This document shows, piece by piece, positions 1 through 64,000 of a stretch of DNA of 64,000 nucleotides. The notes beneath the pieces are model-generated. The model saw nothing but the letters and a program-made list of their open reading frames with translations, was not told the DNA's origin and ran no database searches. The DNA is from Sporomusaceae bacterium (GTDB taxonomy: Bacteria > Bacillota > Negativicutes > Acidaminococcales > JAJUGR01). The stretch lies in the NCBI GenBank assembly GCA_029265905.1, contig JAJUGR010000001.1, positions 1-64,000 on the forward strand, given 5' to 3'. Both the position numbers and the translations under genes were made by a program. Numbering within the stretch: position 1 is the first letter of the stretch; each line of letters starts with the position of its first letter.

Positions 1-138
1 ATGGTAATGCCTGGTGACAACATCACCATGGACATCGAGCTGATCACGCCGATTGCTATCGAACCGGGCCTGCGCTTCGCGATCCGCGAAGGCGGCCGCA
101 CGGTTGGCGCTGGCGTCGTAACCGCTATCAACGAGTAA
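1..138 (+). CDS. tuf: Elongation factor Tu, C-terminal fragment (partial, cut by window start)
   Basis: Only the last 45 codons are present, running in frame from base 1 to a TAA. The reading contains the domain III stretch [20 protein letters not shown] followed by RTVGAGVV, which is near-invariant in bacterial EF-Tu. EF-Tu is the GTPase that brings aminoacyl-tRNA to the ribosomal A site. Its place just upstream of rpsJ is the usual end of the str operon (rpsL-rpsG-fusA-tuf) in Firmicutes. The GTPase domain lies outside the window. Confidence 0.96.
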
Positions 139-161
139 GACGATTGTTTAAACAGAACGGT

Positions 162-190
162 CGTGAGGGGTGCGTGGTGTGCCCCTCACG
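162..190 (+). terminator. Hairpin between tuf and rpsJ, possible terminator or attenuator
   Basis: CGTGAGGGG (162-170) and CCCCTCACG (182-190) form a perfect 9-bp stem with an 11-nt loop. No T-tract follows, so it may be an attenuator or RNA processing site rather than a full intrinsic terminator. The rest of 139-301 shows no gene; the rpsJ ribosome binding site GAGGAGGAAA lies at its end. Confidence 0.4.
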
Positions 191-301
191 CAGTCTGTCT
201 GGTGATGCGATGATGTGAAAGGTTGCCCAGCTGAGCCTGGGGGAATTTTCACAGAGTATGCCTTGTTCATGAAACCGGGCGATGAGGAGGAAATACTAAC
301 A

Positions 302-613
302 ATGGCTAAGCAACAAAAAATCAGAATCCGTTTGAAAGCCTACGATCACAAGGCTCTTGACCAAAGCGCGCTGAAAATCGTAGACACGGCAAAACGTACC
401 GGTGCTTCTGTTTCCGGTCCGATTCCCTTGCCGACTGAAAGAAACATCTTTACCATCTTGCGCTCCCCGCATGTCAATAAAGACTCCCGGGAACAGTTCG
501 AGATGCGGACACATAAACGCCTGATCGATATCCTGGAGCCAACGCCGAAAACGGTTGATGCGCTGATGCGTCTTGACCTGCCGGCAGGCGTGGACATCGA
601 GATCAAGCTGTAA
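302..613 (+). CDS. rpsJ: 30S ribosomal protein S10
   Basis: This 103-residue protein matches the usual S10 length and has the family stretches [17 protein letters not shown] and [15 protein letters not shown]10 is part of the 30S head and also serves as NusE in antitermination. The ATG at 302 is chosen because GAGGAGG sits just upstream and because it gives the canonical [10 protein letters not shown] start; a longer in-frame extension upstream has no such signal. It is the first gene of the S10 operon and is followed 13 nt later by rplC. Confidence 0.97.
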
Positions 614-626
614 GGGGGTGGCGAGA

Positions 627-1268
627 GTGGCAAAAGGCATTTTAGGCAAGAAGTTAGGTATGACGCAGGTCTTCATGGAAGACGGCACTTTTGTTCCTGT
701 AACTGTTGTTGAAGCCGGCCCCTGTGTGGTTGTTCAAAACCGCACTGAGGAAAAAGATGGCTACCACGCTGTTCAGCTTGGTTTCGGTGCAGTCAAGGAA
801 AAGAACGTAACGCGGCCGATGAAGGGACACTTCGCAAAAGCTGGCGTTAAGGCGGTAAGATTCACGAAGGAATTGCGCTTGCCGAGTCCTTCCGAGTATG
901 CGCTCGGTCAGGAAATTGGCGTTGACATTTTTGCCGCAGGCGAATTGGTTGACGTAACGGGCACTTCCCGTGGTAAAGGTTTTGCTGGCGGCATCAAACG
1001 CCACAACTTTGCCCGCGGTCCGATGGCCCACGGTTCCAAGTCGCATCGTGAGCCGGGCTCCATGGGTCCTCGTATGAGCGGTCCTGGCGGCAAGGTTTTC
1101 AAAGGCAAGAAATTGCCGGGCCACATGGGTCATGAACGTGTTACCGTTCAGCGCCTGACTGTGGTGCGTGTGGATGCAGAACGCAACCTCATGCTGATCA
1201 AAGGTGCAATCCCGGGGCCGAAAAAAGGTCTCGTGATCATCCGCAATACGGTGAAACCGGTTAAATAA
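627..1268 (+). CDS. rplC: 50S ribosomal protein L3
   Basis: The 213-residue product begins [16 protein letters not shown] and carries the long L3 loop seen as [20 protein letters not shown], which reaches towards the peptidyl transferase centre. L3 is an early 23S rRNA assembly protein. The GTG at 627 is preferred over the in-frame GTG at 618 because the GGGGG ribosome binding site (613-617) abuts the latter and is properly spaced from the former. It lies between rpsJ and rplD in standard S10-operon order. Confidence 0.96.
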
Positions 1269-1300
1269 CCGGACCCCGGACGGAAAGGAGGAAGGGCAAT

Positions 1301-1930
1301 ATGCCGACAGTAGCGGTATATAATCTCGCTGGTCAAGCGACTGGCGAACAAATAGAGTTGAACGAATCCGTCTTTGGCGTAGAATTTAATGAGGCAGTCG
1401 TGCATCAAGCAGTTGTGATGCAGTTGGCTAGCCGCCGTCAAGGCACAGCAGCTACAAAAACAAGAAGCTTCGTTCGCGGCGGTGGCCGTAAACCCTGGAA
1501 GCAAAAAGGCACTGGCAGGGCTCGTGCAGGCAGCATCCGTTCTCCGCTTTGGGTAGGTGGCGGTACGGTCTTCGGTCCGCATCCCCGTTCCTACAAATTG
1601 GGCATGCCGCGTAAGGCCCGCCGTTTGGCGATCCGTTGCGCGCTGTCCGCTAAATTGGCGGCAGGCGAGCTTGTAGTAGTTGACGGTCTTGCATTCGATG
1701 CGCCGAAAACGAAACAAGTGGTGTCCTTGCTGAAAGGTTTTGACGCAGCTGAGAAAAAAGCGTTGATTATCACCAACGGCGATGTGGAGAATGTGGAGAA
1801 ATCCGCCCGCAACATCCCTGGCGTGAAGGCGTTGTCTAACGAAACGCTCAACGTAATCGATCTGCTGCATCATGACAAGGTCCTGTTGTCGAAAGACGCT
1901 ATCACAAGGATTGAGGAGGTGCTCGCGTAA
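1301..1930 (+). CDS. rplD: 50S ribosomal protein L4
   Basis: The 209-residue protein shows the extended L4 loop (KPWKQKGTGRARAGSIRSP, about residues 63-81) that lines the polypeptide exit tunnel. L4 is a 23S rRNA-binding protein; in E. coli it also represses its own operon, which cannot be judged here. GGAAAGGAGG lies just upstream of the ATG. Its TAA overlaps the rplW ATG by one base, so translation of the two is probably coupled. Confidence 0.96.
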   Translation: MPTVAVYNLAGQATGEQIELNESVFGVEFNEAVVHQAVVMQLASRRQGTAATKTRSFVRGGGRKPWKQKGTGRARAGSIRSPLWVGGGTVFGPHPRSYKLGMPRKARRLAIRCALSAKLAAGELVVVDGLAFDAPKTKQVVSLLKGFDAAEKKALIITNGDVENVEKSARNIPGVKALSNETLNVIDLLHHDKVLLSKDAITRIEEVLA

Positions 1931-2220
1931 TGGCTGCAAATCCTCGCGACGTACTGATTCGCCCGCTGATTACTGAAAAAACGGCGGCGATGATGCAAGA
2001 CAACCGGTACAGCTTCGAAGTGCCTTTGACTGCCAACAAGGTGGAAATCCGCCAGGCAGTGGAAGCCATTTTCAACGTAAAAGTACTGAGCGTGAACACG
2101 ATCCGCGTCATGGGCAAAATGAAGCGGATGGGCAAACATCAGGGTAGACGTTCCGACTACAAAAAAGCGATCGTCAAGCTCGCTCCGGGCCAGACAATCG
2201 AAATTTTGGAAGGTATGTAA
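1930..2220 (+). CDS. rplW: 50S ribosomal protein L23
   Basis: The 96-residue product has the L23 features RPLITEKTAAMM near the N-terminus and NTIRVMGKMKRMGK in the RNA-contacting region. L23 sits at the tunnel exit, where trigger factor and SRP dock. The start overlaps the rplD stop, and a GGAGGTG sequence inside the end of rplD supplies the ribosome binding site. Length and position are standard. Confidence 0.96.
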   Translation: MAANPRDVLIRPLITEKTAAMMQDNRYSFEVPLTANKVEIRQAVEAIFNVKVLSVNTIRVMGKMKRMGKHQGRRSDYKKAIVKLAPGQTIEILEGM

Positions 2221-2244
2221 CGCCCGGAGAAGGAGGGGTTATTG

Positions 2245-3072
2245 ATGTCAGTTAAGAGCTTTAAACCGTATGCTCCTGGCAGACGGTTCATGACGGTTTC
2301 TTCCTTTGAAGAAATCACTGCTGCTAAACCGGAACGTTCGCTCGTCGAACGTCTGCAAAAGCATGCAGGCCGCAACAAGCAAGGCAAGATCACTGTCCGG
2401 CATCACGGCGGCGGTCACAAACGCCTGTATCGTGTGATTGATTTCAAGCGCACGAAAGACGATGTGCCGGCAACGGTAGCAACCATCGAATACGATCCGA
2501 ACCGCAGCGCGCGTATCGCCCTTCTGTTCTATGCAGACGGCGAGAAACGCTACATCTTGGCGCCGAACACGTTGAAGGTCGGCGACAAAGTTGTCAGCGG
2601 TCCGAACTCGGACATTAAAGTTGGCAACTGCCTGCCGTTCAAAAACATTCCGGTTGGTACCATGGTACACAACGTGGAAATGAAAATCGGCAAGGGCGCT
2701 CAACTGGTCCGCAGCGCAGGCGCTGGCGCACAGCTGATGGCTAAAGAAGGCGACTACGCTCTCTTGAGGCTGCCGTCCGGCGAGTTGCGCAAAGTGCACA
2801 TCAACTGCCGCGCGACCGTTGGTCAAGTTGGTAACCTGGAGCATGAGAACATCAGCATCGGCAAGGCCGGTCGCTCCCGTTGGCTCGGCATTCGTCCCGC
2901 CAACCGCGGCGTGGTCATGAACCCGAACGACCATCCGCACGGTGGTGGCGAGGCTCGTTCGCCGGTTGGCCGCAAGCATCCGGTTACACCTTGGGGCAAA
3001 TGTGCTCATGGCGCTCGTACTCGCAAGAAGAAAGCGTCTGATAAGCTCATCGTGAGACGCAGAACGAAATAA
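2245..3072 (+). CDS. rplB: 50S ribosomal protein L2
   Basis: The 275-residue protein is the usual L2 size. It has the N-terminal [19 protein letters not shown] stretch and the C-terminal [19 protein letters not shown] loop holding the conserved His needed for peptidyl transferase activity. The ATG at 2245 is used rather than the TTG at 2242 because it gives the canonical [12 protein letters not shown] start and fits the AAGGAGGGG site. The gene lies between rplW and rpsS. Confidence 0.97.
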
Positions 3073-3097
3073 CCGGTGAGGAAAGGAGGCCACTTGA

Positions 3098-3379
3098 GTG
3101 TCCAGATCTGTTAAAAAGGGCCCATACGTACATGAGAGCCTGCTGAAAAAAATCGATACGATGAACGCTGCTGGCGATAAAAAAGTCATTAAGACTTGGT
3201 CGCGCAGCTCGACCATCCTGCCGAATTTTGTCGGACACACCATCGCGGTGCATGATGGCCGGAAGCATATCCCGGTCTACGTGACGGAAGACATGGTCGG
3301 CCATAAACTGGGCGAGTTCGCACCAACCCGTACCTATAAGGGCCACGCTGGTAACGAACGGTCGTCCGGCCTGAGATAA
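3098..3379 (+). CDS. rpsS: 30S ribosomal protein S19
   Basis: The 93-residue protein starts at a GTG preceded by GAAAGGAGG and has the S19 hallmarks [18 protein letters not shown] and [21 protein letters not shown]19 binds the 30S head with S13 and contacts the A-site region. It is followed 20 nt later by rplV. Length and context are canonical. Confidence 0.96.
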
Positions 3380-3399
3380 GTCGGAGAGGGGGCAATTAC

Positions 3400-3732
3400 A
3401 TGGAAGCGAAAGCGATTGCGAAGTATGTCCGCATCGCACCCCGTAAAATCCGCATCGTGGTCGATCTGATCCGCGGAAAGTCGGTGGGCGAAGCAATCGC
3501 CATCCTCAAACACACTCCTAAAGTGGGTTCTGAGGTGGTTGAAAAGGTGCTTATGTCGGCTATGGCCAATGCTGAGCACAACTATGACATGAATGTTGAC
3601 AATTTGTTCGTGTCCGAAGCATTTGTGGATCAAGGACCGACCCTGAAACGCATTCATCCGCGTTCTCGTGGGCAGGCATTCAAGATCCTGAAAAGATCCA
3701 GCCATGTTACTGTGAAAGTAAAAGAAAGATAA
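3400..3732 (+). CDS. rplV: 50S ribosomal protein L22
   Basis: The 110-residue product shows L22 signatures: [20 protein letters not shown] at the N-terminus and a C-terminal hairpin with [16 protein letters not shown]. That beta-hairpin reaches into the exit tunnel and is a known macrolide-resistance locus in the family. The ATG follows GGAGAGGGGGC. It sits between rpsS and rpsC as expected. Confidence 0.96.
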
Positions 3733-3763
3733 GGTAACTTCGGGCAGAAGGAGGGAAACGGTA

Positions 3764-4435
3764 GTGGGTCAAAAAGTTAATCCGCATGGCCTTCGCGTCG
3801 GTATCATTAAGACGTGGGATTCCCGTTGGTTTGCCGAAAAAGATTATGAGAAGTTCTTGCTTGAGGATATTAAAATCCGCGAGTACATCAAAGAAAAACT
3901 CTTTTCGGCCGGTATCTCCCGCGTAGAAATCGAACGTGCTGCCAATCGCGCACGCATTACGATTCATACAGCAAAACCTGGTATGGTGATTGGTCGCGGC
4001 GGCGCCAACATCGAGCAACTGAAAAAAGAGTTGAAAACGATGACGGAAAGCCAGGTCGACATCAACATCCAGGAAATCAAACAGCAAGATCTTGACGCTA
4101 CGCTCGTAGCTGAGAGCATTGCTTCCCAGCTCGAACGCCGTATTGCGTTCCGTCGGGCTATGAAACAAGCCGTCGGCCGCACGATGCGCATGGGCGCTAA
4201 AGGGATCAAAGTTATGGTGGGCGGCCGTCTCGGCGGCGCAGAAATCGCCCGGTCTGAAAGCTACCGTGAAGGCAGTATCCCCCTGCACACACTTCGCGCT
4301 GATATCGACTATGGTACGGCGGAAGCCCATACCACCTACGGTCGTATCGGTGTAAAAGTGTGGATCTACAAGGGTGAAGTCCTCCCGGAAAGCAAGGCTG
4401 TCAAGGCGGCGCCGGTTGAAGGAGGCGAAGCGTAA
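3764..4435 (+). CDS. rpsC: 30S ribosomal protein S3
   Basis: The 223-residue product begins [20 protein letters not shown] and contains the KH motif stretch [17 protein letters not shown], followed by the C-terminal domain with [14 protein letters not shown]3 forms part of the mRNA entry channel. The GTG start is preceded by AGAAGGAGGG. The TAA overlaps the rplP ATG by one base, indicating translational coupling. Confidence 0.96.
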
Positions 4436-4905
4436 TGTTGTTGCCAAAGCGCGTAAAGCATCGTAAAACGCATCGCGGACGCATGACTGGCAAGGCGAAC
4501 CGTGGCAACACGATTTCCCATGGCCAATATGGTCTTGTTGCGCTTGAACCGTCCTGGATCACCAACCGTCAGATTGAAGCGGCTCGTATTGCGATGACCC
4601 GCTACATCAAACGTGGCGGCCAGGTTTGGATCAAAATTTTCCCGGATAAGCCTGTAACGGCGAAACCGGCTGAAACCCGTATGGGTAGCGGCAAAGGCTC
4701 CCCTGAATACTGGGTTGCGGTAGTAAAACCGGGCCGCGTAATGTTCGAAATGGACGGCGTGGCGCCTGAAGTAGCTCGTGAAGCAATGCGTCTTGCTGCT
4801 CACAAGCTGCCGATTAAGACAAAGTTCGTGATTCGTGGCGAGGAGGAGCTATCGGCCGCTTCGAACGTAGAACACGAGGAAGTGGGTGAAGCTCATGAAG
4901 GTTAA
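4435..4905 (+). CDS. rplP: 50S ribosomal protein L16
   Basis: The product begins [17 protein letters not shown] and has the conserved [16 protein letters not shown] and [18 protein letters not shown] stretches of L16, which lies next to the A-site tRNA elbow. At 156 residues it is about a dozen residues longer than typical L16. The extra part is an acidic tail ([11 protein letters not shown]) whose coding region overlaps the start of rpmC. Confidence 0.95.
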
Positions 4906-5092
4906 TGAGATTCGTGACCTTTCGGCGACGGAACTCGATCAAAAGCTGAGCGGCCTGAAAGATGAGCTGTTCAACCTTCGGTTCCAGCTGGCAACAGGTC
5001 AGCTTGAAAACCCAATGCGCATCCGCGATGTGAAAAAAGCAATAGCCCGCTTAAAAACCATCCAGCGTGAGCGCGAGCTGAAACAGGCCTGA
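4895..5092 (+). CDS. rpmC: 50S ribosomal protein L29
   Basis: The 65-residue, mostly helical protein has the L29 pattern [18 protein letters not shown], with [13 protein letters not shown] and an Arg/Lys-rich C-terminus. L29 sits near L23 at the tunnel exit. The ATG at 4895 gives the canonical N-terminus; an in-frame GTG at 4886 is closer to the GAGGA site (4876-4880) and could also be used. The gene overlaps the end of rplP by 11 nt. Confidence 0.94.
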
Positions 5093-5127
5093 GGCTTGTC
5101 CCGGTCTGAGAAAGGAGGCAGAAATCT

Positions 5128-5388
5128 GTGACTGAAGAAAGAAACATGCGTCCTGTGCGTACTGGCCGGGTAGTCAGCGACAAGATGGACAAAACTGTTG
5201 TCGTAACAGTCGAGCGTCTTGTGCGGCACCCTTTGTATAAGAAGAGCATGAAAGAGACGATCAAATTCAAGGCCCATGATGAAAAAAATGAGTGCCAGGT
5301 TGGCGATCTCGTTTCGGTTATGCAGACTCGCCCGTTGTCGAAAGACAAGTTCTGGCGTGTAGTGGAAATATTAGAACGGGCGAAGTGA
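5128..5388 (+). CDS. rpsQ: 30S ribosomal protein S17
   Basis: The 86-residue OB-fold protein includes the S17 stretches [20 protein letters not shown] and [18 protein letters not shown]. It binds 16S rRNA early in assembly. A GTG start at 5128 follows GAAAGGAGGC. It lies between rpmC and rplN. Confidence 0.95.
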
Positions 5389-5427
5389 TGTTAAACGCCC
5401 TGCAACTTCTGGTAGGGAGGGAGAACC

Positions 5428-5796
5428 ATGATTCAACAGCAAACGATTTTAAATGTTGCTGATAACACGGGCGCGAAAAAAGTTATGTGCATCCGCGTGC
5501 TCGGAGGCTCCTACCGCAGATATGCCAACATCGGCGATGTCATCGTTTGTGCCGTTAAAGATGCATCACCCGGTGGCGTTGTCAAAAAAGGCGACGTGGT
5601 AAAAGCGGTTGTGGTCCGTTCCGTTAAGGGAACGCATCGTCCGGACGGTTCGTACATCAGCTTTGACGAAAACGCGGCCGTAGTAATCCGTGATGATAAA
5701 AGCCCGCGCGGCACCCGTATCTTTGGACCAGTTGCCCGCGAATTGCGTGAAAAAGATTATATGAAGATCATTTCGTTGGCGCCGGAAGTTCTGTAA
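5428..5796 (+). CDS. rplN: 50S ribosomal protein L14
   Basis: The 122-residue protein, exactly the usual L14 length, begins [20 protein letters not shown] and contains [18 protein letters not shown] and the C-terminal [19 protein letters not shown]14 lies at the intersubunit bridge and is the docking site of RsfS in the family. The ATG is preceded by GGGAGGGAG. Confidence 0.97.
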
Positions 5797-5834
5797 GTCG
5801 GGCGCCGGTGTCCGAAGTTAAGGAGGTGTCCGAC

Positions 5835-6173
5835 GTGGCTGAAGCCCAAAAACTGCATGTAAAAAAAGGCGACACCGTCGTAGTCCTGTCCGGTAAGGAC
5901 AAGGGCAAAAAGGGTAAAGTAATCGAAGCTTTGCCGAAGAAGGCCAAAGTGGTCGTCGAAGGTGTCAATAAAGTAAAGCGGCATACAAAGCCGTCACAAT
6001 CCGCGCCTCAGGGTGGTATCCTGGTGAAGGAGGCAGCGCTTTCTTCCTCCAAGGTCATGTTGGTCTGCCCCGCCTGCGATAAAGCAACCCGGATTGCAAA
6101 AACCGCTCTTGCCAGCGGCGTATTTGCCCGGACTTGCAAAAAATGCGGCGAGATCATTGACAAGGATAAATAA
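5835..6173 (+). CDS. rplX: 50S ribosomal protein L24 with a C-terminal Cys4 (zinc-ribbon-like) motif
   Basis: L24 starts 50S assembly by binding the 23S 5' domain. The 112-residue product has the KOW motif ([20 protein letters not shown]) and [11 protein letters not shown]. The GTG at 5835 is chosen because AAGGAGGTG (5820-5827) is optimally placed; a longer frame upstream overlaps this site. The C-terminal third has CPAC and, about 22 residues on, CKKCGE, a C4 arrangement that many L24 proteins have lost. This suggests zinc binding. The protein is slightly longer than usual L24. Confidence 0.95.
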
Positions 6174-6205
6174 TTCCTGAGACCTGAGAAAGGAGGCAAA
6201 CACGA

Positions 6206-6754
6206 ATGGCAACTACGCCGAGACTAAAAGAGAAGTACTTGACCGAAGTAGCGAAAGCTATGATGGAAAAGTTCGGCTATAAAAACGTAATGGAAATTCC
6301 TCGTATCGAGAAGGTTGTCCTGAACATGGGCGTGGGCGAAGCGGTTGCTAACCCGAAAGTAATGGATGCAGCTGTGGCTGACATGACCATGATCGCAGGC
6401 CAAAAACCTGTTATCACGCGGGCGAAAAAATCCATTGCGACCTACAAAATTCGGCAGAACATGCCGATCGGTGTGAAGGTTACCCTGCGCGGCGCACGTA
6501 TGTTCTACTTCCTCGACAAGCTGATGAATGTAGCGCTCCCTCGGGTGCGTGACTTCCGCGGCGTTAACCCGAACTCGTTCGATGGGCGTGGCAACTACTC
6601 CATGGGTGTTAAGGAGCAGCTGATCTTCCCGGAGATCGATTACGACAAGATCGACAAAGTACGCGGCATGGATATCATTGTGGTAACCACCGCGAAAACC
6701 GATGAAGAGGCTCGTGAGCTCCTTAAGTTGCTCGGGATGCCCTTCAGCGCGTAA
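6206..6754 (+). CDS. rplE: 50S ribosomal protein L5
   Basis: The 182-residue protein shows L5 landmarks: [37 protein letters not shown], and [19 protein letters not shown] near the end. L5 binds 5S rRNA and contacts the P-site tRNA. The ATG follows GAGAAAGGAGGC. It is in spc-operon order between rplX and rpsZ. Confidence 0.97.
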
Positions 6755-6769
6755 GAAGGAGGGAGCTTC

Positions 6770-6955
6770 GTGGCAAAAACAGCCCTGATTGAGAAATGGA
6801 AACGCGAACCGAAGTTCAAGGTTCGCAAGTATAACCGCTGTAAAGTCTGCGGTCGCCCGCACGCTTACATGCGCAAATTCGGCATGTGCCGCGTTTGCTT
6901 CCGTGAATTCAGCTATAAAGGCGCGATTCCGGGAGTAACCAAAGCCAGCTGGTAA
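6770..6955 (+). CDS. rpsZ: 30S ribosomal protein S14, zinc-binding (type Z)
   Basis: The short 61-residue form of S14 has a complete CxxC...CxxC zinc motif (CKVC at about residues 24-27, CRVC at about 40-43). This is the Cys-containing form typical of Firmicutes, as opposed to the longer Cys-free S14. S14 is a late-assembly protein of the 30S head. A GTG start follows AGAAGGAGGG. No Cys-free paralogue is seen in the window. Confidence 0.96.
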
Positions 6956-6985
6956 GAACCGCAAGAGGAAGGAGGTTATCTTTCG

Positions 6986-7384
6986 ATGGTAATGACCGAT
7001 CCGATCGCCGACATGCTTACCCGTATCCGGAATGCAAACTCGGTGTATCATGATAAAGTGGAGATTCCTGGCTCCAAAATGAAGGAATCCCTGGCAGCTA
7101 TTCTGAAGGCAGAAGGCTTCATTAAAGATTTTGAAGTCATCGCCGACAACAAGCAAAACACAATCCGCGTATCCTTGAAATACGGCTCGAACCGCGAGAA
7201 AGTCATTTCCGGCTTGAAACGCATTTCGAAACCTGGTCTCCGGGTTTACGCGAAAAAAGATCAATTGCCCCGTGTCCTGGGTGGTCTGGGGATCGCCATC
7301 ATCTCCACCTCCAAGGGTCTGATGACGGACAAAAATGCGAGAAAAGACGGCCTGGGCGGCGAAGTACTCGCCTACGTTTGGTAA
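6986..7384 (+). CDS. rpsH: 30S ribosomal protein S8
   Basis: The 132-residue product has the S8 N-terminus [15 protein letters not shown] and the C-terminal stretches [20 protein letters not shown] and VLAYVW. S8 binds the central domain of 16S rRNA. ATG 6986 is 9 nt from AAGGAGGT (6969-6976) and is preferred, although ATG 6992 gives the more usual MTDPIADML start. Confidence 0.96.
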
Positions 7385-7411
7385 CAGGCCCGAGATAGGA
7401 GGTGCTCGTAC

Positions 7412-7960
7412 ATGTCGAGAATTGGTAGACAACCGATCGTAATTCCTGCGGGAGTTACGGTTACGGTAGAAGACAATATGGTGACGGTAAAGGGCCCCAA
7501 AGGGGAGCTGTCCCGTCAAATCAACAAAGACATGATCATCGAGCAGGAAGCTGGTCAATTGCTGGTGAGCCGTCCGTCCGATCAAAAGGCGCATCGCTCA
7601 CTGCATGGTCTGTCCCGCACGTTGATCTCCAACATGGTGACGGGTGTCACCACTGGCTTTACCAGAACCCTTGAGATCGTTGGCGTCGGCTATCGTGCCG
7701 CTAAAGCGGGCAACAACGTCAACATGACTCTTGGTTTCTCCCATCCGGTTGTGATCGAGCCTCCCGCAGGCATCACCCTGGATGTGCCGGCGCCCAACCG
7801 CATCATCGTCTCCGGTATCAACAAGGAGCACGTCGGTGCTATGGCGGCCAACATTCGCTCGCTGCGCGAGCCTGAGCCGTATAAGGGCAAGGGCGTCAAG
7901 TACGAGGGTGAAGTTGTCCGTCGCAAAGTCGGCAAGGCCGGCGGTAAAGGCAAGAAGTAA
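7412..7960 (+). CDS. rplF: 50S ribosomal protein L6
   Basis: The 182-residue protein begins [19 protein letters not shown], repeats the L6 fold twice, and ends with the signature [19 protein letters not shown], which contacts 23S rRNA near the sarcin-ricin loop. ATG 7412 follows ATAGGAGGTG. The context is canonical. Confidence 0.97.
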
Positions 7961-7986
7961 GCGGCTAAGGGAAGGGAGTGAATACC

Positions 7987-8355
7987 TTGCTTCTTAAAGA
8001 AGACAAGAATGCAAAGCGTCAAAAACGTCATCTTAGAACACGCAAGCATATCGTGGGTACGGCTGAACGCCCGAGACTCAACGTCTTCCGTAGCCTGAAC
8101 AATATCTACGCGCAAGTTATCAACGACGTTACCGGCGAAACCATTGTTTCGGCGAGCTCACTGGATAAAGACCTGAAAGGTACCATCGTTAGCGGCGGTA
8201 ACCTGGAAGGTGCAAAAGCAGTTGGCAAAGCGATCGCAACTCGTGCGAAGGAAAAAGGCATCGAGAAGGTAGTGTTTGATCGTGGTGGCTATCTCTATCA
8301 CGGACGTGTAGCGGCTCTGGCCGATGCAGCTCGTGAAGCTGGCCTTGAGTTCTAA
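7987..8355 (+). CDS. rplR: 50S ribosomal protein L18
   Basis: The 122-residue protein has an Arg/Lys-rich N-terminus ([15 protein letters not shown]) and the core [19 protein letters not shown], ending in the L18 stretch [21 protein letters not shown]18 binds 5S rRNA with L5. The TTG at 7987 is proposed because AAGGGAG (7972-7978) is 8 nt upstream; an in-frame GTG at 7978 overlaps the Shine-Dalgarno sequence and is less likely. Confidence 0.94.
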
Positions 8356-8372
8356 GAGAAGGAGGAATAGTA

Positions 8373-8873
8373 GTGGCGAGAATTGACTCTCGAGATCTCG
8401 ATCTCAAAGAGAAGGTTGTATATATCAACCGTGTAGCGAAAGTTGTCAAGGGTGGCCGCCGTTTCTCCTTCAGCGCACTGGTAGTTGTCGGCGACGAGAA
8501 CGGCCACGTGGGCATGGGACTCGGCAAGGCTGCTGAAGTACCGGAAGCGATCCGCAAGGGCGTGGAAGATGCGAAGAAAAACCTCATCAACGTACCGTTG
8601 GTGGGAACGACTGTTCCCCATGCGGTGATCGGCCGCTTCGGCGCCGGCAGCGTGTTGGTGAAACCGGCCGCCCCTGGTACCGGCGTTATCGCTGGTGGCG
8701 CGGTTCGTGCCGTATTGGAATTGGCAGGCGTCCATGACATCCTGACCAAATGCCTGGGTTCCTCGAACCCGAACAACGTCGTTCGTGCAACGCTTGACGC
8801 GTTGTCTAACATGAAACGCGCTGAACGTGTTGCGCAATTGCGCGGCAAAACCGTACAAGAAGTTTTGGGCTAA
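8373..8873 (+). CDS. rpsE: 30S ribosomal protein S5
   Basis: The 166-residue product has the dsRBD-like N-terminal domain with [19 protein letters not shown] and the C-terminal domain with [17 protein letters not shown] and [15 protein letters not shown]5 lines the mRNA entry site and influences decoding accuracy. The GTG at 8373 follows GAGAAGGAGG. Confidence 0.97.
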
Positions 8874-8885
8874 GGAGGTAGCGAG

Positions 8886-9071
8886 ATGGAAAAGCTGAAG
8901 ATTACACTGGTCAGAAGCCTGATCGGTCGTCCGGAAGACCAGCGCGCTACTGTCCGGGCCCTGGGTCTTCGTAAAATGCACCACTCGGTAATGCAAGATG
9001 CTTCGCCGGCAGTGCTCGGCATGATTCACAAAGTTCGCCATCTTGTCCAAGTGGAAAAAGCAGAAGCTTAA
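8886..9071 (+). CDS. rpmD: 50S ribosomal protein L30
   Basis: The 61-residue protein matches the short bacterial L30: [18 protein letters not shown] and [19 protein letters not shown], followed by [11 protein letters not shown]. The ATG follows the rpsE stop by 12 nt with AAGGAGGT in between. It sits between rpsE and rplO as in other Firmicutes. Confidence 0.95.
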
Positions 9072-9094
9072 GAACGAGGAGGTGCAGGATAACA

Positions 9095-9535
9095 ATGAAA
9101 CTGCATGAATTGTCTCCCGCTCCTGGTTCGAAGAAAGCAGCCGTCCGCGTTGGTCGCGGCCTTGGCTCCGGTTTGGGGAAAACCTCCGGACGCGGTCAAA
9201 AAGGCCAGAACTCCCGCAGCGGCGGTGGCACTCGTCCAGGTTTTGAAGGCGGTCAGAAACCGTTGTATTTGAGACTGCCGAAGCGCGGTTTCACGAACAT
9301 TTTCAAAAAGGAATATGTCGAGATCAATGTCGGTGCTTTGGAACGCTTTGAAGCAGGCACTGTTGTTGATGCGGTCTTGTTGATCGAATGTGGCATGATT
9401 AAAAACATTCGCGACGGCATCCGCATTCTTGGCAATGGTGAATTAACTAAAGCCCTGACTGTTCAGGCAGCTGGTTTTAGCGCCAGTGCTGCGAACAAGA
9501 TCCAGGCAGCCGGTGGCAAAGCCGAGGTGATTTGA
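9095..9535 (+). CDS. rplO: 50S ribosomal protein L15
   Basis: The 146-residue protein begins [20 protein letters not shown] with the Gly-rich [18 protein letters not shown] extension typical of L15, and ends with the [19 protein letters not shown] region. L15 binds late in 50S assembly. Its stop at 9535 is one base before the secY start. Confidence 0.96.
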
Positions 9536-9536
9536 A

Positions 9537-10793
9537 GTGCTAGCCGGTTTAGGCAATGTTCTGCAAATCACCGAGCTCCGGAATAAAGTTGTTTTCACCC
9601 TGTTGATGTTTGCGGTGTTTCGGGCCGGAACCCATATTCCGGTCCCGGGCGTCAACGCTGCTGTTATCGAGCAACTCTTTAGCAGCGGCAACTTGTTTGG
9701 TCTGCTCGACCTGTTTGCTGGCGGCGCTTTGAGCAAATTCTCTATTTTTGCGATGAGCATCACGCCGTACATCAACGCCTCGATTATTTTGCAGCTGCTG
9801 ACCGTGGTCGTGCCGACCCTGGAGCGCTGGTCAAAAGAAGGCGAGGACGGGCGCAAGAAGATCACGCAGCTTACCCGTTACGGGACTGTCGTCCTGGGGT
9901 TCATTCAGGCGCTGGGTATGGCTTATGGTCTCCGCATGGCGATTAATGATCCGGGCCTTGGCTCGATCCTTCTGATCGCCTTGACGCTGACCGCCGGGAC
10001 CACTTTCCTGATGTGGCTGGGAGAACAGATCACCCAAAAAGGGATCGGCAATGGCATTTCGCTGATCATCTTTGCCGGTATCGTTTCGCGTCTCCCGGAT
10101 GGCCTGTACGTGATTTTTGAGTACCTCAAGGCTGGCACGATCAACCTGTTTAACCTCGTGCTGTTCCTGGTTATCGCAATCGCTATGATCGTTTTCGTCA
10201 TCGCGATTTCGCAGGGAACGCGCCGCATTCCGGTCCAGTACGCGAAGCGCGTTGTTGGACGGAAAACGGTCGGCGGGCACAGCAGCTATCTGCCGTTGAA
10301 AGTCAACCAGGCCGGGGTTATCCCCATCATCTTCGCCTCTTCGGTGCTGATGTTCCCGGTGACGATCGCCCAGTTCATCAACGTTCCCTGGGTCAAGACG
10401 GCAGCGGACTGGTTTGCCTGGGGGACACCGCTCCAGACAACCCTGTACATTTTGCTGATTATCTTTTTCACCTACTTCTACACGGCCGTCTCCCTGAACA
10501 TTCAGGATATGGCGGAAAACATGAAGAAGTACGGCGGCTTTATCCCGGGCTTGCGTCCCGGCAAGCCGACCTCTGATTATCTGGACCGCGTTCTGACTCG
10601 GATCACTTTGGCCGGTGCGATCTTCCTAGCGCTGATCTCCATCATGCCGAACATCATAGTCTGGGCGACGAAGATTCAGGGTGTCTATTTTGGCGGAACG
10701 GCCCTCCTCATCGTTGTAGGCGTTGCGCTCGATACGATGAAGCAAATCGAATCACTGGTGCTCATGCGACACTACCAGGGGTTCATGAAGTAG
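9537..10793 (+). CDS. secY: Protein translocase subunit SecY
   Basis: SecY forms the channel of the Sec translocon. The 418-residue protein has about ten hydrophobic segments, the plug-region signature FAGGALSKFSIFAMSITPYI and the cytoplasmic loop YAKRVVGRKTVGGHSSYLPL, with NIQDMAENMKKYGGFIPG-type sequence near TM8-9. The GTG at 9537 lies 1 nt after rplO, with GAGGTGA inside the end of rplO as ribosome binding site, so translation is likely coupled. It is the standard last gene of the spc operon. Confidence 0.97.
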   Translation: MLAGLGNVLQITELRNKVVFTLLMFAVFRAGTHIPVPGVNAAVIEQLFSSGNLFGLLDLFAGGALSKFSIFAMSITPYINASIILQLLTVVVPTLERWSKEGEDGRKKITQLTRYGTVVLGFIQALGMAYGLRMAINDPGLGSILLIALTLTAGTTFLMWLGEQITQKGIGNGISLIIFAGIVSRLPDGLYVIFEYLKAGTINLFNLVLFLVIAIAMIVFVIAISQGTRRIPVQYAKRVVGRKTVGGHSSYLPLKVNQAGVIPIIFASSVLMFPVTIAQFINVPWVKTAADWFAWGTPLQTTLYILLIIFFTYFYTAVSLNIQDMAENMKKYGGFIPGLRPGKPTSDYLDRVLTRITLAGAIFLALISIMPNIIVWATKIQGVYFGGTALLIVVGVALDTMKQIESLVLMRHYQGFMK

Positions 10794-11455
<662 letters not shown>

Positions 11456-11456
<1 letters not shown>

Positions 11457-12214
11457 TGATAATCTTTAAATCGGAACGTGAGATTCAGTACCTTCGTGAG
11501 GCGGGCCGCATTGTGGCCCTTGCTCTCCGTGCGGTGCGGCAGGCGGTGGCGCCAGGCGTCACCACCCAGGATCTGGACGAGATCGCACGCGAGCTGATTG
11601 TCGCTCACGGTGCAATCCCCGCGTTTAAAGGCTATGGCGGATTTCAGGGTAACATTTGCGCTTCCGTAAACGAGGAAGTCGTGCATGGCATCCCTGGTCC
11701 CAGGCGACTCCAAGAAGGCGATATTATCAGCATCGATTGCGGTGCTATTTGCAATGGTTACTATGGCGATTCTGCGGTGACGATTCCCGTTGGGACGATC
11801 GATCCGGAAAGCGAGCGGCTGCTTCGCGTAACGGAGGAATCTCTCTATAAAGGAATCGCGGCTGCCACTGTCGGAAATCGGCTCGGTGACATCTCCCATG
11901 CGGTGCAGTGCCATGTTGAGGCTGCCGGCTTCAGCGTGGTGCGCGACTATGTCGGGCACGGCATTGGGCGGAATATGCATGAGGATCCCCAGATCCCCAA
12001 TTTTGGCGCGCCTGGCCGCGGACCACTGCTCAAACCGGGCATGGTGCTGGCCATCGAACCAATGGTCAATGTGGGGACCTACAAAGTGAGAACGCTGAAG
12101 GACGGCTGGACGGTTGTTACAGCCGACGGTAAACGGTCCGCTCATTTTGAACACACGATTGCCATTACGCCTGACGGTCCCTTGATTTTGACCGCTCTTG
12201 GCAGCGAAGATTGA
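11456..12214 (+). CDS. map: Methionine aminopeptidase, type I
   Basis: This enzyme removes the initiator Met from nascent proteins. The 252-residue product has the type Ia fold with metal ligands in [16 protein letters not shown] (two Asp), [17 protein letters not shown] (His), AIEPMV (Glu) and a final FEHTIAI (Glu). It overlaps adk by one base, which is the usual Firmicute arrangement. No KOW-domain gene lies between map and infA; the 80 nt gap holds only the infA ribosome binding site. Confidence 0.96.
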
Positions 12215-12294
12215 TAGCTTTTTGTGCTTGGCGAAATGAGAAAGCGCTCGAAACCAGCTAGGAACCATAAAGACTATGGAGGAGGGAAGATCCT

Positions 12295-12655
<361 letters not shown>

Positions 12656-12672
12656 GGAGGAGGTGCTCGCAT

Positions 12673-13041
12673 ATGGCACGTATCGCTGGCGTAGACTTAC
12701 CCAGAGATAAACGCATTGAGTACGCGCTGCCGTACATTTACGGCATCGGCCTCACACTGTCGCGCGAGATTTTGGCTGCTACCCAAATCAACCCGGATAC
12801 TCGGGTGCGTGATCTGACTGAAGAAGAAATTTCTAAGTTGCGTGAGACACTTGATCGCGATTATAAAGTTGAAGGTGACCTTCGTCGTGAAGAATCCCTC
12901 AACATCAAACGTCTGATTGAAATCGGAAGCTATCGCGGCAAGCGGCACCGCATGGGTCTGCCTGTGCGCGGTCAAAGAACCAAAACCAACGCTCGTACGC
13001 GCAAAGGTCCGAAACGGACTGTTGCTGGCAAGAAAAAATAA
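12673..13041 (+). CDS. rpsM: 30S ribosomal protein S13
   Basis: The 122-residue product shows [20 protein letters not shown] and the C-terminal [20 protein letters not shown] tail that reaches towards the P-site tRNA. S13 forms intersubunit bridges in the 30S head. The ATG follows AAGGAGGAGG. It begins the alpha-operon part of the cluster. Confidence 0.97.
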
Positions 13042-13064
13042 CCGGATGAGGGAGGGATAACCGC

Positions 13065-13457
13065 GTGGTTGCAAAAAAGGTCGTCCGGACCAAACGTAAG
13101 GAACGGAAGAACATTGAGCATGGCGTAGCGCACATTCGTTCTACGTTCAACAACACTATTGTTACGATTACCGACACGAAGGGGAATGCTGTTTCTTGGG
13201 CTACTGCTGGCGGCATGGGCTTCAGAGGCTCCCGCAAAAGCACGCCGTTTGCTGCACAAATGGCTGCTGAACAAGCAGGCAAAGCTGCTATGGAACATGG
13301 CATGAAACAGGTCGAGGTATTTGTAAAAGGACCGGGTGCGGGCCGTGAAGCGGCAATCCGTTCGCTCCAGGCAGCCGGTCTTGAAGTAAACTCGATCAAG
13401 GACGTCACCCCTATCCCGCATAACGGCTGCCGTCCGCCGAAACGCAGAAGAGTTTAA
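13065..13457 (+). CDS. rpsK: 30S ribosomal protein S11
   Basis: The 130-residue protein contains the S11 stretches [20 protein letters not shown] and [20 protein letters not shown], with [12 protein letters not shown] at the C-terminus. S11 lies on the 30S platform near the E site. The GTG start follows GAGGGAGGGA. Confidence 0.97.
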
Positions 13458-13476
13458 TCGGGAGGTGTGACAGAAA

Positions 13477-14106
13477 ATGGCAAGATATACAGGGCCTGTC
13501 TGCAGACAGTGCCGCCGCGAAGGCGTTAAACTTTATCTTAAAGGCGATCGCTGCTACAGCGACAAATGTGCTTTCTCCCGCCGCAGCTATGCACCGGGGC
13601 AACACGGCCAACAACGGAACAAAAAAGTTTCCGAGTACGGCCTCCAATTGCGTGAGAAACAGAAAGCCCGCCGTATTTACGGCATCTTGGAGCGTCAGTT
13701 CCGCCTGACCTTCGAACGTGCGGAAAAGCAAAAGGGCGTAACGGGTGAAAACCTGCTCGTTCTCTTGGAACGCCGCATGGATAACGTGGTGTACCGTTTA
13801 GGCTTTGCGCCGAGCCGGACGCTGGCCCGCCAGCTCGTCCGTCACGGCCATATCCTTGTTAACGGCCGCCGCCTGGACATTCCGTCCGCACTCGTGCGGG
13901 TGGGCGATGTCATCACCGTGTCTGAAGCTAGCCGCGCTAGCGAATACTTCAAAGGTTTGAGCGAATCCTTCGGTCAAAAGGGCGCTCCGGCTTGGATGAC
14001 GCTTGATGCAGCTCAAATGACCGGCAAAGTGGAACGCTACCCTTCTCGTGAAGAGATCGATGTACCGATCGCTGAGCATCTAATTGTTGAGCTGTACTCG
14101 AAGTGA
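13477..14106 (+). CDS. rpsD: 30S ribosomal protein S4 (zinc form)
   Basis: The 209-residue primary 16S-binding protein has an N-terminal C-x2-C...C...C set (CRQC near residue 9, then Cys about 26 and 31), as in the zinc-containing S4. The S4 RNA-binding domain follows, with [19 protein letters not shown] and [14 protein letters not shown]. The gene lies between rpsK and rpoA as in the Firmicute alpha operon. Confidence 0.97.
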
Positions 14107-14175
14107 TAGTCCGTCCTCCACACGCTATTTCGCGTATTGGTACGATCGTGTACGCCTAAGAGGAGGGGTTTCCAC

Positions 14176-15144
14176 ATGATGGAGATTGAAAAGCCGAAGA
14201 TGGCAACTGCTGAAATTAGCGACGATGGTCGCTATGGAAAGTTCGTTTGGGAGCCGTTGGAACGGGGATACGGCATTACGCTGGGCAACAGCCTGCGTCG
14301 CGTACTGCTGTCGTCTTTGCCCGGTGCGGCGGTAACGGCGGTAAAAATTGATGGTGTACTCCATGAATTTTCCACGATTCCCGGCGTTCGAGAAGATGTC
14401 ACGGATATTATTCTCAACATCAAGGAACTCTGTCTGAAACTGTATGTGGATGAGCCGAAGGTATTGCGCCTGGAAGTCAGCGGTCAACGTAATGTTACCG
14501 CTGGCGACATCCAGGAGGATGCTGATGTGGAAATCCTGAATCCGAGTCTGCATTTAGCCACGCTGGATACAGATGCTCGACTTTCGATGGAGATCTATGT
14601 TGAAAAAGGCCGGGGTTATGTAGCGGCTGATAAGAATAAACGACCGGATCAGCCGATTGGCGTGATTCCCGTTGATTCGATTTACTCGCCGATCACGCGG
14701 GTGAAATTCGGCGTTACCGACACCCGGGTCGGAAATGTGACCAACTACGATAAATTGACCCTGGAAGTCTGGACCGACGGCAGTCTGCGTCCGGACGAGG
14801 CCGTGACAAACGCGGCCGGCATCATGGTCAACTATCTGACGCTGTTCCACATTTCTAAAGAGGTGGCTGTCGGACCTAAAGCCGAGGGCCCGGAATCGCC
14901 CGCTCCCGAAGCAACGGAGCAGCAAGGTGGCGATAAGATCCTGACGATGCCGATTGATGACTTGGATCTGTCTGTTCGTTCTCACAACTGTCTCAAACGT
15001 GCCGGGATCAACACTGTCTATGAACTTGTTCAAAAGACAGAAGAAGAAATGATGAAAGTGCGCAATCTTGGCCGCAAGTCCTTGGAGGAAGTCAAGAAAA
15101 AGATGGGCGAGTTGGGTCTGTCCTTGCGCGAGAGTGATGAATAA
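14176..15144 (+). CDS. rpoA: DNA-directed RNA polymerase alpha subunit
   Basis: The 322-residue protein has the alpha-NTD ([20 protein letters not shown], about residues 18-37), which nucleates core polymerase assembly. A linker (about 230-255) leads to the alpha-CTD with [19 protein letters not shown], which binds UP elements and activators. The ATG at 14176 follows AGGAGGGG (14161-14168); an in-frame extension back to 14137 has no ribosome binding site. Confidence 0.97.
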
Positions 15145-15161
15145 AAGGGGGTTGCAACAGG

Positions 15162-15500
15162 ATGGCTTACAGAAAGTTGGGGCGCGATTCTAGCGCTCGC
15201 CGTGCGTTGTTGCGCAGCATCGTTACCTCCTTCTTCAAATATGAACGGATCGAGACTACCGCGATGAAAGCTCGCGAGATTAGCAAATTCGCTGACCAGA
15301 TGATTACGCTGGCCAAGCGTGGCGATCTCCATGCTCGTCGTCAAGCTCTTGCATTCCTCGTGGATGAAGAAGTGACCAAGAAATTGTTCGATGAATTGGC
15401 GCCGAAGTACAAAGAACGCCAAGGCGGCTACACCCGGACCTACAAGTTGGGACCCCGTCGCGGTGATGCGGCAGAAATGGCGATCATCGAGTTGGTGTAA
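15162..15500 (+). CDS. rplQ: 50S ribosomal protein L17
   Basis: The 112-residue protein begins [20 protein letters not shown] and includes [20 protein letters not shown], both typical of L17, with [20 protein letters not shown] at the C-terminus. It is the last ribosomal gene of the contiguous S10-spc-alpha run and is followed by a hairpin. Confidence 0.97.
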
Positions 15501-15519
15501 TTCCATAGGGCAAGCGTTA

Positions 15520-15544
15520 AGGGGCGGTCGTTAAGGTCGCCCCT
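15520..15544 (+). terminator. Probable terminator after rplQ
   Basis: AGGGGCG (520-526) pairs with CGCCCCT (538-544), an 11-nt loop separating them. The following bases (CACTTCCCTTTC) are pyrimidine-rich but hold no long T-run, so termination may be partial. Confidence 0.5.
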
Positions 15545-15549
15545 CACTT

Positions 15550-15684
15550 CCCTTTCTGAAGTTGGGCTCCATAAAGGGCTTTATGCGTTGTTGTTGCAGC
15601 GGATTGCTGGCTTGCGTACGTTTTAGTACGCGGCACGGCGCAATCCTCGCTCCGCCTAGCCTAAAACCCTTTCTGAAACCCAAC
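15550..15684 (+). repeat. Palindromic, MITE/REP-like intergenic element
   Basis: A left arm (15561-15587, starting GTTGGG, then AAAGGGCTTTATG) is an imperfect inverted copy of a right arm ending CCCAAC at 15684; about 21 of 26 positions pair. Inside are nested stems: GGATTGC with GCAATCC, and GCGTAC with GTACGC around a TTTTA loop. The 11-mer CCCTTTCTGAA occurs as a direct copy at 15550-15560 and 15667-15677. No credible reading frame exists here. The remaining 15685-15807 shows no gene. Confidence 0.6.
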
Positions 15685-15807
15685 GGTGTGGCTGATATCA
15701 GTTTATATTCGGGTTTTTGTATAAGCATCCATATTGTATGGCTGTTTTTATAAGCGCCTGAGTGTCAAGGCCAGGAACTTTTGCAACCGAAGGAGCAAGC
15801 ACGGACA

Positions 15808-16650
15808 ATGGACGATATAATCATACAGACGAAAGATTTGTGCCATTTGTATCCCAATGGCGATGGCGAGCTGATCCGCGCGCTCGACAAGGTGAGCGTG
15901 ACGATCCGGCGCGGCGAGTTTGTGGCCATCATCGGGACGAATGGTTCCGGCAAGTCGACGCTGGCGAAGCATTTCAATGCGCTGCTGCTGCCGTCGGCCG
16001 GCCAGTGCCTGGTGGATGGTCTGCCCGTGTCTGATACGGGCGACATGTGGGCGATCCGACAGAAGGTCGGGATGGTGTTCCAAAACCCGGACAACCAGAT
16101 CGTTGCCGCTGTCGTGGAAGAGGATGTGGCCTTTGGCCCCGAAAACCTCGGCGTGCCGCCGCTTGAGATCCGCCGGAGGGTTGACGACGCGCTCGCCGCG
16201 GTCGACATGACCGACTATCGTTTGCATGCGCCGCACCTGCTGTCCGGCGGGCAAAAACAGCGGATCGCCATCGCCGGCGTGCTGGCCATTCGCCCGGACT
16301 GCCTGGTGCTGGACGAGCCGACGGCGATGCTCGACCCGTTGGGGCGGGAAGAAGTGCTCTCCACGGTTTCGCGCTTGAATAAGGAGCAGGGGATGACCGT
16401 TGTCTATATTACGCATTTTATGGAAGAGGCCGTGTTTGCTGACCGGGTGTTGGTGATGGACAAGGGCCGCATTATCCGTGAAGGCACCCCGAAAGAGATT
16501 TTTTCTTGCGTGGAGGAAATTGCCGCATTAGGATTGGAAGCGCCCCTGGCGGCGGAAGTCGCCTGGCATTTGCGAAATCGGGGGCTGGATCTTCCGGCTG
16601 ACATTATAACTGATGAGGAGCTGGCGCTGGCGTTATGTCAATCAAACTAG
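15808..16650 (+). CDS. ecfA1: ECF transporter ATPase EcfA1 (general energizing module)
   Basis: EcfA1 is one of two ATPases that energise exchangeable vitamin-binding S components of group II ECF transporters. The 280-residue product has Walker A (GTNGSGKST), the Q-loop FQNPDNQIVAAVVEEDVAFG typical of EcfA, the signature LSGGQKQR, Walker B (CLVLDEPT) and the switch His in YITHFMEEA. The ATG at 15808 has AAGGAG 12 nt upstream. It overlaps ecfA2 by 16 nt. Its place between rplQ and truA is the conserved Firmicute locus. Confidence 0.95.
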   Translation: MDDIIIQTKDLCHLYPNGDGELIRALDKVSVTIRRGEFVAIIGTNGSGKSTLAKHFNALLLPSAGQCLVDGLPVSDTGDMWAIRQKVGMVFQNPDNQIVAAVVEEDVAFGPENLGVPPLEIRRRVDDALAAVDMTDYRLHAPHLLSGGQKQRIAIAGVLAIRPDCLVLDEPTAMLDPLGREEVLSTVSRLNKEQGMTVVYITHFMEEAVFADRVLVMDKGRIIREGTPKEIFSCVEEIAALGLEAPLAAEVAWHLRNRGLDLPADIITDEELALALCQSN

Positions 16651-17501
16651 AAGCCGTTTCCTATACGTATATGCCTGGCACGCCTTATGAAAAACGGGCG
16701 ATCAGCGACATTTCCCTTGAAATTGAAAAAGGCGAATTTGTTGCGATTATCGGGCACACCGGTTCGGGCAAGTCAACGTTGGTGCAGCACCTGAACGGAC
16801 TGTTGCACCCTACTTCCGGACGTGTGCTGGTTGATGACATTGACTTGGCGGCCAAGACGCCTGAGGCGAAAAAAATCGCCCGCTCCGTCGGTATGGTCTT
16901 TCAGTATCCGGAGCATCAATTGTTCGCCGAGACCATTTACGAGGACGTTGCATTTGGCCCGCGCAACCTGAAACTTGACGAGGCGGAAGTGCGGCAGCGC
17001 GTCGAGCTGGCGATGGAGTTCGTCGGCCTCGATTACGGCAAGTTCGCGCACCGCTCGCCGTTTCATTTGTCCGGCGGACAAATGCGCCGGGTGGCGATCG
17101 CCGGCGTGATTGCCATGCAGCCTGATTACCTCGTCTTGGATGAACCGAGCGCCGGGCTGGATCCGGCGGCGCGCAACGCCATTTTTGCCGAGATCGTGCA
17201 GCTCTATCGCACGCGCGGCATCACCGTCATCTTAGTGACGCATAACATGGAAGAGGCGGCGCGCCTGGCTGACCGCATGCTGGTCATGGCCAAAGGCGAG
17301 GTGCGGATGGATGGCAAGCCGAAGGAGGTTTTCCGGGCCGACCGGGAACTGCTGCACGCGGCCGGTGTCGATGTGCCGCGTATGGTTGAACTCGTCGATG
17401 CCCTGCGGTTAAAGGGCATCGACATTCCCGAAGACACCGTTTCCGTCGACAGCCTGGTGCGGGAAATTCTCGCCCGGCAAAGGAGGGAAAACGCGTGCTG
17501 A
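16635..17501 (+). CDS. ecfA2: ECF transporter ATPase EcfA2 (general energizing module)
   Basis: This second ATPase (288 residues) has Walker A (GHTGSGKST), a Q-loop with FQYPEHQLFAETIYEDVAFG, a signature LSGGQMRRV, Walker B (YLVLDEPSAGLDP) and switch His (VTHNMEEAARLAD). EcfA1 and EcfA2 form the heterodimer that drives EcfT. The start lies inside ecfA1 and the end overlaps ecfT by 7 nt, so the three are almost certainly cotranslated. No S-component gene is next to it, as expected for the shared module. Confidence 0.95.
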   Translation: MSIKLEAVSYTYMPGTPYEKRAISDISLEIEKGEFVAIIGHTGSGKSTLVQHLNGLLHPTSGRVLVDDIDLAAKTPEAKKIARSVGMVFQYPEHQLFAETIYEDVAFGPRNLKLDEAEVRQRVELAMEFVGLDYGKFAHRSPFHLSGGQMRRVAIAGVIAMQPDYLVLDEPSAGLDPAARNAIFAEIVQLYRTRGITVILVTHNMEEAARLADRMLVMAKGEVRMDGKPKEVFRADRELLHAAGVDVPRMVELVDALRLKGIDIPEDTVSVDSLVREILARQRRENAC

Positions 17502-18298
17502 CCGATATTACGCTAGGACAGTATTATCCCGGCGACTCCTTTTTGCACAAGCTGGACCCGCGCACGAAGATTGTTGCGACGCTGATTTTTATTTGCAGCA
17601 TTTTCCTGGCCAGCACGTACGTTGCTTATGGCGTGCTGTTCCTGTCTGTTTTGCTGGCGGTTGGCCTTTCGCGCCTGCCGGCCAAACTGGTGGCCCGTTC
17701 TGTGAAACCGCTGTGGGTCATTGTTGTGCTGACCTTTGTCATTCACGCTTTTTCGACGCCAGGGGCGGCGCTGTTTGAATGGAAGTTCATCTCGATTACC
17801 GATGCCGGCGTGCAGCAGGGCGTGCTGATGTCGCTGCGCCTGGTGTTTTTGATCGTAGTATCTTCGCTGTTGACGTACACGACGTCGCCGATTGTGCTGA
17901 CCGATGGCATCGAATCGCTCTTGAACCCGCTCCGCCGCTTTGGCGTGCCGGCGCACGAACTGGCGATGATGATGACGATTGCTTTGCGGTTTATTCCTAC
18001 GCTGCTGGAGGAGACGGACCGCATCATGAAGGCGCAGGTGGCGCGCGGCGCTGATTTTTCCTCCGGTCACTTGCTGAAGCGGGCGAAAAACCTGTTGCCG
18101 CTCTTGGTGCCCCTGTTCATCAGCGCCTTCCGCCGGGCGGATGAATTGGCGGTCGCCATGGAAGCGCGCTGCTACCGGGGCGGTGAAAACCGGACGCGCC
18201 TGCATCAATTGGCGTATGCGCCGCGCGACGGCGTGGCCCTCGGCGGCGTACTGGCGTTGACCCTGGCGTTGGCTTGGATGCGGTGGAGCGGCTTATGA
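17495..18298 (+). CDS. ecfT: ECF transporter transmembrane component EcfT (general module)
   Basis: EcfT couples ATP hydrolysis to movement of the S component. The 267-residue protein has several membrane spans and the two cytosolic coupling motifs QVARGADF and MEARCYRGG, whose Ala-Arg-Gly cores contact the ATPase grooves. The GTG at 17495 follows AAAGGAGGG. Its TGA overlaps the truA ATG. Confidence 0.95.
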   Translation: MLTDITLGQYYPGDSFLHKLDPRTKIVATLIFICSIFLASTYVAYGVLFLSVLLAVGLSRLPAKLVARSVKPLWVIVVLTFVIHAFSTPGAALFEWKFISITDAGVQQGVLMSLRLVFLIVVSSLLTYTTSPIVLTDGIESLLNPLRRFGVPAHELAMMMTIALRFIPTLLEETDRIMKAQVARGADFSSGHLLKRAKNLLPLLVPLFISAFRRADELAVAMEARCYRGGENRTRLHQLAYAPRDGVALGGVLALTLALAWMRWSGL

Positions 18299-19080
18299 CG
18301 CGCCGGCTGAAGCTGACGGTGGCCTATGACGGCACCAACTACCACGGCTTTCAGTGGCAGGAAAATGCGTTGTCTATCCAGCAGGTCCTGGAGGAAGGGC
18401 TGGCAAAGCTGTTTGGACACGACATTTCTCTGATTCCGTCCGGACGGACGGATACGGGCGTTCATGCGCAAGGCCAGGTCATTAGCTTTACGGCGACGGG
18501 CCGGATTCCCGTAGAGCGAATCGTGAGGGCCGCGCCATCCGTTTTGCCGCCTGACATCGTCGTGCTGCGGGCCGAAGTGGCCCCGCCGTCGTTTCATGCC
18601 CGGCGCGACGCCGTCGCCAAGCACTATTCATACCGCCTGCTGACAAGGGAGGCGAACGATCCCTTTCGCGAACGCTACGTCTGGCATTTGCGCGAGCCGC
18701 TTGACGCAGGCGCCATGCAGGCGGCTGCCGCGCTGCTCTTGGGCACGCATGACTTCGACAGCTTCCGGACTGCCGGCAGCACGCCGACGCATCCGGTCCG
18801 GACCATGTACGTGTCCGCCTTTCGCCAAAACGGGGATGAATTGGTGTTTGACATTATCGGCGACGGCTTTTTATACCACATGGTGCGCAACCTGGTCGGC
18901 GCCCTGGTGGCGGTCGGACAGGGCAAAATGACTCCGGACGATTTTGGCGCACTGCTGGTTGCCCGCAGCAAGCAGGGGGCGCCGGCGATGGCGCCGGCCC
19001 GAGGCCTGACCCTGCAGCGCGTTTTTTATCGCGAGGAAGACTTGACACAGGCGGTTGCATCGCGTACAATTATTCAGTAA
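18295..19080 (+). CDS. truA: tRNA pseudouridine(38-40) synthase TruA
   Basis: TruA isomerises uridines 38-40 in the anticodon stem-loop. The 261-residue protein has LTVAYDGTNYHGFQWQ and the catalytic Asp within SGRTDTGVHAQGQVISF, then DGFLYHMVRNLVGALV. The ATG at 18295 overlaps the ecfT stop (ATGA). The promoter for rplM lies inside its last 40 bases. Confidence 0.96.
   Translation: MTRRLKLTVAYDGTNYHGFQWQENALSIQQVLEEGLAKLFGHDISLIPSGRTDTGVHAQGQVISFTATGRIPVERIVRAAPSVLPPDIVVLRAEVAPPSFHARRDAVAKHYSYRLLTREANDPFRERYVWHLREPLDAGAMQAAAALLLGTHDFDSFRTAGSTPTHPVRTMYVSAFRQNGDELVFDIIGDGFLYHMVRNLVGALVAVGQGKMTPDDFGALLVARSKQGAPAMAPARGLTLQRVFYREEDLTQAVASRTIIQ
19042..19070 (+). promoter_or_regulatory. Sigma-A-type promoter for rplM-rpsI
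   Basis: TTGACA (19042-19047), a 17-nt spacer and TACAAT (19065-19070) form a near-consensus promoter inside the 3' end of truA. It would allow rplM-rpsI to be transcribed apart from the upstream cluster. Confidence 0.7.
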
Positions 19081-19184
19081 GACTTTGCCGTGTATTCCAT
19101 TAGCCCCGGAATGCAAGACAATTTCTTGATAAAGTAAACTTTTTTATGACAGACGTCAGCAACTTGACGAGGAGGGAATCGAGG

Positions 19185-19622
19185 ATGAAGTCATACATGG
19201 CCAAACCGTCGACGATCGAACGCAAATGGTTCGTTGTTGATGCAGAAGGCAAAACACTCGGCAGACTTGCAGCGGAAGTGGCGAAAGTGCTTCGTGGTAA
19301 AAACAAGCCGACCTTCACCCCGCATATGGATACCGGAGATTTTGTAGTAGTAGTAAATGCCGACAAAGTGCGCCTCACCGGCAACAAGCTGGTGCAAAAA
19401 ACATACTTCCGTCATTCCGGATATGTTGGCGGTACAACTTTCACGCTGGCAAAAGATATGTTGGAAAAACGTCCTGAGCGGATGTTGGAGCTTGCTATTC
19501 GCGGCATGCTGCCGAAAAACCGTCTCGGTCGCGCAATGGCGAAAAAGCTGAAAGTATACCGTGGTTCTGAGCATCCGCATGCAGCGCAAATGCCGGAGAA
19601 GCTCGAACTCAACATTCGGTAA
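19185..19622 (+). CDS. rplM: 50S ribosomal protein L13
   Basis: The 145-residue product has the L13 stretches [20 protein letters not shown], then [18 protein letters not shown] and [19 protein letters not shown]13 is an early 50S assembly protein. The ATG at 19185 is 9 nt from GACGAGGAGGG; an in-frame ATG at 19197 ([11 protein letters not shown]) is possible. It is paired with rpsI as in nearly all bacteria. Confidence 0.96.
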
Positions 19623-19646
19623 CAAGTCGGAAGGAGGAAGAAAAAA

Positions 19647-20039
19647 ATGGCAGTAGTAAGTTATAACGGAACCGGACGCCGCAAAACCGCTGTGGCACGT
19701 GTACGTCTCGTACCGGGCAGCGGCCGTGTGGTGATCAATGGCCGGGAACTTGATAAATACTTTGGTCTGAAGACCTTGGAACTGATCGTGAAGCAACCGC
19801 TCGAACTGACCGACACGCTCGGCAAGTACGACGTGCTGGCCAACGTTGCCGGCGGCGGCATCTCCGGTCAAGCCGGCGCAATCCGCCACGGCATTTCCCG
19901 CGCGTTGCTGCGGGTTGATGTCGAACTCCGCCAAGCTTTGAAAAAAGCTGGCTTCCTGACTCGCGATTCCCGCGAAAAGGAGCGTCGTAAATACGGCCTC
20001 AAAAAAGCCCGCAAGGCTTCTCAGTTCTCCAAACGTTAA
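19647..20039 (+). CDS. rpsI: 30S ribosomal protein S9
   Basis: The 130-residue protein begins with [20 protein letters not shown] and ends with the Lys/Arg-rich tail [18 protein letters not shown], whose last residues reach the P-site tRNA in the family. The ATG follows AAGGAGGAAG. A strong terminator follows, closing the ribosomal region. Confidence 0.97.
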
Positions 20040-20045
20040 TCTTAC

Positions 20046-20079
20046 GGACAACCTGCTTTGGCGGGTTGTCTTTTTTTTG
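20046..20079 (+). terminator. Intrinsic terminator after rpsI
   Basis: GACAACC (20047-20053) pairs with GGTTGTC (20064-20070), extended by TG/CG pairs, and is followed at once by eight T residues. Confidence 0.9.
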
Positions 20080-20202
20080 TAATGACGGCAGGAAAAAGGT
20101 AAATAATGGCGAATGTAAATCCGATGTAGAAGGTTCGTTTATACTATTTGAGGCATATTCTTACTACTATACGCACTTACTATTTGCAGAAAGAGGCGCC
20201 GG

Positions 20203-22014
20203 ATGGAACTCAGACATCGTCTTACCCTTGTCATCAGTGCGGTTTTTTTGGTTTCCATCTTACTCATTGGCGGAGTTGCCGTCCCGCAGCTCGATCGGAT
20301 AATGGAAGAACATACGAACCGGATTATGCTGTCGGAAGCAACACGGGCGGCGGAACGGATCGACCATTGGCTGGATGAACGGAGCGATTCATTGCGCATG
20401 CTTTCCGTTCAAATAGAATTTTCGGGCCTTGCGCCCGACGATCCAGCTTTTCGGCTCAATCTAGTGAACACGAGCGTTCGCTTCGGCGACAAATTCCCTT
20501 ATCTTTACTGCGGTTTTGCTGATGGCCGCATTATTACTACGCGCAACCCCCCTTTGCCCGACAGTTTCGACCCGCGGACAAGACCCTGGTATAGGGCTGT
20601 AAAGGAAAAGCACGGCCTTGTTATTACGGAACCATTCGCCGATGCACGGTCCGGACAGCTGATTTTCTCGATTGCTTGCCCAGTCAATACGCCGATCCCC
20701 GGTGTGCTGGCTACGGACGTTGCCTTGTCGGACTTGTCGCGTCTGGCGCATGAGGCGTTCATCCATCCCGAGGCGGAAGTGATGCTGGTATCAAAATACG
20801 GTCAGATTCTGTTTGCCAGCGACACGAGATTGGCCGCGGCGGGCGATTGGATTGAAACCGTTCTACAAGGGACGCTGCAGACCATTTTGGCGCAGCATTC
20901 CCCGGCGGGGCAGGCGTCAGGCTTGTTTACTTTAAATGGACGGGAGTGGCATCTGCTGGCGACAACTGCAACTGCGTCCGATTGGCAGGTAGTAGTGTAT
21001 CTACCGCAGGAAGCGTTTGCCGCGGAGAAAACGCGGCTGTGGGAGTCCCTTGCCTTGGTTTTGTTGTTCGGGATAGGCGGCATTTTTCTGGCGATCTACT
21101 TGTTCGTCGGCAAGCTTACGCGACCGTTGGAGGTTATTGCGGCGCGGGCGAAGCAGTTTCATCCCGAGCAGCCCGGCAGCAATTTTCTCTCTGCCGACGG
21201 CCCGCTGGAAGTGCGGCAACTGGCGGAGAGCCTGGATGCCATGCGGATGCGCCTAATCACGGCCTTCCATGAAAAGGACAGCCTGTTGGAGGAAACGCAG
21301 GCGCAAAACGAAGAAATCCAGGTGCTGTACTCACAGGTCAAGGCGATGAACGAGACGCTCTCCCAGGCGCTTTGGGAGAAACAGCGGGCTTACCTGGAGA
21401 CGATCAAGGCACTGGCTGATGCAATCGAAGCCAAGGATTATTATACGCGCGGACACAGCGAGCGGGTGCGCCGCTACGCCGTTGCGCTGGCCGAGTCGCT
21501 GGGCTGGGACGACGGGCGCAAGGAGTTGTTGCAGTATGCGGCCATCTTGCACGATATTGGCAAAATCGGCGTGCCGCGGGAGGTTTTAAACAAGCCGGGC
21601 CGGCTCACCGCCCGCGAGTTTGAATTGGTGAAGCGGCACCCAGTGGTAGGGTGGCGCATCGTCAACAATATTTCGCACCTGCAGGGCGCGAGCCAGGCGG
21701 TTCGCCAGCATCATGAGCAACTGGACGGCTCCGGTTATCCGGACGGCGCGTCCGGGGCGGAGATCTGCCCGATGGCGCGCATTTTGGCCATTGCCGATGC
21801 GTTTGACGCCATGACGTCCGCCCGGCCGTATCGGCCGGCCATGAGCGTGGAGGAGGCCGCCAGAGAGATTGGGCGCGGCGCGGGGCGCCAGTTCGATGCT
21901 GAGATGGCAGCAACATTCCGGGCGAAGGTCGTGCCGCATGTCGCCGAGATTGCCGAATCAGCCTGGCATGACAGCGAACTGGCGGCAAAGTGCATCGTGG
22001 AACCGCACGGCTGA
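20203..22014 (+). CDS. Membrane-bound Cache-HAMP-HD-GYP protein, probable c-di-GMP phosphodiesterase
   Basis: The 603-residue protein has an N-terminal membrane span (about 8-30), an extracytoplasmic Cache-type sensor (about 35-275, with PRTRPWYRAVKEKHGLVITE), a second span (about 285-305), a HAMP-like segment, a short coiled coil (about 360-400) and an HD-GYP domain. The catalytic motifs are intact: HDIGKIG at residue 450 and HHEQLDGSGYPDG near 503. HD-GYP enzymes hydrolyse c-di-GMP. The ligand is unknown. The ATG follows AAAGAGGCG. It stands alone, with a bidirectional terminator behind it. Confidence 0.9.
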   Translation: MELRHRLTLVISAVFLVSILLIGGVAVPQLDRIMEEHTNRIMLSEATRAAERIDHWLDERSDSLRMLSVQIEFSGLAPDDPAFRLNLVNTSVRFGDKFPYLYCGFADGRIITTRNPPLPDSFDPRTRPWYRAVKEKHGLVITEPFADARSGQLIFSIACPVNTPIPGVLATDVALSDLSRLAHEAFIHPEAEVMLVSKYGQILFASDTRLAAAGDWIETVLQGTLQTILAQHSPAGQASGLFTLNGREWHLLATTATASDWQVVVYLPQEAFAAEKTRLWESLALVLLFGIGGIFLAIYLFVGKLTRPLEVIAARAKQFHPEQPGSNFLSADGPLEVRQLAESLDAMRMRLITAFHEKDSLLEETQAQNEEIQVLYSQVKAMNETLSQALWEKQRAYLETIKALADAIEAKDYYTRGHSERVRRYAVALAESLGWDDGRKELLQYAAILHDIGKIGVPREVLNKPGRLTAREFELVKRHPVVGWRIVNNISHLQGASQAVRQHHEQLDGSGYPDGASGAEICPMARILAIADAFDAMTSARPYRPAMSVEEAAREIGRGAGRQFDAEMAATFRAKVVPHVAEIAESAWHDSELAAKCIVEPHG

Positions 22015-22019
22015 CATCA

Positions 22020-22061
22020 AAAAACCTGCTCCGCATGTCGTAACGACGCGGGCAGGTTTTT
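22020..22061. terminator. Bidirectional terminator between convergent genes
   Basis: AAAAACCTGC (22020-22029) and GCAGGTTTTT (22052-22061) form a 10-bp stem whose A/T ends give a T-tract on either strand. It can end both the HD-GYP gene (+) and the GT51 gene (-). Confidence 0.85.
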
Positions 22062-22093
22062 ACCGTTTATAGCGCTCAGGAAGGCTGCGCAAG

Positions 22094-22870
22094 TCAGGGA
22101 ACGAGCTGCTGGGCAGCAGCCTCCTGGGCTTGCTTGGGTCCGATCAGGCCGCGCTTGACCATGGTGTCGAGCACCAATTGCCGGCGCTGTCTGGCAGCCT
22201 GCGGGTATTCGAGCGGCGAGGTCAAAGAGGGCGCATTCGGCAAGCCGGCCAGGAGGGCGCATTCGGCCAGGTTCAGATCGCTGGAAGCCTTGCCGAAATA
22301 GCGCTGGCTGGCGTCAGCGATGCCCCAGGCGCCGGAGCCGAAGTAAATGCTGTTTAAATAAAGCTCGAGCAGCTCCTCTTTCGTGTAGGCACGCTCCAGG
22401 GCCAAGGCCAAAAGCGCTTCCTCCAGCTTTCGCCCCAAGGTTTGCTCCTGGCTCAGAAAGAGGTTTTTGGCCAGCTGCTGGGTAATGGTGCTGCCGCCCT
22501 CCACGACGTCGCCCGACTGCAGGTTGACGAGCGTTGCCCGCAAAATGCCTTCCGGGTCAATGCCGCAGTGCTGGTAAAAACGCTGGTCTTCCATGGCCAG
22601 TATCGCCTGCTGCAGGGGCAGGGGGATATTGCGCAAGGGAACCGTTGGCCGTCCTTGCCGCGCTTGCGCGACCGCCTCCTTGATATGGAACAGTCGCGTC
22701 AGGCGGCCGGCCGTGCTGACGGTGTCTTTTGACAGGCCGATGCCCGTATTGACCAACTGGGTTACCTGGGTTCGCTTGTCGCTGCTGACCAGGGTGGAGA
22801 GCTGGCCGCCCGCCCAATAAAAGGCGCCGCAAAAGAGTGCAACCAGCAGGACGAGTGTTCGTAATCGCAA
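22094..22870 (-). CDS. Stand-alone GT51 peptidoglycan glycosyltransferase (MtgA-like)
   Basis: GT51 enzymes polymerise lipid II into glycan strands on the outer face of the inner membrane. The 258-residue product has an N-terminal signal anchor (about 4-22) and the GT51 motifs EDQRFYQHCGID (catalytic Glu), GGSTITQQLAKNLF, RKLEEALLALALE and ELYLNSIYFG, with YFGKASSDLNLAECALLAGL. It stops after the glycosyltransferase domain; no transpeptidase domain follows. A TTG start at 22870 is supported by AAGGAGG 8 nt upstream. It could be called mtgA or a truncated class A PBP. Confidence 0.9.
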   Translation of the reverse strand: MRLRTLVLLVALFCGAFYWAGGQLSTLVSSDKRTQVTQLVNTGIGLSKDTVSTAGRLTRLFHIKEAVAQARQGRPTVPLRNIPLPLQQAILAMEDQRFYQHCGIDPEGILRATLVNLQSGDVVEGGSTITQQLAKNLFLSQEQTLGRKLEEALLALALERAYTKEELLELYLNSIYFGSGAWGIADASQRYFGKASSDLNLAECALLAGLPNAPSLTSPLEYPQAARQRRQLVLDTMVKRGLIGPKQAQEAAAQQLVP

Positions 22871-23012
22871 ACGAAGCGCCTCCTTTTTACATCTGTCTCT
22901 ATTTTACTGCAGAATCGTGATTTCATAAAGAGACGACAGGAAAAAGGGGGTTCATGCAGAAATAATCACAGATAGGGCTGGATCTCGTCAACCGATAAGG
23001 AGGTGCTACTGT

Positions 23013-23843
23013 ATGGGAGCCTTTCGGGGAGGGTTGTTGTTGCCTCATCCACCGGTATTGCTGCCGGAGGTCGGAGGGGCGGAGAGCGAAAAGGCGGTGC
23101 GGACCAAGCGGGCGGCCGAGCGGGCGGCAAAGCAGTGTCTGGCGCAGCCGGTCGAAACGATTGTTTTGATGACGCCGCATGCGCCGCGCTTCAGCGACGC
23201 GATTGCCGTGTTTGATTACCCGCACTGGGACGGCTCGCTGGCTCAGTTTGGCGCGCCGGAAGTACGCTTGGCCTTTGACGGCGACCGTGAACTTGCGCAA
23301 AAAATTTTGGCGGCGGCCGAAAAGGTTGAGGCGCCGATCGTGCGGGTCACGCCTGAAGAGGCCAGGCGCAACCAGTGGCCATACGGATTAGACCACGGGG
23401 CGGTTGTGCCGCTGTCCTTTTTGGCGAAGGCCGGTTTTCGCGGCAAGCTGGTCTTGCTGTCGCCCGGCGACATTGGTTACGAAGCGTTCGCGCAATGCGG
23501 CCGCCTAGTGCGCAAAGCGATTGAGGAGACCGGCCGGGCGGCCCTGGTGGTGGCCTCGGGTGATTTGTCCCACTATGTAAGCGGCGCCAGCCCCTACGGA
23601 AAAAGGCCGGAGGGGGCGCGGTTTGATCAGGCGGTGCAGTCGGCCATAGAGCACAATTCGTTCGAGGAACTCTTGGGACCGGCGGCGAATCTGGCCGACC
23701 CGGCGGGCGAATGCGGCTTTAGGCCTTTGTGCTTTTTGTTTGGCGCCGCCGCCGATGCGGAAGCGTCGCTGCTCTCTTACGAAGCGCCATTTGGCATCGG
23801 CTATGCTGTTGCAACCTGGCTGCCGAAAGGGGTGGCGAAATGA
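23013..23843 (+). CDS. Class III extradiol dioxygenase-like (LigB/AMMECR1-associated) protein
   Basis: The 276-residue protein resembles the LigB-type subunit B found next to AMMECR1 genes. Visible features are the N-terminal LLLPHPPVLLPEVGG with candidate metal-ligand His, MTPHAPRF near residue 50, LDHGAVVPLSFL around 128 and ASGDLSHYV around 185, the pattern of His-ligated LigB folds. The physiological substrate is not known for this family. The ATG follows AAGGAGGTG, and its TGA overlaps the AMMECR1 ATG, so the two probably act together. Confidence 0.85.
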   Translation: MGAFRGGLLLPHPPVLLPEVGGAESEKAVRTKRAAERAAKQCLAQPVETIVLMTPHAPRFSDAIAVFDYPHWDGSLAQFGAPEVRLAFDGDRELAQKILAAAEKVEAPIVRVTPEEARRNQWPYGLDHGAVVPLSFLAKAGFRGKLVLLSPGDIGYEAFAQCGRLVRKAIEETGRAALVVASGDLSHYVSGASPYGKRPEGARFDQAVQSAIEHNSFEELLGPAANLADPAGECGFRPLCFLFGAAADAEASLLSYEAPFGIGYAVATWLPKGVAK

Positions 23844-24364
23844 AGGGGAAGGAATCAGCGCCGGTCCAACTGGCGCGCAAAACGCTGGAAAGCTACCTGG
23901 CCAGCGGGCGGCATCCGGAAATTCCGCCGGACATGTATCATGACCCTTTGTTCGGCCGACGGGCTGGCGTGTTCGTGTCGCTCAAAAAGGCGGGGGCGTT
24001 GCGCGGCTGCATTGGCACCTTCTTGCCGGAAGAGCCTGATATTGCCCGGGAAATCATCGCGAATGCCATTCAGGCGGCAACGTGCGATCCGCGTTTTTAT
24101 CCGGTGCGGCCTGAGGAGCTCGACCAGCTGTCCATCTCGGTTGATGTGCTGTCGAAGCCTGAGCCGGTAACACAGCTGGGCGAGCTTGATCCCAAGCGCT
24201 ATGGCGTCATCATGACCGCCGGGCAGCGGCGGAGCCTGTTGCTGCCCGATCTGCCCGGCGTAGATACGGTTGAGCAGCAGTTGGCGATTCTGCGGCAAAA
24301 GGCGAACATCCCGCCGGAGGCCGCCGTTACGCTGATGCGCTTCACGGTGACCCGTTATGAATAG
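23840..24364 (+). CDS. AMMECR1 domain protein
   Basis: The 174-residue product is a complete AMMECR1 domain. It shows GVFVSLKKAGALRGCIGTF, the family's most conserved stretch (LRGCIG), and PRFYPVRPEELDQLSISVDV. The domain's biochemical role is unsettled. It overlaps the LigB-like gene by 4 nt (ATGA). In many genomes the pair is joined by a radical SAM gene (AmmeMemoRadiSam trio); none is seen here. The rest of 24365-24456 holds the arg promoter. Confidence 0.9.
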   Translation: MKGKESAPVQLARKTLESYLASGRHPEIPPDMYHDPLFGRRAGVFVSLKKAGALRGCIGTFLPEEPDIAREIIANAIQAATCDPRFYPVRPEELDQLSISVDVLSKPEPVTQLGELDPKRYGVIMTAGQRRSLLLPDLPGVDTVEQQLAILRQKANIPPEAAVTLMRFTVTRYE

Positions 24365-24399
24365 CGCGGTTGGCGGCGTGAAAAAAAGCAGAAAAAATG

Positions 24400-24429
24400 T
24401 TGCAAAAAAATACAAAACGGTTGTATAAT
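24400..24429 (+). promoter_or_regulatory. Promoter of the arginine operon
   Basis: TTGCAA (24400-24405), an 18-nt A-rich spacer and a consensus TATAAT (24424-24429) precede argC. I did not find a convincing ArgR box, although the AT-rich spacer could hold a weak one. Confidence 0.65.
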
Positions 24430-24456
24430 TATCGAAAGAAATGAGGGGGTATCGGA

Positions 24457-25491
24457 GTGAAAGCAAGCATCATCGGCGCAACCGGTTACACCGGGGTGGA
24501 ATTACTCAGACTGTTGTCAGGCCATCCTGACGTGGAAATCGCTTATATAACCAGCGAGAGCCAAACCGGGGCGGACATTATGGACTCCTACCCGCACTTG
24601 CGACGTTTCTACAGCCAGGCGCTGGTGAGCATGGATAAAATGGATGCCATTCTAGCTGAAAGCGATGTCGTTTTCGTCGCACTGCCGCACGGGCATGCGA
24701 TGGAAGTCGGCAAGCGCGCCCGCAACGCCAAAGCGCGATTGATTGACCTTGGGGCCGACTATCGTTTGCGGGATACCGCCGTTTATGAAACCTGGTACAA
24801 GGTAGCTCATACGGATCGCGACGCGCAGGCGGTATACGGCCTGACGGAATTAAACCGCGAGGCGGTGAAGGCGGCGAAGATTCTGGCGAATCCCGGCTGC
24901 TACACGACGGCCAGCATCTTGGCTTTGACGCCGCTGGTGGCGGAGAAGCTGATCGATACGACGACGATCGTCATCGACGCGAAATCCGGTGCAACGGGAG
25001 CCGGACGGGGCTTGAAGATCGGCTCGCTATTCTGCGAGGTTTCGGAGAACTTCCAGGCCTACGGCGTAGCCAGCCACAGGCACACGCCTGAAATCGAGCA
25101 GGAGTTATCGAAGGCGGCCGGCGCAGCGATAACGCTGATTTTCACGCCGCATCTTCTGCCGATTGGACGGGGCATTCTGACGACCTCCTACGCCAAGCTG
25201 AAGACAGGCGTGACGGCGCAGGACGTGCAGGAAGCCTATGAAAAGATGTACGGCGGCGAATTTTTTATCCGTCTTTTGGGCCAAGGCGGCTGCCCGGCGA
25301 CGAAGAACGTCAGAGGCTCCAATTTTGTCGACATCGGTTGGCAGCTCGATCCACGGACAGGGCGCGTCATCGTGATGAGCGCCATCGACAACCTGGTGAA
25401 AGGCGCCGCCGGACAGGCAGTTCAAAATATGAACGTTATGTTCGGTTTGCCGGAAACAGCCGGTTTGACGCAAATGCCGCTTTATCCGTGA
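24457..25491 (+). CDS. argC: N-acetyl-gamma-glutamyl-phosphate reductase
   Basis: ArgC reduces N-acetylglutamyl phosphate to the semialdehyde, the third step of arginine synthesis. The 344-residue product has the N-terminal dinucleotide fold IIGATGYTGVELLRLLSGHP and the active-site Cys in ANPGCYTTASIL (about residue 148), with SGATGAGRGLKIGSLF further on. The GTG at 24457 is the start used. It is the first gene of argC-J-B-D-F-G-H. Confidence 0.96.
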   Translation: MKASIIGATGYTGVELLRLLSGHPDVEIAYITSESQTGADIMDSYPHLRRFYSQALVSMDKMDAILAESDVVFVALPHGHAMEVGKRARNAKARLIDLGADYRLRDTAVYETWYKVAHTDRDAQAVYGLTELNREAVKAAKILANPGCYTTASILALTPLVAEKLIDTTTIVIDAKSGATGAGRGLKIGSLFCEVSENFQAYGVASHRHTPEIEQELSKAAGAAITLIFTPHLLPIGRGILTTSYAKLKTGVTAQDVQEAYEKMYGGEFFIRLLGQGGCPATKNVRGSNFVDIGWQLDPRTGRVIVMSAIDNLVKGAAGQAVQNMNVMFGLPETAGLTQMPLYP

Positions 25492-25517
25492 TTTTGAGTG
25501 CGAGAGGGGAAAAAAGA

Positions 25518-26723
25518 GTGAAAGCAATAGAAGGCAGCATTACCGCTCCTAAAGGATATATCGGCGCCGGCATTAAGGCCGGCTTGAAAAAAAGCGGCAA
25601 GGAAGATTTGGCGCTGCTGGTCAGTGAAGTGCCGGCGGCGGTCGGCGCCGTTTTTACGCAAAACAAGATGGCGGCGGCGCCGGTGATACTCAGCCGCCGC
25701 GTGGTGAAGGACGGCGTGGTGAAGGCGATCCTCGTGAACGCGGGCTGCGCCAATGCCTGCACTGGCGAGCGCGGCATGGTCGATGCCGAGGCGATGGTGC
25801 GCACGGCTGCCCAGCTCTTCGGCGTGCCGGACGAGCAAGTGCTGGTCTGCTCGACGGGCGTGATCGGCCAGTATTTGCCGATGGACAAGGTGACGGCCGG
25901 GATCAAAACGGTGTTTGGCGAGCTGGCCAAAGACAAGGGCGAAGGCGTGGCGCTGGCCATTCAGACAACCGACACATTCATTAAAAAGGCCTGTTACGAG
26001 CTGACGATCGGCGGCAAGACCGTGACCATCGCCGGCATTGCCAAAGGGGCGGGGATGATTCACCCCAACATGGCGACGATGCTGGGCTTTGTGACGACCG
26101 ATGCCGCCGTTGCTCCGGCGGTGCTGCAGCAGGCGGCCAAACAGGCGGCGGACAACTCGTTCAACCTGGTTGTCGTCGACGGCGACACCAGCACAAACGA
26201 CACGTTTGCCGTGCTGGCCAACGGTATGGCCGGCAACAGCCTGATCGATTCAACCGACCATCCTGACTATCCGGTATTCTATAAGGCGTTGGAGACGATC
26301 GCCCAGGATCTGGCCAAGCTGATCGCCCGCGACGGCGAAGGGGCGACCAAGTTCCTGGAGGTAAAGGTGACGGGCGCCGCCAGCCGGGAAGACGCGAAAT
26401 GCGCGGCGATGGCGATTGCCAAGTCGCCGCTGGTCAAAACCGCCTTCTTCGGCGAAGACCCCAACTGGGGCCGGATCGTTTGCGCCGCCGGCTACTCCGG
26501 CGCGGCGCTGGACGCCGGCAAGGTTTCGCTGGTGATCGGCGGCATTACCGTGGTAGAAAACGGCATGGGCACGGCGGTTGACGAGGCGGCGTTGCATGCC
26601 GCCATGGCGGAACATGACGTGCTGTTGGAGATCAACCTGGCTGTTGGCGACGCTTCCATTTCTGTCTGGACCTGCGATTTATCTTATGAATATGTCAAAA
26701 TCAATGGTGAATATCATACCTGA
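25518..26723 (+). CDS. argJ: Glutamate N-acetyltransferase / amino-acid acetyltransferase (ornithine acetyltransferase)
   Basis: ArgJ recycles the acetyl group from N-acetylornithine to glutamate and, in bifunctional forms, also makes N-acetylglutamate from acetyl-CoA. The 401-residue precursor has the self-cleavage site Ala-Thr-Met-Leu in MIHPNMATMLGFVTTDA, with Thr187 as new N-terminal nucleophile, and FGEDPNWGRIVCAAGYSGA. The GTG at 25518 lies 8 nt from GAGAGGGG. No argA-like gene is visible, which is consistent with the bifunctional type. Confidence 0.95.
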   Translation: MKAIEGSITAPKGYIGAGIKAGLKKSGKEDLALLVSEVPAAVGAVFTQNKMAAAPVILSRRVVKDGVVKAILVNAGCANACTGERGMVDAEAMVRTAAQLFGVPDEQVLVCSTGVIGQYLPMDKVTAGIKTVFGELAKDKGEGVALAIQTTDTFIKKACYELTIGGKTVTIAGIAKGAGMIHPNMATMLGFVTTDAAVAPAVLQQAAKQAADNSFNLVVVDGDTSTNDTFAVLANGMAGNSLIDSTDHPDYPVFYKALETIAQDLAKLIARDGEGATKFLEVKVTGAASREDAKCAAMAIAKSPLVKTAFFGEDPNWGRIVCAAGYSGAALDAGKVSLVIGGITVVENGMGTAVDEAALHAAMAEHDVLLEINLAVGDASISVWTCDLSYEYVKINGEYHT

Positions 26724-26778
26724 TAGTGGTATCATGATAAGGTCAAGGGTCTATTCTGACAGCAAAGGAGAAGGTGGT

Positions 26779-27663
26779 ATGTTTAATACAACGGAAATTC
26801 AGACTTTGGTCGAGGCGTTGCCGTACATGCGCCGCTTCAAAGGCAAAACGGTTGTCGTGAAATACGGCGGCAATGCGATGATCAATGAAGAGCTGAAAGC
26901 AAAGGTCATCCAGGACATTATCTTCTTGCAATGCGCCGGCATGCGTCCGGTCGTGGTGCACGGCGGCGGGCCGGAAATTACGGCCATGCTCAAACGCGTC
27001 GGCAAGCAGTCGGCTTTTGTCGGCGGCCTGCGGGTAACCGATGAGGAGACGGTCGAGCTGGCCGAAATGGTGCTGGTCGGCAAGCTGAACACGGAACTGG
27101 TCAGCATCCTCAATCGCCAGGGCGGAAAAGCCATCGGCTTGAACGGCAAGGATGCCAACCTGGTTGTGGCGAAAAAACGCATGTCTGAGGTGTATGAAAA
27201 CGGCGAGATCAAATTGGTTGACATCGGCTTTGTCGGCGACGTTGTCTCCGTCAATATCGAACTGATCAACTCGCTGCTTGACTTGGGTTACATTCCGGTT
27301 ATCGCGCCGACCGGCGTGGGCGTCGACGGCGAAACCTACAATATCAACGCCGACAGCGTGGCGGGCGAAATCGCCGGCGCGCTGAAAGCGGAAAAGCTGC
27401 TGCTGTTGACGGACGTGCGCGGCATTTATGTCGACTACCGGGACGAAAGCACTTTTGTCTCGACCCTGACATTTGAACGGGCGCAGGAACTGATGATTAA
27501 GGGCTGCATTGACGGCGGCATGATTCCGAAAGTAAAAGCATGCGTAACCGCCTTGTCCGGCGGCGCTGCAAAAACCCACATTGTCGATGGGCGTCAGCCG
27601 CATACGATTTTGATGGAGATCTTTACCGACGCGGGCATTGGCACCGAAGTCGTCAAGGAGTGA
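26779..27663 (+). CDS. argB: Acetylglutamate kinase
   Basis: ArgB phosphorylates N-acetylglutamate. The 294-residue protein begins near the Gly-rich nucleotide loop VVKYGGNAM and has VVHGGGPEI and NADSVAGEIAGALKAEKLLL, the amino-acid kinase signatures. The ATG at 26779 is chosen for its AAAGGAG/AAGGTGG site and canonical N-terminus. An N-terminal extension of roughly 20 residues seen in arginine-inhibited hexameric kinases may be represented by the first 20 residues here; feedback inhibition is therefore plausible but not shown. Confidence 0.95.
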   Translation: MFNTTEIQTLVEALPYMRRFKGKTVVVKYGGNAMINEELKAKVIQDIIFLQCAGMRPVVVHGGGPEITAMLKRVGKQSAFVGGLRVTDEETVELAEMVLVGKLNTELVSILNRQGGKAIGLNGKDANLVVAKKRMSEVYENGEIKLVDIGFVGDVVSVNIELINSLLDLGYIPVIAPTGVGVDGETYNINADSVAGEIAGALKAEKLLLLTDVRGIYVDYRDESTFVSTLTFERAQELMIKGCIDGGMIPKVKACVTALSGGAAKTHIVDGRQPHTILMEIFTDAGIGTEVVKE

Positions 27664-27668
27664 TGAGC

Positions 27669-28859
27669 ATGAACAAAGAGGCGGTTATGGCGGCGGACGC
27701 CGCGCATTACATGCCTGTGTTCAACCGGTATCCCATCGTGCTGGAGCGGGGCGAGGGCTGCACCGTTTATGATGCCGACGGCAAGGCCTATTTGGACTTT
27801 CTGGCCGGCATTGCGGTCAACGCGCTTGGTCATGCGCATCCCGCCCTGGTGCGGGCGATCGCCGACCAGGCGGGCAAAATGATTCATTGCTCGAACCTGT
27901 TCTATACGGCCGTGCAGGCGAAGCTGGCGACCCGCCTGGCCGCCTTGAGCGGCCTGGACCGGGTGTTTTTGGCCAACAGCGGCGCGGAAGCCAACGAAGG
28001 GGCGATCAAGCTGGCCCGCAAATGGGGCCAGGCGAAGCAGCCCGGCAAAGGCCGGGTCGTTTCGGCGCTCCATTCCTTCCACGGCCGCACGCTGGCGACG
28101 CTGATGGCGACCGGCCAGCCGAAGTATCAGGCGGGCTTTGATCCGCTGCCGACCGGCTTTTCCTATGTGCCGTACGGCGATCTGGCGGCCTTGAAGGCGC
28201 AAATGGGCGCGGATGTCTGCGCCGTGCTGCTCGAGCCGATCCAGGGCGAAGGCGGCGTGCACGTGCCGGCGCCGGGCTACCTGGCAGAGGTCAAGGCTTT
28301 GTGCGAAGCGCATGGCGCCCTGCTGATTTTTGACGAGATTCAAACCGGCGTGGGCCGGACCGGCAAAATGTTCGCCTTTGAACATGAGGGGATTAAGCCG
28401 GATATCGTGACCTTGGCCAAAGGGCTGGCCGGCGGCGTGCCGATCGGCGCTTTCCTGGCCGCAGAGGAAGTGGCGAAAGCCTTTTCCGCCGGCGACCATG
28501 GTTCGACCTTCGGCGGCAATCCGCTGGCTTCGGCGGCCGCCCTGGCGGTGCTTGACGTGATTGAAGCGCAGTCGCTGCTGGCGCAGGCGGATAAAATGGG
28601 CCGCTACTTCAGCGAAAAGCTTCAGGGCCTGGCCAACGAGTTCCCGGCCCTCGTGAAAGAAGTGCGCGGCCGCGGCCTGCTGCTGGGCATGGAGCTGACC
28701 AAGGAAGGCCGCGGCATTGTCCTGGACTGCATGGCGCAGGGCGTTATCATTAACTGCACGGCCGGCAATGTGCTGCGGTTTGTGCCGCCGCTCATTGTGA
28801 CGGAAACGGAAATCGACCGTGTGATTACGGTTCTGGCGGAGGTATTTCGCCGTCAATAA
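27669..28859 (+). CDS. argD: Acetylornithine aminotransferase
   Basis: ArgD is the PLP enzyme that makes N-acetylornithine. The 396-residue product has [33 protein letters not shown], and the Schiff-base Lys in [16 protein letters not shown], with [20 protein letters not shown] before it. ATG 27669 lies 8 nt from AAGGAG; ATG 27663, which overlaps the argB stop, is the alternative. The class III aminotransferase fold is complete. Confidence 0.95.
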
Positions 28860-28877
28860 AATGCGGGAGCTGAGACG

Positions 28878-29819
28878 ATGGGGATGAAGGGAAGAGACCT
28901 CTTATCCATTCATGATTATTCTGTTGGTGAAGTGGCAACGATCATGGATGTGTCGCGTAAACTGAAAAAAATGCAGAAAGCCGGCGAGGAGCATCGTTAC
29001 TTAGAGGGAAAAAACCTGGCGATGATTTTTCACAAGGCGTCGACGCGCACGCGCGTCTCGTTTGAAGTTGGTTTTTCGCAGTTGGGAGGCCACCCCATCT
29101 ACCTGAGTGACAGTGGAACGCAGATGGGAAGAGGCGAGCCGGTGCGGGATACGGCCCGGGTGCTGTCGCGCTATGTGGACGGCATCATGATTCGGACGTT
29201 TGCCCAGGAGACGGTCGTGGAGCTGGCCAAGTATGCTGATGTCCCGGTCATCAATGGCCTGACGGACCTTTTGCATCCTTGCCAGGCGCTGACGGACATC
29301 TTCACGGCGATCGAGTACAAGGGAACGATCCGGGGGCGCAAGCTGACGTATGTGGGTGACGGCAACAATATGCTGCACTCGCTGATGTTTGCCTGCGCCA
29401 AGATGGGCATGAACTTGTCCTGCGCCTGTCCGGAAGGGTACATGCCTGACCCGCGGATCGTGAAGCTGGCGCAGGCTGACGCGGCGGAGACGCACTGCAA
29501 GATCGAAGTGCTGACCAATCCGCTGGAAGCGGCCAAGCAGGCTGATGTGCTCTATACGGACGTGTGGGCCAGCATGGGCATGGAGGAGCAGCAGAGCATC
29601 CGCCAGGAGGCGATGCAGGACTATCAGATCAACAGCCGCCTCCTGTCAGTCGCCCGGCCTGATGCGATCGTCATGCATTGCCTGCCGGCGCACCGGGGCG
29701 AGGAGATCACCGACGAGGTGATGGAGGGGCCGCAATCGGTCATTTTTGACCAGGCGGAAAACCGCCTCCACGTGCAAAAAGCGATTATGGCGCTCTTGAT
29801 GAGCGATGAAAATTTGTAA
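28878..29819 (+). CDS. argF: Ornithine carbamoyltransferase
   Basis: The enzyme makes citrulline from ornithine and carbamoyl phosphate. The 313-residue product has the carbamoyl phosphate loop STRTRVSFE, the HPCQALTD motif, the ornithine-binding DVWASMGMEEQ region and the catalytic HCLPAHRGEEITDEV. HCLP with a downstream SMG loop identifies ornithine rather than aspartate transcarbamoylase. The biosynthetic role follows from its place between argD and argG. Confidence 0.96.
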   Translation: MGMKGRDLLSIHDYSVGEVATIMDVSRKLKKMQKAGEEHRYLEGKNLAMIFHKASTRTRVSFEVGFSQLGGHPIYLSDSGTQMGRGEPVRDTARVLSRYVDGIMIRTFAQETVVELAKYADVPVINGLTDLLHPCQALTDIFTAIEYKGTIRGRKLTYVGDGNNMLHSLMFACAKMGMNLSCACPEGYMPDPRIVKLAQADAAETHCKIEVLTNPLEAAKQADVLYTDVWASMGMEEQQSIRQEAMQDYQINSRLLSVARPDAIVMHCLPAHRGEEITDEVMEGPQSVIFDQAENRLHVQKAIMALLMSDENL

Positions 29820-29858
29820 GCAATTCTGTTTGTGTAACGCGGATAAGGGGGAGAAAGA

Positions 29859-31073
29859 ATGACGCAGATAAAAAAAGTAGTGCTGGCTTACTCAGGTGGT
29901 CTCGATACTTCGGTTATTATCCCTTGGTTGAAGGAAAACTATGACGGCTGCGAAGTTATCGCCATGTGCGCCGATCTCGGCCAAGGCGACGAGCTCAACG
30001 TCGTGCATGACAAAGCGCTTGCCTCCGGAGCAAGCAAAGTGTATATCGAAGACCTGAAAAAGGAATTCGTTGAAGAGTTCATTTGGCCGTGCCTCCAGGC
30101 GGGCGCCGTATACGAGAAAAAATACCTCTTGGGTACTTCGTTCGCCCGGCCGCTGATCGCCAAACGCTTGGTTGAAATCGCCGAGCAAGAAGGCGCCGAC
30201 GCCATCGCCCACGGCGCAACCGGCAAAGGCAACGACCAGGTTCGTTTCGAACTGACGGTCAAAGCCTTGGCGCCGCACTTGAAGATTATCGCCCCGTGGC
30301 GTTTGTGGGACATCCGTTCCCGCGAAGACGCGATCGATTATGCGGAAAAACACAATGTCCCTGTGCCGGTTACGAAAAAACGCCCGTACAGCATGGACCG
30401 CAACATCTGGCACCTCAGCCATGAAGGCGCAGACCTGGAAAACCCTTGGAACGAACCGAAAAACGATCTGCTCATGATCGTTACGCCGCCCGAACAAGCG
30501 CCGGATACGCCGGAATACATTGAACTCGTGTTTGAGCAGGGCATTCCGGTCATGCTCAACGGCGAGAAGCTCGACGCGGTGGCGATGGTCGAGCAGCTCA
30601 ATGAAATCGGCGCCGAGCACGGCATCGGCGTCACCGACATGGTCGAAAACCGCCTGGTGGGCATGAAGTCCCGCGGCGTGTATGAAACGCCGGCCGGCAC
30701 GATCCTCCACTACGCGCACAACGAACTCGAAGCGTTGACCCTTGACCGCGCGACTTTGCAGTACAAGCAGCTTGTTTCGATCAAGTATGCCGAACTGGTC
30801 TATGACGGCATGTGGTATGCGCCGCTGCGCGAAGCGCTGGCTGCGTTTGTCAACGAAACGCAAAAAACCGTGAGCGGCACTGTCCGCCTGAAGCTCTTCA
30901 AAGGCAACGTGTCGAGCGCCGGCGCCAAGTCCCCGTATTCCTTGTACAGCGAAGAATTCGTCACCTTCGGCCGCGATGAAGTGTACAACCAAGCCGATGC
31001 CGAAGGCTTTATCAACCTGTTCGGGCTGCCGCTTAAAGTCCGGGCCTTGATGAAAAAGGAAAGAAACCTGTGA
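29859..31073 (+). CDS. argG: Argininosuccinate synthase
   Basis: ArgG condenses citrulline and aspartate with ATP. The 404-residue protein has the PP-loop [17 protein letters not shown], then [15 protein letters not shown] and [18 protein letters not shown], all typical of the family. The ATG follows AAGGGGGAG. Its TGA overlaps the argH GTG. Codon use is strongly biased, as in a highly expressed gene. Confidence 0.97.
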
Positions 31074-32500
31074 GCAGCAAACTGTGGGGCGGCCGTTTCA
31101 CCAAAACGACCGACCAGCTGGTGGAGGCGTTCAACGCCTCCATTCAGTTTGACCAGCGCCTCTACCGCGAGGACATCCGCGGCAGCATGGCGCATGCCAG
31201 AATGCTGGCCAAAGTGGGCATTTTGACGCAGGAAGAAGCGGCTTCCATCGTTGAAGGCCTGGCGGCGATTCGGGCGGACATCGATGCCGGCGAATTTGAG
31301 TTTTCCGTCGCCCTGGAAGATATCCACATGAACATTGAAAAGCGCCTGACCGACCGGATCGGCGCGGCCGGCGCCAAGCTGCACACGGCGCGGAGCCGCA
31401 ACGACCAGGTTTCCCTCGACATGCACCTGTACATGCGCCGGGAAGTGGGCGAAATCGCCGCCCTGCTGCAGGAGCTGCTGCAAGCCCTGGTTGACGTGGC
31501 CGAGCAGAACGCCGACGTCATCTTGCCGGGCTACACGCATTTGCAGCGGGCGCAGCCGGTTACGCTGGCGCACCATTTGCTGACGTATTGCCAAATGCTC
31601 GCCCGCGATTTCCGCCGCCTGGAGAACGTGTGGGTGGGAGCGGACATTATGCCGCTCGGCGCCGGCGCGCTGGCGGGCACAACCTTTCCCATCGACCGGC
31701 AGCATGTGGCGGACGAGCTGAAGTTTGGCGCCGTTTATGACAACAGCATGGACGCGGTCAGCGACCGCGACTACCTGCTGGACTTCTTGTCCTTTGCTTC
31801 GGTGTTGATGATGCATTTGAGCCGCCTGTCGGAGGAGATCATTTTGTGGTCTTCGGCCGAATTCGGCTTTATTGAGCTCGATGACGCTTATTCCACCGGT
31901 TCGAGCATGATGCCGCAGAAAAAGAACCCGGACGTGGCGGAACTGGTGCGCGGCAAAACCGGCCGCGTTTACGGCCACTTGATGGGCCTCTTGACGACGG
32001 CCAAGGGCTTGCCGCTGACCTACAACAAGGATCTGCAGGAAGACAAAGAGGGCGTGTTTGACGCGATTGACACGGTCAAGGTTTCGCTGTCCGTGTACCG
32101 CGGCATGCTGACGACGATGCGCGTGCGCCGCGACCGCATGCTGCAGGCGGCCTCGGGCGATTTTGCCAATGCCACCGACCTGGCCGATTACCTGGTGAAG
32201 AAAGGCTTGCCTTTCCGCCAGGCGCACGAAGTGGTCGGCAAGGCCGTCCGCCACGCCATTGAGACGAAGCGGCTGCTGGCGGAGATCCCGCTGAATGAGT
32301 ACCGCGTCTTGTCGCCGCTGTTTGAAGAAGATTTGCTGAACGCGATTACCATTGACGAGTGCGTCAACGCGCGCCGTTCCCTCGGCGGCACGGCGCCGCA
32401 GGAAGCGACGCGGCAAATTGCTGTGCTTCGGACGCTGCTTGCCGCACAGGCGGAGAAAATTGCCGTCTATGCGGAAAAAAACCAGGTGTTAGCGGAATAA
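31070..32500 (+). CDS. argH: Argininosuccinate lyase
   Basis: ArgH splits argininosuccinate into arginine and fumarate. The 476-residue product has [20 protein letters not shown] at the N-terminus and the fumarase-superfamily signature [16 protein letters not shown] carrying the catalytic Ser loop. It overlaps argG by 4 nt (GTGA) and ends the arginine operon, followed by a terminator hairpin. Confidence 0.97.
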
Positions 32501-32516
32501 TCTGGGTGATTTGTTG

Positions 32517-32549
32517 GCTCCCCGTCATTGTCAGGCGGGGGGCTATTTT
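32517..32549 (+). terminator. Intrinsic terminator of the arginine operon
   Basis: GCTCCCCG (32517-32524) pairs with CGGGGGGC (32536-32543) with one T-G pair, followed by TATTTT. The -35 box of the next promoter lies in its loop. Confidence 0.75.
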
Positions 32550-32556
32550 GTATAAT
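32528..32556 (+). promoter_or_regulatory. Promoter of the cdaA-ybbR-glmM unit
   Basis: TTGTCA (32528-32533), a 17-nt spacer and a perfect TATAAT (32551-32556), preceded by TG, form a strong sigma-A-type promoter. It overlaps the argH terminator. About 90 nt of untranslated leader with no gene separate it from cdaA. Confidence 0.75.
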
Positions 32557-32646
32557 TGTAGGAAGAGGGAAAATAGGCTTCAACGGTGAAGCACTTGGAA
32601 GCGCATGTCAGCCAGTTTTGGCGAACGGCGGATGGGGTGAGCAAGC

Positions 32647-33462
32647 GTGCCGCAATTGCAGGGCATTTTGGCGACGATTAGCCTGCTGGATCTATTGGAT
32701 GTTGCTATCGTAGCCTACGTTTTATATCGCATGTACTATATGATCAAGGACACGCGGGCTGTGGCGCTGCTGAAGGGCCTGTTTGTGTTGTTGATTGCTA
32801 CGGGTGCAAGCCGGTTGCTGGAACTGAACGTCATTTACTGGTTGCTGCAAAAGACCATGACGGTAGTGCTGGTTGCTTTGCCGGTCGTGTTCCAGCCGGA
32901 ACTGCGCCGCGCTTTAGAGCAGCTCGGCCGCGGCAATTTGTTCCGCAAGTCGGCGCTGGACGCGGAAGTGATGGAAGCGGTGGTGGACGAGCTGGTGGAA
33001 GCGACGCTCACTATGTCGCGCAATAAGATCGGCGCGCTGATTGTCATCGAGCAAGAGACTGGCCTCAGCGACTATCTGGAGACCGGTGTTAAGGTCGACG
33101 GCCTGGTTTCGAGCGAGTTTTTGATTAACATCTTCATTCCCAATACGCCGATGCATGATGGGGCCGTTGTCATACGCGGCAACCGCGTTATGGCGGCGGC
33201 TTGCCTTTTGCCGCTCACGGAGGACCGGTCGCTCAGCAAGGAGCTGGGTACGCGCCATCGGGCCGCGATCGGCTTGACGGAGCAGACGGATGCGCTGGTC
33301 ATTGTCGTAAGTGAGGAGACGGGAACGATCTCCCTGGCCAAAGAGGGCGCATTGAAGCGCCACTTGGATGGACCAGGGTTGAAGCAGGCTCTGCGGCCGT
33401 TTATGATTCCCACCACGCAGACTCTGGGCGAGAAGCTCAAGAACTGGAGGATGCCGTCATGA
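32647..33462 (+). CDS. cdaA: Diadenylate cyclase CdaA
   Basis: CdaA makes c-di-AMP from two ATP. The 271-residue product has three predicted N-terminal membrane helices (about residues 10-80), then the DAC domain with the metal-binding MHDGAVVI and the ATP-binding GTRHRAAIGLTE motifs intact. c-di-AMP controls potassium transport and cell-wall stress in Firmicutes. The GTG at 32647 is the apparent start. It overlaps ybbR by 4 nt, the regulator gene usually beside it. Confidence 0.96.
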   Translation: MPQLQGILATISLLDLLDVAIVAYVLYRMYYMIKDTRAVALLKGLFVLLIATGASRLLELNVIYWLLQKTMTVVLVALPVVFQPELRRALEQLGRGNLFRKSALDAEVMEAVVDELVEATLTMSRNKIGALIVIEQETGLSDYLETGVKVDGLVSSEFLINIFIPNTPMHDGAVVIRGNRVMAAACLLPLTEDRSLSKELGTRHRAAIGLTEQTDALVIVVSEETGTISLAKEGALKRHLDGPGLKQALRPFMIPTTQTLGEKLKNWRMPS

Positions 33463-34388
33463 AGAGGTTTTTGAATGGCAACATGGCGGCCAAAGTTTTG
33501 TCGGTGGTGGCGGCATGCTTGCTGTGGCTTTTCGTTATGAATGAGCAAAATCCGCTCTCCGAAATGAGCTATACGGTGCCGCTCGAGCAGCGCAACCTGT
33601 CCGGCAGTTTGCTTGTGTTTAACGCGCCCGATACAGTGCGCGTCAGGGTCAAGGGGCCGCGCTCGGTGATTGCCGGCGTGCTGGCCAAGGACATCAAGGC
33701 GTATATTGATCTAAAGGGCGTGGGCGAAGGACGCTATGCGATCAAGGTCCATGCGCAGGCGCCGCTGCCGGTGGAAGTGGTGGAGATTAATCCTGATCAA
33801 GTCATGCTGCGGACTGACACTTACTTAGAGCGCGCCTTTCCTGTCGAGCTGCAGTTTATCGGCGACGCCTCGGCCGGCGTGACGGTCGGCAAGACGCTTG
33901 TGGTTCCGGACCGGGTGAAAATCAGCGGGCCGGGCGGCAACGTTTCCACGGTCGTGAAGGTTGTGGCGCGCATAAACCTGCAAAGCAAGGACAAGGACTT
34001 CATGGAGGAAGCGCGCCTAATTGCACTGGGCCCGGATGGCGGGGAAGTGGAAAATATTACAATCCAGCCCGGCAAGGCCAACGTGACGGCCCAGCTCTTC
34101 AAGCAGCTGGCGCGAGCGAGCCTGCCGGTGAAGGCGACGACAAGCGGACTCCTGCCGGCGGGGCTGCAAATTGCGGGCATGACGTCTGTGCCGGACAAGG
34201 TGGAGATGACGGCGGTGCCTGATGTATTGGCCAAAATCAACCATGTCGCGACCGAACCGATTGCCCTGGAAACGTTGCTGGAGGGCGACAACGAGCGGGA
34301 CGTCCTGCTGGTGATGCCGCAGGGCGCGACCTCGTCCGTGGAACGGATCCGGGTCAAAATCCAGGTGAAGAAAATAAATCAGCCGTAG
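33459..34388 (+). CDS. cdaR: YbbR-domain protein, CdaA regulator (CdaR)
   Basis: The 309-residue protein has one N-terminal membrane span (about 10-30, LSVVAACLLWLFVMNEQNP) and several extracytoplasmic YbbR repeats, recognisable by repeated VRVRVKGP/VKISGPGG-like strands. In Firmicutes this protein binds CdaA and modulates c-di-AMP output. Its ATG overlaps the cdaA stop. Fine function is inferred from family and neighbours. Confidence 0.92.
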   Translation: MKRFLNGNMAAKVLSVVAACLLWLFVMNEQNPLSEMSYTVPLEQRNLSGSLLVFNAPDTVRVRVKGPRSVIAGVLAKDIKAYIDLKGVGEGRYAIKVHAQAPLPVEVVEINPDQVMLRTDTYLERAFPVELQFIGDASAGVTVGKTLVVPDRVKISGPGGNVSTVVKVVARINLQSKDKDFMEEARLIALGPDGGEVENITIQPGKANVTAQLFKQLARASLPVKATTSGLLPAGLQIAGMTSVPDKVEMTAVPDVLAKINHVATEPIALETLLEGDNERDVLLVMPQGATSSVERIRVKIQVKKINQP

Positions 34389-34401
34389 AGGAGAAACCAA
34401 C

Positions 34402-36009
34402 TTGCTGAAGATCCAAAATTTTCGCGTGGCGCTGGAAGAGGAACGTTCGCTTCCGGCGCTGGTGGCAAAGCAATACCGTTTGCCCCTTTCTGCAGTGAAG
34501 CAGGTGCGCGTGTTGCGACAGGCGGTGGATGCCCGGCGGCGTCCCCGCATTTCTTTTGTATATACGCTGGCGGTTGAGTTGCACGAGGAAGCCAGGTTCG
34601 CCGACCGCCTGGCGGCGGCCGGCAATGCCGAGCGGCTGGAGGAGACAAAACTGCCCAAGCCGGTGCCGGGCGCTCTTTTGCTGGCGCATCCGCCCGTCGT
34701 GGTCGGCCTGGGTCCGGCGGGCCTCCTGGCTGCCCTGACGCTGGCGGAAAACGGGTATCGCCCGATCGTGCTGGAGCGCGGGCGGCCGGTCGATGACAGG
34801 ACGCGCGACGTGGCGGCGTTTTGGGCGACCGGGGAGCTGAACCCTTCCTCGAACGTGCAGTTTGGCGAGGGCGGGGCCGGCACTTTTTCCGACGGGAAGC
34901 TGACGACGCGGGTCAACGATCCGGTCATGGACAGCATTTTGGCGACTTTTGCGGCGCATGGCGCGCCGGAAGAGATTTGCTACATGCACAAGCCGCACGT
35001 GGGCACCGACAAGCTGCGGCTGGTGGTGAAAAACCTGCGCAACCGCATTATCGCGCTGGGCGGGCGGGTGCTGTTTGAAACGACGCTGGCAAGCCTGGCT
35101 GCGAAGGACGGCCGGCTGACGGGCGTCATTTTGTCGGACGGGCAAACCCTGCCCTGCGAGGCGCTGATTCTGGCGACGGGCCATAGCGCCCGCGACGTGT
35201 ATGCGTCGCTGGCCGCGCAGCAGATCGCCATGATGCCGAAAAGCTTTGCCGTGGGCGTGCGCATCGAGCATCCGCAGGACTTGATTGACCGGGCCCAGTA
35301 CGGCGCGGCGGCCGGGCATCCGAAGCTGAAGGCGGCGGACTACGCGCTCGTTCATCATGAGCGGTCCACCGGCCGGACGGCTTACTCTTTTTGCATGTGT
35401 CCGGGCGGCGCCGTCATGGGCGCGGCGTCCGAGCCGGGCGGCGTGGTGGTCAACGGCATGAGCCTCTTTGCCCGCGACTCCGGCGTTGCCAACAGCGCGC
35501 TGGTGGTCAACGTCGATCCGGCCGATTGCGGACCCGGCTTATTGGACGGGCTGGCTTTTCAGCGGCGGTTGGAAGCCGCCGCCTTTCAGGCGGCGGGCGC
35601 GAACTACGCTGCACCGGCGCAGAATGTCGGCAGCTTTTGCCGCAAAGCCGCGCCGTCCGTCAACTCGCTGGCGCCCGCCAGCTATCGCCCCGGGATTGCG
35701 GCGGTGGCGCTGGACACGGTGCTGCCCGCGTTCGTTACGGAAACGCTGGCAGCGGCCATGCCCGCGTTTGGACGGAAAATTCGCGGCTTTGACGATCCGC
35801 TGGCCCTGATGACGGGGGTTGAGACGCGCACCTCCGCTCCGCTCAGGATTATCCGCGAGGAGACGACGCGCATGTCGCCGTCCCTGGTCGGACTTTATCC
35901 GGCGGGCGAAGGCGCCGGTTATGCGGGCGGCATCATGAGCGCCGCCTGCGACGGCTACCACACGGCCTGCGCCGTGATCGCGCGTTTTGCCCCGCCGAAG
36001 ATTGGTTGA
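34402..36009 (+). CDS. FAD-dependent oxidoreductase of unknown substrate (COG2509-like)
   Basis: The 535-residue protein has an N-terminal domain of about 90 residues, then a Rossmann FAD site PPVVVGLGPAGLLAALTLAE with VLERGRPVDDRT, the stretch NVQFGEGGAGTFSDGKLTTR and a C-terminal FAD contact LYPAGEGAGYAGGIMSAA. These place it among uncharacterised FAD dehydrogenases often found in the Firmicute ybbR-glmM interval. The start is a TTG at 34402 after GAGGAGAAACC. Its role in cell-wall or c-di-AMP metabolism is unknown. Confidence 0.85.
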   Translation: MLKIQNFRVALEEERSLPALVAKQYRLPLSAVKQVRVLRQAVDARRRPRISFVYTLAVELHEEARFADRLAAAGNAERLEETKLPKPVPGALLLAHPPVVVGLGPAGLLAALTLAENGYRPIVLERGRPVDDRTRDVAAFWATGELNPSSNVQFGEGGAGTFSDGKLTTRVNDPVMDSILATFAAHGAPEEICYMHKPHVGTDKLRLVVKNLRNRIIALGGRVLFETTLASLAAKDGRLTGVILSDGQTLPCEALILATGHSARDVYASLAAQQIAMMPKSFAVGVRIEHPQDLIDRAQYGAAAGHPKLKAADYALVHHERSTGRTAYSFCMCPGGAVMGAASEPGGVVVNGMSLFARDSGVANSALVVNVDPADCGPGLLDGLAFQRRLEAAAFQAAGANYAAPAQNVGSFCRKAAPSVNSLAPASYRPGIAAVALDTVLPAFVTETLAAAMPAFGRKIRGFDDPLALMTGVETRTSAPLRIIREETTRMSPSLVGLYPAGEGAGYAGGIMSAACDGYHTACAVIARFAPPKIG

Positions 36010-36030
36010 GGAAAGAGGAGGACCGAAAAG

Positions 36031-37380
36031 ATGAGTCGTTTATTTGGCACTGATGGCGTGCGCGGCATGGCCAACACGGAATTGACGCCGGAGCTGGCGT
36101 TTCGTTTAGGCAAGGCTGCGGCGATGTGGTTTAAACAGGAGGATCATCACCAGCCGGAAATTTTGATCGGGCGCGATACGCGCCTGTCCGGGCAAATGCT
36201 GGAAGCTGCGCTGGCGGCCGGCATCTGCTCGGCCGGCGGCAATGCCGTGTTGGCGGGCGTGCTGCCGACGCCGGCGATCGCCTATTTGACCTCCAACAAC
36301 GCTTTTGACGCCGGGGTGGTGATCTCCGCCTCCCATAACCCGTTTGGCGACAACGGGATCAAGTTTTTCGCCCATGACGGCCGCAAGCTGCCGGATGCCG
36401 TGGAGGATGAGATGGCCGCTTTGGCGCTGGCCGACGACGACGTGAGCGCCAGGCCTTCCGGCGCGGCCGTGGGCCGCATTCGCCGGGTTGATGACAGCCT
36501 GCTGACCAGCTACGTCGAGCATGTCGTTGCGGCGACCGGCACCAGCCTGTCGGGTTTGAAGGTCGTCCTCGACTGCGCCAACGGCGCGGCCTATGAGACA
36601 GCGCCGGCCGTTCTGCGTCTTTTAGGCGCCAACGTCACGGTGCTGTTCAATGAGCCGGACGGGATCAACATCAATGCCGGCTGCGGCTCGACGCATTTGG
36701 AAAAACTCCAGGCAGCCGTCGTGGCGCAGGGCGCTGACGTCGGCGTGGCGCATGACGGCGACGCGGACCGCTGCCTCTTGGTCGATAGCAAGGGTCAGGT
36801 TGTGGACGGCGACAAGATCATGGCAATTTGCGCCAGCGAGTTGAAGCAAGCCGGCAAGCTGGCTGACGATACGCTGGTGGTGACCGTGATGAGCAATCTT
36901 GGCCTGCATGTGGCGATGCGCGAGTTGGGCATTCGCTGCGAGGTGACGGGGGTCGGCGACCGCTATGTGCTGGAAGCGATGCAGAAAAACGGCTATGTGC
37001 TGGGCGGCGAGCAATCGGGGCACGTGGTGTTTTCCGACTTTGCTACGACCGGCGACGGCCTGATCACGGCCACGCAGGTTCTGGCGGCGATGCAGCGGAG
37101 CAACCGCACGCTGGCCGACCTGGCCTCGATCATGCAGACCTTCCCGCAGGTGCTGGTGAACGTGCGTGTCAAGAGCAAGGCCGGCTGGGAAACGAATCCC
37201 GCCATTCGCGCGGCAATCGACGCGGCAGAGGCCAAGCTGGGCGACAAGGGGCGCGTGCTTGTCCGTCCGTCCGGCACGGAACCGCTGATTCGCGTGATGG
37301 CGGAGGGGCCGGACCAAGGGGAACTGGATGCCTTGGCGGCGTCCGTCGCCGAAGTCATTGCCCGCGAGCAGGGCATTTGA
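36031..37380 (+). CDS. glmM: Phosphoglucosamine mutase
   Basis: GlmM converts glucosamine-6-P to glucosamine-1-P for UDP-GlcNAc synthesis. The 449-residue product starts MSRLFGTDGVRGMANTELTP and has the phospho-Ser loop ISASHNPFGDNG (Ser101), the Mg-binding DGDADRCLLVD and the substrate loop RPSGTEPLIRVMAEG. The ATG follows AAAGAGGAGG. GlmM is known to interact with CdaA in Firmicutes, which fits the shared operon. Confidence 0.97.
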   Translation: MSRLFGTDGVRGMANTELTPELAFRLGKAAAMWFKQEDHHQPEILIGRDTRLSGQMLEAALAAGICSAGGNAVLAGVLPTPAIAYLTSNNAFDAGVVISASHNPFGDNGIKFFAHDGRKLPDAVEDEMAALALADDDVSARPSGAAVGRIRRVDDSLLTSYVEHVVAATGTSLSGLKVVLDCANGAAYETAPAVLRLLGANVTVLFNEPDGININAGCGSTHLEKLQAAVVAQGADVGVAHDGDADRCLLVDSKGQVVDGDKIMAICASELKQAGKLADDTLVVTVMSNLGLHVAMRELGIRCEVTGVGDRYVLEAMQKNGYVLGGEQSGHVVFSDFATTGDGLITATQVLAAMQRSNRTLADLASIMQTFPQVLVNVRVKSKAGWETNPAIRAAIDAAEAKLGDKGRVLVRPSGTEPLIRVMAEGPDQGELDALAASVAEVIAREQGI

Positions 37381-37414
37381 CCGATCGGTCCAACCTGTAG
37401 TAAGATAAGTGAGA

Positions 37415-37457
37415 GTTTGTCCGCCTGGTATGGCCGGGCGGACAAACCGCTTTTTTG
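37415..37457 (+). terminator. Strong intrinsic terminator after glmM
   Basis: GTTTGTCCGCC (37415-37425) pairs perfectly with GGCGGACAAAC (37437-37447), 11 bp, followed by CGCTTTTTTG. It separates glmM from the glmS ribozyme leader. Confidence 0.92.
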
Positions 37458-37504
37458 TTGGAGGGGGTGGGAATGAGAGGTGCGGAGCAAGCCATTGTTG
37501 CCTT

Positions 37505-37650
37505 CTGAGCGCTGGGGCTCGCAAATGGCGAGCTGACGAGGAAGAGGTTGTCGAATTGATCAGCGGATGCCTCTCGGTTGCCTGCAACCGCAAACAGCTT
37601 ACAAAACTGCCCGGCGACGGGCGGGACAAAATGGCTGCGGCAGGGGAAAT
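37505..37650 (+). ncRNA. glmS ribozyme: glmS self-cleaving ribozyme/riboswitch
   Basis: This leader of glmS fits the glmS ribozyme. The cleavage site would be A508/G509 in GAGCGCTGGGGCTC. P1 is GCTCGC (517-522) with GCGAGC (528-533). The core GACGAGGAAGAGG follows, with GTCGAATTGATCAGCGG, and P2 closes AGAGG with CCTCT. P3 is CGGTTG (575-580) with CAACCG (585-590). ACAAAACTG and GGACAAAATGGCTG form the distal P4 part around a CCCG/CGGG stem. GlcN6P-activated self-cleavage lowers glmS expression in known cases. Confidence 0.92.
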
Positions 37651-37679
37651 TTTAAAAACGAGATCGGAGGATCTTTTAT

Positions 37680-39509
37680 ATGTGTGGCATTGTTGGTTAT
37701 ATTGGCGATCAAGAGGCGGCCGGGTTTTTGCTGGACGGCCTGGAGAAATTGGAATACCGCGGCTATGATTCCGCGGGCATTGCCGTATTTAACGGCACGA
37801 ATATCCGCGTGGAAAAATGCGTCGGCCGTTTGGAGGAACTGAAGCAAAAAATCGCCCATGATATGCCGGGCGGGGCGATGGGCATCGGCCATACCCGCTG
37901 GGCGACGCATGGCCGTCCGTCCGACCGGAACAGCCACCCGCATGCCGACGAGAGCGGCAATTTCGTGGTGGTGCATAACGGCATCATTGAAAACTACCTG
38001 CGCTTAAAGGAAGAACTGATCGACAAAGGCCACCATTTCGCGTCGGAAACGGACACGGAAGTCGTGGCGCATCTGATGGCGGAGCACTATAATGGCGACT
38101 TTGAGGCCACGGTCAAAAAAGTCCTGTCGATTATTTCCGGCTCCTATTCGCTTGTCTTCATGTGCGCCCACGAGCCGGACAAGCTCATTTGCACCAAGCA
38201 GGACAATCCGCTCGTTATCGGCTTGGGCGAAGGCGAGAATTTCATCGCCTCCGACATCCCGGCGATCATTAACCACACGCGCAAAACCTACATCTTGAGC
38301 GACGGCGAGCTGGCCATCGTCAAAAAGGACTCCGTGTGGGTGCAAAACCGCGACGGCGTGCCGATCTCGAAAAAAGTTTTTGAAGTGCATTGGGATGCGG
38401 AAGCGGCTGAAAAAGGCGGCTTTGACCACTTCATGATCAAGGAAATCAACGAGCAGCCGCGCGCGGTGCGCGACACGATGACCGGACGGGTGGCGAAAGA
38501 CGAAACCGGCATCGTATTTGAAGAACTGAACTGGACTGCCGACGAAATGAGCGCGATCAACAAAATTTTCATCGTCGCTTGCGGCACCGCTTACCATGCC
38601 GGCGTGGTCGGCAAATACTACCTGGAGCAACTGGCCCGCATTCCGGTGGAAGTGGACATTGCCTCCGAGTTCCGCTACCGCTCCCCGCTGGTGGACGAAA
38701 ACACCTTGGCGATCGTGATCAGCCAATCGGGCGAAACGAGCGATACGCTGGCGGCGCTCAAAGAAGCCAAGCGCCTTGGCGCCAGAACCCTGGCCGTGAC
38801 GAATGTTGTCGGCTCCTCGATCGCGCGCGAGGCTGACCAGGTGGTCTATACCTATGCTGGTCCGGAAATTGCCGTCGCTTCGACAAAAGCCTACACGACC
38901 CAGCTTGTCACGATGCTGATGCTGGCCATCTATGTGGGCGAGCTCAGAGGCGCGCTGCCGGCCGAACGGGCGCAGGAATTGTGCCGCGGCTTGCACCGCC
39001 TGCCGGAGCAGATCGAAGACATGCTCTCGGACATGGATTCGGTGAAGACGTTTGCCCAAAAGTACGGCTACAGCGAAGACGTGTTCTTCATCGGCCGCTC
39101 GCTTGATTATGCCGTGGCCTTGGAAGGCTCGCTCAAATTGAAAGAGATTTCCTACATCCATGCCGAAGCCTATGCCGCCGGCGAATTGAAGCATGGCACG
39201 CTCGCCCTGATCACGGAAGGCGTGCCGGTCATCGCGCTGGCCACCCAGTACGACGTGTACGAAAAGACCTTGAGCAACATCAAGGAAGTCAAGGCCCGCG
39301 ACGCTGTGGTCATCGGTCTTGCCTTGACCGGCGACGAAAGCATCGCCAAATACGTTGACCATGTCATCTTCATTCCCGCGACGGACAAGTACCTGGCCCC
39401 GATCCTGGCGGTTGTGCCGCTTCAACTGTTGGCCTACTACGCCGCCACGACCCGCGGCTGCGACGTCGATAAGCCGCGCAACCTGGCGAAAAGCGTCACG
39501 GTGGAATAA
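37680..39509 (+). CDS. glmS: Glutamine-fructose-6-phosphate aminotransferase (isomerizing)
   Basis: GlmS makes glucosamine-6-P from fructose-6-P and glutamine. The 609-residue protein starts MCGIVGYIGD, giving the N-terminal Cys nucleophile of the glutaminase domain, with GHTRWATHGRPSDRNSHPHA. Two SIS domains follow (ACGTAYHAGVVGKYYLEQLA, SQSGETSDTLAALKEAK), and the C-terminus ends KPRNLAKSVTVE as usual. GGAGG precedes the ATG. It is the target of the ribozyme upstream and the metabolic partner of glmM. Confidence 0.98.
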   Translation: MCGIVGYIGDQEAAGFLLDGLEKLEYRGYDSAGIAVFNGTNIRVEKCVGRLEELKQKIAHDMPGGAMGIGHTRWATHGRPSDRNSHPHADESGNFVVVHNGIIENYLRLKEELIDKGHHFASETDTEVVAHLMAEHYNGDFEATVKKVLSIISGSYSLVFMCAHEPDKLICTKQDNPLVIGLGEGENFIASDIPAIINHTRKTYILSDGELAIVKKDSVWVQNRDGVPISKKVFEVHWDAEAAEKGGFDHFMIKEINEQPRAVRDTMTGRVAKDETGIVFEELNWTADEMSAINKIFIVACGTAYHAGVVGKYYLEQLARIPVEVDIASEFRYRSPLVDENTLAIVISQSGETSDTLAALKEAKRLGARTLAVTNVVGSSIAREADQVVYTYAGPEIAVASTKAYTTQLVTMLMLAIYVGELRGALPAERAQELCRGLHRLPEQIEDMLSDMDSVKTFAQKYGYSEDVFFIGRSLDYAVALEGSLKLKEISYIHAEAYAAGELKHGTLALITEGVPVIALATQYDVYEKTLSNIKEVKARDAVVIGLALTGDESIAKYVDHVIFIPATDKYLAPILAVVPLQLLAYYAATTRGCDVDKPRNLAKSVTVE

Positions 39510-39529
39510 AAAGCCGGTCGGCTATAGAG

Positions 39530-39580
39530 AAAGAGGGTGCCTCAAAAAGGTTTCAAAAACCTATTTTAGGCACCCTCTTT
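39530..39580 (+). terminator. Long hairpin after glmS, probable terminator
   Basis: AAAGAGGGTGCCT (39530-39542) pairs perfectly over 13 bp with AGGCACCCTCTTT (39568-39580). The loop holds a further AGGTTT/AAACCT stem. There is little T-run beyond the stem, so termination may depend on the A/T-rich stem base. Confidence 0.65.
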
Positions 39581-39636
39581 CCATGTTGCATCTGGTATGA
39601 TAAAGGTAAGGAAATAAGCGACGAGGGGGCGAGCGT

Positions 39637-39888
39637 ATGGGACCGTGGGGAGACGGGGCCTGGAGCGGTGGCTGGCATGTGGGAGGATTGTTCATGATGT
39701 TTATGATGGCTGCCTTCTGGTTGGTGGCGATCGCCGGGGCAATTATCTTGTTCCGCTGGCTGGCGCGCAACAATCAAAACCAGAAACCAACTTCTTCGAA
39801 TGCGGCGCTGGAGCATCTGAAGCTGCGCTATGTGAAAGGTGAAATCAGCAAAGAAGAATTCGAGCAGATGAAAAAGGATATTCAGTAA
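39637..39888 (+). CDS. Small SHOCT-domain membrane protein
   Basis: The 83-residue protein has a Gly/Trp-rich start, one membrane span (about 18-42, FMMFMMAAFWLVAIAGAIIL) and a C-terminal SHOCT motif (ALEHLKLRYVKGEISKEEFE). SHOCT domains are short oligomerisation modules at the ends of many membrane proteins; no enzymatic role is implied. GACGAGGGGGC precedes the ATG. It appears to be a single-gene unit between two hairpins. Confidence 0.85.
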   Translation: MGPWGDGAWSGGWHVGGLFMMFMMAAFWLVAIAGAIILFRWLARNNQNQKPTSSNAALEHLKLRYVKGEISKEEFEQMKKDIQ

Positions 39889-39941
39889 CCCTCGATAATA
39901 TGCTGTAAATAGACTTATAATTGCTAGAGTAATAGCGCGAC

Positions 39942-39975
39942 AGTCCCCAAACGAGGTTTTGGGGACTTCTTGTTT
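39942..39975 (+). terminator. Intrinsic terminator after the SHOCT gene
   Basis: AGTCCCCAAA (39942-39951) pairs with TTTGGGGACT (39958-39967) with a 6-nt loop, followed by TCTTGTTT. Confidence 0.85.
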
Positions 39976-39994
39976 CACTTGTAAGGAGAGAGGC

Positions 39995-40294
39995 ATGGGC
40001 AACATCAATCAGCAGTTTTTGGTTTCGTTTCTGATCATCGCACTGGGTTACGCCATGCGGCGCACTAATCTTATCAAAGCAAATGACGGGGAGTCGTTGG
40101 CTTTCTTGTTCGCGCCGGCCAATGAAATGTTCCGAGCCACGCTGCTCGTCGGCTTCGTTTTGCCGATCGCGACGGCTGTCATTCCCTACGCAGTCGAGTT
40201 TCAGTATGACAAGCAGTTTGTCGGAACTGTCGCCAACCTGAGCATTCTGCTCAGTTTCGCGCTTGTTTGGCTGCTGGTCGGCCTGGTCAAGTAG
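39995..40294 (+). pseudogene. AEC (auxin efflux carrier) family permease remnant with in-frame internal deletion
   Basis: The 99-residue frame starts like an AEC permease (FLIIALGYAMRRTNLIKAND, followed by GESLAF). It then jumps at about residue 42 to what resembles the family's last two helices (LPIATAVIPYAVEFQYD and LSILLSFALVWLLVGLV). Full-length members have about 300 residues and ten helices, so roughly 200 residues appear to be missing without a frameshift. AAGGAGAG and an ATG are intact, so a peptide may still be made. It could instead be a novel three-helix protein. No gene lies in 40295-40408 beyond a terminator. Confidence 0.6.
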
Positions 40295-40363
40295 GCTGAT
40301 CGAAAACCGAATTGAAAAAATTTGCCGCTAATGACAACCGGGCGACGCTGTTGATCAGGCGCG

Positions 40364-40394
40364 AAAAAGGGGCCGTGTTTTCACACAGCCCCTT
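40364..40394 (-). terminator. Intrinsic terminator of the DASS gene
   Basis: On the minus strand AAGGGGC (40394-40388) pairs with GCCCCTT (40373-40367), extended by GTGTG/ACAC pairs, and is followed by a T-run (40368-40364). Confidence 0.8.
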
Positions 40395-40408
40395 GCTTGT
40401 TTGAAGGC

Positions 40409-41809
40409 TTACCAAAAACCGAGCATTTTCCACCATACCCCGCCCACGCCGATGAAGATGGCGGCGTTGACGACCGACAGGACAAAGCCGACCTTCCACC
40501 AGGTGCCCTGCGGGACGTAGCCGGCGCCGAAGTAAATCGGGGCGGGACCGGTGGCATAGTGGGTGAGGCCGCACATGACGCCGGACAGGACGCCGAGGCT
40601 CATGGCCGACAAGAAAGCCGGCGCGCCGGCGGCGACCGCCACCGCCAAGAAAGCGGCGTACATGGCGGTGACGTGGGCGGAGATGCTGGCGAACGCATAG
40701 TGGGAATACAAGTAGGCGATCATCAGCGCGCCGAGCGCCATCGCCCAGGAGACGCCGGTCAGCGCGCCACCCACCTGTTTGGCGAACCAGGTGATCAGGC
40801 CCAGCTTGTTGAGCGCGCCGGCCAGGCTCATCAGCGCGCCCATCCAGACCAGCGTGTCCCAGGCGCCTTTTTCCTCGATGACGTCGGTCCAGGTGATCGC
40901 CTGGCCAACAAGCATAATGCCGCAGCAAACCATGGCCACCATGGTAGCGTCGAGCTTAGTAAAGGAGGCGGTGGCCCAGAGCACGAGCGCCAGGACAAAG
41001 ACGCCGGCGACAATTTTTTCACTTCTTGACATGGGGCCCATTTTAGAAAGTTCCGAGCGGGCCAATTCCTTGGCCTCCGGCGTATGGGTGATTTCCGGCG
41101 GATAGATCTTGTGGATCAGGTAAGGCGCAACCAGGAGGCAAAGCAGACCCGGCAGCAAGGCGGCCAACGCCCATGTCCCCCAGCTGATGTTAACGCCGGC
41201 CGTTTGCGCCGCAAGGGCGACGATCAGGGAGTTCGGGGCCATCGCGGTGATAAACATGCCGGAGGTAATGACATTGCCCTGAAACGTAGTTGTGATCAAA
41301 TAGGAACCGATCTTGCGGGAGGAATCACCCGGCTCCGAGTTGAAGGCCGAGCACAGGCTGCGGACAATCGGGAACAGGATGCCGCCCGCCCGCGCCGTAT
41401 TAGAGGGGGTGGCCGGCGCGACGATCAAGTCGCTTAGCGCCATGGCGTAACCGAGCTTGAGCGAACTGTCGCCGATGGCACTCATAATTTGGTAGGCAAT
41501 GCGCCGACCCAAGCCAGTTTTGATAAACCCTTTGGCAAACAAAAAAGCCGATACGATCAGCCAGATGGTTGTATTGCCGAAGCCGCTCAATACATCGGCT
41601 GGCGAAACGACTTTCAAGAGACCGGTAAGACCGACGCTGATGAAGGCAACCGCTCCGATGGGGATTGGCTGTAGAATAAAGCCAAGGATGGTTGCGACAA
41701 AAAGTGCGAACAAATGCCAGGCCTGGGGTTTGAGACCGGCGGGCACGGGAATAAACCAGATTACCAAGCCAACCAGGACGACCACGAGTCCTTTAGTCAA
41801 TTTACTCAT
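40409..41809 (-). CDS. DASS-family dicarboxylate carrier (2-oxoglutarate/malate-type)
   Basis: The 466-residue protein has about 12 hydrophobic segments and the DASS substrate loops SNTARAGGILFPIVRSLCSA and HYATGPAPIYFGAGYVPQG. The first is the hallmark of the 2-oxoglutarate/malate translocator and citrate/succinate antiporter (CitT-like) branch. Likely substrates are malate, fumarate, succinate or citrate; the coupling ion cannot be told. The start ATG at 41809 follows AGGAGGAAGG on the minus strand. It is monocistronic. Upstream, 41810-41944 holds its leader and a possible six-codon peptide. Confidence 0.88.
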   Translation of the reverse strand: MSKLTKGLVVVLVGLVIWFIPVPAGLKPQAWHLFALFVATILGFILQPIPIGAVAFISVGLTGLLKVVSPADVLSGFGNTTIWLIVSAFLFAKGFIKTGLGRRIAYQIMSAIGDSSLKLGYAMALSDLIVAPATPSNTARAGGILFPIVRSLCSAFNSEPGDSSRKIGSYLITTTFQGNVITSGMFITAMAPNSLIVALAAQTAGVNISWGTWALAALLPGLLCLLVAPYLIHKIYPPEITHTPEAKELARSELSKMGPMSRSEKIVAGVFVLALVLWATASFTKLDATMVAMVCCGIMLVGQAITWTDVIEEKGAWDTLVWMGALMSLAGALNKLGLITWFAKQVGGALTGVSWAMALGALMIAYLYSHYAFASISAHVTAMYAAFLAVAVAAGAPAFLSAMSLGVLSGVMCGLTHYATGPAPIYFGAGYVPQGTWWKVGFVLSVVNAAIFIGVGGVWWKMLGFW

Positions 41810-41944
41810 ATGTACCTTCCTCCTAACCATAAAGTACGGCGATGTCGTTAGACCGATGCTATAGCCATTTGTCACCCCCTTGCCACAAAAAAATTGAATA
41901 ATCAAACTCTTCTGCGCCAATGCGGAAAACCCTCTTTTTGGAAT

Positions 41945-41994
41945 AAAAAATAACAGCAGGATTGAACCGTTTTGCGGTTCGTCCTGCTGTTATT
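41945..41994 (-). terminator. Terminator of the ORP/Mrp-like cluster
   Basis: TAACAGCAGGA (41951-41961) pairs with TCCTGCTGTTA (41982-41992). A second stem, GAACCG (964-969) with CGGTTC (975-980), sits in the loop. On the minus strand the stem is followed by TTTTTTATTC, so it ends transcription of the minus-strand genes starting at 45850. Confidence 0.85.
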
Positions 41995-42015
41995 AGGTTC
42001 TGGGGTGGCTGTTTG

Positions 42016-42381
42016 TCAGACGACGTGGCCCTCGTTGGTGGCGGCCGTCAAGACCGTCAGGCTGCCGCTTTGGTATTGCTCCAGGGCTTCCTGCACGCTG
42101 ATACCGCTGGGAATGGAATAGATGGCGATCTGGTTGGCGGCCAAAACGCGGAAGGCTTTCGGGCCGACTTGGCCGGCCAGCAGCACGGAGGCTTTGGCCT
42201 CGGCTACACGCTGGGCGGTTTGGATGCCGGCGCCCTGCGCCGCTTCCAGGTTGAGCTTATTGGAGACTGCAGTCCATTCTTTGGAGTCCGTGTCGTAGAC
42301 GAGCAGATAAGGGGCGCGACCGAACAACGGGGAGACTTGTTCGTAGGCGGCAGCGCCTTGCGCCGGAACGGCAATTTTCAT
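42016..42381 (-). CDS. NifX/NifB-type dinitrogenase cofactor-domain protein (ORP-like)
   Basis: The 121-residue single-domain protein begins MKIAVPAQGAAAYEQVSPLF and keeps the NifX-like core GRAPYLLVYDTDS and AGVLLAGQVGPKAF-type sequence (here ASVLLAGQVGPKAFRVL). Domains of this family bind iron-molybdenum cofactor precursors or, in the orange protein (ORP) of sulfate reducers, a Mo-Cu-S cluster. It lacks the CxHFGHC-like motif of its neighbour's domain. Minus-strand GAGGAGGG precedes ATG 42381. It is the last gene of the cluster. Confidence 0.82.
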   Translation of the reverse strand: MKIAVPAQGAAAYEQVSPLFGRAPYLLVYDTDSKEWTAVSNKLNLEAAQGAGIQTAQRVAEAKASVLLAGQVGPKAFRVLAANQIAIYSIPSGISVQEALEQYQSGSLTVLTAATNEGHVV

Positions 42382-42400
42382 GGCAAACCCTCCTCGCGAG

Positions 42401-43585
42401 TTAATGTTGGCACTCATGCCCGTCTTCGTGCGTGCAGCCGTTAATCCCGACGATCAGCACGTCGTCGAGATACTGGCGGACGACTTCCTCCGGAGCGATC
42501 GAGGGCGCGCCGGTAACGACTTCGACGCCGGCGGCGCTGAACAGCTCCTGCGCCCGTACACCCATGCCGCCGGCGATGACCAACCCTACTTTCTTTTCGC
42601 CCAGCCAGCGCGGCAAGAGGCCCGGCTCATGCGGAGGCGGCGTGACAAGTTCGGTTGCTGCAATATTGTTGTTTTCAATTGCGAACAGCGAAAATTGCTC
42701 GCAGTGGCCGAAATGCTGGCAAAGTTTTCCGTTGGCGACCGGTACGGCGATTTTCATAGCTTTTGCTTCCTCCTTTGATTTGCCGACGGCAATTTTGGCA
42801 ATGATATCGGTTAAGGCCTGATAAGCGGGCGATTCTTTGGGCGGCAGCGGCATGGAGCCGTCGCCGGCGTTGACGACGGTCGGGTCGATCGGCACGCTAC
42901 CGAGGAACGGGATGCCAGATTGGCTTGCCAGGGATTCGCCGCCGCCGGTGGAGAAGATGTTGTGCACCGTTTGGCAGGTCGGACAGACAAAACCGCTCAT
43001 GTTTTCGACGAGGCCGAGCACGCTGAGCTTCAGATCGTGGCAGAAATTGATCGATTTGCGGACGTCGGCGAGCGCGACTTCCTGCGGCGTGGTAACGATG
43101 ACGGCCTCAGCGTCGGGGATCACCTGCGCGATCGTCAGCGGTTCGTCGCCGGTGCCGGGCGGGCAGTCGATGACGAGAAAGTCGAGCGGCCCCCAGCTTA
43201 CGTCGCCCAAAAGCTGGTTGATGACGCCGATTTTCATTGGGCCGCGCCAGATCAGCGGCGCGTCAGGGTCGTTTGTTAAGCCTTGGATCGAGATGATGGA
43301 CAGGTTTTCGTCATAGTTGTAGGGGTGGATCAGGTTGCCGTCTGCTGTCAGGCGCAGGCCGCGTAGGCCGAACAGGCCGGAGGCGGTGGGGCCGTGGAGG
43401 TCGACGTCGAGCAGGCCGACTTTGTAGCCTTGCTGGCTGAGCAGGGTAGCGATGCTGGCGGCGACAGTGCTCTTGCCGACGCCGCCCTTGCCGCTCATCA
43501 CGACGATTTTGCGTTTGAAGCCGGCCAGATTGGCCGCTAAGCGGTCTTTAAAAGCTTGGTCAGTAGGGGTATGCAAAACAATCAC
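42401..43585 (-). CDS. Mrp/NBP35-type Fe-S ATPase fused to a C-terminal NifX-like domain
   Basis: Residues 1 to about 270 form a Mrp/ApbC ATPase: Walker A VMSGKGGVGKSTVAASIATL, DVDLHGPTA, DCPPGTGDEPLTIAQ and the metal-binding CPTC (about 207-210). Such ATPases carry and transfer Fe-S clusters. After SKEEAKA comes a NifX-like domain (about 277-394) with QHFGHCEQF and a C-terminal CTHEDGHECQH tail. The codons for that junction include AAAGGAGG 11 nt before an ATG at 42757, so the domain may also be made alone. The start is uncertain: GTG 43585 overlaps GAGGTGA, and TTG 43576 is well spaced from it. Confidence 0.9.
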   Translation of the reverse strand: MIVLHTPTDQAFKDRLAANLAGFKRKIVVMSGKGGVGKSTVAASIATLLSQQGYKVGLLDVDLHGPTASGLFGLRGLRLTADGNLIHPYNYDENLSIISIQGLTNDPDAPLIWRGPMKIGVINQLLGDVSWGPLDFLVIDCPPGTGDEPLTIAQVIPDAEAVIVTTPQEVALADVRKSINFCHDLKLSVLGLVENMSGFVCPTCQTVHNIFSTGGGESLASQSGIPFLGSVPIDPTVVNAGDGSMPLPPKESPAYQALTDIIAKIAVGKSKEEAKAMKIAVPVANGKLCQHFGHCEQFSLFAIENNNIAATELVTPPPHEPGLLPRWLGEKKVGLVIAGGMGVRAQELFSAAGVEVVTGAPSIAPEEVVRQYLDDVLIVGINGCTHEDGHECQH

Positions 43586-43627
43586 CTCATTTATTTATTG
43601 GCAGCCCATGGCTGCAGGATGCTGGTG

Positions 43628-44491
43628 TTACAGGCGGCCGGCCAGTTGCTGCTTGAAGTGCGCCAGCGATTTGGACAACGCCTCGTCAAGCGGCTGCTGC
43701 AGGATTGTCTGCCCGGCCCGTACGGCCTTGCGGAAGGCCGTACGGTAGGGAATTTCGCCGATGAGGTCAATCCCTTCTTCGCGGCACCAGGCGCGCACTT
43801 TGTCTGATTGCGGCGCGGATAAGTCGCATTTATTGAGGCAGACAACCATGGACAGTGAAAAATGCCTCACTAATTGCGTTAAGCGTTGCAAATCGTGCAG
43901 GGCGGAAATGCTCGGTTCGGTTACCGCCAGCACCAGGGAAGCGCCGGTCAGGGCGGCGATCGCCGGACAGCCGATGCCGGGCGGCCCGTCGGTAATCATC
44001 AGGCTTGCGCCCTGCGCCTGGCCCAGCATTTTTGCCTCCTGCCGGACGCGGCTGACCAGCTTGCCGGAGTTTTCAATCGCCGGCCCGAGGTCGGCATGGA
44101 CCAGCGGCCCGTAAGGGGTGGCGGACTGGAACCATTCGCCGGCCGCTTTCGGCAGCAGGGAAATGGCGTGCTCCGGACAATTGTGGAAGCAGACACCGCA
44201 GCCCTCGCAGCGCAGCGGATCTGCGATCACGCCGTTTACGATCGCATCAAAACGGCACAACTGGGTGCAGCGGCCGCAGGCAGTGCAGGTTTTCAGATCA
44301 ATGCTGGGCTCAAAACCGGATGTGAACGGCGTCGTTTTTTGTCGTGCCGGTTGCAACACTAATTCAAAATTGGCGGCGTCCACGTCGCAGTCGGCCAGGA
44401 CTTTTTTCCCCGGCAGGGCGTGCGCTAAAAACGCGGCGATGCTGGTTTTGCCGGTGCCGCCCTTGCCGCTGACGACAGCGATTTCCTTCAT
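43628..44491 (-). CDS. MinD-family ATPase with two [4Fe-4S] ferredoxin sites (second copy)
   Basis: The 287-residue protein has a deviant Walker A VVSGKGGTGKTSIAAFLAHA, DCDVDAANFELVL, an inserted dicluster ferredoxin (CTACGRCTQLCRFDAI and CEGCGVCFHNCPEHAI, about residues 60-115) and DGPPGIGCPAIAALTGA. This matches the paired MinD-like ATPases of the orp/Mrp clusters in anaerobes. A scaffold or Fe-S delivery role is inferred from the family. Its ATG overlaps the stop of the upstream copy (ATGA), so the pair is coupled. Confidence 0.92.
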   Translation of the reverse strand: MKEIAVVSGKGGTGKTSIAAFLAHALPGKKVLADCDVDAANFELVLQPARQKTTPFTSGFEPSIDLKTCTACGRCTQLCRFDAIVNGVIADPLRCEGCGVCFHNCPEHAISLLPKAAGEWFQSATPYGPLVHADLGPAIENSGKLVSRVRQEAKMLGQAQGASLMITDGPPGIGCPAIAALTGASLVLAVTEPSISALHDLQRLTQLVRHFSLSMVVCLNKCDLSAPQSDKVRAWCREEGIDLIGEIPYRTAFRKAVRAGQTILQQPLDEALSKSLAHFKQQLAGRL

Positions 44492-45339
44492 TGCGCCCAC
44501 CACCCTTCACCGAGCAATTCTCGCCAGATGCTTTGACCGATGGCGATGAGGGAATCCGGCACCTCGCCGTTGGCGTAAGCGGCGGCCAGCTTTTCGTCGT
44601 GGGGAATGCGCGCCAGGATGGAAAGGTTGTGGCTGGCGCAGAACGCCTCCGCCTGCGCGTCGGCTTCCGCCCCTTCGCTCTTGTTCAAGATTACGGCAGC
44701 CGGCAGGCCGAGCAGCTTGATGACGGCAATCGCCTGGCCGAGGTCGTGGAGGCCGAACGGGGTCGGCTCTGTGACCAGCAGGCAATAGTCGCTGCCGCGC
44801 AGGGCGGCGACCGTGCTGCAGGCCGTGCCGGGCGGGCAGTCGGCGATGACGTCGACGTGTCCTTGGGCGGCCTCCGCCTTCAGCGCCTTGATCAGCGGGA
44901 TGCCGCTGGCGACGCCGATCGCCAGATGGCCGGCGATGACCTGGGTTGCCGGCCGGCTGGCGGCGCGGGCGAACGTCAAGGTACCAACTTCGCGGGGGCG
45001 TTCGGTGATAGCCCCGTCGCGGCAGGCGGCAAGGCAGCCGCCGCAGCTGTGGCACAATTCCTCGAACAGCATTGGCCCGGCTGGCACCAGCGCGAGGGCG
45101 TTGTACAGGCAGCGGTCGGCGCAGCGCCCGCAACGGATGCATTTGCCGGCGTCAAAGGCTGGCACGGGCACGGTGATCGTTTGCTCCGGATGTGTTTGCT
45201 CCGGATTTAAAAATAAGTGCAGGTTCGGCTCTTCGACGTCGCAGTCGATCAATAACGCGTTGGGGTTGGCGGCGGAGAGCAGCAGGGAAACGAGCGTTTT
45301 GCCGGTCCCGCCTTTGCCGCTGGCGATGCTGATGTGCAT
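44488..45339 (-). CDS. MinD-family ATPase with two [4Fe-4S] ferredoxin sites (first copy)
   Basis: The 283-residue paralogue of the next gene has Walker A IASGKGGTGKTLVSLLLSAA, DCDVEEPNLHLFL, the ferredoxin insert CIRCGRCADRCLYNAL and CHSCGGCLAACRDGAI, and DCPPGTACSTVAALRGSDYC. Of three clustered ATGs, 45339 is best spaced from AGAAGGGA. The two copies probably form a heterodimer. The region upstream (45340-45433) contains an ATATATTTCGTTATA motif also found before the DUF134 gene. Confidence 0.92.
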   Translation of the reverse strand: MHISIASGKGGTGKTLVSLLLSAANPNALLIDCDVEEPNLHLFLNPEQTHPEQTITVPVPAFDAGKCIRCGRCADRCLYNALALVPAGPMLFEELCHSCGGCLAACRDGAITERPREVGTLTFARAASRPATQVIAGHLAIGVASGIPLIKALKAEAAQGHVDVIADCPPGTACSTVAALRGSDYCLLVTEPTPFGLHDLGQAIAVIKLLGLPAAVILNKSEGAEADAQAEAFCASHNLSILARIPHDEKLAAAYANGEVPDSLIAIGQSIWRELLGEGWWAQ

Positions 45340-45366
45340 GAACATCATCCCTTCTTGGTAGTGGAA

Positions 45367-45380
45367 TATATTTCGTTATA
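45367..45380 (-). promoter_or_regulatory. Candidate DUF134 operator before the MinD-like genes
   Basis: GAATATATTTCGTTATA (plus strand, 45364-45380) matches GAAATATATTTCTTTATA near the DUF134 gene at nearly every position. On the minus strand it contains TATAAC, a possible -10, about 30 nt before the start codon. The rest of 45340-45433 shows no gene. Confidence 0.45.
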
Positions 45381-45433
45381 GGGGCAAAAAACCGCCTGCC
45401 GACGGTATGCAGATTCGAAATAAATGAGTCTGC

Positions 45434-45850
45434 CTAATCTGGTTGCTCCTGTCTATGGCGATGACAGCGCGGACAGGGCGGCGGATTGTCTTGGGGCTGC
45501 GTCCCCGCCTGCTGAAAGGGGCATCCCCCTTGACGCCGTTTGTGGCCGCAGCCGGGCGGACTGATCCGCACGAGCCCGCCTTCAATTTTGAGCGCTGCCC
45601 CGTGCCAGAGCGCCGCTGCGATTTTCTCGTGGGCGACGGTGACGATGCGGTTCAAGGTCGGGGCGGAAATCTCCATTTGCTCGGCGGCGGCCGCTTGCGA
45701 CAGGTGTTCCAAATCCACTAGCCGGATGGCTTCCATTTCGTCGAGTGTGAGCGTTACTTCTTGCATTAACATAGGCGGAAGGCCGCGCGGAATAAACGCG
45801 TCAACCGGCGGAAGCGATTCAATTAGTCTTTCTTTCGGTGGTCTGGGCAT
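45434..45850 (-). CDS. DUF134 family DNA-binding protein, probable cluster regulator
   Basis: The 138-residue protein starts MPRPPKERLIESLPPVDAFI, characteristic of DUF134, and contains a helix-turn-helix (about 40-95, LTLDEMEAIRLVDLEHLSQA then MEISAPTLNRIVTVAHEKI). The C-terminus is His/Cys-rich (CGHKRRQGGCPF, CPRCHRHRQ), suggesting metal or cluster sensing. DUF134 genes are often beside NifX/Mrp genes. GGAGG precedes ATG 45850. I infer autoregulation and control of the downstream ATPase genes from a shared palindromic motif. Confidence 0.85.
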   Translation of the reverse strand: MPRPPKERLIESLPPVDAFIPRGLPPMLMQEVTLTLDEMEAIRLVDLEHLSQAAAAEQMEISAPTLNRIVTVAHEKIAAALWHGAALKIEGGLVRISPPGCGHKRRQGGCPFQQAGTQPQDNPPPCPRCHRHRQEQPD

Positions 45851-45865
45851 AACCGCCTCCAAAAT

Positions 45866-45883
45866 GAAATATATTTCTTTATA
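45866..45883 (-). promoter_or_regulatory. Candidate DUF134 operator in its own promoter
   Basis: GAAATATATTTC (45866-45877) is a perfect 12-bp palindrome followed by TTTATA. It lies between the -10 box and the ribosome binding site of the DUF134 gene, a place suited to repression, and is repeated almost exactly at 45364-45380. Confidence 0.45.
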
Positions 45884-45888
45884 AAATC

Positions 45889-45917
45889 AATATACTGCTG
45901 CTTTTCTGCTTTGTCAA
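45889..45917 (-). promoter_or_regulatory. Promoter of the DUF134 gene
   Basis: On the minus strand TTGACA (45917-45912), a 17-nt spacer and TATATT (45894-45889) form a near-consensus sigma-A promoter. No gene is seen in 45918-46113 on either strand. Confidence 0.75.
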
Positions 45918-46122
45918 GGCGGATTTGGCGCTGGCAATTTCGTTTTACCCGCTTGACAGAGGTGCGGGCTCAGATTACTGTTTAAACAGAGATAAATCAG
46001 GGAATATTCATTTCGCGCTTTTGCTAGGGCATGGATATGGTACTGACGAGAAGTTTTTAAAATATGGCTCAGCTGGCTGTGTAATAAAATAATTGTCAAA
46101 AACGACATTGGAGATGGGGGGG

Positions 46123-46299
46123 TTGAATTTTATTCTAAGGCTTATTAAAAAAATTAAGTCGAATGATAGTTGTATCAGAAATGACAGCTGCCCATGCCCG
46201 AACACTGCCTGCAAGCGGCACGGCAGGTGCTGTGAGTGCATCAATTTCCACCGCAGCAAAAAGGGCATCGTCTACTGCATGCAGCAGCCCAAAAGATGA
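46123..46299 (+). CDS. Small cysteine-rich protein of unknown function
   Basis: The frame encodes about 58 residues with a basic N-terminus (NFILRLIKKIKSND) and a dense Cys/His pattern, CPCPNTACKRHGRCCECINF followed by H and YCMQ. Such CxxxxC...CxxC sets occur in small probable metal-binding proteins of anaerobes; I do not recognise a named function. TTG 46123 lies after GGAGATGGGGGG; ATG 46114 is an alternative. Overlapping frames on both strands lack any such pattern. 46300-46510 shows no gene. Confidence 0.6.
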   Translation: MNFILRLIKKIKSNDSCIRNDSCPCPNTACKRHGRCCECINFHRSKKGIVYCMQQPKR

Positions 46300-46510
46300 C
46301 AAAGGGGTCCAGGAGGAAAGTTCGCTTTCATCCAGGATTCCTTTTTTCTCAAGCAAGTTTGTCGGCAGTGGGTCTTGCCTAACCAATATTGTGCCGCAGG
46401 GCGTCGTTGACGAAACCGGGCCCGGCTATCTGGAGATAACCCTTGAACAAACCTCGCGAAAAAAAGAACCGATTTAACCTGAAAACCACAGGACGCTTGA
46501 TGGCTTTATC

Positions 46511-46548
46511 AGGTGTGCCGGCGGCTAGCCTTGGCCGCCGACACACCT
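46511..46548 (+). terminator. Long hairpin upstream of the alkaline phosphatase gene
   Basis: AGGTGTG (46511-46517) pairs with CACACCT (46542-46548), and CGGCGG (519-524) with CCGCCG (535-540). ATTGCGTTTTTC follows. It probably ends transcription from upstream before the phosphatase promoter. Confidence 0.65.
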
Positions 46549-46575
46549 ATTGCGTTTTTCGGGAATACCTTGTGG

Positions 46576-46629
46576 TTTACAAGTTTTTTACAAGACGGTA
46601 ACATACCGCCTATTGTTTTGCGCTATACT
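46576..46629 (+). promoter_or_regulatory. PhoP-box-like repeats and promoter of the alkaline phosphatase gene
   Basis: TTTACA (46576-46581), TTTACA (46587-46592) and GTAACA (46598-46603) recur with an exact 11-bp period. This is the pattern of PhoP sites in Bacillus (TT(A/C/T)ACA repeats). A -10 TATACT lies at 46624-46629 and the -35 region is poor, as expected for an activated promoter. The inference is phosphate-starvation control. Confidence 0.6.
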
Positions 46630-46653
46630 GAAGGCAAACATGAACAGGAGGCG

Positions 46654-48144
46654 ATGTCGTTGTTGAAAAACAAGAAATGGATAGGCGGCGGATTGGCAAT
46701 TCTCACGCTGGCCGCAACGCTGTTTGCTGCCGCCATGCCGGACGCTCAGCCTGCGCTTGCCGGGCAGGAACAGGGCTACTACGGGAAAACGCCCAAGTAC
46801 GTATTTTACTTTATTGGCGATGGCATGGGCATGCCGCAGATTGACGCGGCGCAGATTTACAAAGGGGCGCTCGCCAGCACTGATTCGATGCATAAAGAGA
46901 GCGTCAATTTCGCCTCCTTCCCTTTCCAAGGCATGCAATCGACGCACTCGGCCAACTCGTTTATTACCGAGTCGGCGGCGGCCGGCACCGCACTGGCGAC
47001 CGGACACAAGACGAATAACGACGTGCTAGGCGTCGACCCGACAAAGCAGATCAAATTCAAGACCATGGCCGAGATGGCCAAGGAAAAGGGGATGAAAGTC
47101 GGCATCGTGTCGAGCGTTTCAATCGACCACGCGACGCCCGGCGCCTTCTACGCGCACCAGCCGTCCCGCAAGAACCTGTATGAAATCGGCGTCGAGCTCG
47201 CCAACAGCGGTTTTGACTACTTCGCCGGCGGCGGCTTCCTCCAGCCGACGGGCAAGAAGAAAGACAAGCAAAGCGTGCTGGAGATCGCCCAGCAAAAAGG
47301 CTACAAGGTAGTTAACGACCAGCAAGCGATCATGAACCTCAGGCAAAAAGACGGCAAGGTGATCGCCATCCAGCCTGAATTGACGGCGGACCAGGCGTTG
47401 CAGTATGAAATCGACCGCGGCGGCCACCTTTCTCTGGCCGACTTTACCCGCAAAGGCATTGAACTGTTGGACAACCCCAACGGCTTCTTCATGATGGTGG
47501 AAGGCGGCAAGATTGACTGGGCCTGCCACGCCAACGACGCGACGACCACGATCCGTGATGTAACTGCTTTTGAGGATGCGATTGCCGAAGCGCTGGCATT
47601 TTATGCCAAACACCCCGATGAAACCTTGATCGTTGTGACGGGCGACCATGAAACCGGCGGCATGACGATTGGTTTTGCCGGCACGGAATATAAAACGGCG
47701 TTCAAAAACCTGAAAAACCAAACGATGTCCTACGAGGAGTTTGACAAGCGGATTGCGTCTTACCGCGCGATCGTAGGCGAGGGCGGCGCGGCGCTGGAAG
47801 ACTGGCTGCCGGTGCTGGCGGACAACTTCGGCTTGACGGCGCTGAGCGAGTATGAAGAGTCCCGTCTGCGCAACGCGCTTGCCGTTAGCGCGATTGAAGC
47901 GAAGCAACGTGCCAACGATGAGCACAGCAAACGGCTGTACGGCGGCTATGAGCCGTTCTCTGTCACTGTCACGCATATCTTGAACCAGCGGGCCGGGATC
48001 GGCTGGACGACCTACGCGCACACCGGCGTCGCCATCCCCGTCTTTGCCCAGGGCGTTGGCGGGGAGCGGTTCCAAGGCTACTACGACAATACCGATGTGG
48101 CGAAAAAAATGATGGGCGTCATGGGCCTGCAATTTCAGCAATAA
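46654..48144 (+). CDS. phoA: Secreted alkaline phosphatase
   Basis: The 496-residue protein has an N-terminal signal sequence (about 1-37, ending PALAG). The PhoA-type active site follows: metal ligand in YFIGDGMGMPQ (Asp56), nucleophile Ser107 in TESAAAGTALATGHKT, the Zn-ligand stretch MVEGGKIDWACHAND and VTGDHETGGM. It releases phosphate from monoesters outside the inner membrane. ATG 46654 follows CAGGAGGCG; the frame continues upstream through the promoter but without a ribosome binding site. It is longer than E. coli PhoA, in the Bacillus PhoA/B range. Confidence 0.95.
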   Translation: MSLLKNKKWIGGGLAILTLAATLFAAAMPDAQPALAGQEQGYYGKTPKYVFYFIGDGMGMPQIDAAQIYKGALASTDSMHKESVNFASFPFQGMQSTHSANSFITESAAAGTALATGHKTNNDVLGVDPTKQIKFKTMAEMAKEKGMKVGIVSSVSIDHATPGAFYAHQPSRKNLYEIGVELANSGFDYFAGGGFLQPTGKKKDKQSVLEIAQQKGYKVVNDQQAIMNLRQKDGKVIAIQPELTADQALQYEIDRGGHLSLADFTRKGIELLDNPNGFFMMVEGGKIDWACHANDATTTIRDVTAFEDAIAEALAFYAKHPDETLIVVTGDHETGGMTIGFAGTEYKTAFKNLKNQTMSYEEFDKRIASYRAIVGEGGAALEDWLPVLADNFGLTALSEYEESRLRNALAVSAIEAKQRANDEHSKRLYGGYEPFSVTVTHILNQRAGIGWTTYAHTGVAIPVFAQGVGGERFQGYYDNTDVAKKMMGVMGLQFQQ

Positions 48145-48164
48145 GCGTCGCAGGTTTTTGAGCG

Positions 48165-48196
48165 GCAGGGCGGGACGGCGATCCCGCCCTGCTTTT
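48165..48196 (+). terminator. Intrinsic terminator after the alkaline phosphatase gene
   Basis: GCAGGGCGGGA (48165-48175) pairs perfectly with TCCCGCCCTGC (48182-48192), 11 bp, followed by TTTT. Confidence 0.85.
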
Positions 48197-48229
48197 GCAG
48201 TTGGTTTATTTTATTGTGGGGGTTTGGGA

Positions 48230-49342
48230 ATGATTCAGCATAATCAGCGTGATCGCGCCTTTAGTTTGTTTATCGTCCTCGCGTGCGTCATTTTGTTTTT
48301 TCTGCCGACCGGTTTTCCAGAGCGGGAGGACGGGTATGTGCGCAGCAAAGCGACGGTTCTGGCCGTCGATGACAGCCAGGTGCACCGGCGGGGCGTTGTC
48401 CAGACCGGCGTCCAGGGCGTAAGCCTCGAAGTCGCGGAAGGGCCGTTCAAGGGGAAGCAGCTTGAACTGACCAACACTATTTTAGGCAAACTGGAAATGG
48501 ACAAGGTTTTTCAGCCGGGCGACCGGGCCTTGGTGGTGCTCAAAGGTGCGCAGGGTGAAATCGAGGTCGCCAACCTGATTGACCATTATCGGCTCGATGT
48601 GGAAATTGTTTTATTTTGCCTGTTTGCGGCGCTACTTTTCTGGTACGCCCGCTGGACGGGCGTCAAAGCCGTTTTGTCGTTTGTATTTACGATCCTGGTG
48701 CTGTGGAAGGCGCTGTGGCCGCTGTTTTTAAAAGGCTGGGATCCGATTTTTCTTTCGCTTCTGGTCGTCGGGATGGTGGTCGGTTGTGTCGTTTTTCTTG
48801 TCGCTGGCGTCAATCGCACGGCGATGGCGGCGTTTTGCGGCACGTTCGGCGGTGCGCTTGCGGCTTGCTTGCTGGCGCTCGTGTTCGGCAAGCTGTTCAA
48901 GGTGCACGGGGCGGTGATCCCTTTTGCGGAGACGCTGCTGCATACGGGGTTTCCCAACCTGAACCTGACGAAAATTTTTCTGGCGGGGATTTTTCTCGCC
49001 TCCTCCGGGGCGATGATGGACGTCGCCGTAGATATCGCCGTGTCGGTTAGCGAGCTGGTGGAGAAGAAGCCGGACATTACGCGCGCAGAAGCGATTGCCT
49101 CGGGGATGAACGTGGGTCGGGCGGTCGTCGGCACGATGACGACGACGCTGCTGCTGGCCTACTCCGGCTCGTTTACCGCGCTGATGATGGTCTTTATCGC
49201 CCAAGGCACGCCGGTCGTAAACATGCTCAACCTGACGTATATTGCCGCGGAAATACTGCACACGATGGCGGGCAGCCTGGGGGTGGTACTGGTGGCGCCG
49301 TTTACGGCGGTGTTGTCCGGCTGGCTGCTGACGGAGCGGTGA
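48230..49342 (+). CDS. YibE/F family membrane protein
   Basis: The 370-residue protein has an N-terminal span (about 10-28), an extracytoplasmic beta-rich region (about 35-120, with VEGPFKGKQLELTN-like sequence) and some seven to eight C-terminal membrane helices. GMNVGRAVVGTMTTTLLLAY and FLASSGAMMDVAVDIA are the YibE/F signatures. The family's transported substrate is unknown. ATG 48230 is used; the ribosome binding site GTGGGGGTTTGGGA is moderate. Confidence 0.88.
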   Translation: MIQHNQRDRAFSLFIVLACVILFFLPTGFPEREDGYVRSKATVLAVDDSQVHRRGVVQTGVQGVSLEVAEGPFKGKQLELTNTILGKLEMDKVFQPGDRALVVLKGAQGEIEVANLIDHYRLDVEIVLFCLFAALLFWYARWTGVKAVLSFVFTILVLWKALWPLFLKGWDPIFLSLLVVGMVVGCVVFLVAGVNRTAMAAFCGTFGGALAACLLALVFGKLFKVHGAVIPFAETLLHTGFPNLNLTKIFLAGIFLASSGAMMDVAVDIAVSVSELVEKKPDITRAEAIASGMNVGRAVVGTMTTTLLLAYSGSFTALMMVFIAQGTPVVNMLNLTYIAAEILHTMAGSLGVVLVAPFTAVLSGWLLTER

Positions 49343-49502
49343 GCTAAAATATCATTTTAACTATTGACGTAATTGTGTAATAGCGTTAACATAAGTTACA
49401 AATGAATTGCCAAAAACAGTTGATCTGGAGATAAAATGTTCTATAGTATGACAGCATGTTTTTGTACTTTTGTTGATTTTGTGCAACAGCATCGCGGTGT
49501 CG

Positions 49503-49573
49503 GGTGGAGATAGGCTTCATAACCGCTGATCACTTTGTGGAACGGCGTGGAGGCTGTCTAAGCCCTTTGCTAG
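49503..49573 (+). repeat. Dispersed structured repeat, copy A
   Basis: This segment aligns without gaps for about 60 nt with 52000-52070. Shared blocks are GGAGATAGGCTTC, GGCGTGG and GCTGTCTAA with CCCTTTGCTA. AGATAG (508-513) can pair with CTGTCT (554-559), and an inner hairpin CAC-TTT-GTG here is CGC-GTC-GCG in copy B. No gene covers it. The surrounding 49343-49660 is otherwise empty except for promoter-like sequences. Confidence 0.55.
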
Positions 49574-49607
49574 TTTTTGTTCGATTGCATGCTTTTGCCT
49601 TTGGCTA

Positions 49608-49636
49608 TTGACGCAAATAAAATGGTGTGATAGCAT
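49608..49636 (+). promoter_or_regulatory. Promoter of the first cobalamin riboswitch unit
   Basis: TTGACG (49608-49613), a 17-nt spacer and TAGCAT (49631-49636) with an extended TGA just before it. A shortened copy of the same sequence (TTGACG...TAGCGTTAACA) lies at 49364-49391. Confidence 0.6.
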
Positions 49637-49675
49637 TAACAACGAATTGGGTTATTCTTGTAGTTGATAATTGAA

Positions 49676-49870
49676 TATGGGATAGGTGCCCACTGGGCTT
49701 AATAGGAAAGTTGGAAAAAGCCAACACGGTCCCGCCGCTGTAAGGGGAGTTTCCTGCAAATTGCCACTGAGACAAGACATGTCTTGGGAAGGCGCAGGAA
49801 TACGAAGAACCTGAGTCAGAAGAACTGCCTGTCTTACAATCGCCGTTTGACCCACGAATGATGGGAAGGA
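49676..49870 (+). ncRNA. Cobalamin riboswitch 1
   Basis: The region has the ordered cobalamin riboswitch elements: AGGTGCCCACTGGGCTTAAT, a variable stem TTGG/CCAA, CGGTCCCGCCGCTGTAA (the conserved GCCGCTGT), TTGGGAAGGCGCAGGAA, and the B12 box GAGTCAGAAGAACTGCCT (49813-49830), then GCCGTTTGACC. Adenosylcobalamin binding usually shuts off expression. It precedes a terminator and the porin/CbiK unit. Confidence 0.93.
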
Positions 49871-49940
49871 GATTATGCACGCGTGCACCAGGTTGTTCAG
49901 CTATGCCTGGATTTGTGATGTGTTTTGCCGGTCGTGACAT

Positions 49941-49979
49941 ACGAACCTTCCCGGAAATGGGGCGGTTCGTTTCTTTTTT
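49941..49979 (+). terminator. Riboswitch-controlled terminator (unit 1)
   Basis: ACGAACC (49941-49947) pairs with GGTTCGT (49964-49970), followed by TTCTTTTTT. Its place between the aptamer and the porin start makes it the likely expression platform. Confidence 0.8.
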
Positions 49980-50052
49980 AAGGCCTGCGCTGGAGAAAGG
50001 AAGCTCAAAATGTCGAGTGCAAGAAAGCTTAAATCAGGAAAGGTGGACTTAT

Positions 50053-51003
50053 ATGAAACAACGAATTACAGTTCTTTTACTGGCAGGCCTAACGGCGGCG
50101 ACGCCGGCTTATGCCGCGGAACCGGTAACCGTGAGCGGCGATGTTTCCGTCAAGTACGAGCACGACAAGGCGGATGGCGAGCCGTCAGTATCCGGCGGCC
50201 TGTACACCCTGCGCTTAAAAGGCGAGGCCGACCTTGGCGCCGGCTGGGGTTTGTACGCCCGTCTGGGTGCGCAGTATGCGACGAAACCATTGCAGGCCGA
50301 CTACAACCTGGACGCCTATGGCGAGAGCGAAAAATCGGTGGCGGCTCTGGATCAATTCGGTTTGACGTACAAGAACGAGCATAGCGAATACAAGCTGGGC
50401 CGCCAGGAGCTGGGAGTCGGCACGACGGCGCTTTTATACAGCCGCGCCGACAGCAATATCGGCAAGCATGCATTCGTCGACGGCCTGACGGCTTCCGGCA
50501 AGGTTGGCGCCACTGACCTGACGGCCGCGATCGCCCGCGAGGACAACGATGGTTCGCAGGACAACAAGGTCTACGCGATCCGGGGCGGCTTCCGCCCGAA
50601 TGACAGCTTCAACTGGGGCGTAACGCTCGGACGCTATGATGACAACGCCAACGGCGACTCCAACCATTGGGCGGTGGACGGCACGTACAAACAGGGCAAG
50701 CACAGCTGGACAGCGGAATTCGCCAAATCGAACCGTGGTAGCGAAAACAGGGCTTATGCGGCGAGCTGGAACTACGGGTTCAACGACAAGACGACCGCTT
50801 ACGTGACCGCTTTCCAGGTGGAGACGAATGCCGACATGGGGCAGCAGAGCGATTTTGACAACGGCAACCGGGGCGTTCATTACGGACTCACGCACCAGCT
50901 GGGCAAGGCGGACAGCTTGGAAGTGACGTACAAGGACCAGAAGGTTATCAGCAACGGGCAGAACAATGCCAGTTTTGAAGCGGTGTGGACGCACAGCTTT
51001 TAA
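50053..51003 (+). CDS. Porin-like outer-membrane beta-barrel protein
   Basis: The 316-residue protein has a signal peptide (about 1-20, ending ATPAYAA) and repeated amphipathic beta strands with Tyr/Gly-rich turns, such as YTLRLKGEADLGAGWGLYAR and SEYKLGRQELGVGTTALLYS. It ends FEAVWTHSF with a terminal Phe, the usual barrel-insertion signal. It probably forms an outer-membrane pore; the substrate is unknown. ATG 50053 follows AGGAAAGGTGG. Riboswitch control and cotranscription with cbiK suggest a role in cobalt or corrinoid supply. Confidence 0.82.
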   Translation: MKQRITVLLLAGLTAATPAYAAEPVTVSGDVSVKYEHDKADGEPSVSGGLYTLRLKGEADLGAGWGLYARLGAQYATKPLQADYNLDAYGESEKSVAALDQFGLTYKNEHSEYKLGRQELGVGTTALLYSRADSNIGKHAFVDGLTASGKVGATDLTAAIAREDNDGSQDNKVYAIRGGFRPNDSFNWGVTLGRYDDNANGDSNHWAVDGTYKQGKHSWTAEFAKSNRGSENRAYAASWNYGFNDKTTAYVTAFQVETNADMGQQSDFDNGNRGVHYGLTHQLGKADSLEVTYKDQKVISNGQNNASFEAVWTHSF

Positions 51004-51030
51004 TCATTATTGTTGAGAGGGTGTTATATT

Positions 51031-51987
51031 GTGAAGAAAAGTGTATGGTTAGCGATGTTTGTTTTTGTTATGTCTGCGTGTTTGGGCTTTGTGAATATGT
51101 CAAAAACGTACGCAGCAGCGAGTAATGAGGGTAAAAAGGCGATTTTGGTCGTCAGCTTCGGGACTACGCACGCAGACACGCGTAAAGTAACGATTGATGC
51201 AGTGGAAGATAAAATCCGGGCCGCATTCCCGGATTACGAAGTGCGCCAGGCGTTTACGTCACGCATCATCATCAAAAGAATTGCCGAAAATGAAGGTTTG
51301 ACGATTGATACCGAAAAACAAGCCTTGGCGAAGCTGAAGGCCGAGGGTTTCAGTGAAGTCATTGTCCAGCCGCTGCACATGGTTCCCGGTGATGAATATG
51401 ATAAGGTCAGGCAGCTAGTGGATCAATACAACCAAAAGAAAGTTTTCGACAAACTGTCCTTAGGGCGCCCGATCTTAGCTTTTTCCGGGCAGGAAGAGCG
51501 GCCGGACGACTACCAGGCGGCAATAACCGCCTTGCAAACGCAGCTGCCGAAGCTTATGCGCCGTGAAGCAGTCCTGTTCATGGGGCACGGCGGCAACCAT
51601 CCCGCCAACGCTGCTTATGCGGCTTTGCAGCTGCGCTTGCAGGATGCGAATGTGAAGAATGTTTTTGTTTCCACGGTGGATGGCGAAGGCTACCCGACGC
51701 TGGAGAGCGTCATCGCAAAACTGAAAGCCAATAAGATAAAAACTGTTACGCTCATGCCGCTGATGGTCGTCGCCGGCGACCACGCCAAAAACGACATGGC
51801 CGGTGACGAGAAGGATTCGTTCAAGTCGCAGCTTCTGGAAGCTGGATTTCAGGTGAAGACCTACCTGCATGGCCTCGGCGAGAATGCGGCCATCCAGGAC
51901 ATTTACGTTCAGCATGTGCGCGACGCCCAGGAAAATAAGTACAAAGAACGGAGCAAGGAACGTCCGGCCATCCCGGTGATCGACTGA
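51031..51987 (+). CDS. cbiK: Exported CbiK-type sirohydrochlorin cobaltochelatase
   Basis: CbiK inserts cobalt into sirohydrochlorin in anaerobic B12 synthesis. The 318-residue product has a typical CbiK core (KAILVVSFGTTHADTRKVTI, VIVQPLHMVPGDEYDKV). The two metal-site His are at 186 (MGHGGNHP) and 251 (VAGDHAKND). Unusually for a chelatase, residues 1-30 form a signal sequence ending KTYAAA, so it should be periplasmic, as known for CbiK(P) of Desulfovibrio. GTG 51031 follows GAGAGGG. It lies 27 nt after the porin gene. Confidence 0.9.
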   Translation: MKKSVWLAMFVFVMSACLGFVNMSKTYAAASNEGKKAILVVSFGTTHADTRKVTIDAVEDKIRAAFPDYEVRQAFTSRIIIKRIAENEGLTIDTEKQALAKLKAEGFSEVIVQPLHMVPGDEYDKVRQLVDQYNQKKVFDKLSLGRPILAFSGQEERPDDYQAAITALQTQLPKLMRREAVLFMGHGGNHPANAAYAALQLRLQDANVKNVFVSTVDGEGYPTLESVIAKLKANKIKTVTLMPLMVVAGDHAKNDMAGDEKDSFKSQLLEAGFQVKTYLHGLGENAAIQDIYVQHVRDAQENKYKERSKERPAIPVID

Positions 51988-51999
51988 TAGACTATGCGG

Positions 52000-52070
52000 G
52001 GCGGAGATAGGCTTCGCAAGCGCTGGCTCGCGTCGCGGACCGGCGTGGGAGCTGTCTAAACCCTTGCTAT
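52000..52070 (+). repeat. Dispersed structured repeat, copy B
   Basis: This is the second copy of the element at 49503-49573. AGATAG and CTGTCT are kept. The inner stem CGCTGG/CCGGCG and hairpin CGC-GTC-GCG differ from copy A in a way that largely preserves pairing. It follows cbiK; the rest of 51988-52259 holds a terminator and the ZIP gene leader. Confidence 0.55.
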
Positions 52071-52115
52071 CACCTCATGGGCGGTGAATATCGCCGGAAG
52101 CTTTTGGTGTGATGT

Positions 52116-52145
52116 CCCTTCTGCTTATGGAAGGGGCCTTTTTCT
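52116..52145 (+). terminator. Intrinsic terminator after the porin-cbiK unit
   Basis: CCCTTC (52116-52121) pairs with GAAGGG (52130-52135), followed by GCCTTTTTC. Confidence 0.7.
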
Positions 52146-52259
52146 GCCTCATCGGCGACTAAACCAACGATTGCACACTTGACAGGCTGGAAAATCTTTG
52201 TGACAATTGAGGTGAAAATTGTTATCAATTAAAACCGGTTCATATCTAGGGGGCATACG

Positions 52260-53078
52260 ATGGAATGGTTGCAGAGCTTTTCGCCGGTCGGGCAAACGCT
52301 GATCGGTACTTCCTTCACTTGGGGAATGACGGCGCTGGGGGCGGGGCTGGTCTTTTTCTTTAAAGCAATCGACAAAACCGTGCTGAAGGCGATGCTGGGC
52401 TTTGCCGCCGGCGTGATGATCGCGGCGAGTTTTTGGTCGCTGCTCGCGCCGGCGATTGAAATGGCGGAAGCGTCCGGCCAGAACGCCTGGCTGACGGCGG
52501 TAATTGGCTTTTTGGCCGGCGGCGCTTTTTTGTGGCTGGTTGACGTCACGCTGCCGCATTTGCACCGGGGCTTGGAGCGGGACAAGGCGGAGGGGATCAA
52601 GACCAGCTGGCAGCGGAGCGTCCTGCTCGTCCTGGCCATAACGCTGCACAATATTCCTGAGGGCCTGGCGGTCGGCGTCGCCTTCGGTGCTGTCGCCGCC
52701 GACCTGCCGTCCGCCTCATTGGCCGGGGCTGTGGCGCTGGCGCTTGGCATGGGGTTGCAGAATTTTCCGGAAGGCGCGGCCGTTTCCATTCCGCTCAGGG
52801 GCGAAGGGTTCAGCCGCACAAAAGCGTTTTTGTATGGGCAGGCGTCCGGCTTGGTAGAACCGCTCGCCGGTGTGCTTGGCACGGTGGCGGTCGGGGTAAT
52901 GCAGCCGCTCTTGCCATACGCCTTGGCCTTTGCCGCCGGGGCGATGATTTACGTCGTCGTGGAGGAACTGATTCCGGAGGCGCAGCACGAGGAGGGCGGC
53001 CGCGCTACCAATGTGGCGACGATCGGCTGCATGCTCGGTTTTGCCGTGATGATGATGCTTGACGTGGGGCTGGGATAA
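52260..53078 (+). CDS. ZIP family divalent metal transporter (ZupT/GufA-like)
   Basis: The 272-residue protein has about eight membrane helices and the ZIP metal-site motifs in helices IV and [21 protein letters not shown] and [33 protein letters not shown] segment near the end is also typical. ZIP carriers import zinc, iron, manganese or cobalt; which metal is not decidable here. AGGGGGC precedes the ATG. Its place between two B12-controlled units makes cobalt import a reasonable but unproven idea. It has no riboswitch of its own. Confidence 0.92.
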
Positions 53079-53095
53079 TCATTCAGACCCTTGCC

Positions 53096-53125
53096 TTGAC
53101 TTTTTTCAAACAATTGTGATATCAT
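53096..53125 (+). promoter_or_regulatory. Promoter of the second cobalamin riboswitch unit
   Basis: TTGACT (53096-53101), an 18-nt spacer and TATCAT (53120-53125) with an extended TGA before it. The layout copies the promoter of riboswitch 1. Confidence 0.65.
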
Positions 53126-53149
53126 TTCAACGTTAATTGCATATCGATA

Positions 53150-53345
53150 GTGCAGGTGCCCGAAAGGGCGTAATAGAGAAGTCGGTTAAAGTCCGACGCG
53201 GTCCCGCCGCTGTAACGGTGAGCAAACCTCGTAAAAACCACTGGGAGCATTCCTGGGAAGGTGAGGGGCGCGATGATCCGGAGCCAGAAGAACTGCCTGC
53301 TCTGCAATCACCGTTTTGACCTACGAGCGATGGGGAGGGATTGAT
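53150..53345 (+). ncRNA. Cobalamin riboswitch 2
   Basis: The elements are the same as in riboswitch 1: AGGTGCCCGAAAGGGCGTAA, a GTCGG/CCGAC stem, GCGGTCCCGCCGCTGTAA, CTGGGAAGGTGAGGGG, the B12 box GGAGCCAGAAGAACTGCCT (53280-53298) and ACCGTTTTGACC. The 3' third is almost identical to riboswitch 1, pointing to duplication. It heads the TonB-ECF unit. Confidence 0.95.
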
Positions 53346-53390
53346 GACGAGCAAGCTTTTTCTGGCATTGCTATATGTCAGCGTATCCTT

Positions 53391-53422
53391 AGACCAGCCT
53401 ATAGGGCTGGTCTACTTTTTTT
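53391..53422 (+). terminator. Riboswitch-controlled terminator (unit 2)
   Basis: AGACCAGCC (53391-53399) pairs with GGCTGGTCT (53405-53413), a 9-bp perfect stem, followed by ACTTTTTTT. It lies between the aptamer and the receptor gene. Confidence 0.9.
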
Positions 53423-53475
53423 GCCGCAGAACTTATTTTTGTCATAACCACGGTTAGCGTTTGAGGAGGGGTATT

Positions 53476-55419
53476 GTGTTTATTGAGAAGTCCAAATACA
53501 CGGCCGCAGCGGCTTTGCTTGCTTGCCTGGTGACGGCGTCACCCGGCGTTCAGGCGGCGGAGAAAACGGAAGAAAAAACGGCGGAGTACGTCTTTGACCC
53601 GGTTTTGGTGACGGCGCAGCGCTATGAAAAGAGCGATCTGGAAACGCCGGCCTCCACCCAGGTGCTCACGGCGGAGAAACTGCAGGCGACCGGGGCGAAC
53701 AATTTGCAGGAGGCATTGAAGTATGCCGTCGGCATCACGTATCACGCCCAGGGGCCGGACGGACAGTCGTATAATACGATGACCAGCAAGATCATGATCC
53801 GCGGCGTGGAGCGGGGCACGCTTGTCTTATTGAACGGCGTGCCGATCAACATGAATGGCCGCTACAACCTGGAGGATATCCCGGTCAACATTATTGAAAA
53901 GGTCGAGATTATCCGCGGCGGCGGCTCCGTGCTGTACGGCAGCGAGGCGACGGGCGGCGTGATCAACATCATTACGAAGAAGACTCGCGCAAACAGCGTC
54001 GACGTATCGGCCGGCAGCGACGACCGCCAGCAGCACTCCCTCTCTGTCCAGGCAGACCAGTTCGGCTTGACGGCCTCCTACAAGAAGCTCGGCTATTTGG
54101 ACCAGGTTTCCGGGCCGTACAGCAGCACGGGAACCAACTACAAGTACAACGACTTCAACGGCTCGGAAAAGACGAACGTCTCCTGGGATTACGCTTTTAG
54201 CGACAGCCTGCGCCTGACGCACATCTACGCCAAGGGCTCCTATGGCTATACCTACCGGCCGCTTGCCAACCCGGCCACGTTTGACTACATGAAGGATTAC
54301 GAGGACGAGAAGCATTACCTGCAGCTCGCCTATGAGGGCAAAGACGGCCTGCAGGGCAAGCTGTACTGGAACCAAAAAGCGGTCACCGGCGACAAATACA
54401 ACAGCGCTTCTGTTTTGACGGAGCGCGCGGATACTGAAGACCGCGTGCTGGGCCTTGATCTGTCGAAGAAGTGGACGGTCGGTGAGAACCGGGTCGTGGC
54501 CGGCCTGGATTATCAAAAAGAACGCTACTATGACGACAGCCGCACGAAGCTGAATACGACGCCTGTTGAATCCATCACCGGCCCCTATTCCCGAGACCAT
54601 TACTCGCTGTTCGGCCAATGGGAGCGGGACATGAACAAGGCGACGACTGTGACCTTGAGCGCCCGGCAGGATTGGGTGCGCGGCGACCAGGAATCGGCCT
54701 TCGGGTCCGATTTCAGCCAGTTCAATCCGCAACTGCAGGTTCTGACCCGCCTGGACGCCGAGACAAGCTGGTACGCCAGCGCGGGGCGGTCGTTCATGAT
54801 GCCGACCCTGGCGCAGATGTACGGCTACGGCGACAACGTGCAGGCGGATTCCCAGCTGCGCCCGCAAAAGGGCATGAACTACGAGACGGGCTTAAAGCGC
54901 AACACGGGCGCGCATTCCTGGAAGCTGGCCGTCTTTAAGTATGATATTGAGGACTATATTTCGTTTACGGAAACGGCCAAGGGCAGCAAGATATACAAGG
55001 CGCAAAATGAAGACGTGCGCAACACCGGCGTTGAATTGAGCTGCGACGTCGCGATGGGCGGCGGCTGGAACGGCAACTGGAGCGTCAGCTATGGCAATCC
55101 GGAGCATAAGGAAAGCGGTTCGGATTGGGAGCGCCAGTACGGCCGCCTGCAGCTCACCTCCGGCGTCAGCTACGCAAGCGACAAATGGAATGCCGCGCTG
55201 ACAGCCAGCTATTTGGGCAAGCGCGTGGATGGCAATGAAGAAAGCCGCAAACCGATGCTCCTGACCGGACTTGACGTGCGCCGAAAGCTGGATGCGCAGC
55301 GGGAAATTTACCTGAATGTCGACAACGTGTTTGACCGGCGCGACATCGTCAGCCATGCAAGCTCCGAGTACTATGCGATGCCGCGCACCTTCCGTCTGGG
55401 CTACCGCATGTCGTTTTAA
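53476..55419 (+). CDS. TonB-dependent outer-membrane receptor, probably for a corrinoid
   Basis: The 647-residue protein has a signal peptide (about 1-27, ending GVQAA), a TonB-box-like stretch (DPVLVTAQR, about residue 42), a plug domain (about 45-165) with KIMIRGVERGTLVLLNGVPI and RGGGSVLYGSEATGGVINII, and a 22-strand-type barrel ending FRLGYRMSF with a terminal Phe. GTG 53476 follows GAGGAGGGG. The riboswitch and operon make cobalamin or a related corrinoid the best substrate guess (BtuB-like role). Sequence alone does not exclude haem or metal chelates. Confidence 0.92.
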   Translation: MFIEKSKYTAAAALLACLVTASPGVQAAEKTEEKTAEYVFDPVLVTAQRYEKSDLETPASTQVLTAEKLQATGANNLQEALKYAVGITYHAQGPDGQSYNTMTSKIMIRGVERGTLVLLNGVPINMNGRYNLEDIPVNIIEKVEIIRGGGSVLYGSEATGGVINIITKKTRANSVDVSAGSDDRQQHSLSVQADQFGLTASYKKLGYLDQVSGPYSSTGTNYKYNDFNGSEKTNVSWDYAFSDSLRLTHIYAKGSYGYTYRPLANPATFDYMKDYEDEKHYLQLAYEGKDGLQGKLYWNQKAVTGDKYNSASVLTERADTEDRVLGLDLSKKWTVGENRVVAGLDYQKERYYDDSRTKLNTTPVESITGPYSRDHYSLFGQWERDMNKATTVTLSARQDWVRGDQESAFGSDFSQFNPQLQVLTRLDAETSWYASAGRSFMMPTLAQMYGYGDNVQADSQLRPQKGMNYETGLKRNTGAHSWKLAVFKYDIEDYISFTETAKGSKIYKAQNEDVRNTGVELSCDVAMGGGWNGNWSVSYGNPEHKESGSDWERQYGRLQLTSGVSYASDKWNAALTASYLGKRVDGNEESRKPMLLTGLDVRRKLDAQREIYLNVDNVFDRRDIVSHASSEYYAMPRTFRLGYRMSF

Positions 55420-55424
55420 CCGCG

Positions 55425-57050
55425 ATGATGAAGCGTCTCATATTTTTATGCTGGCTGCTGGTGCTTCTGCCAAACGTTGCGTCAGCAGCGCCTCATCTTG
55501 AAGCGTTCTTTCCCTACCGTCTGGGCGGCGGGGAAAAGGCGGTAGCGGCCGGTTCGACCAACCCGCTTTACGTCTCCGTAGCCGGCGGGTTTGCAGAGGC
55601 GCAGGAAGTGGTGCTGGCGGTCGATTTGCCGCATGGCGTACGGCCGGTTGGAGCGCTTGAAGACGGCTGGCGAACAGACGAGGCGGGCAGCGGTCAGCGG
55701 CTGACACGCGTGCTGACGTTGGCGGCCGGATACGACAATTGGTTCGACTTGCTGAATTTGCAGACGGATCAGGCCGTCGAAGGAGAGCTGCAGCTTATCG
55801 TGGCGGCTTCTGGCAGGGATGGCGCAAGCCAAATGTCGCTGCCGTTTCGGGTTCAGCCGGCGCAAGATGGGGCAGCTAGGGTGCCGTGGCGGATAAAAAG
55901 CGTTGCGGTGCCGGTTGATTACCGCGGCGAGCGCGACGACAGACAGGCGGACCAGGTTGTTTATTTGCGGGATATGAGGCTTGAGGCGCTGCGCAGCCGC
56001 ATTACCGGCAAGGGGGAAGTTGATTGGGCTGCGCTCGATCGGCATCCCTTTGCGCATGTGGCGGTTGTGATTGCCAATCCGGCCGGCAGCCAGGAACTGG
56101 TGCGGATCAAGGCGGAGCTGTATGACCGGGCGACCGGCGAACTGCTGCCGGGCCTGGGCAGTGTCGCTCGCCAGCCGCTGGAGGAGCAACTGGGCGCCGA
56201 TGCGCTTGCGCAACAAGAAGAAAAAGCGGCCCGAGCTCTATTTGGACTGAACGGCGACCCGGAGCAGACGTTAGTGCTGCCGTTGTCCGGCGATACCGGG
56301 CGGCTGCCGGCGGGGCCGGTGGTCCTGCGCCTGACTTTGTCGGGCACGGGTGCGGAACAAATTATCGAAACGCCGCTGCAATTGGTATCGCGGCGCCAGG
56401 GCACGGCGGCGATTCTTGGCGGGGCGCTTGCGGCGCTGGTTGCGCTGGCCGCCTTCCTCACGCTTCGGGGCGCGCGCCTGTTCGACCAGCTTGGCGCGCG
56501 CGGCGTGATCACTGTCGCCCTGTTTGGCGCGGTGTCCTTCGGCGCGATAACGGTTCCGACCACACTGGCGGGCGACCTGCTGCACGTTTTGCTGGGGCCG
56601 TTTTCCGCACTGGCGAGCGGCCTGCTGAGTGGAGTTCTGCTCTATTTGTTCTTGCTGGCCTTGCACCGGCTCTATCCCCTGCCGGGCGTGGTGAGCTTGA
56701 TGCTTCTTCTGAAGTGGCTGCTCGCTGCCCTGGTTTTTGGACGGTTGTCGCTGGTTGGGCTGGGCTGCGTGGCCGTTCATGCCGTGCTGCTGGAACTTTT
56801 GTTGTGGGCTGGCGGCTGTTCGCGGGCGGCGCGGCGCCTGCCCGACTGGGGCGTGGCCCTTGCCTGCGGCCTGTTGGACATGGCGGTTACGTACGCCAAC
56901 TTGGAAATGATGATTTTCTTCTACCGGTTGTATTATGCTGACTGGTATATCGCTTTATATGTGTTAAGCAACGGCCTGCTGTACAGTTCGCTTGGCGCCT
57001 GGCTCGGCGGCCGGGTTGGCGAAAAGCTGGTGCGGGTAACGGGGGAATAA
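55425..57050 (+). CDS. Extracytoplasmic domain fused to an ECF S-component-like membrane domain
   Basis: The 541-residue protein has a signal-like N-terminus (about 1-22), roughly 300 extracytoplasmic residues rich in beta structure, then a membrane half with a span near 325-350 and about six helices from 360. The helical part (ITVPTTLAGDLLHVLLGPFS, LASGLLSGVLLYLFLL) looks like an ECF S component. It is directly followed by ECF A and T genes, which otherwise lack an S partner. I infer it is the substrate-binding subunit. The N-terminal domain is not recognised; it may receive substrate in the periplasm. Two ATGs, 55425 and 55428, are possible. Confidence 0.7.
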   Translation: MMKRLIFLCWLLVLLPNVASAAPHLEAFFPYRLGGGEKAVAAGSTNPLYVSVAGGFAEAQEVVLAVDLPHGVRPVGALEDGWRTDEAGSGQRLTRVLTLAAGYDNWFDLLNLQTDQAVEGELQLIVAASGRDGASQMSLPFRVQPAQDGAARVPWRIKSVAVPVDYRGERDDRQADQVVYLRDMRLEALRSRITGKGEVDWAALDRHPFAHVAVVIANPAGSQELVRIKAELYDRATGELLPGLGSVARQPLEEQLGADALAQQEEKAARALFGLNGDPEQTLVLPLSGDTGRLPAGPVVLRLTLSGTGAEQIIETPLQLVSRRQGTAAILGGALAALVALAAFLTLRGARLFDQLGARGVITVALFGAVSFGAITVPTTLAGDLLHVLLGPFSALASGLLSGVLLYLFLLALHRLYPLPGVVSLMLLLKWLLAALVFGRLSLVGLGCVAVHAVLLELLLWAGGCSRAARRLPDWGVALACGLLDMAVTYANLEMMIFFYRLYYADWYIALYVLSNGLLYSSLGAWLGGRVGEKLVRVTGE

Positions 57051-57052
57051 GG

Positions 57053-58705
57053 ATGATTCGGCTGGAACACGTTGGCTTTACGTACCCGTCGCGCAAGGAA
57101 GCGACGCTAAGCAATATCAATATCGGCATTGGGCAGGGTGAACGCGTTTTGATCGCCGGGCGGACCGGGTGCGGAAAAAGCACCCTGCTGAAAATAATCA
57201 ACGGATTGATACCCGGCGCCAGTCAGGGCCAGTTTACGGGCAATGTCTGGCTCGACGGCGTCAATACGCGCGAGGCGCGGCCGGATGAGATCGGCTTGGT
57301 GGTTGGAACGCTGTACCAGTCGCCGGACGACCAGATTTTTGCCACGACGGTTTGGGATGAAGTGGCGTTCGCGCTGGAAAACAGGGGGATTGCGGCTGAA
57401 TTGGTGCGGGAGCGGGTGGCGACCGTGCTGGCTCAAGTAGGCCTGTCCGGCTACGAGAAGCGCAGCGTGCATGCCTTGTCGGGAGGGCAGCGCCAGCGCC
57501 TGGCGCTGGCGGCCGTGCTGGCGACAAAACCGTCCGTGTTGGTATTGGATGAACCTATAAGCCAATTGAACCCGGCCGGCGCGGCCAGTTTGCTGCAGCT
57601 GCTGCTGAACCTGAATGAAACGGAACAGATGACGCTGATCGTCGTCGAGCACCGCGTGCACGAACTGTACCGGTTTTTCCCACGCCTGATTTATCTGGAG
57701 GGCGGAGCGGTCGTCTATGACGGTGCCATCGAGCAAGCGTGGCAGACGTTCGAACGGCCGCTGGCCGGCTTGCGGGAGCCGGAAACGGTACGGATCTGCC
57801 GAAAACTGCGGGTGTTGCCGCCGGAAGCGGACTGCAACCGCGCGGCGGGCAGGATCGTGCGGTCCTATCCTCGTTTTGACGGACGGGCGCAAGCGAAGGC
57901 GGCGAATTTTTTCGCGGGCGGGGCGAAGCCGGTTGTAGTGGCGGAATGCCTTTCGTACGCTTACGAAGGGCAGGCCAGACCGGTGCTGCGGGAGCTTTCC
58001 TTTTGCGTGAACGAACGGGAAATCGTCGCCGTCATGGGGCAAAATGGTGCGGGAAAGTCCACGCTGCTTTCGCTTTTGGCGGGCCTGGTCCGCCCTCAGG
58101 GCGGTTCAATCCGTTATGCGCCGGACAGCGGCGGACAAGGCGGCGTCGGCTTGCTGCGGCAGGATACGGACCTGATGCTGCTGCATCCGACCGTTGGCGA
58201 GGAAGTGGGCCTTCGGTCGGACGACGTTTTGCCGGAGGCGTCCCAACGCCTGCTGGCATGGCTTGATTTGGCAAAATTGCGCCACGATTTTCCGCTCGCC
58301 CTCAGCCGCGGCCAGCGGCTGAGGGTTGCGCTGGCCGCGTTGTTGGCGAACCGTCCGCGGGTGCTGTTGCTGGACGAGCCGACAACCGGGCAGGATTATG
58401 AGAGCCTGGAAGATATCCGCCGTATTTTGCGCGCCTATCGCTACAAGGGCGGCACAGTTTTGTTCTGTACGCATGACGTTGAATTAGCGGCGGAGCTTGC
58501 CGACCGGGTTGTTTTGCTAAAAGACGGACAGGTGGCCGCGCAGGGAGCGGCGCGGGAGCTTTTGACAGAAGAAAAATGGCTGCAGGCAGGCGGCTTGATA
58601 CCGACGCCGCTTGCGGCCTTGTGCCGTTTGTTGCATTTGCCGCCGAGGACGGGACAAAGGGAGGTGTGCCGCCTTGTCAGCAAGACTGCTTTGGGAGGGG
58701 GCTGA
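57053..58705 (+). CDS. ECF transporter ATPase, two nucleotide-binding domains fused
   Basis: The 550-residue protein carries two ABC domains. Domain 1 has Walker A GRTGCGKST (about 36-44), Q-loop YQSPDDQIFATTVWDEVAFA, LSGGQRQRLALAA and Walker B VLVLDEP. Domain 2 has GQNGAGKST (about 336), a signature LSRGQRLRVALAA with Arg for the usual Gly, LLLDEPTTGQD and switch His FCTHDVELA. Fused double ATPases are typical of dedicated group I ECF transporters. It starts 3 nt after the S-like gene and overlaps ecfT by 32 nt. Confidence 0.93.
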   Translation: MIRLEHVGFTYPSRKEATLSNINIGIGQGERVLIAGRTGCGKSTLLKIINGLIPGASQGQFTGNVWLDGVNTREARPDEIGLVVGTLYQSPDDQIFATTVWDEVAFALENRGIAAELVRERVATVLAQVGLSGYEKRSVHALSGGQRQRLALAAVLATKPSVLVLDEPISQLNPAGAASLLQLLLNLNETEQMTLIVVEHRVHELYRFFPRLIYLEGGAVVYDGAIEQAWQTFERPLAGLREPETVRICRKLRVLPPEADCNRAAGRIVRSYPRFDGRAQAKAANFFAGGAKPVVVAECLSYAYEGQARPVLRELSFCVNEREIVAVMGQNGAGKSTLLSLLAGLVRPQGGSIRYAPDSGGQGGVGLLRQDTDLMLLHPTVGEEVGLRSDDVLPEASQRLLAWLDLAKLRHDFPLALSRGQRLRVALAALLANRPRVLLLDEPTTGQDYESLEDIRRILRAYRYKGGTVLFCTHDVELAAELADRVVLLKDGQVAAQGAARELLTEEKWLQAGGLIPTPLAALCRLLHLPPRTGQREVCRLVSKTALGGG

Positions 58706-59558
58706 CAGTGCGCTTTGGGCAAGAAAACTCGATGGGCGCACGAAAGTCTGCCTGTTGGCGGCGGCGACCGTGCTGGTGATTACAATCGACCGCCCGGCGA
58801 CGCTGTTCGCCTTGTTCACGCTGGCGCTTTGCCTGCACGTGGCGGCGGGAACGCCGGCGTCCAAGTGGGAGGTGCTGGGGGCTCTGCTCCTGATCTGCTT
58901 GTGGGGGGCGGTCGCCAGCCAGGGGCTTTTTTACGCGCAGACGCCGAGAACCCCGCTCGTTTGCTTTGTCTCCCCGGCCTTTCCGGTTTTGGGGCCGCTG
59001 ACGGGCGGCGTGTTTTTGTATCGAGAGGGGTTGGCTTATGGCGCGCTGCAGGGCATGCGCTCGGCGACGATGCTGTGCCTGGGACTGTTTGTCTGTTGGA
59101 CGAGTGATCCGCGTGCGTTGCTGAACGCGTTCGTTTCTTGGCGCATGCCGCCCATGGCCGCCTTTATGGCGGTGACGGCGCTGCGCTTTTTGCCGGTGCT
59201 GGCGGCGGAGGGGGAAGAAATCATGATGGCGGCCCGCCTGCGCAAGCGTGCGGCTGGCGTGCCCTTTCGCGCGTGGCACTGGCTGGCGTTTTTGCCTAAA
59301 TTGGTATATCCGCTGCTGGCCCGTTCGCTCCGCCGGGCGCAAACCCTGTCGCTATCGGTTTTAAGCCGTGGTTTTGTGAATTACCGGCCTGCCGTGCAGC
59401 AGCAATGGCCTTGGCCGGAAAAACTGTTTTCCTGCTTGCTGTTGGCGGCAGCGCTGCTGGCCGTGCTGATGAAGCTTTTTTATGCGCTGGCGGAGCAAAG
59501 CTTGTTTTATTGGTCGTCTGGCCGGCCGATTTATGATTTTGCGAGGTTGTGGCTGTGA
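58674..59558 (+). CDS. ECF transporter T component (dedicated)
   Basis: The 294-residue membrane protein has five to six helices and the coupling region MMAARLRKRAAGVPFRAWHW with LARSLRRAQTLSLSVLSRGF, where the EcfT Arg motifs are expected. It is clearly diverged from the general EcfT encoded at 17495-18298. The TTG at 58674 is chosen because AAAGGGAGGTG lies 8 nt upstream inside the ATPase gene. Its TGA overlaps the next GTG (GTGA). Confidence 0.88.
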   Translation: MSARLLWEGADSALWARKLDGRTKVCLLAAATVLVITIDRPATLFALFTLALCLHVAAGTPASKWEVLGALLLICLWGAVASQGLFYAQTPRTPLVCFVSPAFPVLGPLTGGVFLYREGLAYGALQGMRSATMLCLGLFVCWTSDPRALLNAFVSWRMPPMAAFMAVTALRFLPVLAAEGEEIMMAARLRKRAAGVPFRAWHWLAFLPKLVYPLLARSLRRAQTLSLSVLSRGFVNYRPAVQQQWPWPEKLFSCLLLAAALLAVLMKLFYALAEQSLFYWSSGRPIYDFARLWL

Positions 59559-60937
59559 GAGGTTGGAAGATTGCGGTTTTCTTAGCCAGCTGGCTTTTGC
59601 TCGGCTGGCTGTCATGGAAGGATCAGCCCTTTCTTGCGCCGCAGACAGGATTGCGCGCGCAGGACGTCGTCGTACCACTGGGGGACGTTCCCGCGCTCGA
59701 ATACGGGCGGATGGGCTTTACCAAAGGCATCGTCAAGGCTTCGCCAGCCAATGACGGCTGGGTGGTCGGGACGGACACGGGCAGGCTGCTGTGTTTTGAC
59801 CGGGAGGGCCGGCAAAAATGGCAGCGCCCGATGGGCCTGGGGAAAATAACCGCCGTCGCCTACAGCAATGATGGCCGGTTTGTGCTGGTGGGCGAAAAGA
59901 GCCCGAGCGGCGACGTCCACTTGCTGTCGGTTGCCACCGGCGAAGTGCAATGGACGTACTCGGCGGCGGAGACGATCGGCACGGCGCTGGAACTGCGCTC
60001 CTACCCGTCAGTGGCCAGAATACAAACGGATGAAGCAGGAAACTTTTATCTGGCGGTGTTCCGCTACGCCCGCAATGCGGACGGGATAAGCGAATATATC
60101 GGCCGGATTTGCTCGCTTACCCCCTCCGGAGAGGAGCGCTGGCGCTTTCCAGACAAGGAGTATATGGACGCCTGGGCCAGCTGGTTTGCCGTCGATCCGG
60201 AGGGACGGTCGCTTGTGTTCGCAACGGCCAACTTTGAAACGAAAGTCAAGCTTCGCTATCCGGCCAATTTATATTGGCTGAATGCCGCAAGCGGCGAACA
60301 GCTCGAAGAAAAAAACATTGAACCGATCGCCCCCTACGTCAAGACGGTCATGCGTGGCAGTCCGAACTACGGTGGCGACGGACAGTTGCTGGCGGCGATG
60401 GCCAGCGACGGGCGCGCGTTTGTCTACAACCGGCAGGGGCAACTGCTGTGGGAGCGGCAAATCAGCCGTCCGCGGCAGGTAGGGGGCGCCTGGGTCAATG
60501 CGATCGGGCGGGACGGCTTCCCGACTAAGCACGGCATATTATTCACGACCATCAACACGTACAACCGGGATAACTGGAATTTGTCGACCCCGGTCGAACA
60601 TCCTTCGTCCAACAGCGTCTTCATGTTCGACGAAGCGGGCCGGTTCCGCTACCAGTGGCGGGCCGCCGGCAGCATTGAGGAGTTGGATTTTGCCGGCTCG
60701 CTGGCGGCGGTTGCCGTCGGCCGCAATGTGCGAACAAAGAATACCGAGGCGCACAGCGCCGTAGTGCTGCGCCTGGAAGACGGAATGGTGCTGGACAGCC
60801 TGGCGATGGATGGGCCTTGCCAGAGCGTGGCGATTTCGCCGGATGAAAAGACGATCGCCGCCATCGAAGCGCCGGCGCTGATGCCGGACGGACGGATTAT
60901 CGGGTCTTACCGGCTTCATATCCATAACCTGAAATAG
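59555..60937 (+). CDS. Membrane-anchored beta-propeller (PQQ/WD-like repeat) protein
   Basis: The 460-residue protein has an N-terminal uncleaved anchor (about 5-20, IAVFLASWLLLGWLSW) and then repeats of the type DGWVVGTDTGRLLCFDREGR, YSNDGRFVLVGE, DGRAFVYNRQGQLLWERQIS and FDEAGRFRYQWRAAG, the pattern of a seven- or eight-bladed propeller. It should face the periplasm. No enzymatic residues are recognised. Its place between ecfT and exbB suggests a substrate-handling or scaffold role in the uptake path. GTG 59555 overlaps the ecfT stop; GTG 59549 is an alternative. Confidence 0.8.
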   Translation: MRGWKIAVFLASWLLLGWLSWKDQPFLAPQTGLRAQDVVVPLGDVPALEYGRMGFTKGIVKASPANDGWVVGTDTGRLLCFDREGRQKWQRPMGLGKITAVAYSNDGRFVLVGEKSPSGDVHLLSVATGEVQWTYSAAETIGTALELRSYPSVARIQTDEAGNFYLAVFRYARNADGISEYIGRICSLTPSGEERWRFPDKEYMDAWASWFAVDPEGRSLVFATANFETKVKLRYPANLYWLNAASGEQLEEKNIEPIAPYVKTVMRGSPNYGGDGQLLAAMASDGRAFVYNRQGQLLWERQISRPRQVGGAWVNAIGRDGFPTKHGILFTTINTYNRDNWNLSTPVEHPSSNSVFMFDEAGRFRYQWRAAGSIEELDFAGSLAAVAVGRNVRTKNTEAHSAVVLRLEDGMVLDSLAMDGPCQSVAISPDEKTIAAIEAPALMPDGRIIGSYRLHIHNLK

Positions 60938-60956
60938 GAGAAAGGAATGATTTGGC

Positions 60957-61589
60957 ATGAACGGTTTTTCCCAAGCGCTTTACCTGTTTGAAAAAGGGGG
61001 GCTGGTGATGTATCCGCTGCTCTTTTCGTCGATTGCGGTGGTTGCCATAGCTGTTGAACGGTGGTTTTTCTTCCGCTCGATGGATGCGCAGGGGCAATTT
61101 GCCGATGAGATTGCCGACAAGCTGCAGCGCGACGACTGGGAAGGGGCGCGGGCGGCGGCCGTTCAGGCCAAGGGGGTATTGGCGAGGATATTGTGCGACG
61201 CCTTTGCGGCCAACGGACTGAAAAAGGCCGGCCTGGAGGCGATGCTCAATACGCGCGCCACGCTGGCGGTGGCCGATCTGCGCAAGCGGCTCGGCTATCT
61301 AGGCATGATGGTGACCATGGCCCCGCTGTGGGGGCTGTTGGGAACGGTTGTCGGCATGATTTCGTCCTTCAACGTCTTCGCCCTGCAGGCGGGCGCGCCG
61401 CATGCCATTACCGGCGGCGTGGGCGAGGCGCTGATTGCGACAGCGACCGGCTTGTGCGTGGCGCTCGTTTCGCTGGGCGCCCACAGCCTGTTTGCGCAGT
61501 GGCTCGATTCGATGCTGTCCGACATGGAAAAGTGCTTTGCTATTTTGCTGGAGGCAGCGGCGCGGAGGGACGACGATGCGGCTGCGTAA
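60957..61589 (+). CDS. exbB: ExbB/MotA/TolQ family proton channel protein
   Basis: ExbB forms the pentameric inner-membrane motor that energises TonB with the proton gradient. The 210-residue product has three membrane segments (about 18-38, 118-140, 155-180). The family signature LGYLGMMVTMAPLWGLLGTV and GMISSFNVFALQAG precede GVGEALIATATGLCVALVSL. It is followed by exbD with a 14-nt overlap. Confidence 0.92.
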   Translation: MNGFSQALYLFEKGGLVMYPLLFSSIAVVAIAVERWFFFRSMDAQGQFADEIADKLQRDDWEGARAAAVQAKGVLARILCDAFAANGLKKAGLEAMLNTRATLAVADLRKRLGYLGMMVTMAPLWGLLGTVVGMISSFNVFALQAGAPHAITGGVGEALIATATGLCVALVSLGAHSLFAQWLDSMLSDMEKCFAILLEAAARRDDDAAA

Positions 61590-61992
61590 CTGGCGCGAAC
61601 AAAAGCAGCCCGACCTGATGATCATTCCGATGATCGACATCATGTTTTTTTTACTCGTCTTTTTCATGATCAGCACGATCTATATGGTCGAGCAGCGAAG
61701 CCTGCCGATTCAACTGCCGAAGGCGGAGCAGGCCGCAACGGACAATAAGCCGGCTTTCGTCGTGACGATGCGCGAAGACGGCACGCTGTGGCTGGAGGAC
61801 AAGCAAATTGCCGCCGAGGCGCTGGCCTGGCAGGTGAAGCTGGAGAGCCGCCGCAATCCGGCGTTTGCCGTGCTGCTGCGCGCTGACGAACGGGCCTCCT
61901 ACGGACAGGTGGTAGCCGTTCTCGATTTATTGAAGCGCTCCGGAGCGGAGCGCTTCGCGCTGGCTACGGAAAAAGGCGGGAGCGGGTCATGA
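61576..61992 (+). CDS. exbD: ExbD/TolR family protein
   Basis: ExbD is the peptidoglycan-facing partner of ExbB. The 138-residue product has one N-terminal span with the essential membrane Asp in PMIDIMFFLLVFFMIST (about residue 21) and a periplasmic domain ending DLLKRSGAERFALATEK. ATG 61576 lies inside the end of exbB after CGGAGGG. The stop overlaps the tonB ATG. Confidence 0.92.
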   Translation: MRLRNWREQKQPDLMIIPMIDIMFFLLVFFMISTIYMVEQRSLPIQLPKAEQAATDNKPAFVVTMREDGTLWLEDKQIAAEALAWQVKLESRRNPAFAVLLRADERASYGQVVAVLDLLKRSGAERFALATEKGGSGS

Positions 61993-62729
61993 TGATCGCG
62001 GGCAAGAAACGATTTGGGTGGGGGCTTGGGGTATCCTTCCTCGCCCACTTGCTGTTGTTTGTGCTGGTCGCCTTCTTTGGCGGCCGGACGCCGGCAACGC
62101 CAGCGCCGGAAAAGGAACAGGTCTTTGCCGTTGAATGGGTTGGAGGCGGCGGAGGCGGGAGCGGCGCATCGGTAGACCCGATTGCGGCGCCCGCCAGCGT
62201 TCCGCCCGCCGGCAGCCGCGCCGACAACGCGGCCATTACGGACAGCCGCCTGGCGCAGGCGGCGCGAACGCAAGGCCAAGCAAGTGAAGCGGCTGTGCCG
62301 ACCGTAAACGCGCAGGCGGGCTCAATGGCGGCCAATGGCGCTGGCGGTGCGGGAAGCGGCGGCGGAGGCGGCGTTGGCGCGGGCAGCGGCGATGGGACCG
62401 GCCCGGGGAACGGCAACGGCGCGGGCGGGAGTGGTTCCGGCGTTGCGGAACAGCCGGCCGTACCGCCGCGGTTAACCAAGCATGTCCAGCCAACCTATCC
62501 GGAAGCGGCCCGGCGGGCCGGGCAGACAGGCAGGGCGCTGCTGCGCCTCTTGGTGTCTTCGGCAGGCCGGGTAAGCGAGGTCGAGGTCGTTCAGTCCTCC
62601 GGCTCTGCCGCTTTGGATGACGCGGCCAGCGCGGCGGTCGAACGCTGGCGGTTTTCGCCGGCCAAGGACGGATTGAACCGCGCGGTAGCCTGCTATATTA
62701 CTGTGCCGGTGGCCTTTTCTCTGGATTAG
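61989..62729 (+). CDS. tonB: TonB with a glycine-rich periplasmic linker
   Basis: TonB transmits energy from ExbB/D to the receptor. The 246-residue protein has an N-terminal anchor with the expected SFLAHLLLFVLVAFF span (His in the membrane, about residue 20), a long low-complexity linker (about 50-160) and a TonB C-terminal domain with PTYPEAARRAGQTGRALLRL and VVQSSGSAALDDAASAAVER. The linker is Gly/Ala/Ser-rich rather than the Pro-Glu/Pro-Lys type of E. coli. It closes the operon. Confidence 0.92.
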   Translation: MMIAGKKRFGWGLGVSFLAHLLLFVLVAFFGGRTPATPAPEKEQVFAVEWVGGGGGGSGASVDPIAAPASVPPAGSRADNAAITDSRLAQAARTQGQASEAAVPTVNAQAGSMAANGAGGAGSGGGGGVGAGSGDGTGPGNGNGAGGSGSGVAEQPAVPPRLTKHVQPTYPEAARRAGQTGRALLRLLVSSAGRVSEVEVVQSSGSAALDDAASAAVERWRFSPAKDGLNRAVACYITVPVAFSLD

Positions 62730-62742
62730 GCAGATCGGCATT

Positions 62743-62777
62743 GCCGCTTTGGGCGTTGGCTCAGGGCGGCTTTTTTT
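62743..62777 (+). terminator. Intrinsic terminator of the TonB-ECF operon
   Basis: GCCGCTTTGGGC (62743-62754) pairs with GCTCAGGGCGGC (62759-62770) over 12 positions with some G-T pairs, followed by seven T residues. Confidence 0.88.
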
Positions 62778-62806
62778 GTCCTGCAGCTGAGCGCGGGTGA
62801 TATAAT
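62776..62806 (+). promoter_or_regulatory. Possible promoter of the leucine dehydrogenase gene
   Basis: A consensus TATAAT (62801-62806) with an extended TGA is clear. The -35 candidate TTGTCC (62776-62781) has a long 19-nt spacer, so the promoter may depend on the extended -10. Confidence 0.5.
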
Positions 62807-62898
62807 ATAAGGTAAGAAGTGCGCATCGCCTGCGCGGCGGACATGAGGGCGGCAATGGAAAATCCTTACGGTTCATTATGAAGGCGGGAGGGGTATCT

Positions 62899-63975
62899 AT
62901 GGAGATTTTCAGTTGCCTGGGAAAGCATAATTATGAACAGCTCGTATTCTGTCAGGACAAGGAGTCAGGCCTGAAAGCGATTATCGCCATCCACGACACG
63001 ACGCTGGGGCCGGCGTTGGGGGGCACGCGGATGTGGCCCTACGCCAGCGAGGAGGAAGCTATCGTCGACGTGTTGCGCCTGGCGCGCGGGATGACGTACA
63101 AAAGCGCGGCGGCTGGGCTGGACATGGGCGGCGGCAAAGCGGTCATTATCGGCGATCCGCACAAGGATAAAAGCGAGGCGCTGTTCCGCGCCTTCGGACG
63201 TTTTGTCGAAGGGCTGAACGGCCGCTACATTACGGCCGAAGATGTCGGCACCACCGTGGAGGACATGGATATCGTGCTGCGCGAAACGCGCCATGTCTGC
63301 GGCCTGGGCGCCAAGGCTGGTTCGAGCGGCGATCCCTCGCCCGTCACCGCGATTGGCGTTTGGAAGGGGATCAAGGCCTGCGCCGGCGCCGTCTGGGGCG
63401 AAGAATCGCTTGCCGGGAAAACCATTGCCTTGCAGGGCTTGGGAAAGGTGGGCTACCACTTGGCCAGGCACCTGCACGACGAAGGCGCCCGCCTGATTGT
63501 CGCCGACATAATTACAGATCGGGTTGACCGGGTGAAAAGGGAGCTGAATGTGCAGGCGGTCGCGCCGGAGGCGATTTACGACGTTCCCTGCGATATCTTT
63601 GTGCCGGCGGCGCTGGGCGCGATTCTCAACGATGACACGATGGGGCGGCTTGGCTGCCGCCTTGTCGCCGGTCCCGCCAACAACCAGCTGGCGGAGGACC
63701 GGCATGGCGACCTGCTGCATCAAAAAGGCATTTTGTATGCGCCGGACTATGTCATCAATGCCGGCGGCGTGATCAATGTCGCCGACGAGTTCAACGGCGC
63801 CTATGACCGGGAGCGGGCGCTGCGCGCGGTCGAGATCATCCCGCGCAATCTGGCGGAGGTCATTCGGGTCTCGCGCCGCGACAATATCCCCACGTACAAG
63901 GTCGCCGACCTGCTGGCGGAAAAACGGATCGCCACGCTCGGGCGAATCAAAAATATTCTCCTCCCTTGCCGCTAG
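62899..63975 (+). CDS. Leucine dehydrogenase (branched-chain amino-acid dehydrogenase)
   Basis: The enzyme reversibly deaminates leucine, valine or isoleucine with NAD. The 358-residue product has the substrate-binding [14 protein letters not shown], Lys68 and the catalytic Lys80 in [11 protein letters not shown] at the same positions as Bacillus leucine dehydrogenase, and the NAD fold [20 protein letters not shown] 62899 follows GGCGGGAGGGG. In Firmicutes it often precedes branched-chain phosphotransacylase/kinase genes, which would lie beyond the window. 63976-64000 shows nothing. Confidence 0.92.
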
Positions 63976-64000
63976 GGATAGGAAAAGGACCGCGCCCAGA

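Follow-up and report, generated by a model that had tools for sequence, protein, structure and literature searches.

Two near-identical palindromes flanking a DUF134 gene are predicted operators of an anaerobic Fe-S/cofactor operon

Closest described systems

The orange protein (ORP) complex itself includes MinD-like ATPases. The ORP and MrpORP operons of Desulfovibrio vulgaris, as presented in the available portion of PMC6345978, encode products like those of the operon analyzed here, namely MinD-like ATPases, MrpORP and Nitro_FeMo-Co proteins. According to the text available from PMC3897727, in which no DUF134 operator is described for them, sigma54 and IHF control the orp operons of D. vulgaris. 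At our locus, a predicted sigma70-type promoter adjoins the first predicted operator. The present operon carries MinD-like ATPase, MrpORP and Nitro_FeMo-Co genes together, the gene content of an ORP operon.

On the protein side, the closest described system is DeoR of Bacillus subtilis (SorC family; PDB 7bhy and 8r7y), whose helix-turn-helix (HTH) is probably homologous to the predicted one of DUF134. In the accessible part of PMC11229326, the DeoR operator is given as ATTGAACAAAATTTCAAT, with the arrangement TTGAA-N6-TTCAA, and an arginine of DeoR touches operator base G4; the layout TGAA-N6-TTCA is common to the DUF134 sites of types A, C and D described below. DeoR acts in nucleoside catabolism, whereas the predicted targets of DUF134 are Fe-S/cofactor genes. 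We found no earlier account of an operator for DUF134 (UPF0251/COG1342), of the palindrome GAGCATATGCTC or of a regulon in the open-access literature, so that the novelty of the findings is uncertain; PMC5886521, as far as its available text goes, lists no more than a UPF0251 gene disrupted by a transposon in an adapted rex-deletion strain.

Two palindromes and the operon that they punctuate

The window, that is, the whole 64-kb stretch of DNA that was analyzed, contains two palindromes that flank a DUF134 gene. A sequence-only reading had pointed out two almost identical strings and proposed them as a DUF134 binding site; both are present where that reading placed them. The core GAAATATATTTC, a perfect 12-bp palindrome, lies near the DUF134 promoter at 45866–45877 (no mismatch), within a 20-bp dyad at 45862–45881 (operator 1) that is situated between the −10 box and the DUF134 ribosome-binding site. 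The other copy, GGAATATATTTC (one mismatch), lies at 45363–45374 within operator 2 (45359–45378), before the first MinD-like gene.

Short AT-rich palindromes can arise randomly, and the two sites might simply be two AT-rich stretches that resemble each other by chance. With up to one mismatch, however, GAAATATATTTC has these two matches in the window and no others, while shuffled versions of the window had a mean of 0.05 matches and, in 100 shuffles, never reached two. Together with conservation of the motif in relatives and shuffles of the relatives' loci (see below), this rules out a chance origin, the probability of which we regard as negligible; the two palindromes are not a product of chance. 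Across all 2.42 Mb of the genome, AACGAAATATATTTCNTTATA with three or fewer mismatches matched only the two operator sites and a single unrelated position on a different contig; being a palindrome, site 1 appears twice among the matches.

The operon runs on the minus strand and comprises DUF134, two MinD/ferredoxin ATPases, MrpORP and a NifX-like protein. Its sigma-70-like promoter, TTGACA-17-TATATT (45917–45889), matches 11 of 12 consensus positions with a 17-nt spacer. The −35 box (TTGACA, 45912–45917) and the −10 box (TATATT, 45889–45894), both on the minus strand, coincide with columns conserved at the same place in relatives, and operator 1 follows directly downstream. DUF134 (PF02001; 45434–45850, minus strand) is an HTH regulator of 138 aa from its ATG with a Cys-rich C-terminus, and scores 74.3 bits against PF02001 (gathering cut-off 27; E = 1.2e-20). 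Its start, picked via an orthologue alignment, is likely the ATG at 45850 (MPRPPKER, with GGAGG before it) and not the TTG upstream of it. The window's genome has one DUF134 gene.

Downstream of DUF134, a terminator-like hairpin with a T-run (45391–45406, minus strand) lies between the gene and operator 2; it is a weak prediction, with one found against a mean of 0.9 in shuffles. No recognizable promoter of its own was found for operator 2. The remaining genes, all on the minus strand and assigned by domain search, are a MinD-like P-loop ATPase with a 4Fe-4S ferredoxin insert (44488–45348), a second MinD-like P-loop ATPase with a ferredoxin insert (43628–44503), MrpORP (42401–43585) and a NifX-like (Nitro_FeMo-Co) protein (42016–42417). 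MrpORP, an Mrp/NBP35 ATPase fused to a Nitro_FeMo-Co domain, has both domains and scores 501.4 bits against NCBIfam NF041136, above its equivalog cut-off of 450. Nearby, outside the operon, are genes for an alkaline phosphatase (46513–48144) and the cobalt chelatase CbiK (51010–51987).

Conservation of the sites and their association with DUF134

A class-wide protein search detected DUF134 in 171 of 380 genomes (E ≤ 1e-6), and a scan of named genomes yielded 80 DUF134 loci, including ones from Sporomusa, Pelosinus, Propionispora and Lucifera, by which the window is placed within or close to the Negativicutes. Some input loci represented one species under two names, and near-identical proteins were removed before counting; requiring a protein similarity under 0.93 reduced 157 loci to 125, which were grouped by predicted recognition-helix sequence, the groups being drawn after the sequences had been inspected. 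Group A, which includes the window, comprises 33 non-redundant loci. Phylogenetic footprinting, the check that the sequence-only reading had proposed, revealed GAAATATATTTC (0–1 mismatch) within 130 bp before DUF134 in 30 of these 33 same-clade loci, compared with 0.10 in shuffles; the motif was thus conserved, where its absence before orthologues had been named as the refuting outcome. Two of the three loci that lack it there (L036 and L085) carry the core after the DUF134 stop instead. The motif also precedes MinD, MrpORP and NifX-like genes of relatives.

An operator-centered alignment of 31 loci (group A plus L109, minus the three site-less loci) gave the full operator consensus in relatives as the 20-bp palindrome TTATGAAATATATTTCATAA, in which six columns are invariant. 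Conservation averages 1.59 bits per position across the dyad, compared with 0.26 for the far-upstream flank; apart from the dyad, strong conservation is limited to the −35 and −10 boxes. A promoter match was obtained in 29 of the 31 loci, and in 23 of the 31 the dyad is centered 12 bp past the −10 box, which is the position of a repressor; in the window this distance is 17 bp, compared with the usual 12. The placement bears on a rather unlikely alternative, namely that DUF134 activates transcription from these sites or both activates and represses it. Although an HTH of the sigma-region-4 type could contact RNA polymerase, in almost every locus the predicted transcription start lies within or ahead of the dyad, and the −35 and −10 boxes are near consensus, both of which fit repression.

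A second copy of the motif (0–2 mismatches) lies within 140 bp past the DUF134 stop in 20 of the 33 group A loci, mostly at 16–20 bp, and two relatives, L032 (with two or more mismatches) and L043, have a site between DUF134 and the MinD gene, as in the window. In L036 and L040, and also in L026 and L045, the post-stop copy sits inside longer inverted repeats, which in L036 and L040 have perfect 19-base arms around it, the outer arms differing between the two. Such an embedded copy may double as a hairpin or as an extended operator. These perfect palindromes, together with the terminator-like hairpin ahead of operator 2, would suit sites that work as RNA structures (a leader hairpin or a terminator) rather than as DNA operators. 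The RNA of site 1, however, is no more stable than that of shuffled sequences (−0.4 kcal/mol, z = +1.0), on which basis RNA structure was rejected for it, and the region of site 2 is ordinary (z = −0.4) and lends RNA structure no support; moreover, it is the sequence itself that is conserved, with its six invariant columns, and the motif is found before as well as after genes. An RNA role is accordingly very improbable.

Other DUF134 clades carry related palindromes of their own. Group B has TGACATATGTCA (0–1 mismatch) in 6 of 11 loci, group C has RGCATATGCY (exact) in 10 of 16, and group D has GAACATATGTTC (0–1 mismatch) in 10 of 16, a seventeenth locus being omitted for missing upstream DNA. 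The four palindromes of groups A–D show zero cross-matches between groups. Among 39 loci classed as other, two have an A-type and two a C-type site; one of four loci without a parsed helix has a C-type site, and the five loci of group E have none of these palindromes. Full C-type sites are exemplified by TTATGAGCATATGCTCATAA in L107. In Campylobacterota loci (L161), copies also stand before DUF5320-like or Nitro_FeMo-Co genes. Most of 30 further loci of the phylum, of Clostridia type (L225–L254), lack a clear palindrome, and four of them (L225, L226, L232 and L239) show degenerate TTATGAACAWATG stretches, resembling TTATGAACAWATGACCATAA, near the promoter.

Across the groups compared, each DUF134 subfamily goes with its own type of predicted operator, and kinship accounts for part of this co-variation. 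In L109, whose helix SRTTFF is D-like, the operator core is nevertheless a perfect one of the A type. A simple code from recognition-helix residues to bases is not claimed: L109 has this A-type site with SRTTFF, and the Clostridia-type proteins with SRPTFF mostly lack it.

The association also holds at the level of whole genomes. The 18-mer TATGAAATATATTTCATA, with up to one mismatch, is present in 44 of the 380 genomes, of which 36 are among the 44 genomes with a close DUF134 (E ≤ 1e-20) and 8 among the 336 others (Fisher p = 7e-35, uncorrected for kinship; counts tallied by hand from two listings). The eight close-DUF134 genomes without the strict 18-mer include the window's own, where it is the flanking bases that have diverged, and four members of a single family (G063–G066).

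For the target genes, 40 chosen site-bearing regions were fetched, many of them unlinked to DUF134, and families were named from Pfam and NCBIfam. These regions hold 85 sites (0–2 mismatches), 57 of which lie within 110 bp before a recognized gene, with none recognized near the other 28. The genes concerned are DUF134 (18), DUF5320 (17, one shared with MinD), MinD-like (6, one shared), NifU (5), cation efflux (3), NifX-like (3), MrpORP (2), CGGC (2), ABC ATPase (1) and MOSC (1), the CGGC, MOSC and ABC counts being partly circular because several reference proteins were taken from the same regions. The relatives' extra copies before cofactor genes (MinD, NifU, DUF5320, cation efflux, MrpORP and NifX-like) are sometimes on other contigs. 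The regulon that the sequence-only reading had proposed is thus supported in relatives, as a predicted small Fe-S/cofactor regulon; in the window's own genome the motif is restricted to this operon, which probably makes up the entire regulon.

Redox and metal regulators often bind AT-rich palindromes of this sort, and the Rex consensus, TTGTGAA-N4-TTCACAA, is similar in look. The palindrome could therefore belong to another regulator of this sort (Rex or a Fur-family protein, for example) that controls the DUF134 operon, with DUF134 binding elsewhere or serving as a co-factor. Several observations speak against this reading: the spacing here is N6 and not N4; within its own genome the motif does not extend beyond this operon; the site tracks close DUF134 across genomes and the operator differs by DUF134 subfamily; and where sites lie on other contigs, it is again these cofactor genes that they precede. 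We consider it improbable that another regulator owns the site. The proposal of a DUF134 binding site instead gains support from same-clade conservation, from a presence across 380 genomes that follows close DUF134 and from the link between operator type and subfamily, and the site remains a predicted one.

The DUF134 protein and a proposed repressor mechanism

The HTH that the sequence-only reading attributed to DUF134 was recovered at residues 36–83 of an AlphaFold2 model (pLDDT 82, from a 45-sequence alignment), in which a beta hairpin accompanies helices 36–47, 52–58 and 63–83; the model is of low quality in the Cys-rich tail. The closest relative of DUF134 by sequence in the PDB is DeoR (E = 9e-6 over 38 profile positions, a match to the HTH alone), and the top Foldseek match is the DNA-binding domain of DeoR on its operator (0.6 Å over 40 residues, 42% identity), with an E value of only 0.07. 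Given the alignment and an assumed 5-residue tag, the DNA-contacting arginine of DeoR described in the available part of PMC11229326 would correspond to the nearly invariant R68 of DUF134.

DUF134 differs from DeoR outside this domain. The large C-terminal sugar-phosphate-binding domain of SorC/DeoR proteins is absent from the 138-aa protein as judged by Pfam and the AlphaFold2 model, and in its place DUF134 has either a short beta hairpin followed by a tail rich in Cys or a fusion to a Nitro_FeMo-Co domain. The fold of residues 15–85 is also like the HTH of sigma-70 region 4 (VIA-align Z 5.8–7.3), a likeness that alone denotes a common arrangement and not kinship, and DUF134 has a weak Pfam match to Sigma70_r4_2. 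Unlike sigma-70, DUF134 has a palindromic operator and autoregulation, both predicted, and lacks the other sigma regions. Fusions of DUF134 to Nitro_FeMo-Co occur in four Negativicutes loci (L006, L008, L013 and L018), in L150 (Campylobacterota) and in L162 (Sulfurovum). Because DUF134 is fused to this domain, and in two lineages, the fusions suggest a one-component regulator that senses clusters.

Based on these findings, both palindromes are probably operators of the DUF134 encoded between them, working by the mechanism set out here, and the most likely role of DUF134 is that of a repressor that controls its own gene along with anaerobic Fe-S/cofactor genes. The computations establish the sites, how they are conserved and placed, their co-occurrence with DUF134 across genomes and the co-variation between operator type and subfamily; binding by DUF134, repression (as opposed to activation) and the signal are what we infer. 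A DUF134 dimer would place one sigma-region-4/DeoR-like HTH on each TGAA half-site of TTATGAAATATATTTCATAA. Operator 1 begins a few bases past the predicted transcription start, where bound DUF134 would block its own promoter and hence the operon, and operator 2 would add control over the downstream MinD-like, MrpORP and NifX-like genes. The signal may be a changed status of Fe-S or metal-sulfur cofactors, received via the Cys-rich tail or a NifX-like partner, upon which the repressor would release and the operon be made.

A DUF134 match is present in 274 of 398 sampled genomes of the phylum. On a broader reading, for and against which we see the chances as evenly balanced, DUF134 (UPF0251/COG1342) proteins would be widespread one-component repressors with an operator class of their own, approximately TGAN-(C)ATAT(G)-NTCA, that has diverged among clades in its central and flanking bases; the supply of metal-sulfur clusters would be sensed through a Nitro_FeMo-Co (NifX-like) domain, either fused to the protein or acting in trans, and the family would control anaerobic Fe-S/cofactor assembly in many phyla. 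Control of Fe-S and metal-cofactor assembly in anaerobes is known from few organisms. The predicted operator, the target set and the candidate sensor domain make DUF134 a testable regulator of this assembly, and its clade-specific operators are a natural series for the evolution of DNA specificity within one HTH family.

Follow-up and report, generated by a model that had tools for sequence, protein, structure and literature searches.

A cobalamin-riboswitch-led operon that joins a TonB-dependent uptake system to an ECF transporter was analysed in the window, the 64,000-nucleotide stretch of DNA examined here, and with moderate confidence it is regarded as a corrinoid (cobamide/cobinamide) importer, namely a dedicated ECF variant that works together with a TonB system of its own. 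A corrinoid as the substrate and import as the direction are what we infer. The reading draws on the riboswitch, the BtuB-like type of the receptor, the riboswitches of related loci, the corrinoid-related neighbours of the ECF genes, and one genome in which the ECF genes are the only evident partner of the receptor.

Organization of the riboswitch-led operon

All the parts named in the preliminary description (receptor, S-component-like protein, fused ECF ATPases, ECF T protein, propeller protein, ExbB, ExbD and TonB) were recovered in one riboswitch-led unit with the aid of Rfam, Pfam and NCBIfam (Table 1), and the junctions after the receptor (+5, +2, -32, -10, +19, -14 and -4 nt) agree with the overlaps or gaps of at most about 20 nt it had given. 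The protein it had termed S-component-like is likewise present, although it is really a 541-aa two-part protein with no Pfam or NCBIfam match. The aptamer is followed in the sequence by a terminator hairpin, an arrangement that would place the operon under ligand-dependent control.

Upstream, at 49667-53078, a second riboswitch heads the genes for a porin and for an exported CbiK, which end in a terminator at 52114-52137; a ZIP metal transporter gene follows, which has a promoter-like site of its own, and the unit looks like one for cobalt acquisition. Elsewhere, the window holds a glmS ribozyme/riboswitch (37497-37649) and an S10-Clostridia ribosomal leader (203-285).

Table 1. Features of the operon and of the preceding unit, in window coordinates.
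Feature	Position	Strand	Evidence
Second cobalamin riboswitch, heading the porin-CbiK unit	49667..49846	+	RF00174, 96.8 bits
CbiK-family cobaltochelatase with signal peptide	51010..51987	+	PF06180, 338.8 bits; signal read from translation
Sigma-70-like promoter, TTGACT-18-TATCAT, extended -10	53096..53125	+	Consensus scan, weak alone; just 5' of the riboswitch
Cobalamin riboswitch aptamer	53137..53314	+	Rfam RF00174, 109.1 bits against a threshold (gathering score) of 31.5, E 2e-26
Expression-platform terminator hairpin, 11-bp, then T run, CTTTTTTT	53390..53414	+	
BtuB-like TonB-dependent receptor	53476..55419	+	Likeliest start GTG, Shine-Dalgarno-like sequence before it, open frame from 53461; Pfam, NCBIfam, PDB
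S-like protein, 541 aa	55425..57050	+	AF2, hydropathy, conservation
Fused EcfA-EcfA' ATPases	57053..58705	+	TIGR04520 and motifs
EcfT membrane subunit	58674..59558	+	PF02361; likeliest start TTG, Shine-Dalgarno-like sequence before it, open frame from 58611
Predicted inner-membrane-anchored beta-propeller, PQQ/BamB-like	59549..60937	+	PF13360
ExbB	60957..61589	+	PF01618 (MotA_ExbB)
ExbD	61576..61992	+	NCBIfam TolR/ExbD models; likeliest start ATG, Shine-Dalgarno-like sequence before it
TonB	61989..62729	+	PF03544 (TonB_C)
Intrinsic terminator at operon end, 12-bp	62743..62770	+	-23.9 kcal/mol, z -4.12

Receptor and TonB motor

The receptor is composed of plug and barrel domains (PF07715 and PF00593 in Pfam), and its six top PDB matches are all BtuB. 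Its best NCBIfam model, TIGR01779, scores 157.7 bits against the BtuB equivalog cut-off of 599.7, and because of this shortfall the receptor can, on its sequence, be named BtuB-like only. It is the sole PF00593 match in the window's genome, TonB is the sole TonB_C match, and the MotA/ExbB family has two members there, the ExbB of the operon and another on contig C6. As far as the assembly shows, the receptor and the TonB of the cell are located in this operon only.

ECF module, S-like protein and propeller

The fused ATPase reaches 323.8 bits with TIGR04520, over the ECF cut-off of 315, and its chain carries two Walker A, two LSxGQ and two DEP motifs. EcfT belongs to the EcfT/CbiQ family (PF02361, 81.2 bits, E 1e-22), and its best NCBIfam model is CbiQ, with a score under the cut-off of that model. 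In the operon and in the other loci read, the S, A and T genes are contiguous, which is the dedicated (group I) ECF arrangement; further EcfT genes exist elsewhere in the window's genome, and the ECF module here is probably used exclusively by the 541-aa S-like protein.

In the AF2 model of the S-like protein (mean pLDDT 84.9), a signal helix is seen, residues 24-322 form beta domains and long helices follow from 325; the beta domains, behind the N-terminal signal peptide, are predicted to form an extracytoplasmic beta-sandwich. Hydropathy over 33 relatives revealed an anchor segment at 328-346 followed by about six membrane segments from 359 to ~525, the first of which contains an AxxxA (A365 in 26 of 33 rows, A369 in 23 of 33). 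AxxxA is the EcfT-contact motif of S-components, and by position, topology and this motif, rather than by homology, the 541-aa protein is the candidate S-component. It is conserved in bacteria and archaea, and H387, E457, D485, Y500, R501 and W507 are invariant or nearly so in the alignment of 33. Its placement in a known S-component family was tried and abandoned: Pfam, NCBIfam and PDB sequences gave no match, the family profile meeting no S-component in the PDB up to E = 1, and hhalign gave no link to BioY, a TrpP-like S-component or CbiM (probability 0.2% for CbiM). In a fold search with the model, the first 50 matches were Ig-like proteins, with Ig-like domains dominating, and a ligand was not indicated.

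In the propeller model (mean pLDDT 91.9), residues 3-24 form a TM helix, and the beta-propeller is extracytoplasmic by prediction; its H351-P352 pair is invariant in the alignment, from bacteria through to one archaeon. A periplasmic role as a capture or docking part is suggested for it. Its fold search returned generic WD40 and BamB-like propellers with no ligand indicated, and a weak NCBIfam match to 'PLuB' led to no identity.

Distribution and phylogeny of the four-gene core

The S-like, EcfAA', EcfT and propeller genes, which constitute the four-gene core, occur together in nearly all loci read. The S-like protein is present in 49 of the 301 genomes of the class sample, the window's own included, and in 24 of 97 genera; with the window's genome excluded this is 48/300 in the class, versus 2/398 in a profile search of genomes from elsewhere in the phylum (Fisher p about 1e-16). 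Named carriers include Phascolarctobacterium faecium, Dialister succinatiphilus, Succiniclasticum ruminis, three Sporomusa and Anaerospora, the more distant carriers being MAGs from Deltaproteobacteria, Omnitrophota and Thermoproteota. The Thermoproteota MAG loci (L138 and L139) harbor S-like, EcfAA' and EcfT genes, and L138 also has a propeller gene and adjoining cbi methyltransferase genes. The plasmid and viral collections yielded no relative.

A branch with 100/98 support sets the window's group, here termed group 1, apart from the others in a tree built from 43 S-like sequences; group 1 has the gene order S-AA-T-propeller. The remainder, termed group 2, is paraphyletic, with the propeller upstream in most members, and two archaea stand apart.

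Gene neighbourhoods of the core

Within neighbourhoods of about 20 kb, Rfam detected cobalamin riboswitches in 17 of the 22 group-1 loci tested versus none of seven in group 2 (Fisher p 0.0005), the 17/22 being a non-random figure, since group-1 loci were partly picked by a riboswitch motif and three of the seven picked without it had a riboswitch. Rfam was used in place of a B12-box motif search, which gave false positives in group 2. The riboswitch is located directly 5' of the S-like gene in L059, L072 and L077. In the stretch scanned, no B12 riboswitch was detected at four group-1 loci (L054, L056, L080 and L117), three of which have CobN or Mg-chelatase-like genes nearby.

Among 42 group-1 loci (one of which, L088, falls in group 2 by the tree), the neighbours counted, as rough lower bounds owing to contig ends and open-frame choice, were a TonB receptor in 25, cbi/cob genes in 12, CbiK in 11, CobN in 11, TonB in 8, a CbiR-like gene in 6, ExbB in 6 and CbiZ in 3. 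CbiZ (PF01955), CobN and a PF01261 protein were confirmed as neighbours by Pfam, and the last is probably CbiR (PMC7733943). The link between the TonB and ECF parts, which the preliminary description had proposed to follow across genomes, recurs, 25 of the 42 group-1 loci having a receptor close to the core and several having ExbBD/TonB. The two parts are also separable: some loci have no receptor and show the core immediately after a riboswitch of its own, and in archaea the core stands without TonB genes nearby. The pairing is not refuted by these cases, and the separability of the core from TonB fits an inner-membrane transporter.

For group 2, CobN was found in 9/10 loci, ChlI/D in 7/10 and TonB receptors in 7/10, and the receptors of L122 and L133, both of those tested, fit a hemin model best. 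Group-2 cores with CobN were seen in L067, L089, L091, L122, L125, L132, L133 and L135, several with ChlI/D and TonB receptors in addition and with no B12 riboswitch in those scanned; such cores are perhaps a haem or metalloporphyrin system. In many Acidaminococcaceae-type loci (L041, L045, L047, L049-L052 and L056), the S-like gene is preceded by the gene of a lone FecE/BtuD-like ATPase that has no recognised permease at its side. A DrrAB-like ABC-2 exporter pair adjoins the core in both groups (L053, L082, L114, L122, L125, L130 and L132).

Cobalamin genes of the genome and the place of BtuCDF

Four cobalamin riboswitches were detected in the window's genome (2.42 Mb, 98.8% complete): two lie in the window, and the others precede cobT and gltX, the one before gltX at G000:C40:16564-16694 (locus L065); gltX is the Glu-tRNA source for tetrapyrrole synthesis. 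The genome also harbors a full cbi/cob cluster on contig C10, so that corrinoid import would not be obligatory for this organism, a separate CbiMQO on C14, and, on C29, a single FecCD system, adjoining CbiL and including BtuF-like and BtuD-like genes. The latter is not near any of the four riboswitches, and no FecCD-type permease occurs within the operon.

It had been proposed that the ECF machine takes the place of BtuCDF, and as a general rule this replacement was rejected, because a FecCD permease is present in 48 of the 49 core-bearing genomes, including the window's own (47/48 of the others), in which the FecBCD/BtuFCD-like system by CbiL is retained. The proposal seems to hold in the sole exception, G022 (estimated 100% complete). 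The single receptor gene of this genome lies in the core locus, where a cobalamin riboswitch precedes it and where the genes for ExbB, ExbD, TonB, S-like, EcfAA', EcfT and propeller stand in one run. No BtuC/FecCD permease was found in G022, its only two PF01032 matches being ZnuB-like and LivH-like, and for its receptor the hemin-receptor model gives a slightly higher score than the B12 model does. Lacking a BtuC-type permease, G022 leaves the ECF transporter as what seems the sole evident inner-membrane partner of its receptor, in this one genome, and another, unrecognised permease may be present. The accompanying statement that ECF machines are known mainly from one-membrane Firmicutes needs qualification, as two-membrane bacteria also have ECF systems and CbiMNQO was first found in Salmonella, a two-membrane bacterium (PMC7689651).

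Proposed function and alternative readings

The corrinoid reading is based on the riboswitch, the BtuB-like receptor type and the group-1 riboswitches, and further on the neighbours: CbiZ and CbiR-like enzymes, which act on imported corrinoids, together with CobN, CbiK and cbi/cob operons. It is also based on G022, where one receptor, a B12 riboswitch, the core and ExbBD-TonB coexist without FecCD, on the separate CbiMQO for cobalt in the window's genome, and on the concentration of the core in an outer-membrane-bearing class. ECF-CbrT is known to transport B12 and cobinamide in an ATP-driven manner, hemin does not compete with corrinoid for it (PMC5997447), and BtuG is a precedent for a beta-propeller that binds corrinoids (PMC10404256). 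When Dehalobacter is starved of corrinoids, an operon under a B12 riboswitch that holds CbiZ, CobN and Mg-chelatase genes together with a transporter of the FepBCD/BtuCDE type is raised 346-fold (PMC4285132); by analogy, the ECF core would fill the transporter slot of such an operon.

When adenosylcobalamin is scarce, the riboswitch would let transcription proceed past its terminator, and the BtuB-like receptor, powered by its own ExbB-ExbD-TonB, would take a corrinoid across the outer membrane. The anchored propeller and/or the S-like beta domain may then pass the corrinoid, now in the periplasm, to the S-like membrane domain, from which EcfT and the fused EcfA-A' ATPases would drive it into the cytoplasm. 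Several points speak against this reading: the organism makes its own corrinoids, the FecCD-type system by CbiL could be the corrinoid importer, L054, L056, L080 and L117 showed no B12 riboswitch in the stretch scanned, the G022 receptor scores slightly higher with the hemin model, and the S-like protein has no sequence link to the S-components with which it was compared.

Cobalt import, in which the receptor takes up chelated cobalt and the ECF core works as CbiMNQO does, bringing Co2+ into the cell for de novo corrin synthesis, is considered not very likely. The core does occur within cbi biosynthesis operons and beside CbiK in 11/42 loci, CbiQ is the best NCBIfam model for EcfT, the neighbouring unit holds a porin, an exported CbiK and a ZIP metal transporter, and B12 riboswitches control cobalt uptake too, with cobalt-specific TonB receptors having been predicted (PMC7689651). 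However, CbiMQO is separately present in the window's genome, free cobalt would be of no use to the CbiZ and CbiR-like neighbours, the S-like protein is unlike CbiM, the CbiQ model scores below its cut-off, and a bare metal ion would not usually call for a receptor and a large extracytoplasmic apparatus.

The window's clade is separate in the tree (100/98) and mostly B12-regulated, its receptor is nearest to BtuB in both PDB and NCBIfam, and CobN and ChlID are absent from the window operon, all of which render it unlikely that the operon belongs to a general metal-tetrapyrrole importer whose cargo is haem or another tetrapyrrole in some members, perhaps in the window's; in its favour stand the group-2 relatives with CobN and ChlI/D, hemin-model receptors and no B12 riboswitch, the slightly better hemin-model score of the G022 receptor, and HmuS, a CobN-like protein that takes iron out of haem (PMC12583661). 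It appears improbable that the TonB and ECF parts are co-regulated only, the receptor's cargo entering via FecCD by CbiL and the core carrying another compound related to B12, for example a precursor of the lower ligand: the FecCD system by CbiL, a FecCD permease in 48/49 core-bearing genomes and the lone FecE/BtuD-like ATPase 5' of the core in many loci would fit, yet none of the four cobalamin riboswitches in the window's genome lies near its FecCD system, and G022 unites riboswitch, sole receptor and core without FecCD.

Beyond the corrinoid reading of this operon, a broader proposal, tentative and somewhat short of likely, is that a so far unnamed class of metal-tetrapyrrole ECF importers exists in bacteria and Thermoproteota, with an S subunit bearing large extracytoplasmic beta domains and an anchored propeller, in which one clade is B12-riboswitch-controlled and TonB-coupled for corrinoids and the clades with CobN/ChlI/D and hemin-type receptors serve haem-like compounds. 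Many two-membrane bacteria with BtuB have no BtuCDF, and their inner-membrane route for B12 is open (PMC6072759). The core offers a concrete candidate for an inner-membrane B12 transporter with a dedicated TonB system in the gut genera Phascolarctobacterium, Dialister and Succiniclasticum and in Sporomusa. To our knowledge, classical ECF systems have no extracytoplasmic capture part; this would be an ECF transporter with one, and through the archaeal relatives the inner-membrane step would also exist in cells where the core shows no TonB genes nearby.

Comparison with known systems

The operon was not filed as CbrT, BtuB, CbiMNQO or BtuCDF, because defining features of these systems were tested for and not found. 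No description of the core emerged from the openly accessible literature searched (ECF with TonB and B12), and a prior mention may exist. ECF-CbrT and the predicted CbrTUV are likewise ECF-type ABC importers tied to B12, but CbrT comes from the one-membrane Lactobacillus and shares a group-II module, whereas the operon has dedicated fused ATPases, a 541-aa S-like protein with no detected similarity to solved S-components, a propeller and a TonB system; S-component homology was not detected, and CbrT was set apart via the PDB profile search rather than by the CbrT sequence itself. With BtuB-TonB-BtuCDF the operon shares a BtuB-like, ExbBD-TonB-driven receptor and B12 control, but it differs in encoding an ECF module for the inner-membrane step, in a receptor under the BtuB cut-off, and in having TonB and ExbBD inside the operon. 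CbiMNQO resembles it in having ECF ATPases and an EcfT/CbiQ-family protein encoded close to B12 genes, whereas the operon is without CbiM and CbiN and its S-like protein is unrelated by profile comparison.

BtuM is also an alternative inner-membrane B12 transporter of two-membrane bacteria adjoining BtuB (PMC6072759), but it is a small, solitary protein of ~22 kDa, whereas the S-like protein has large beta domains and lies in an EcfA/EcfT operon. The Geobacter lovleyi CobN-ExbBD-TonB clusters and the Dehalobacter CbiZ-CobN-Mg-chelatase operon-2 are similar in B12-related uptake and in gene content (PMC3403914, PMC4285132), though the cited passages name FepBCD/BtuCDE or no inner-membrane importer, and not this ECF core. 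The Bacteroides surface lipoprotein BtuG likewise brings a beta-propeller to a TonB-dependent corrinoid system (PMC10404256); it sits outside the cell on BtuB, whereas the operon propeller has an N-terminal TM helix and adjoins ECF genes, and BtuG is a functional precedent rather than a demonstrated relative.
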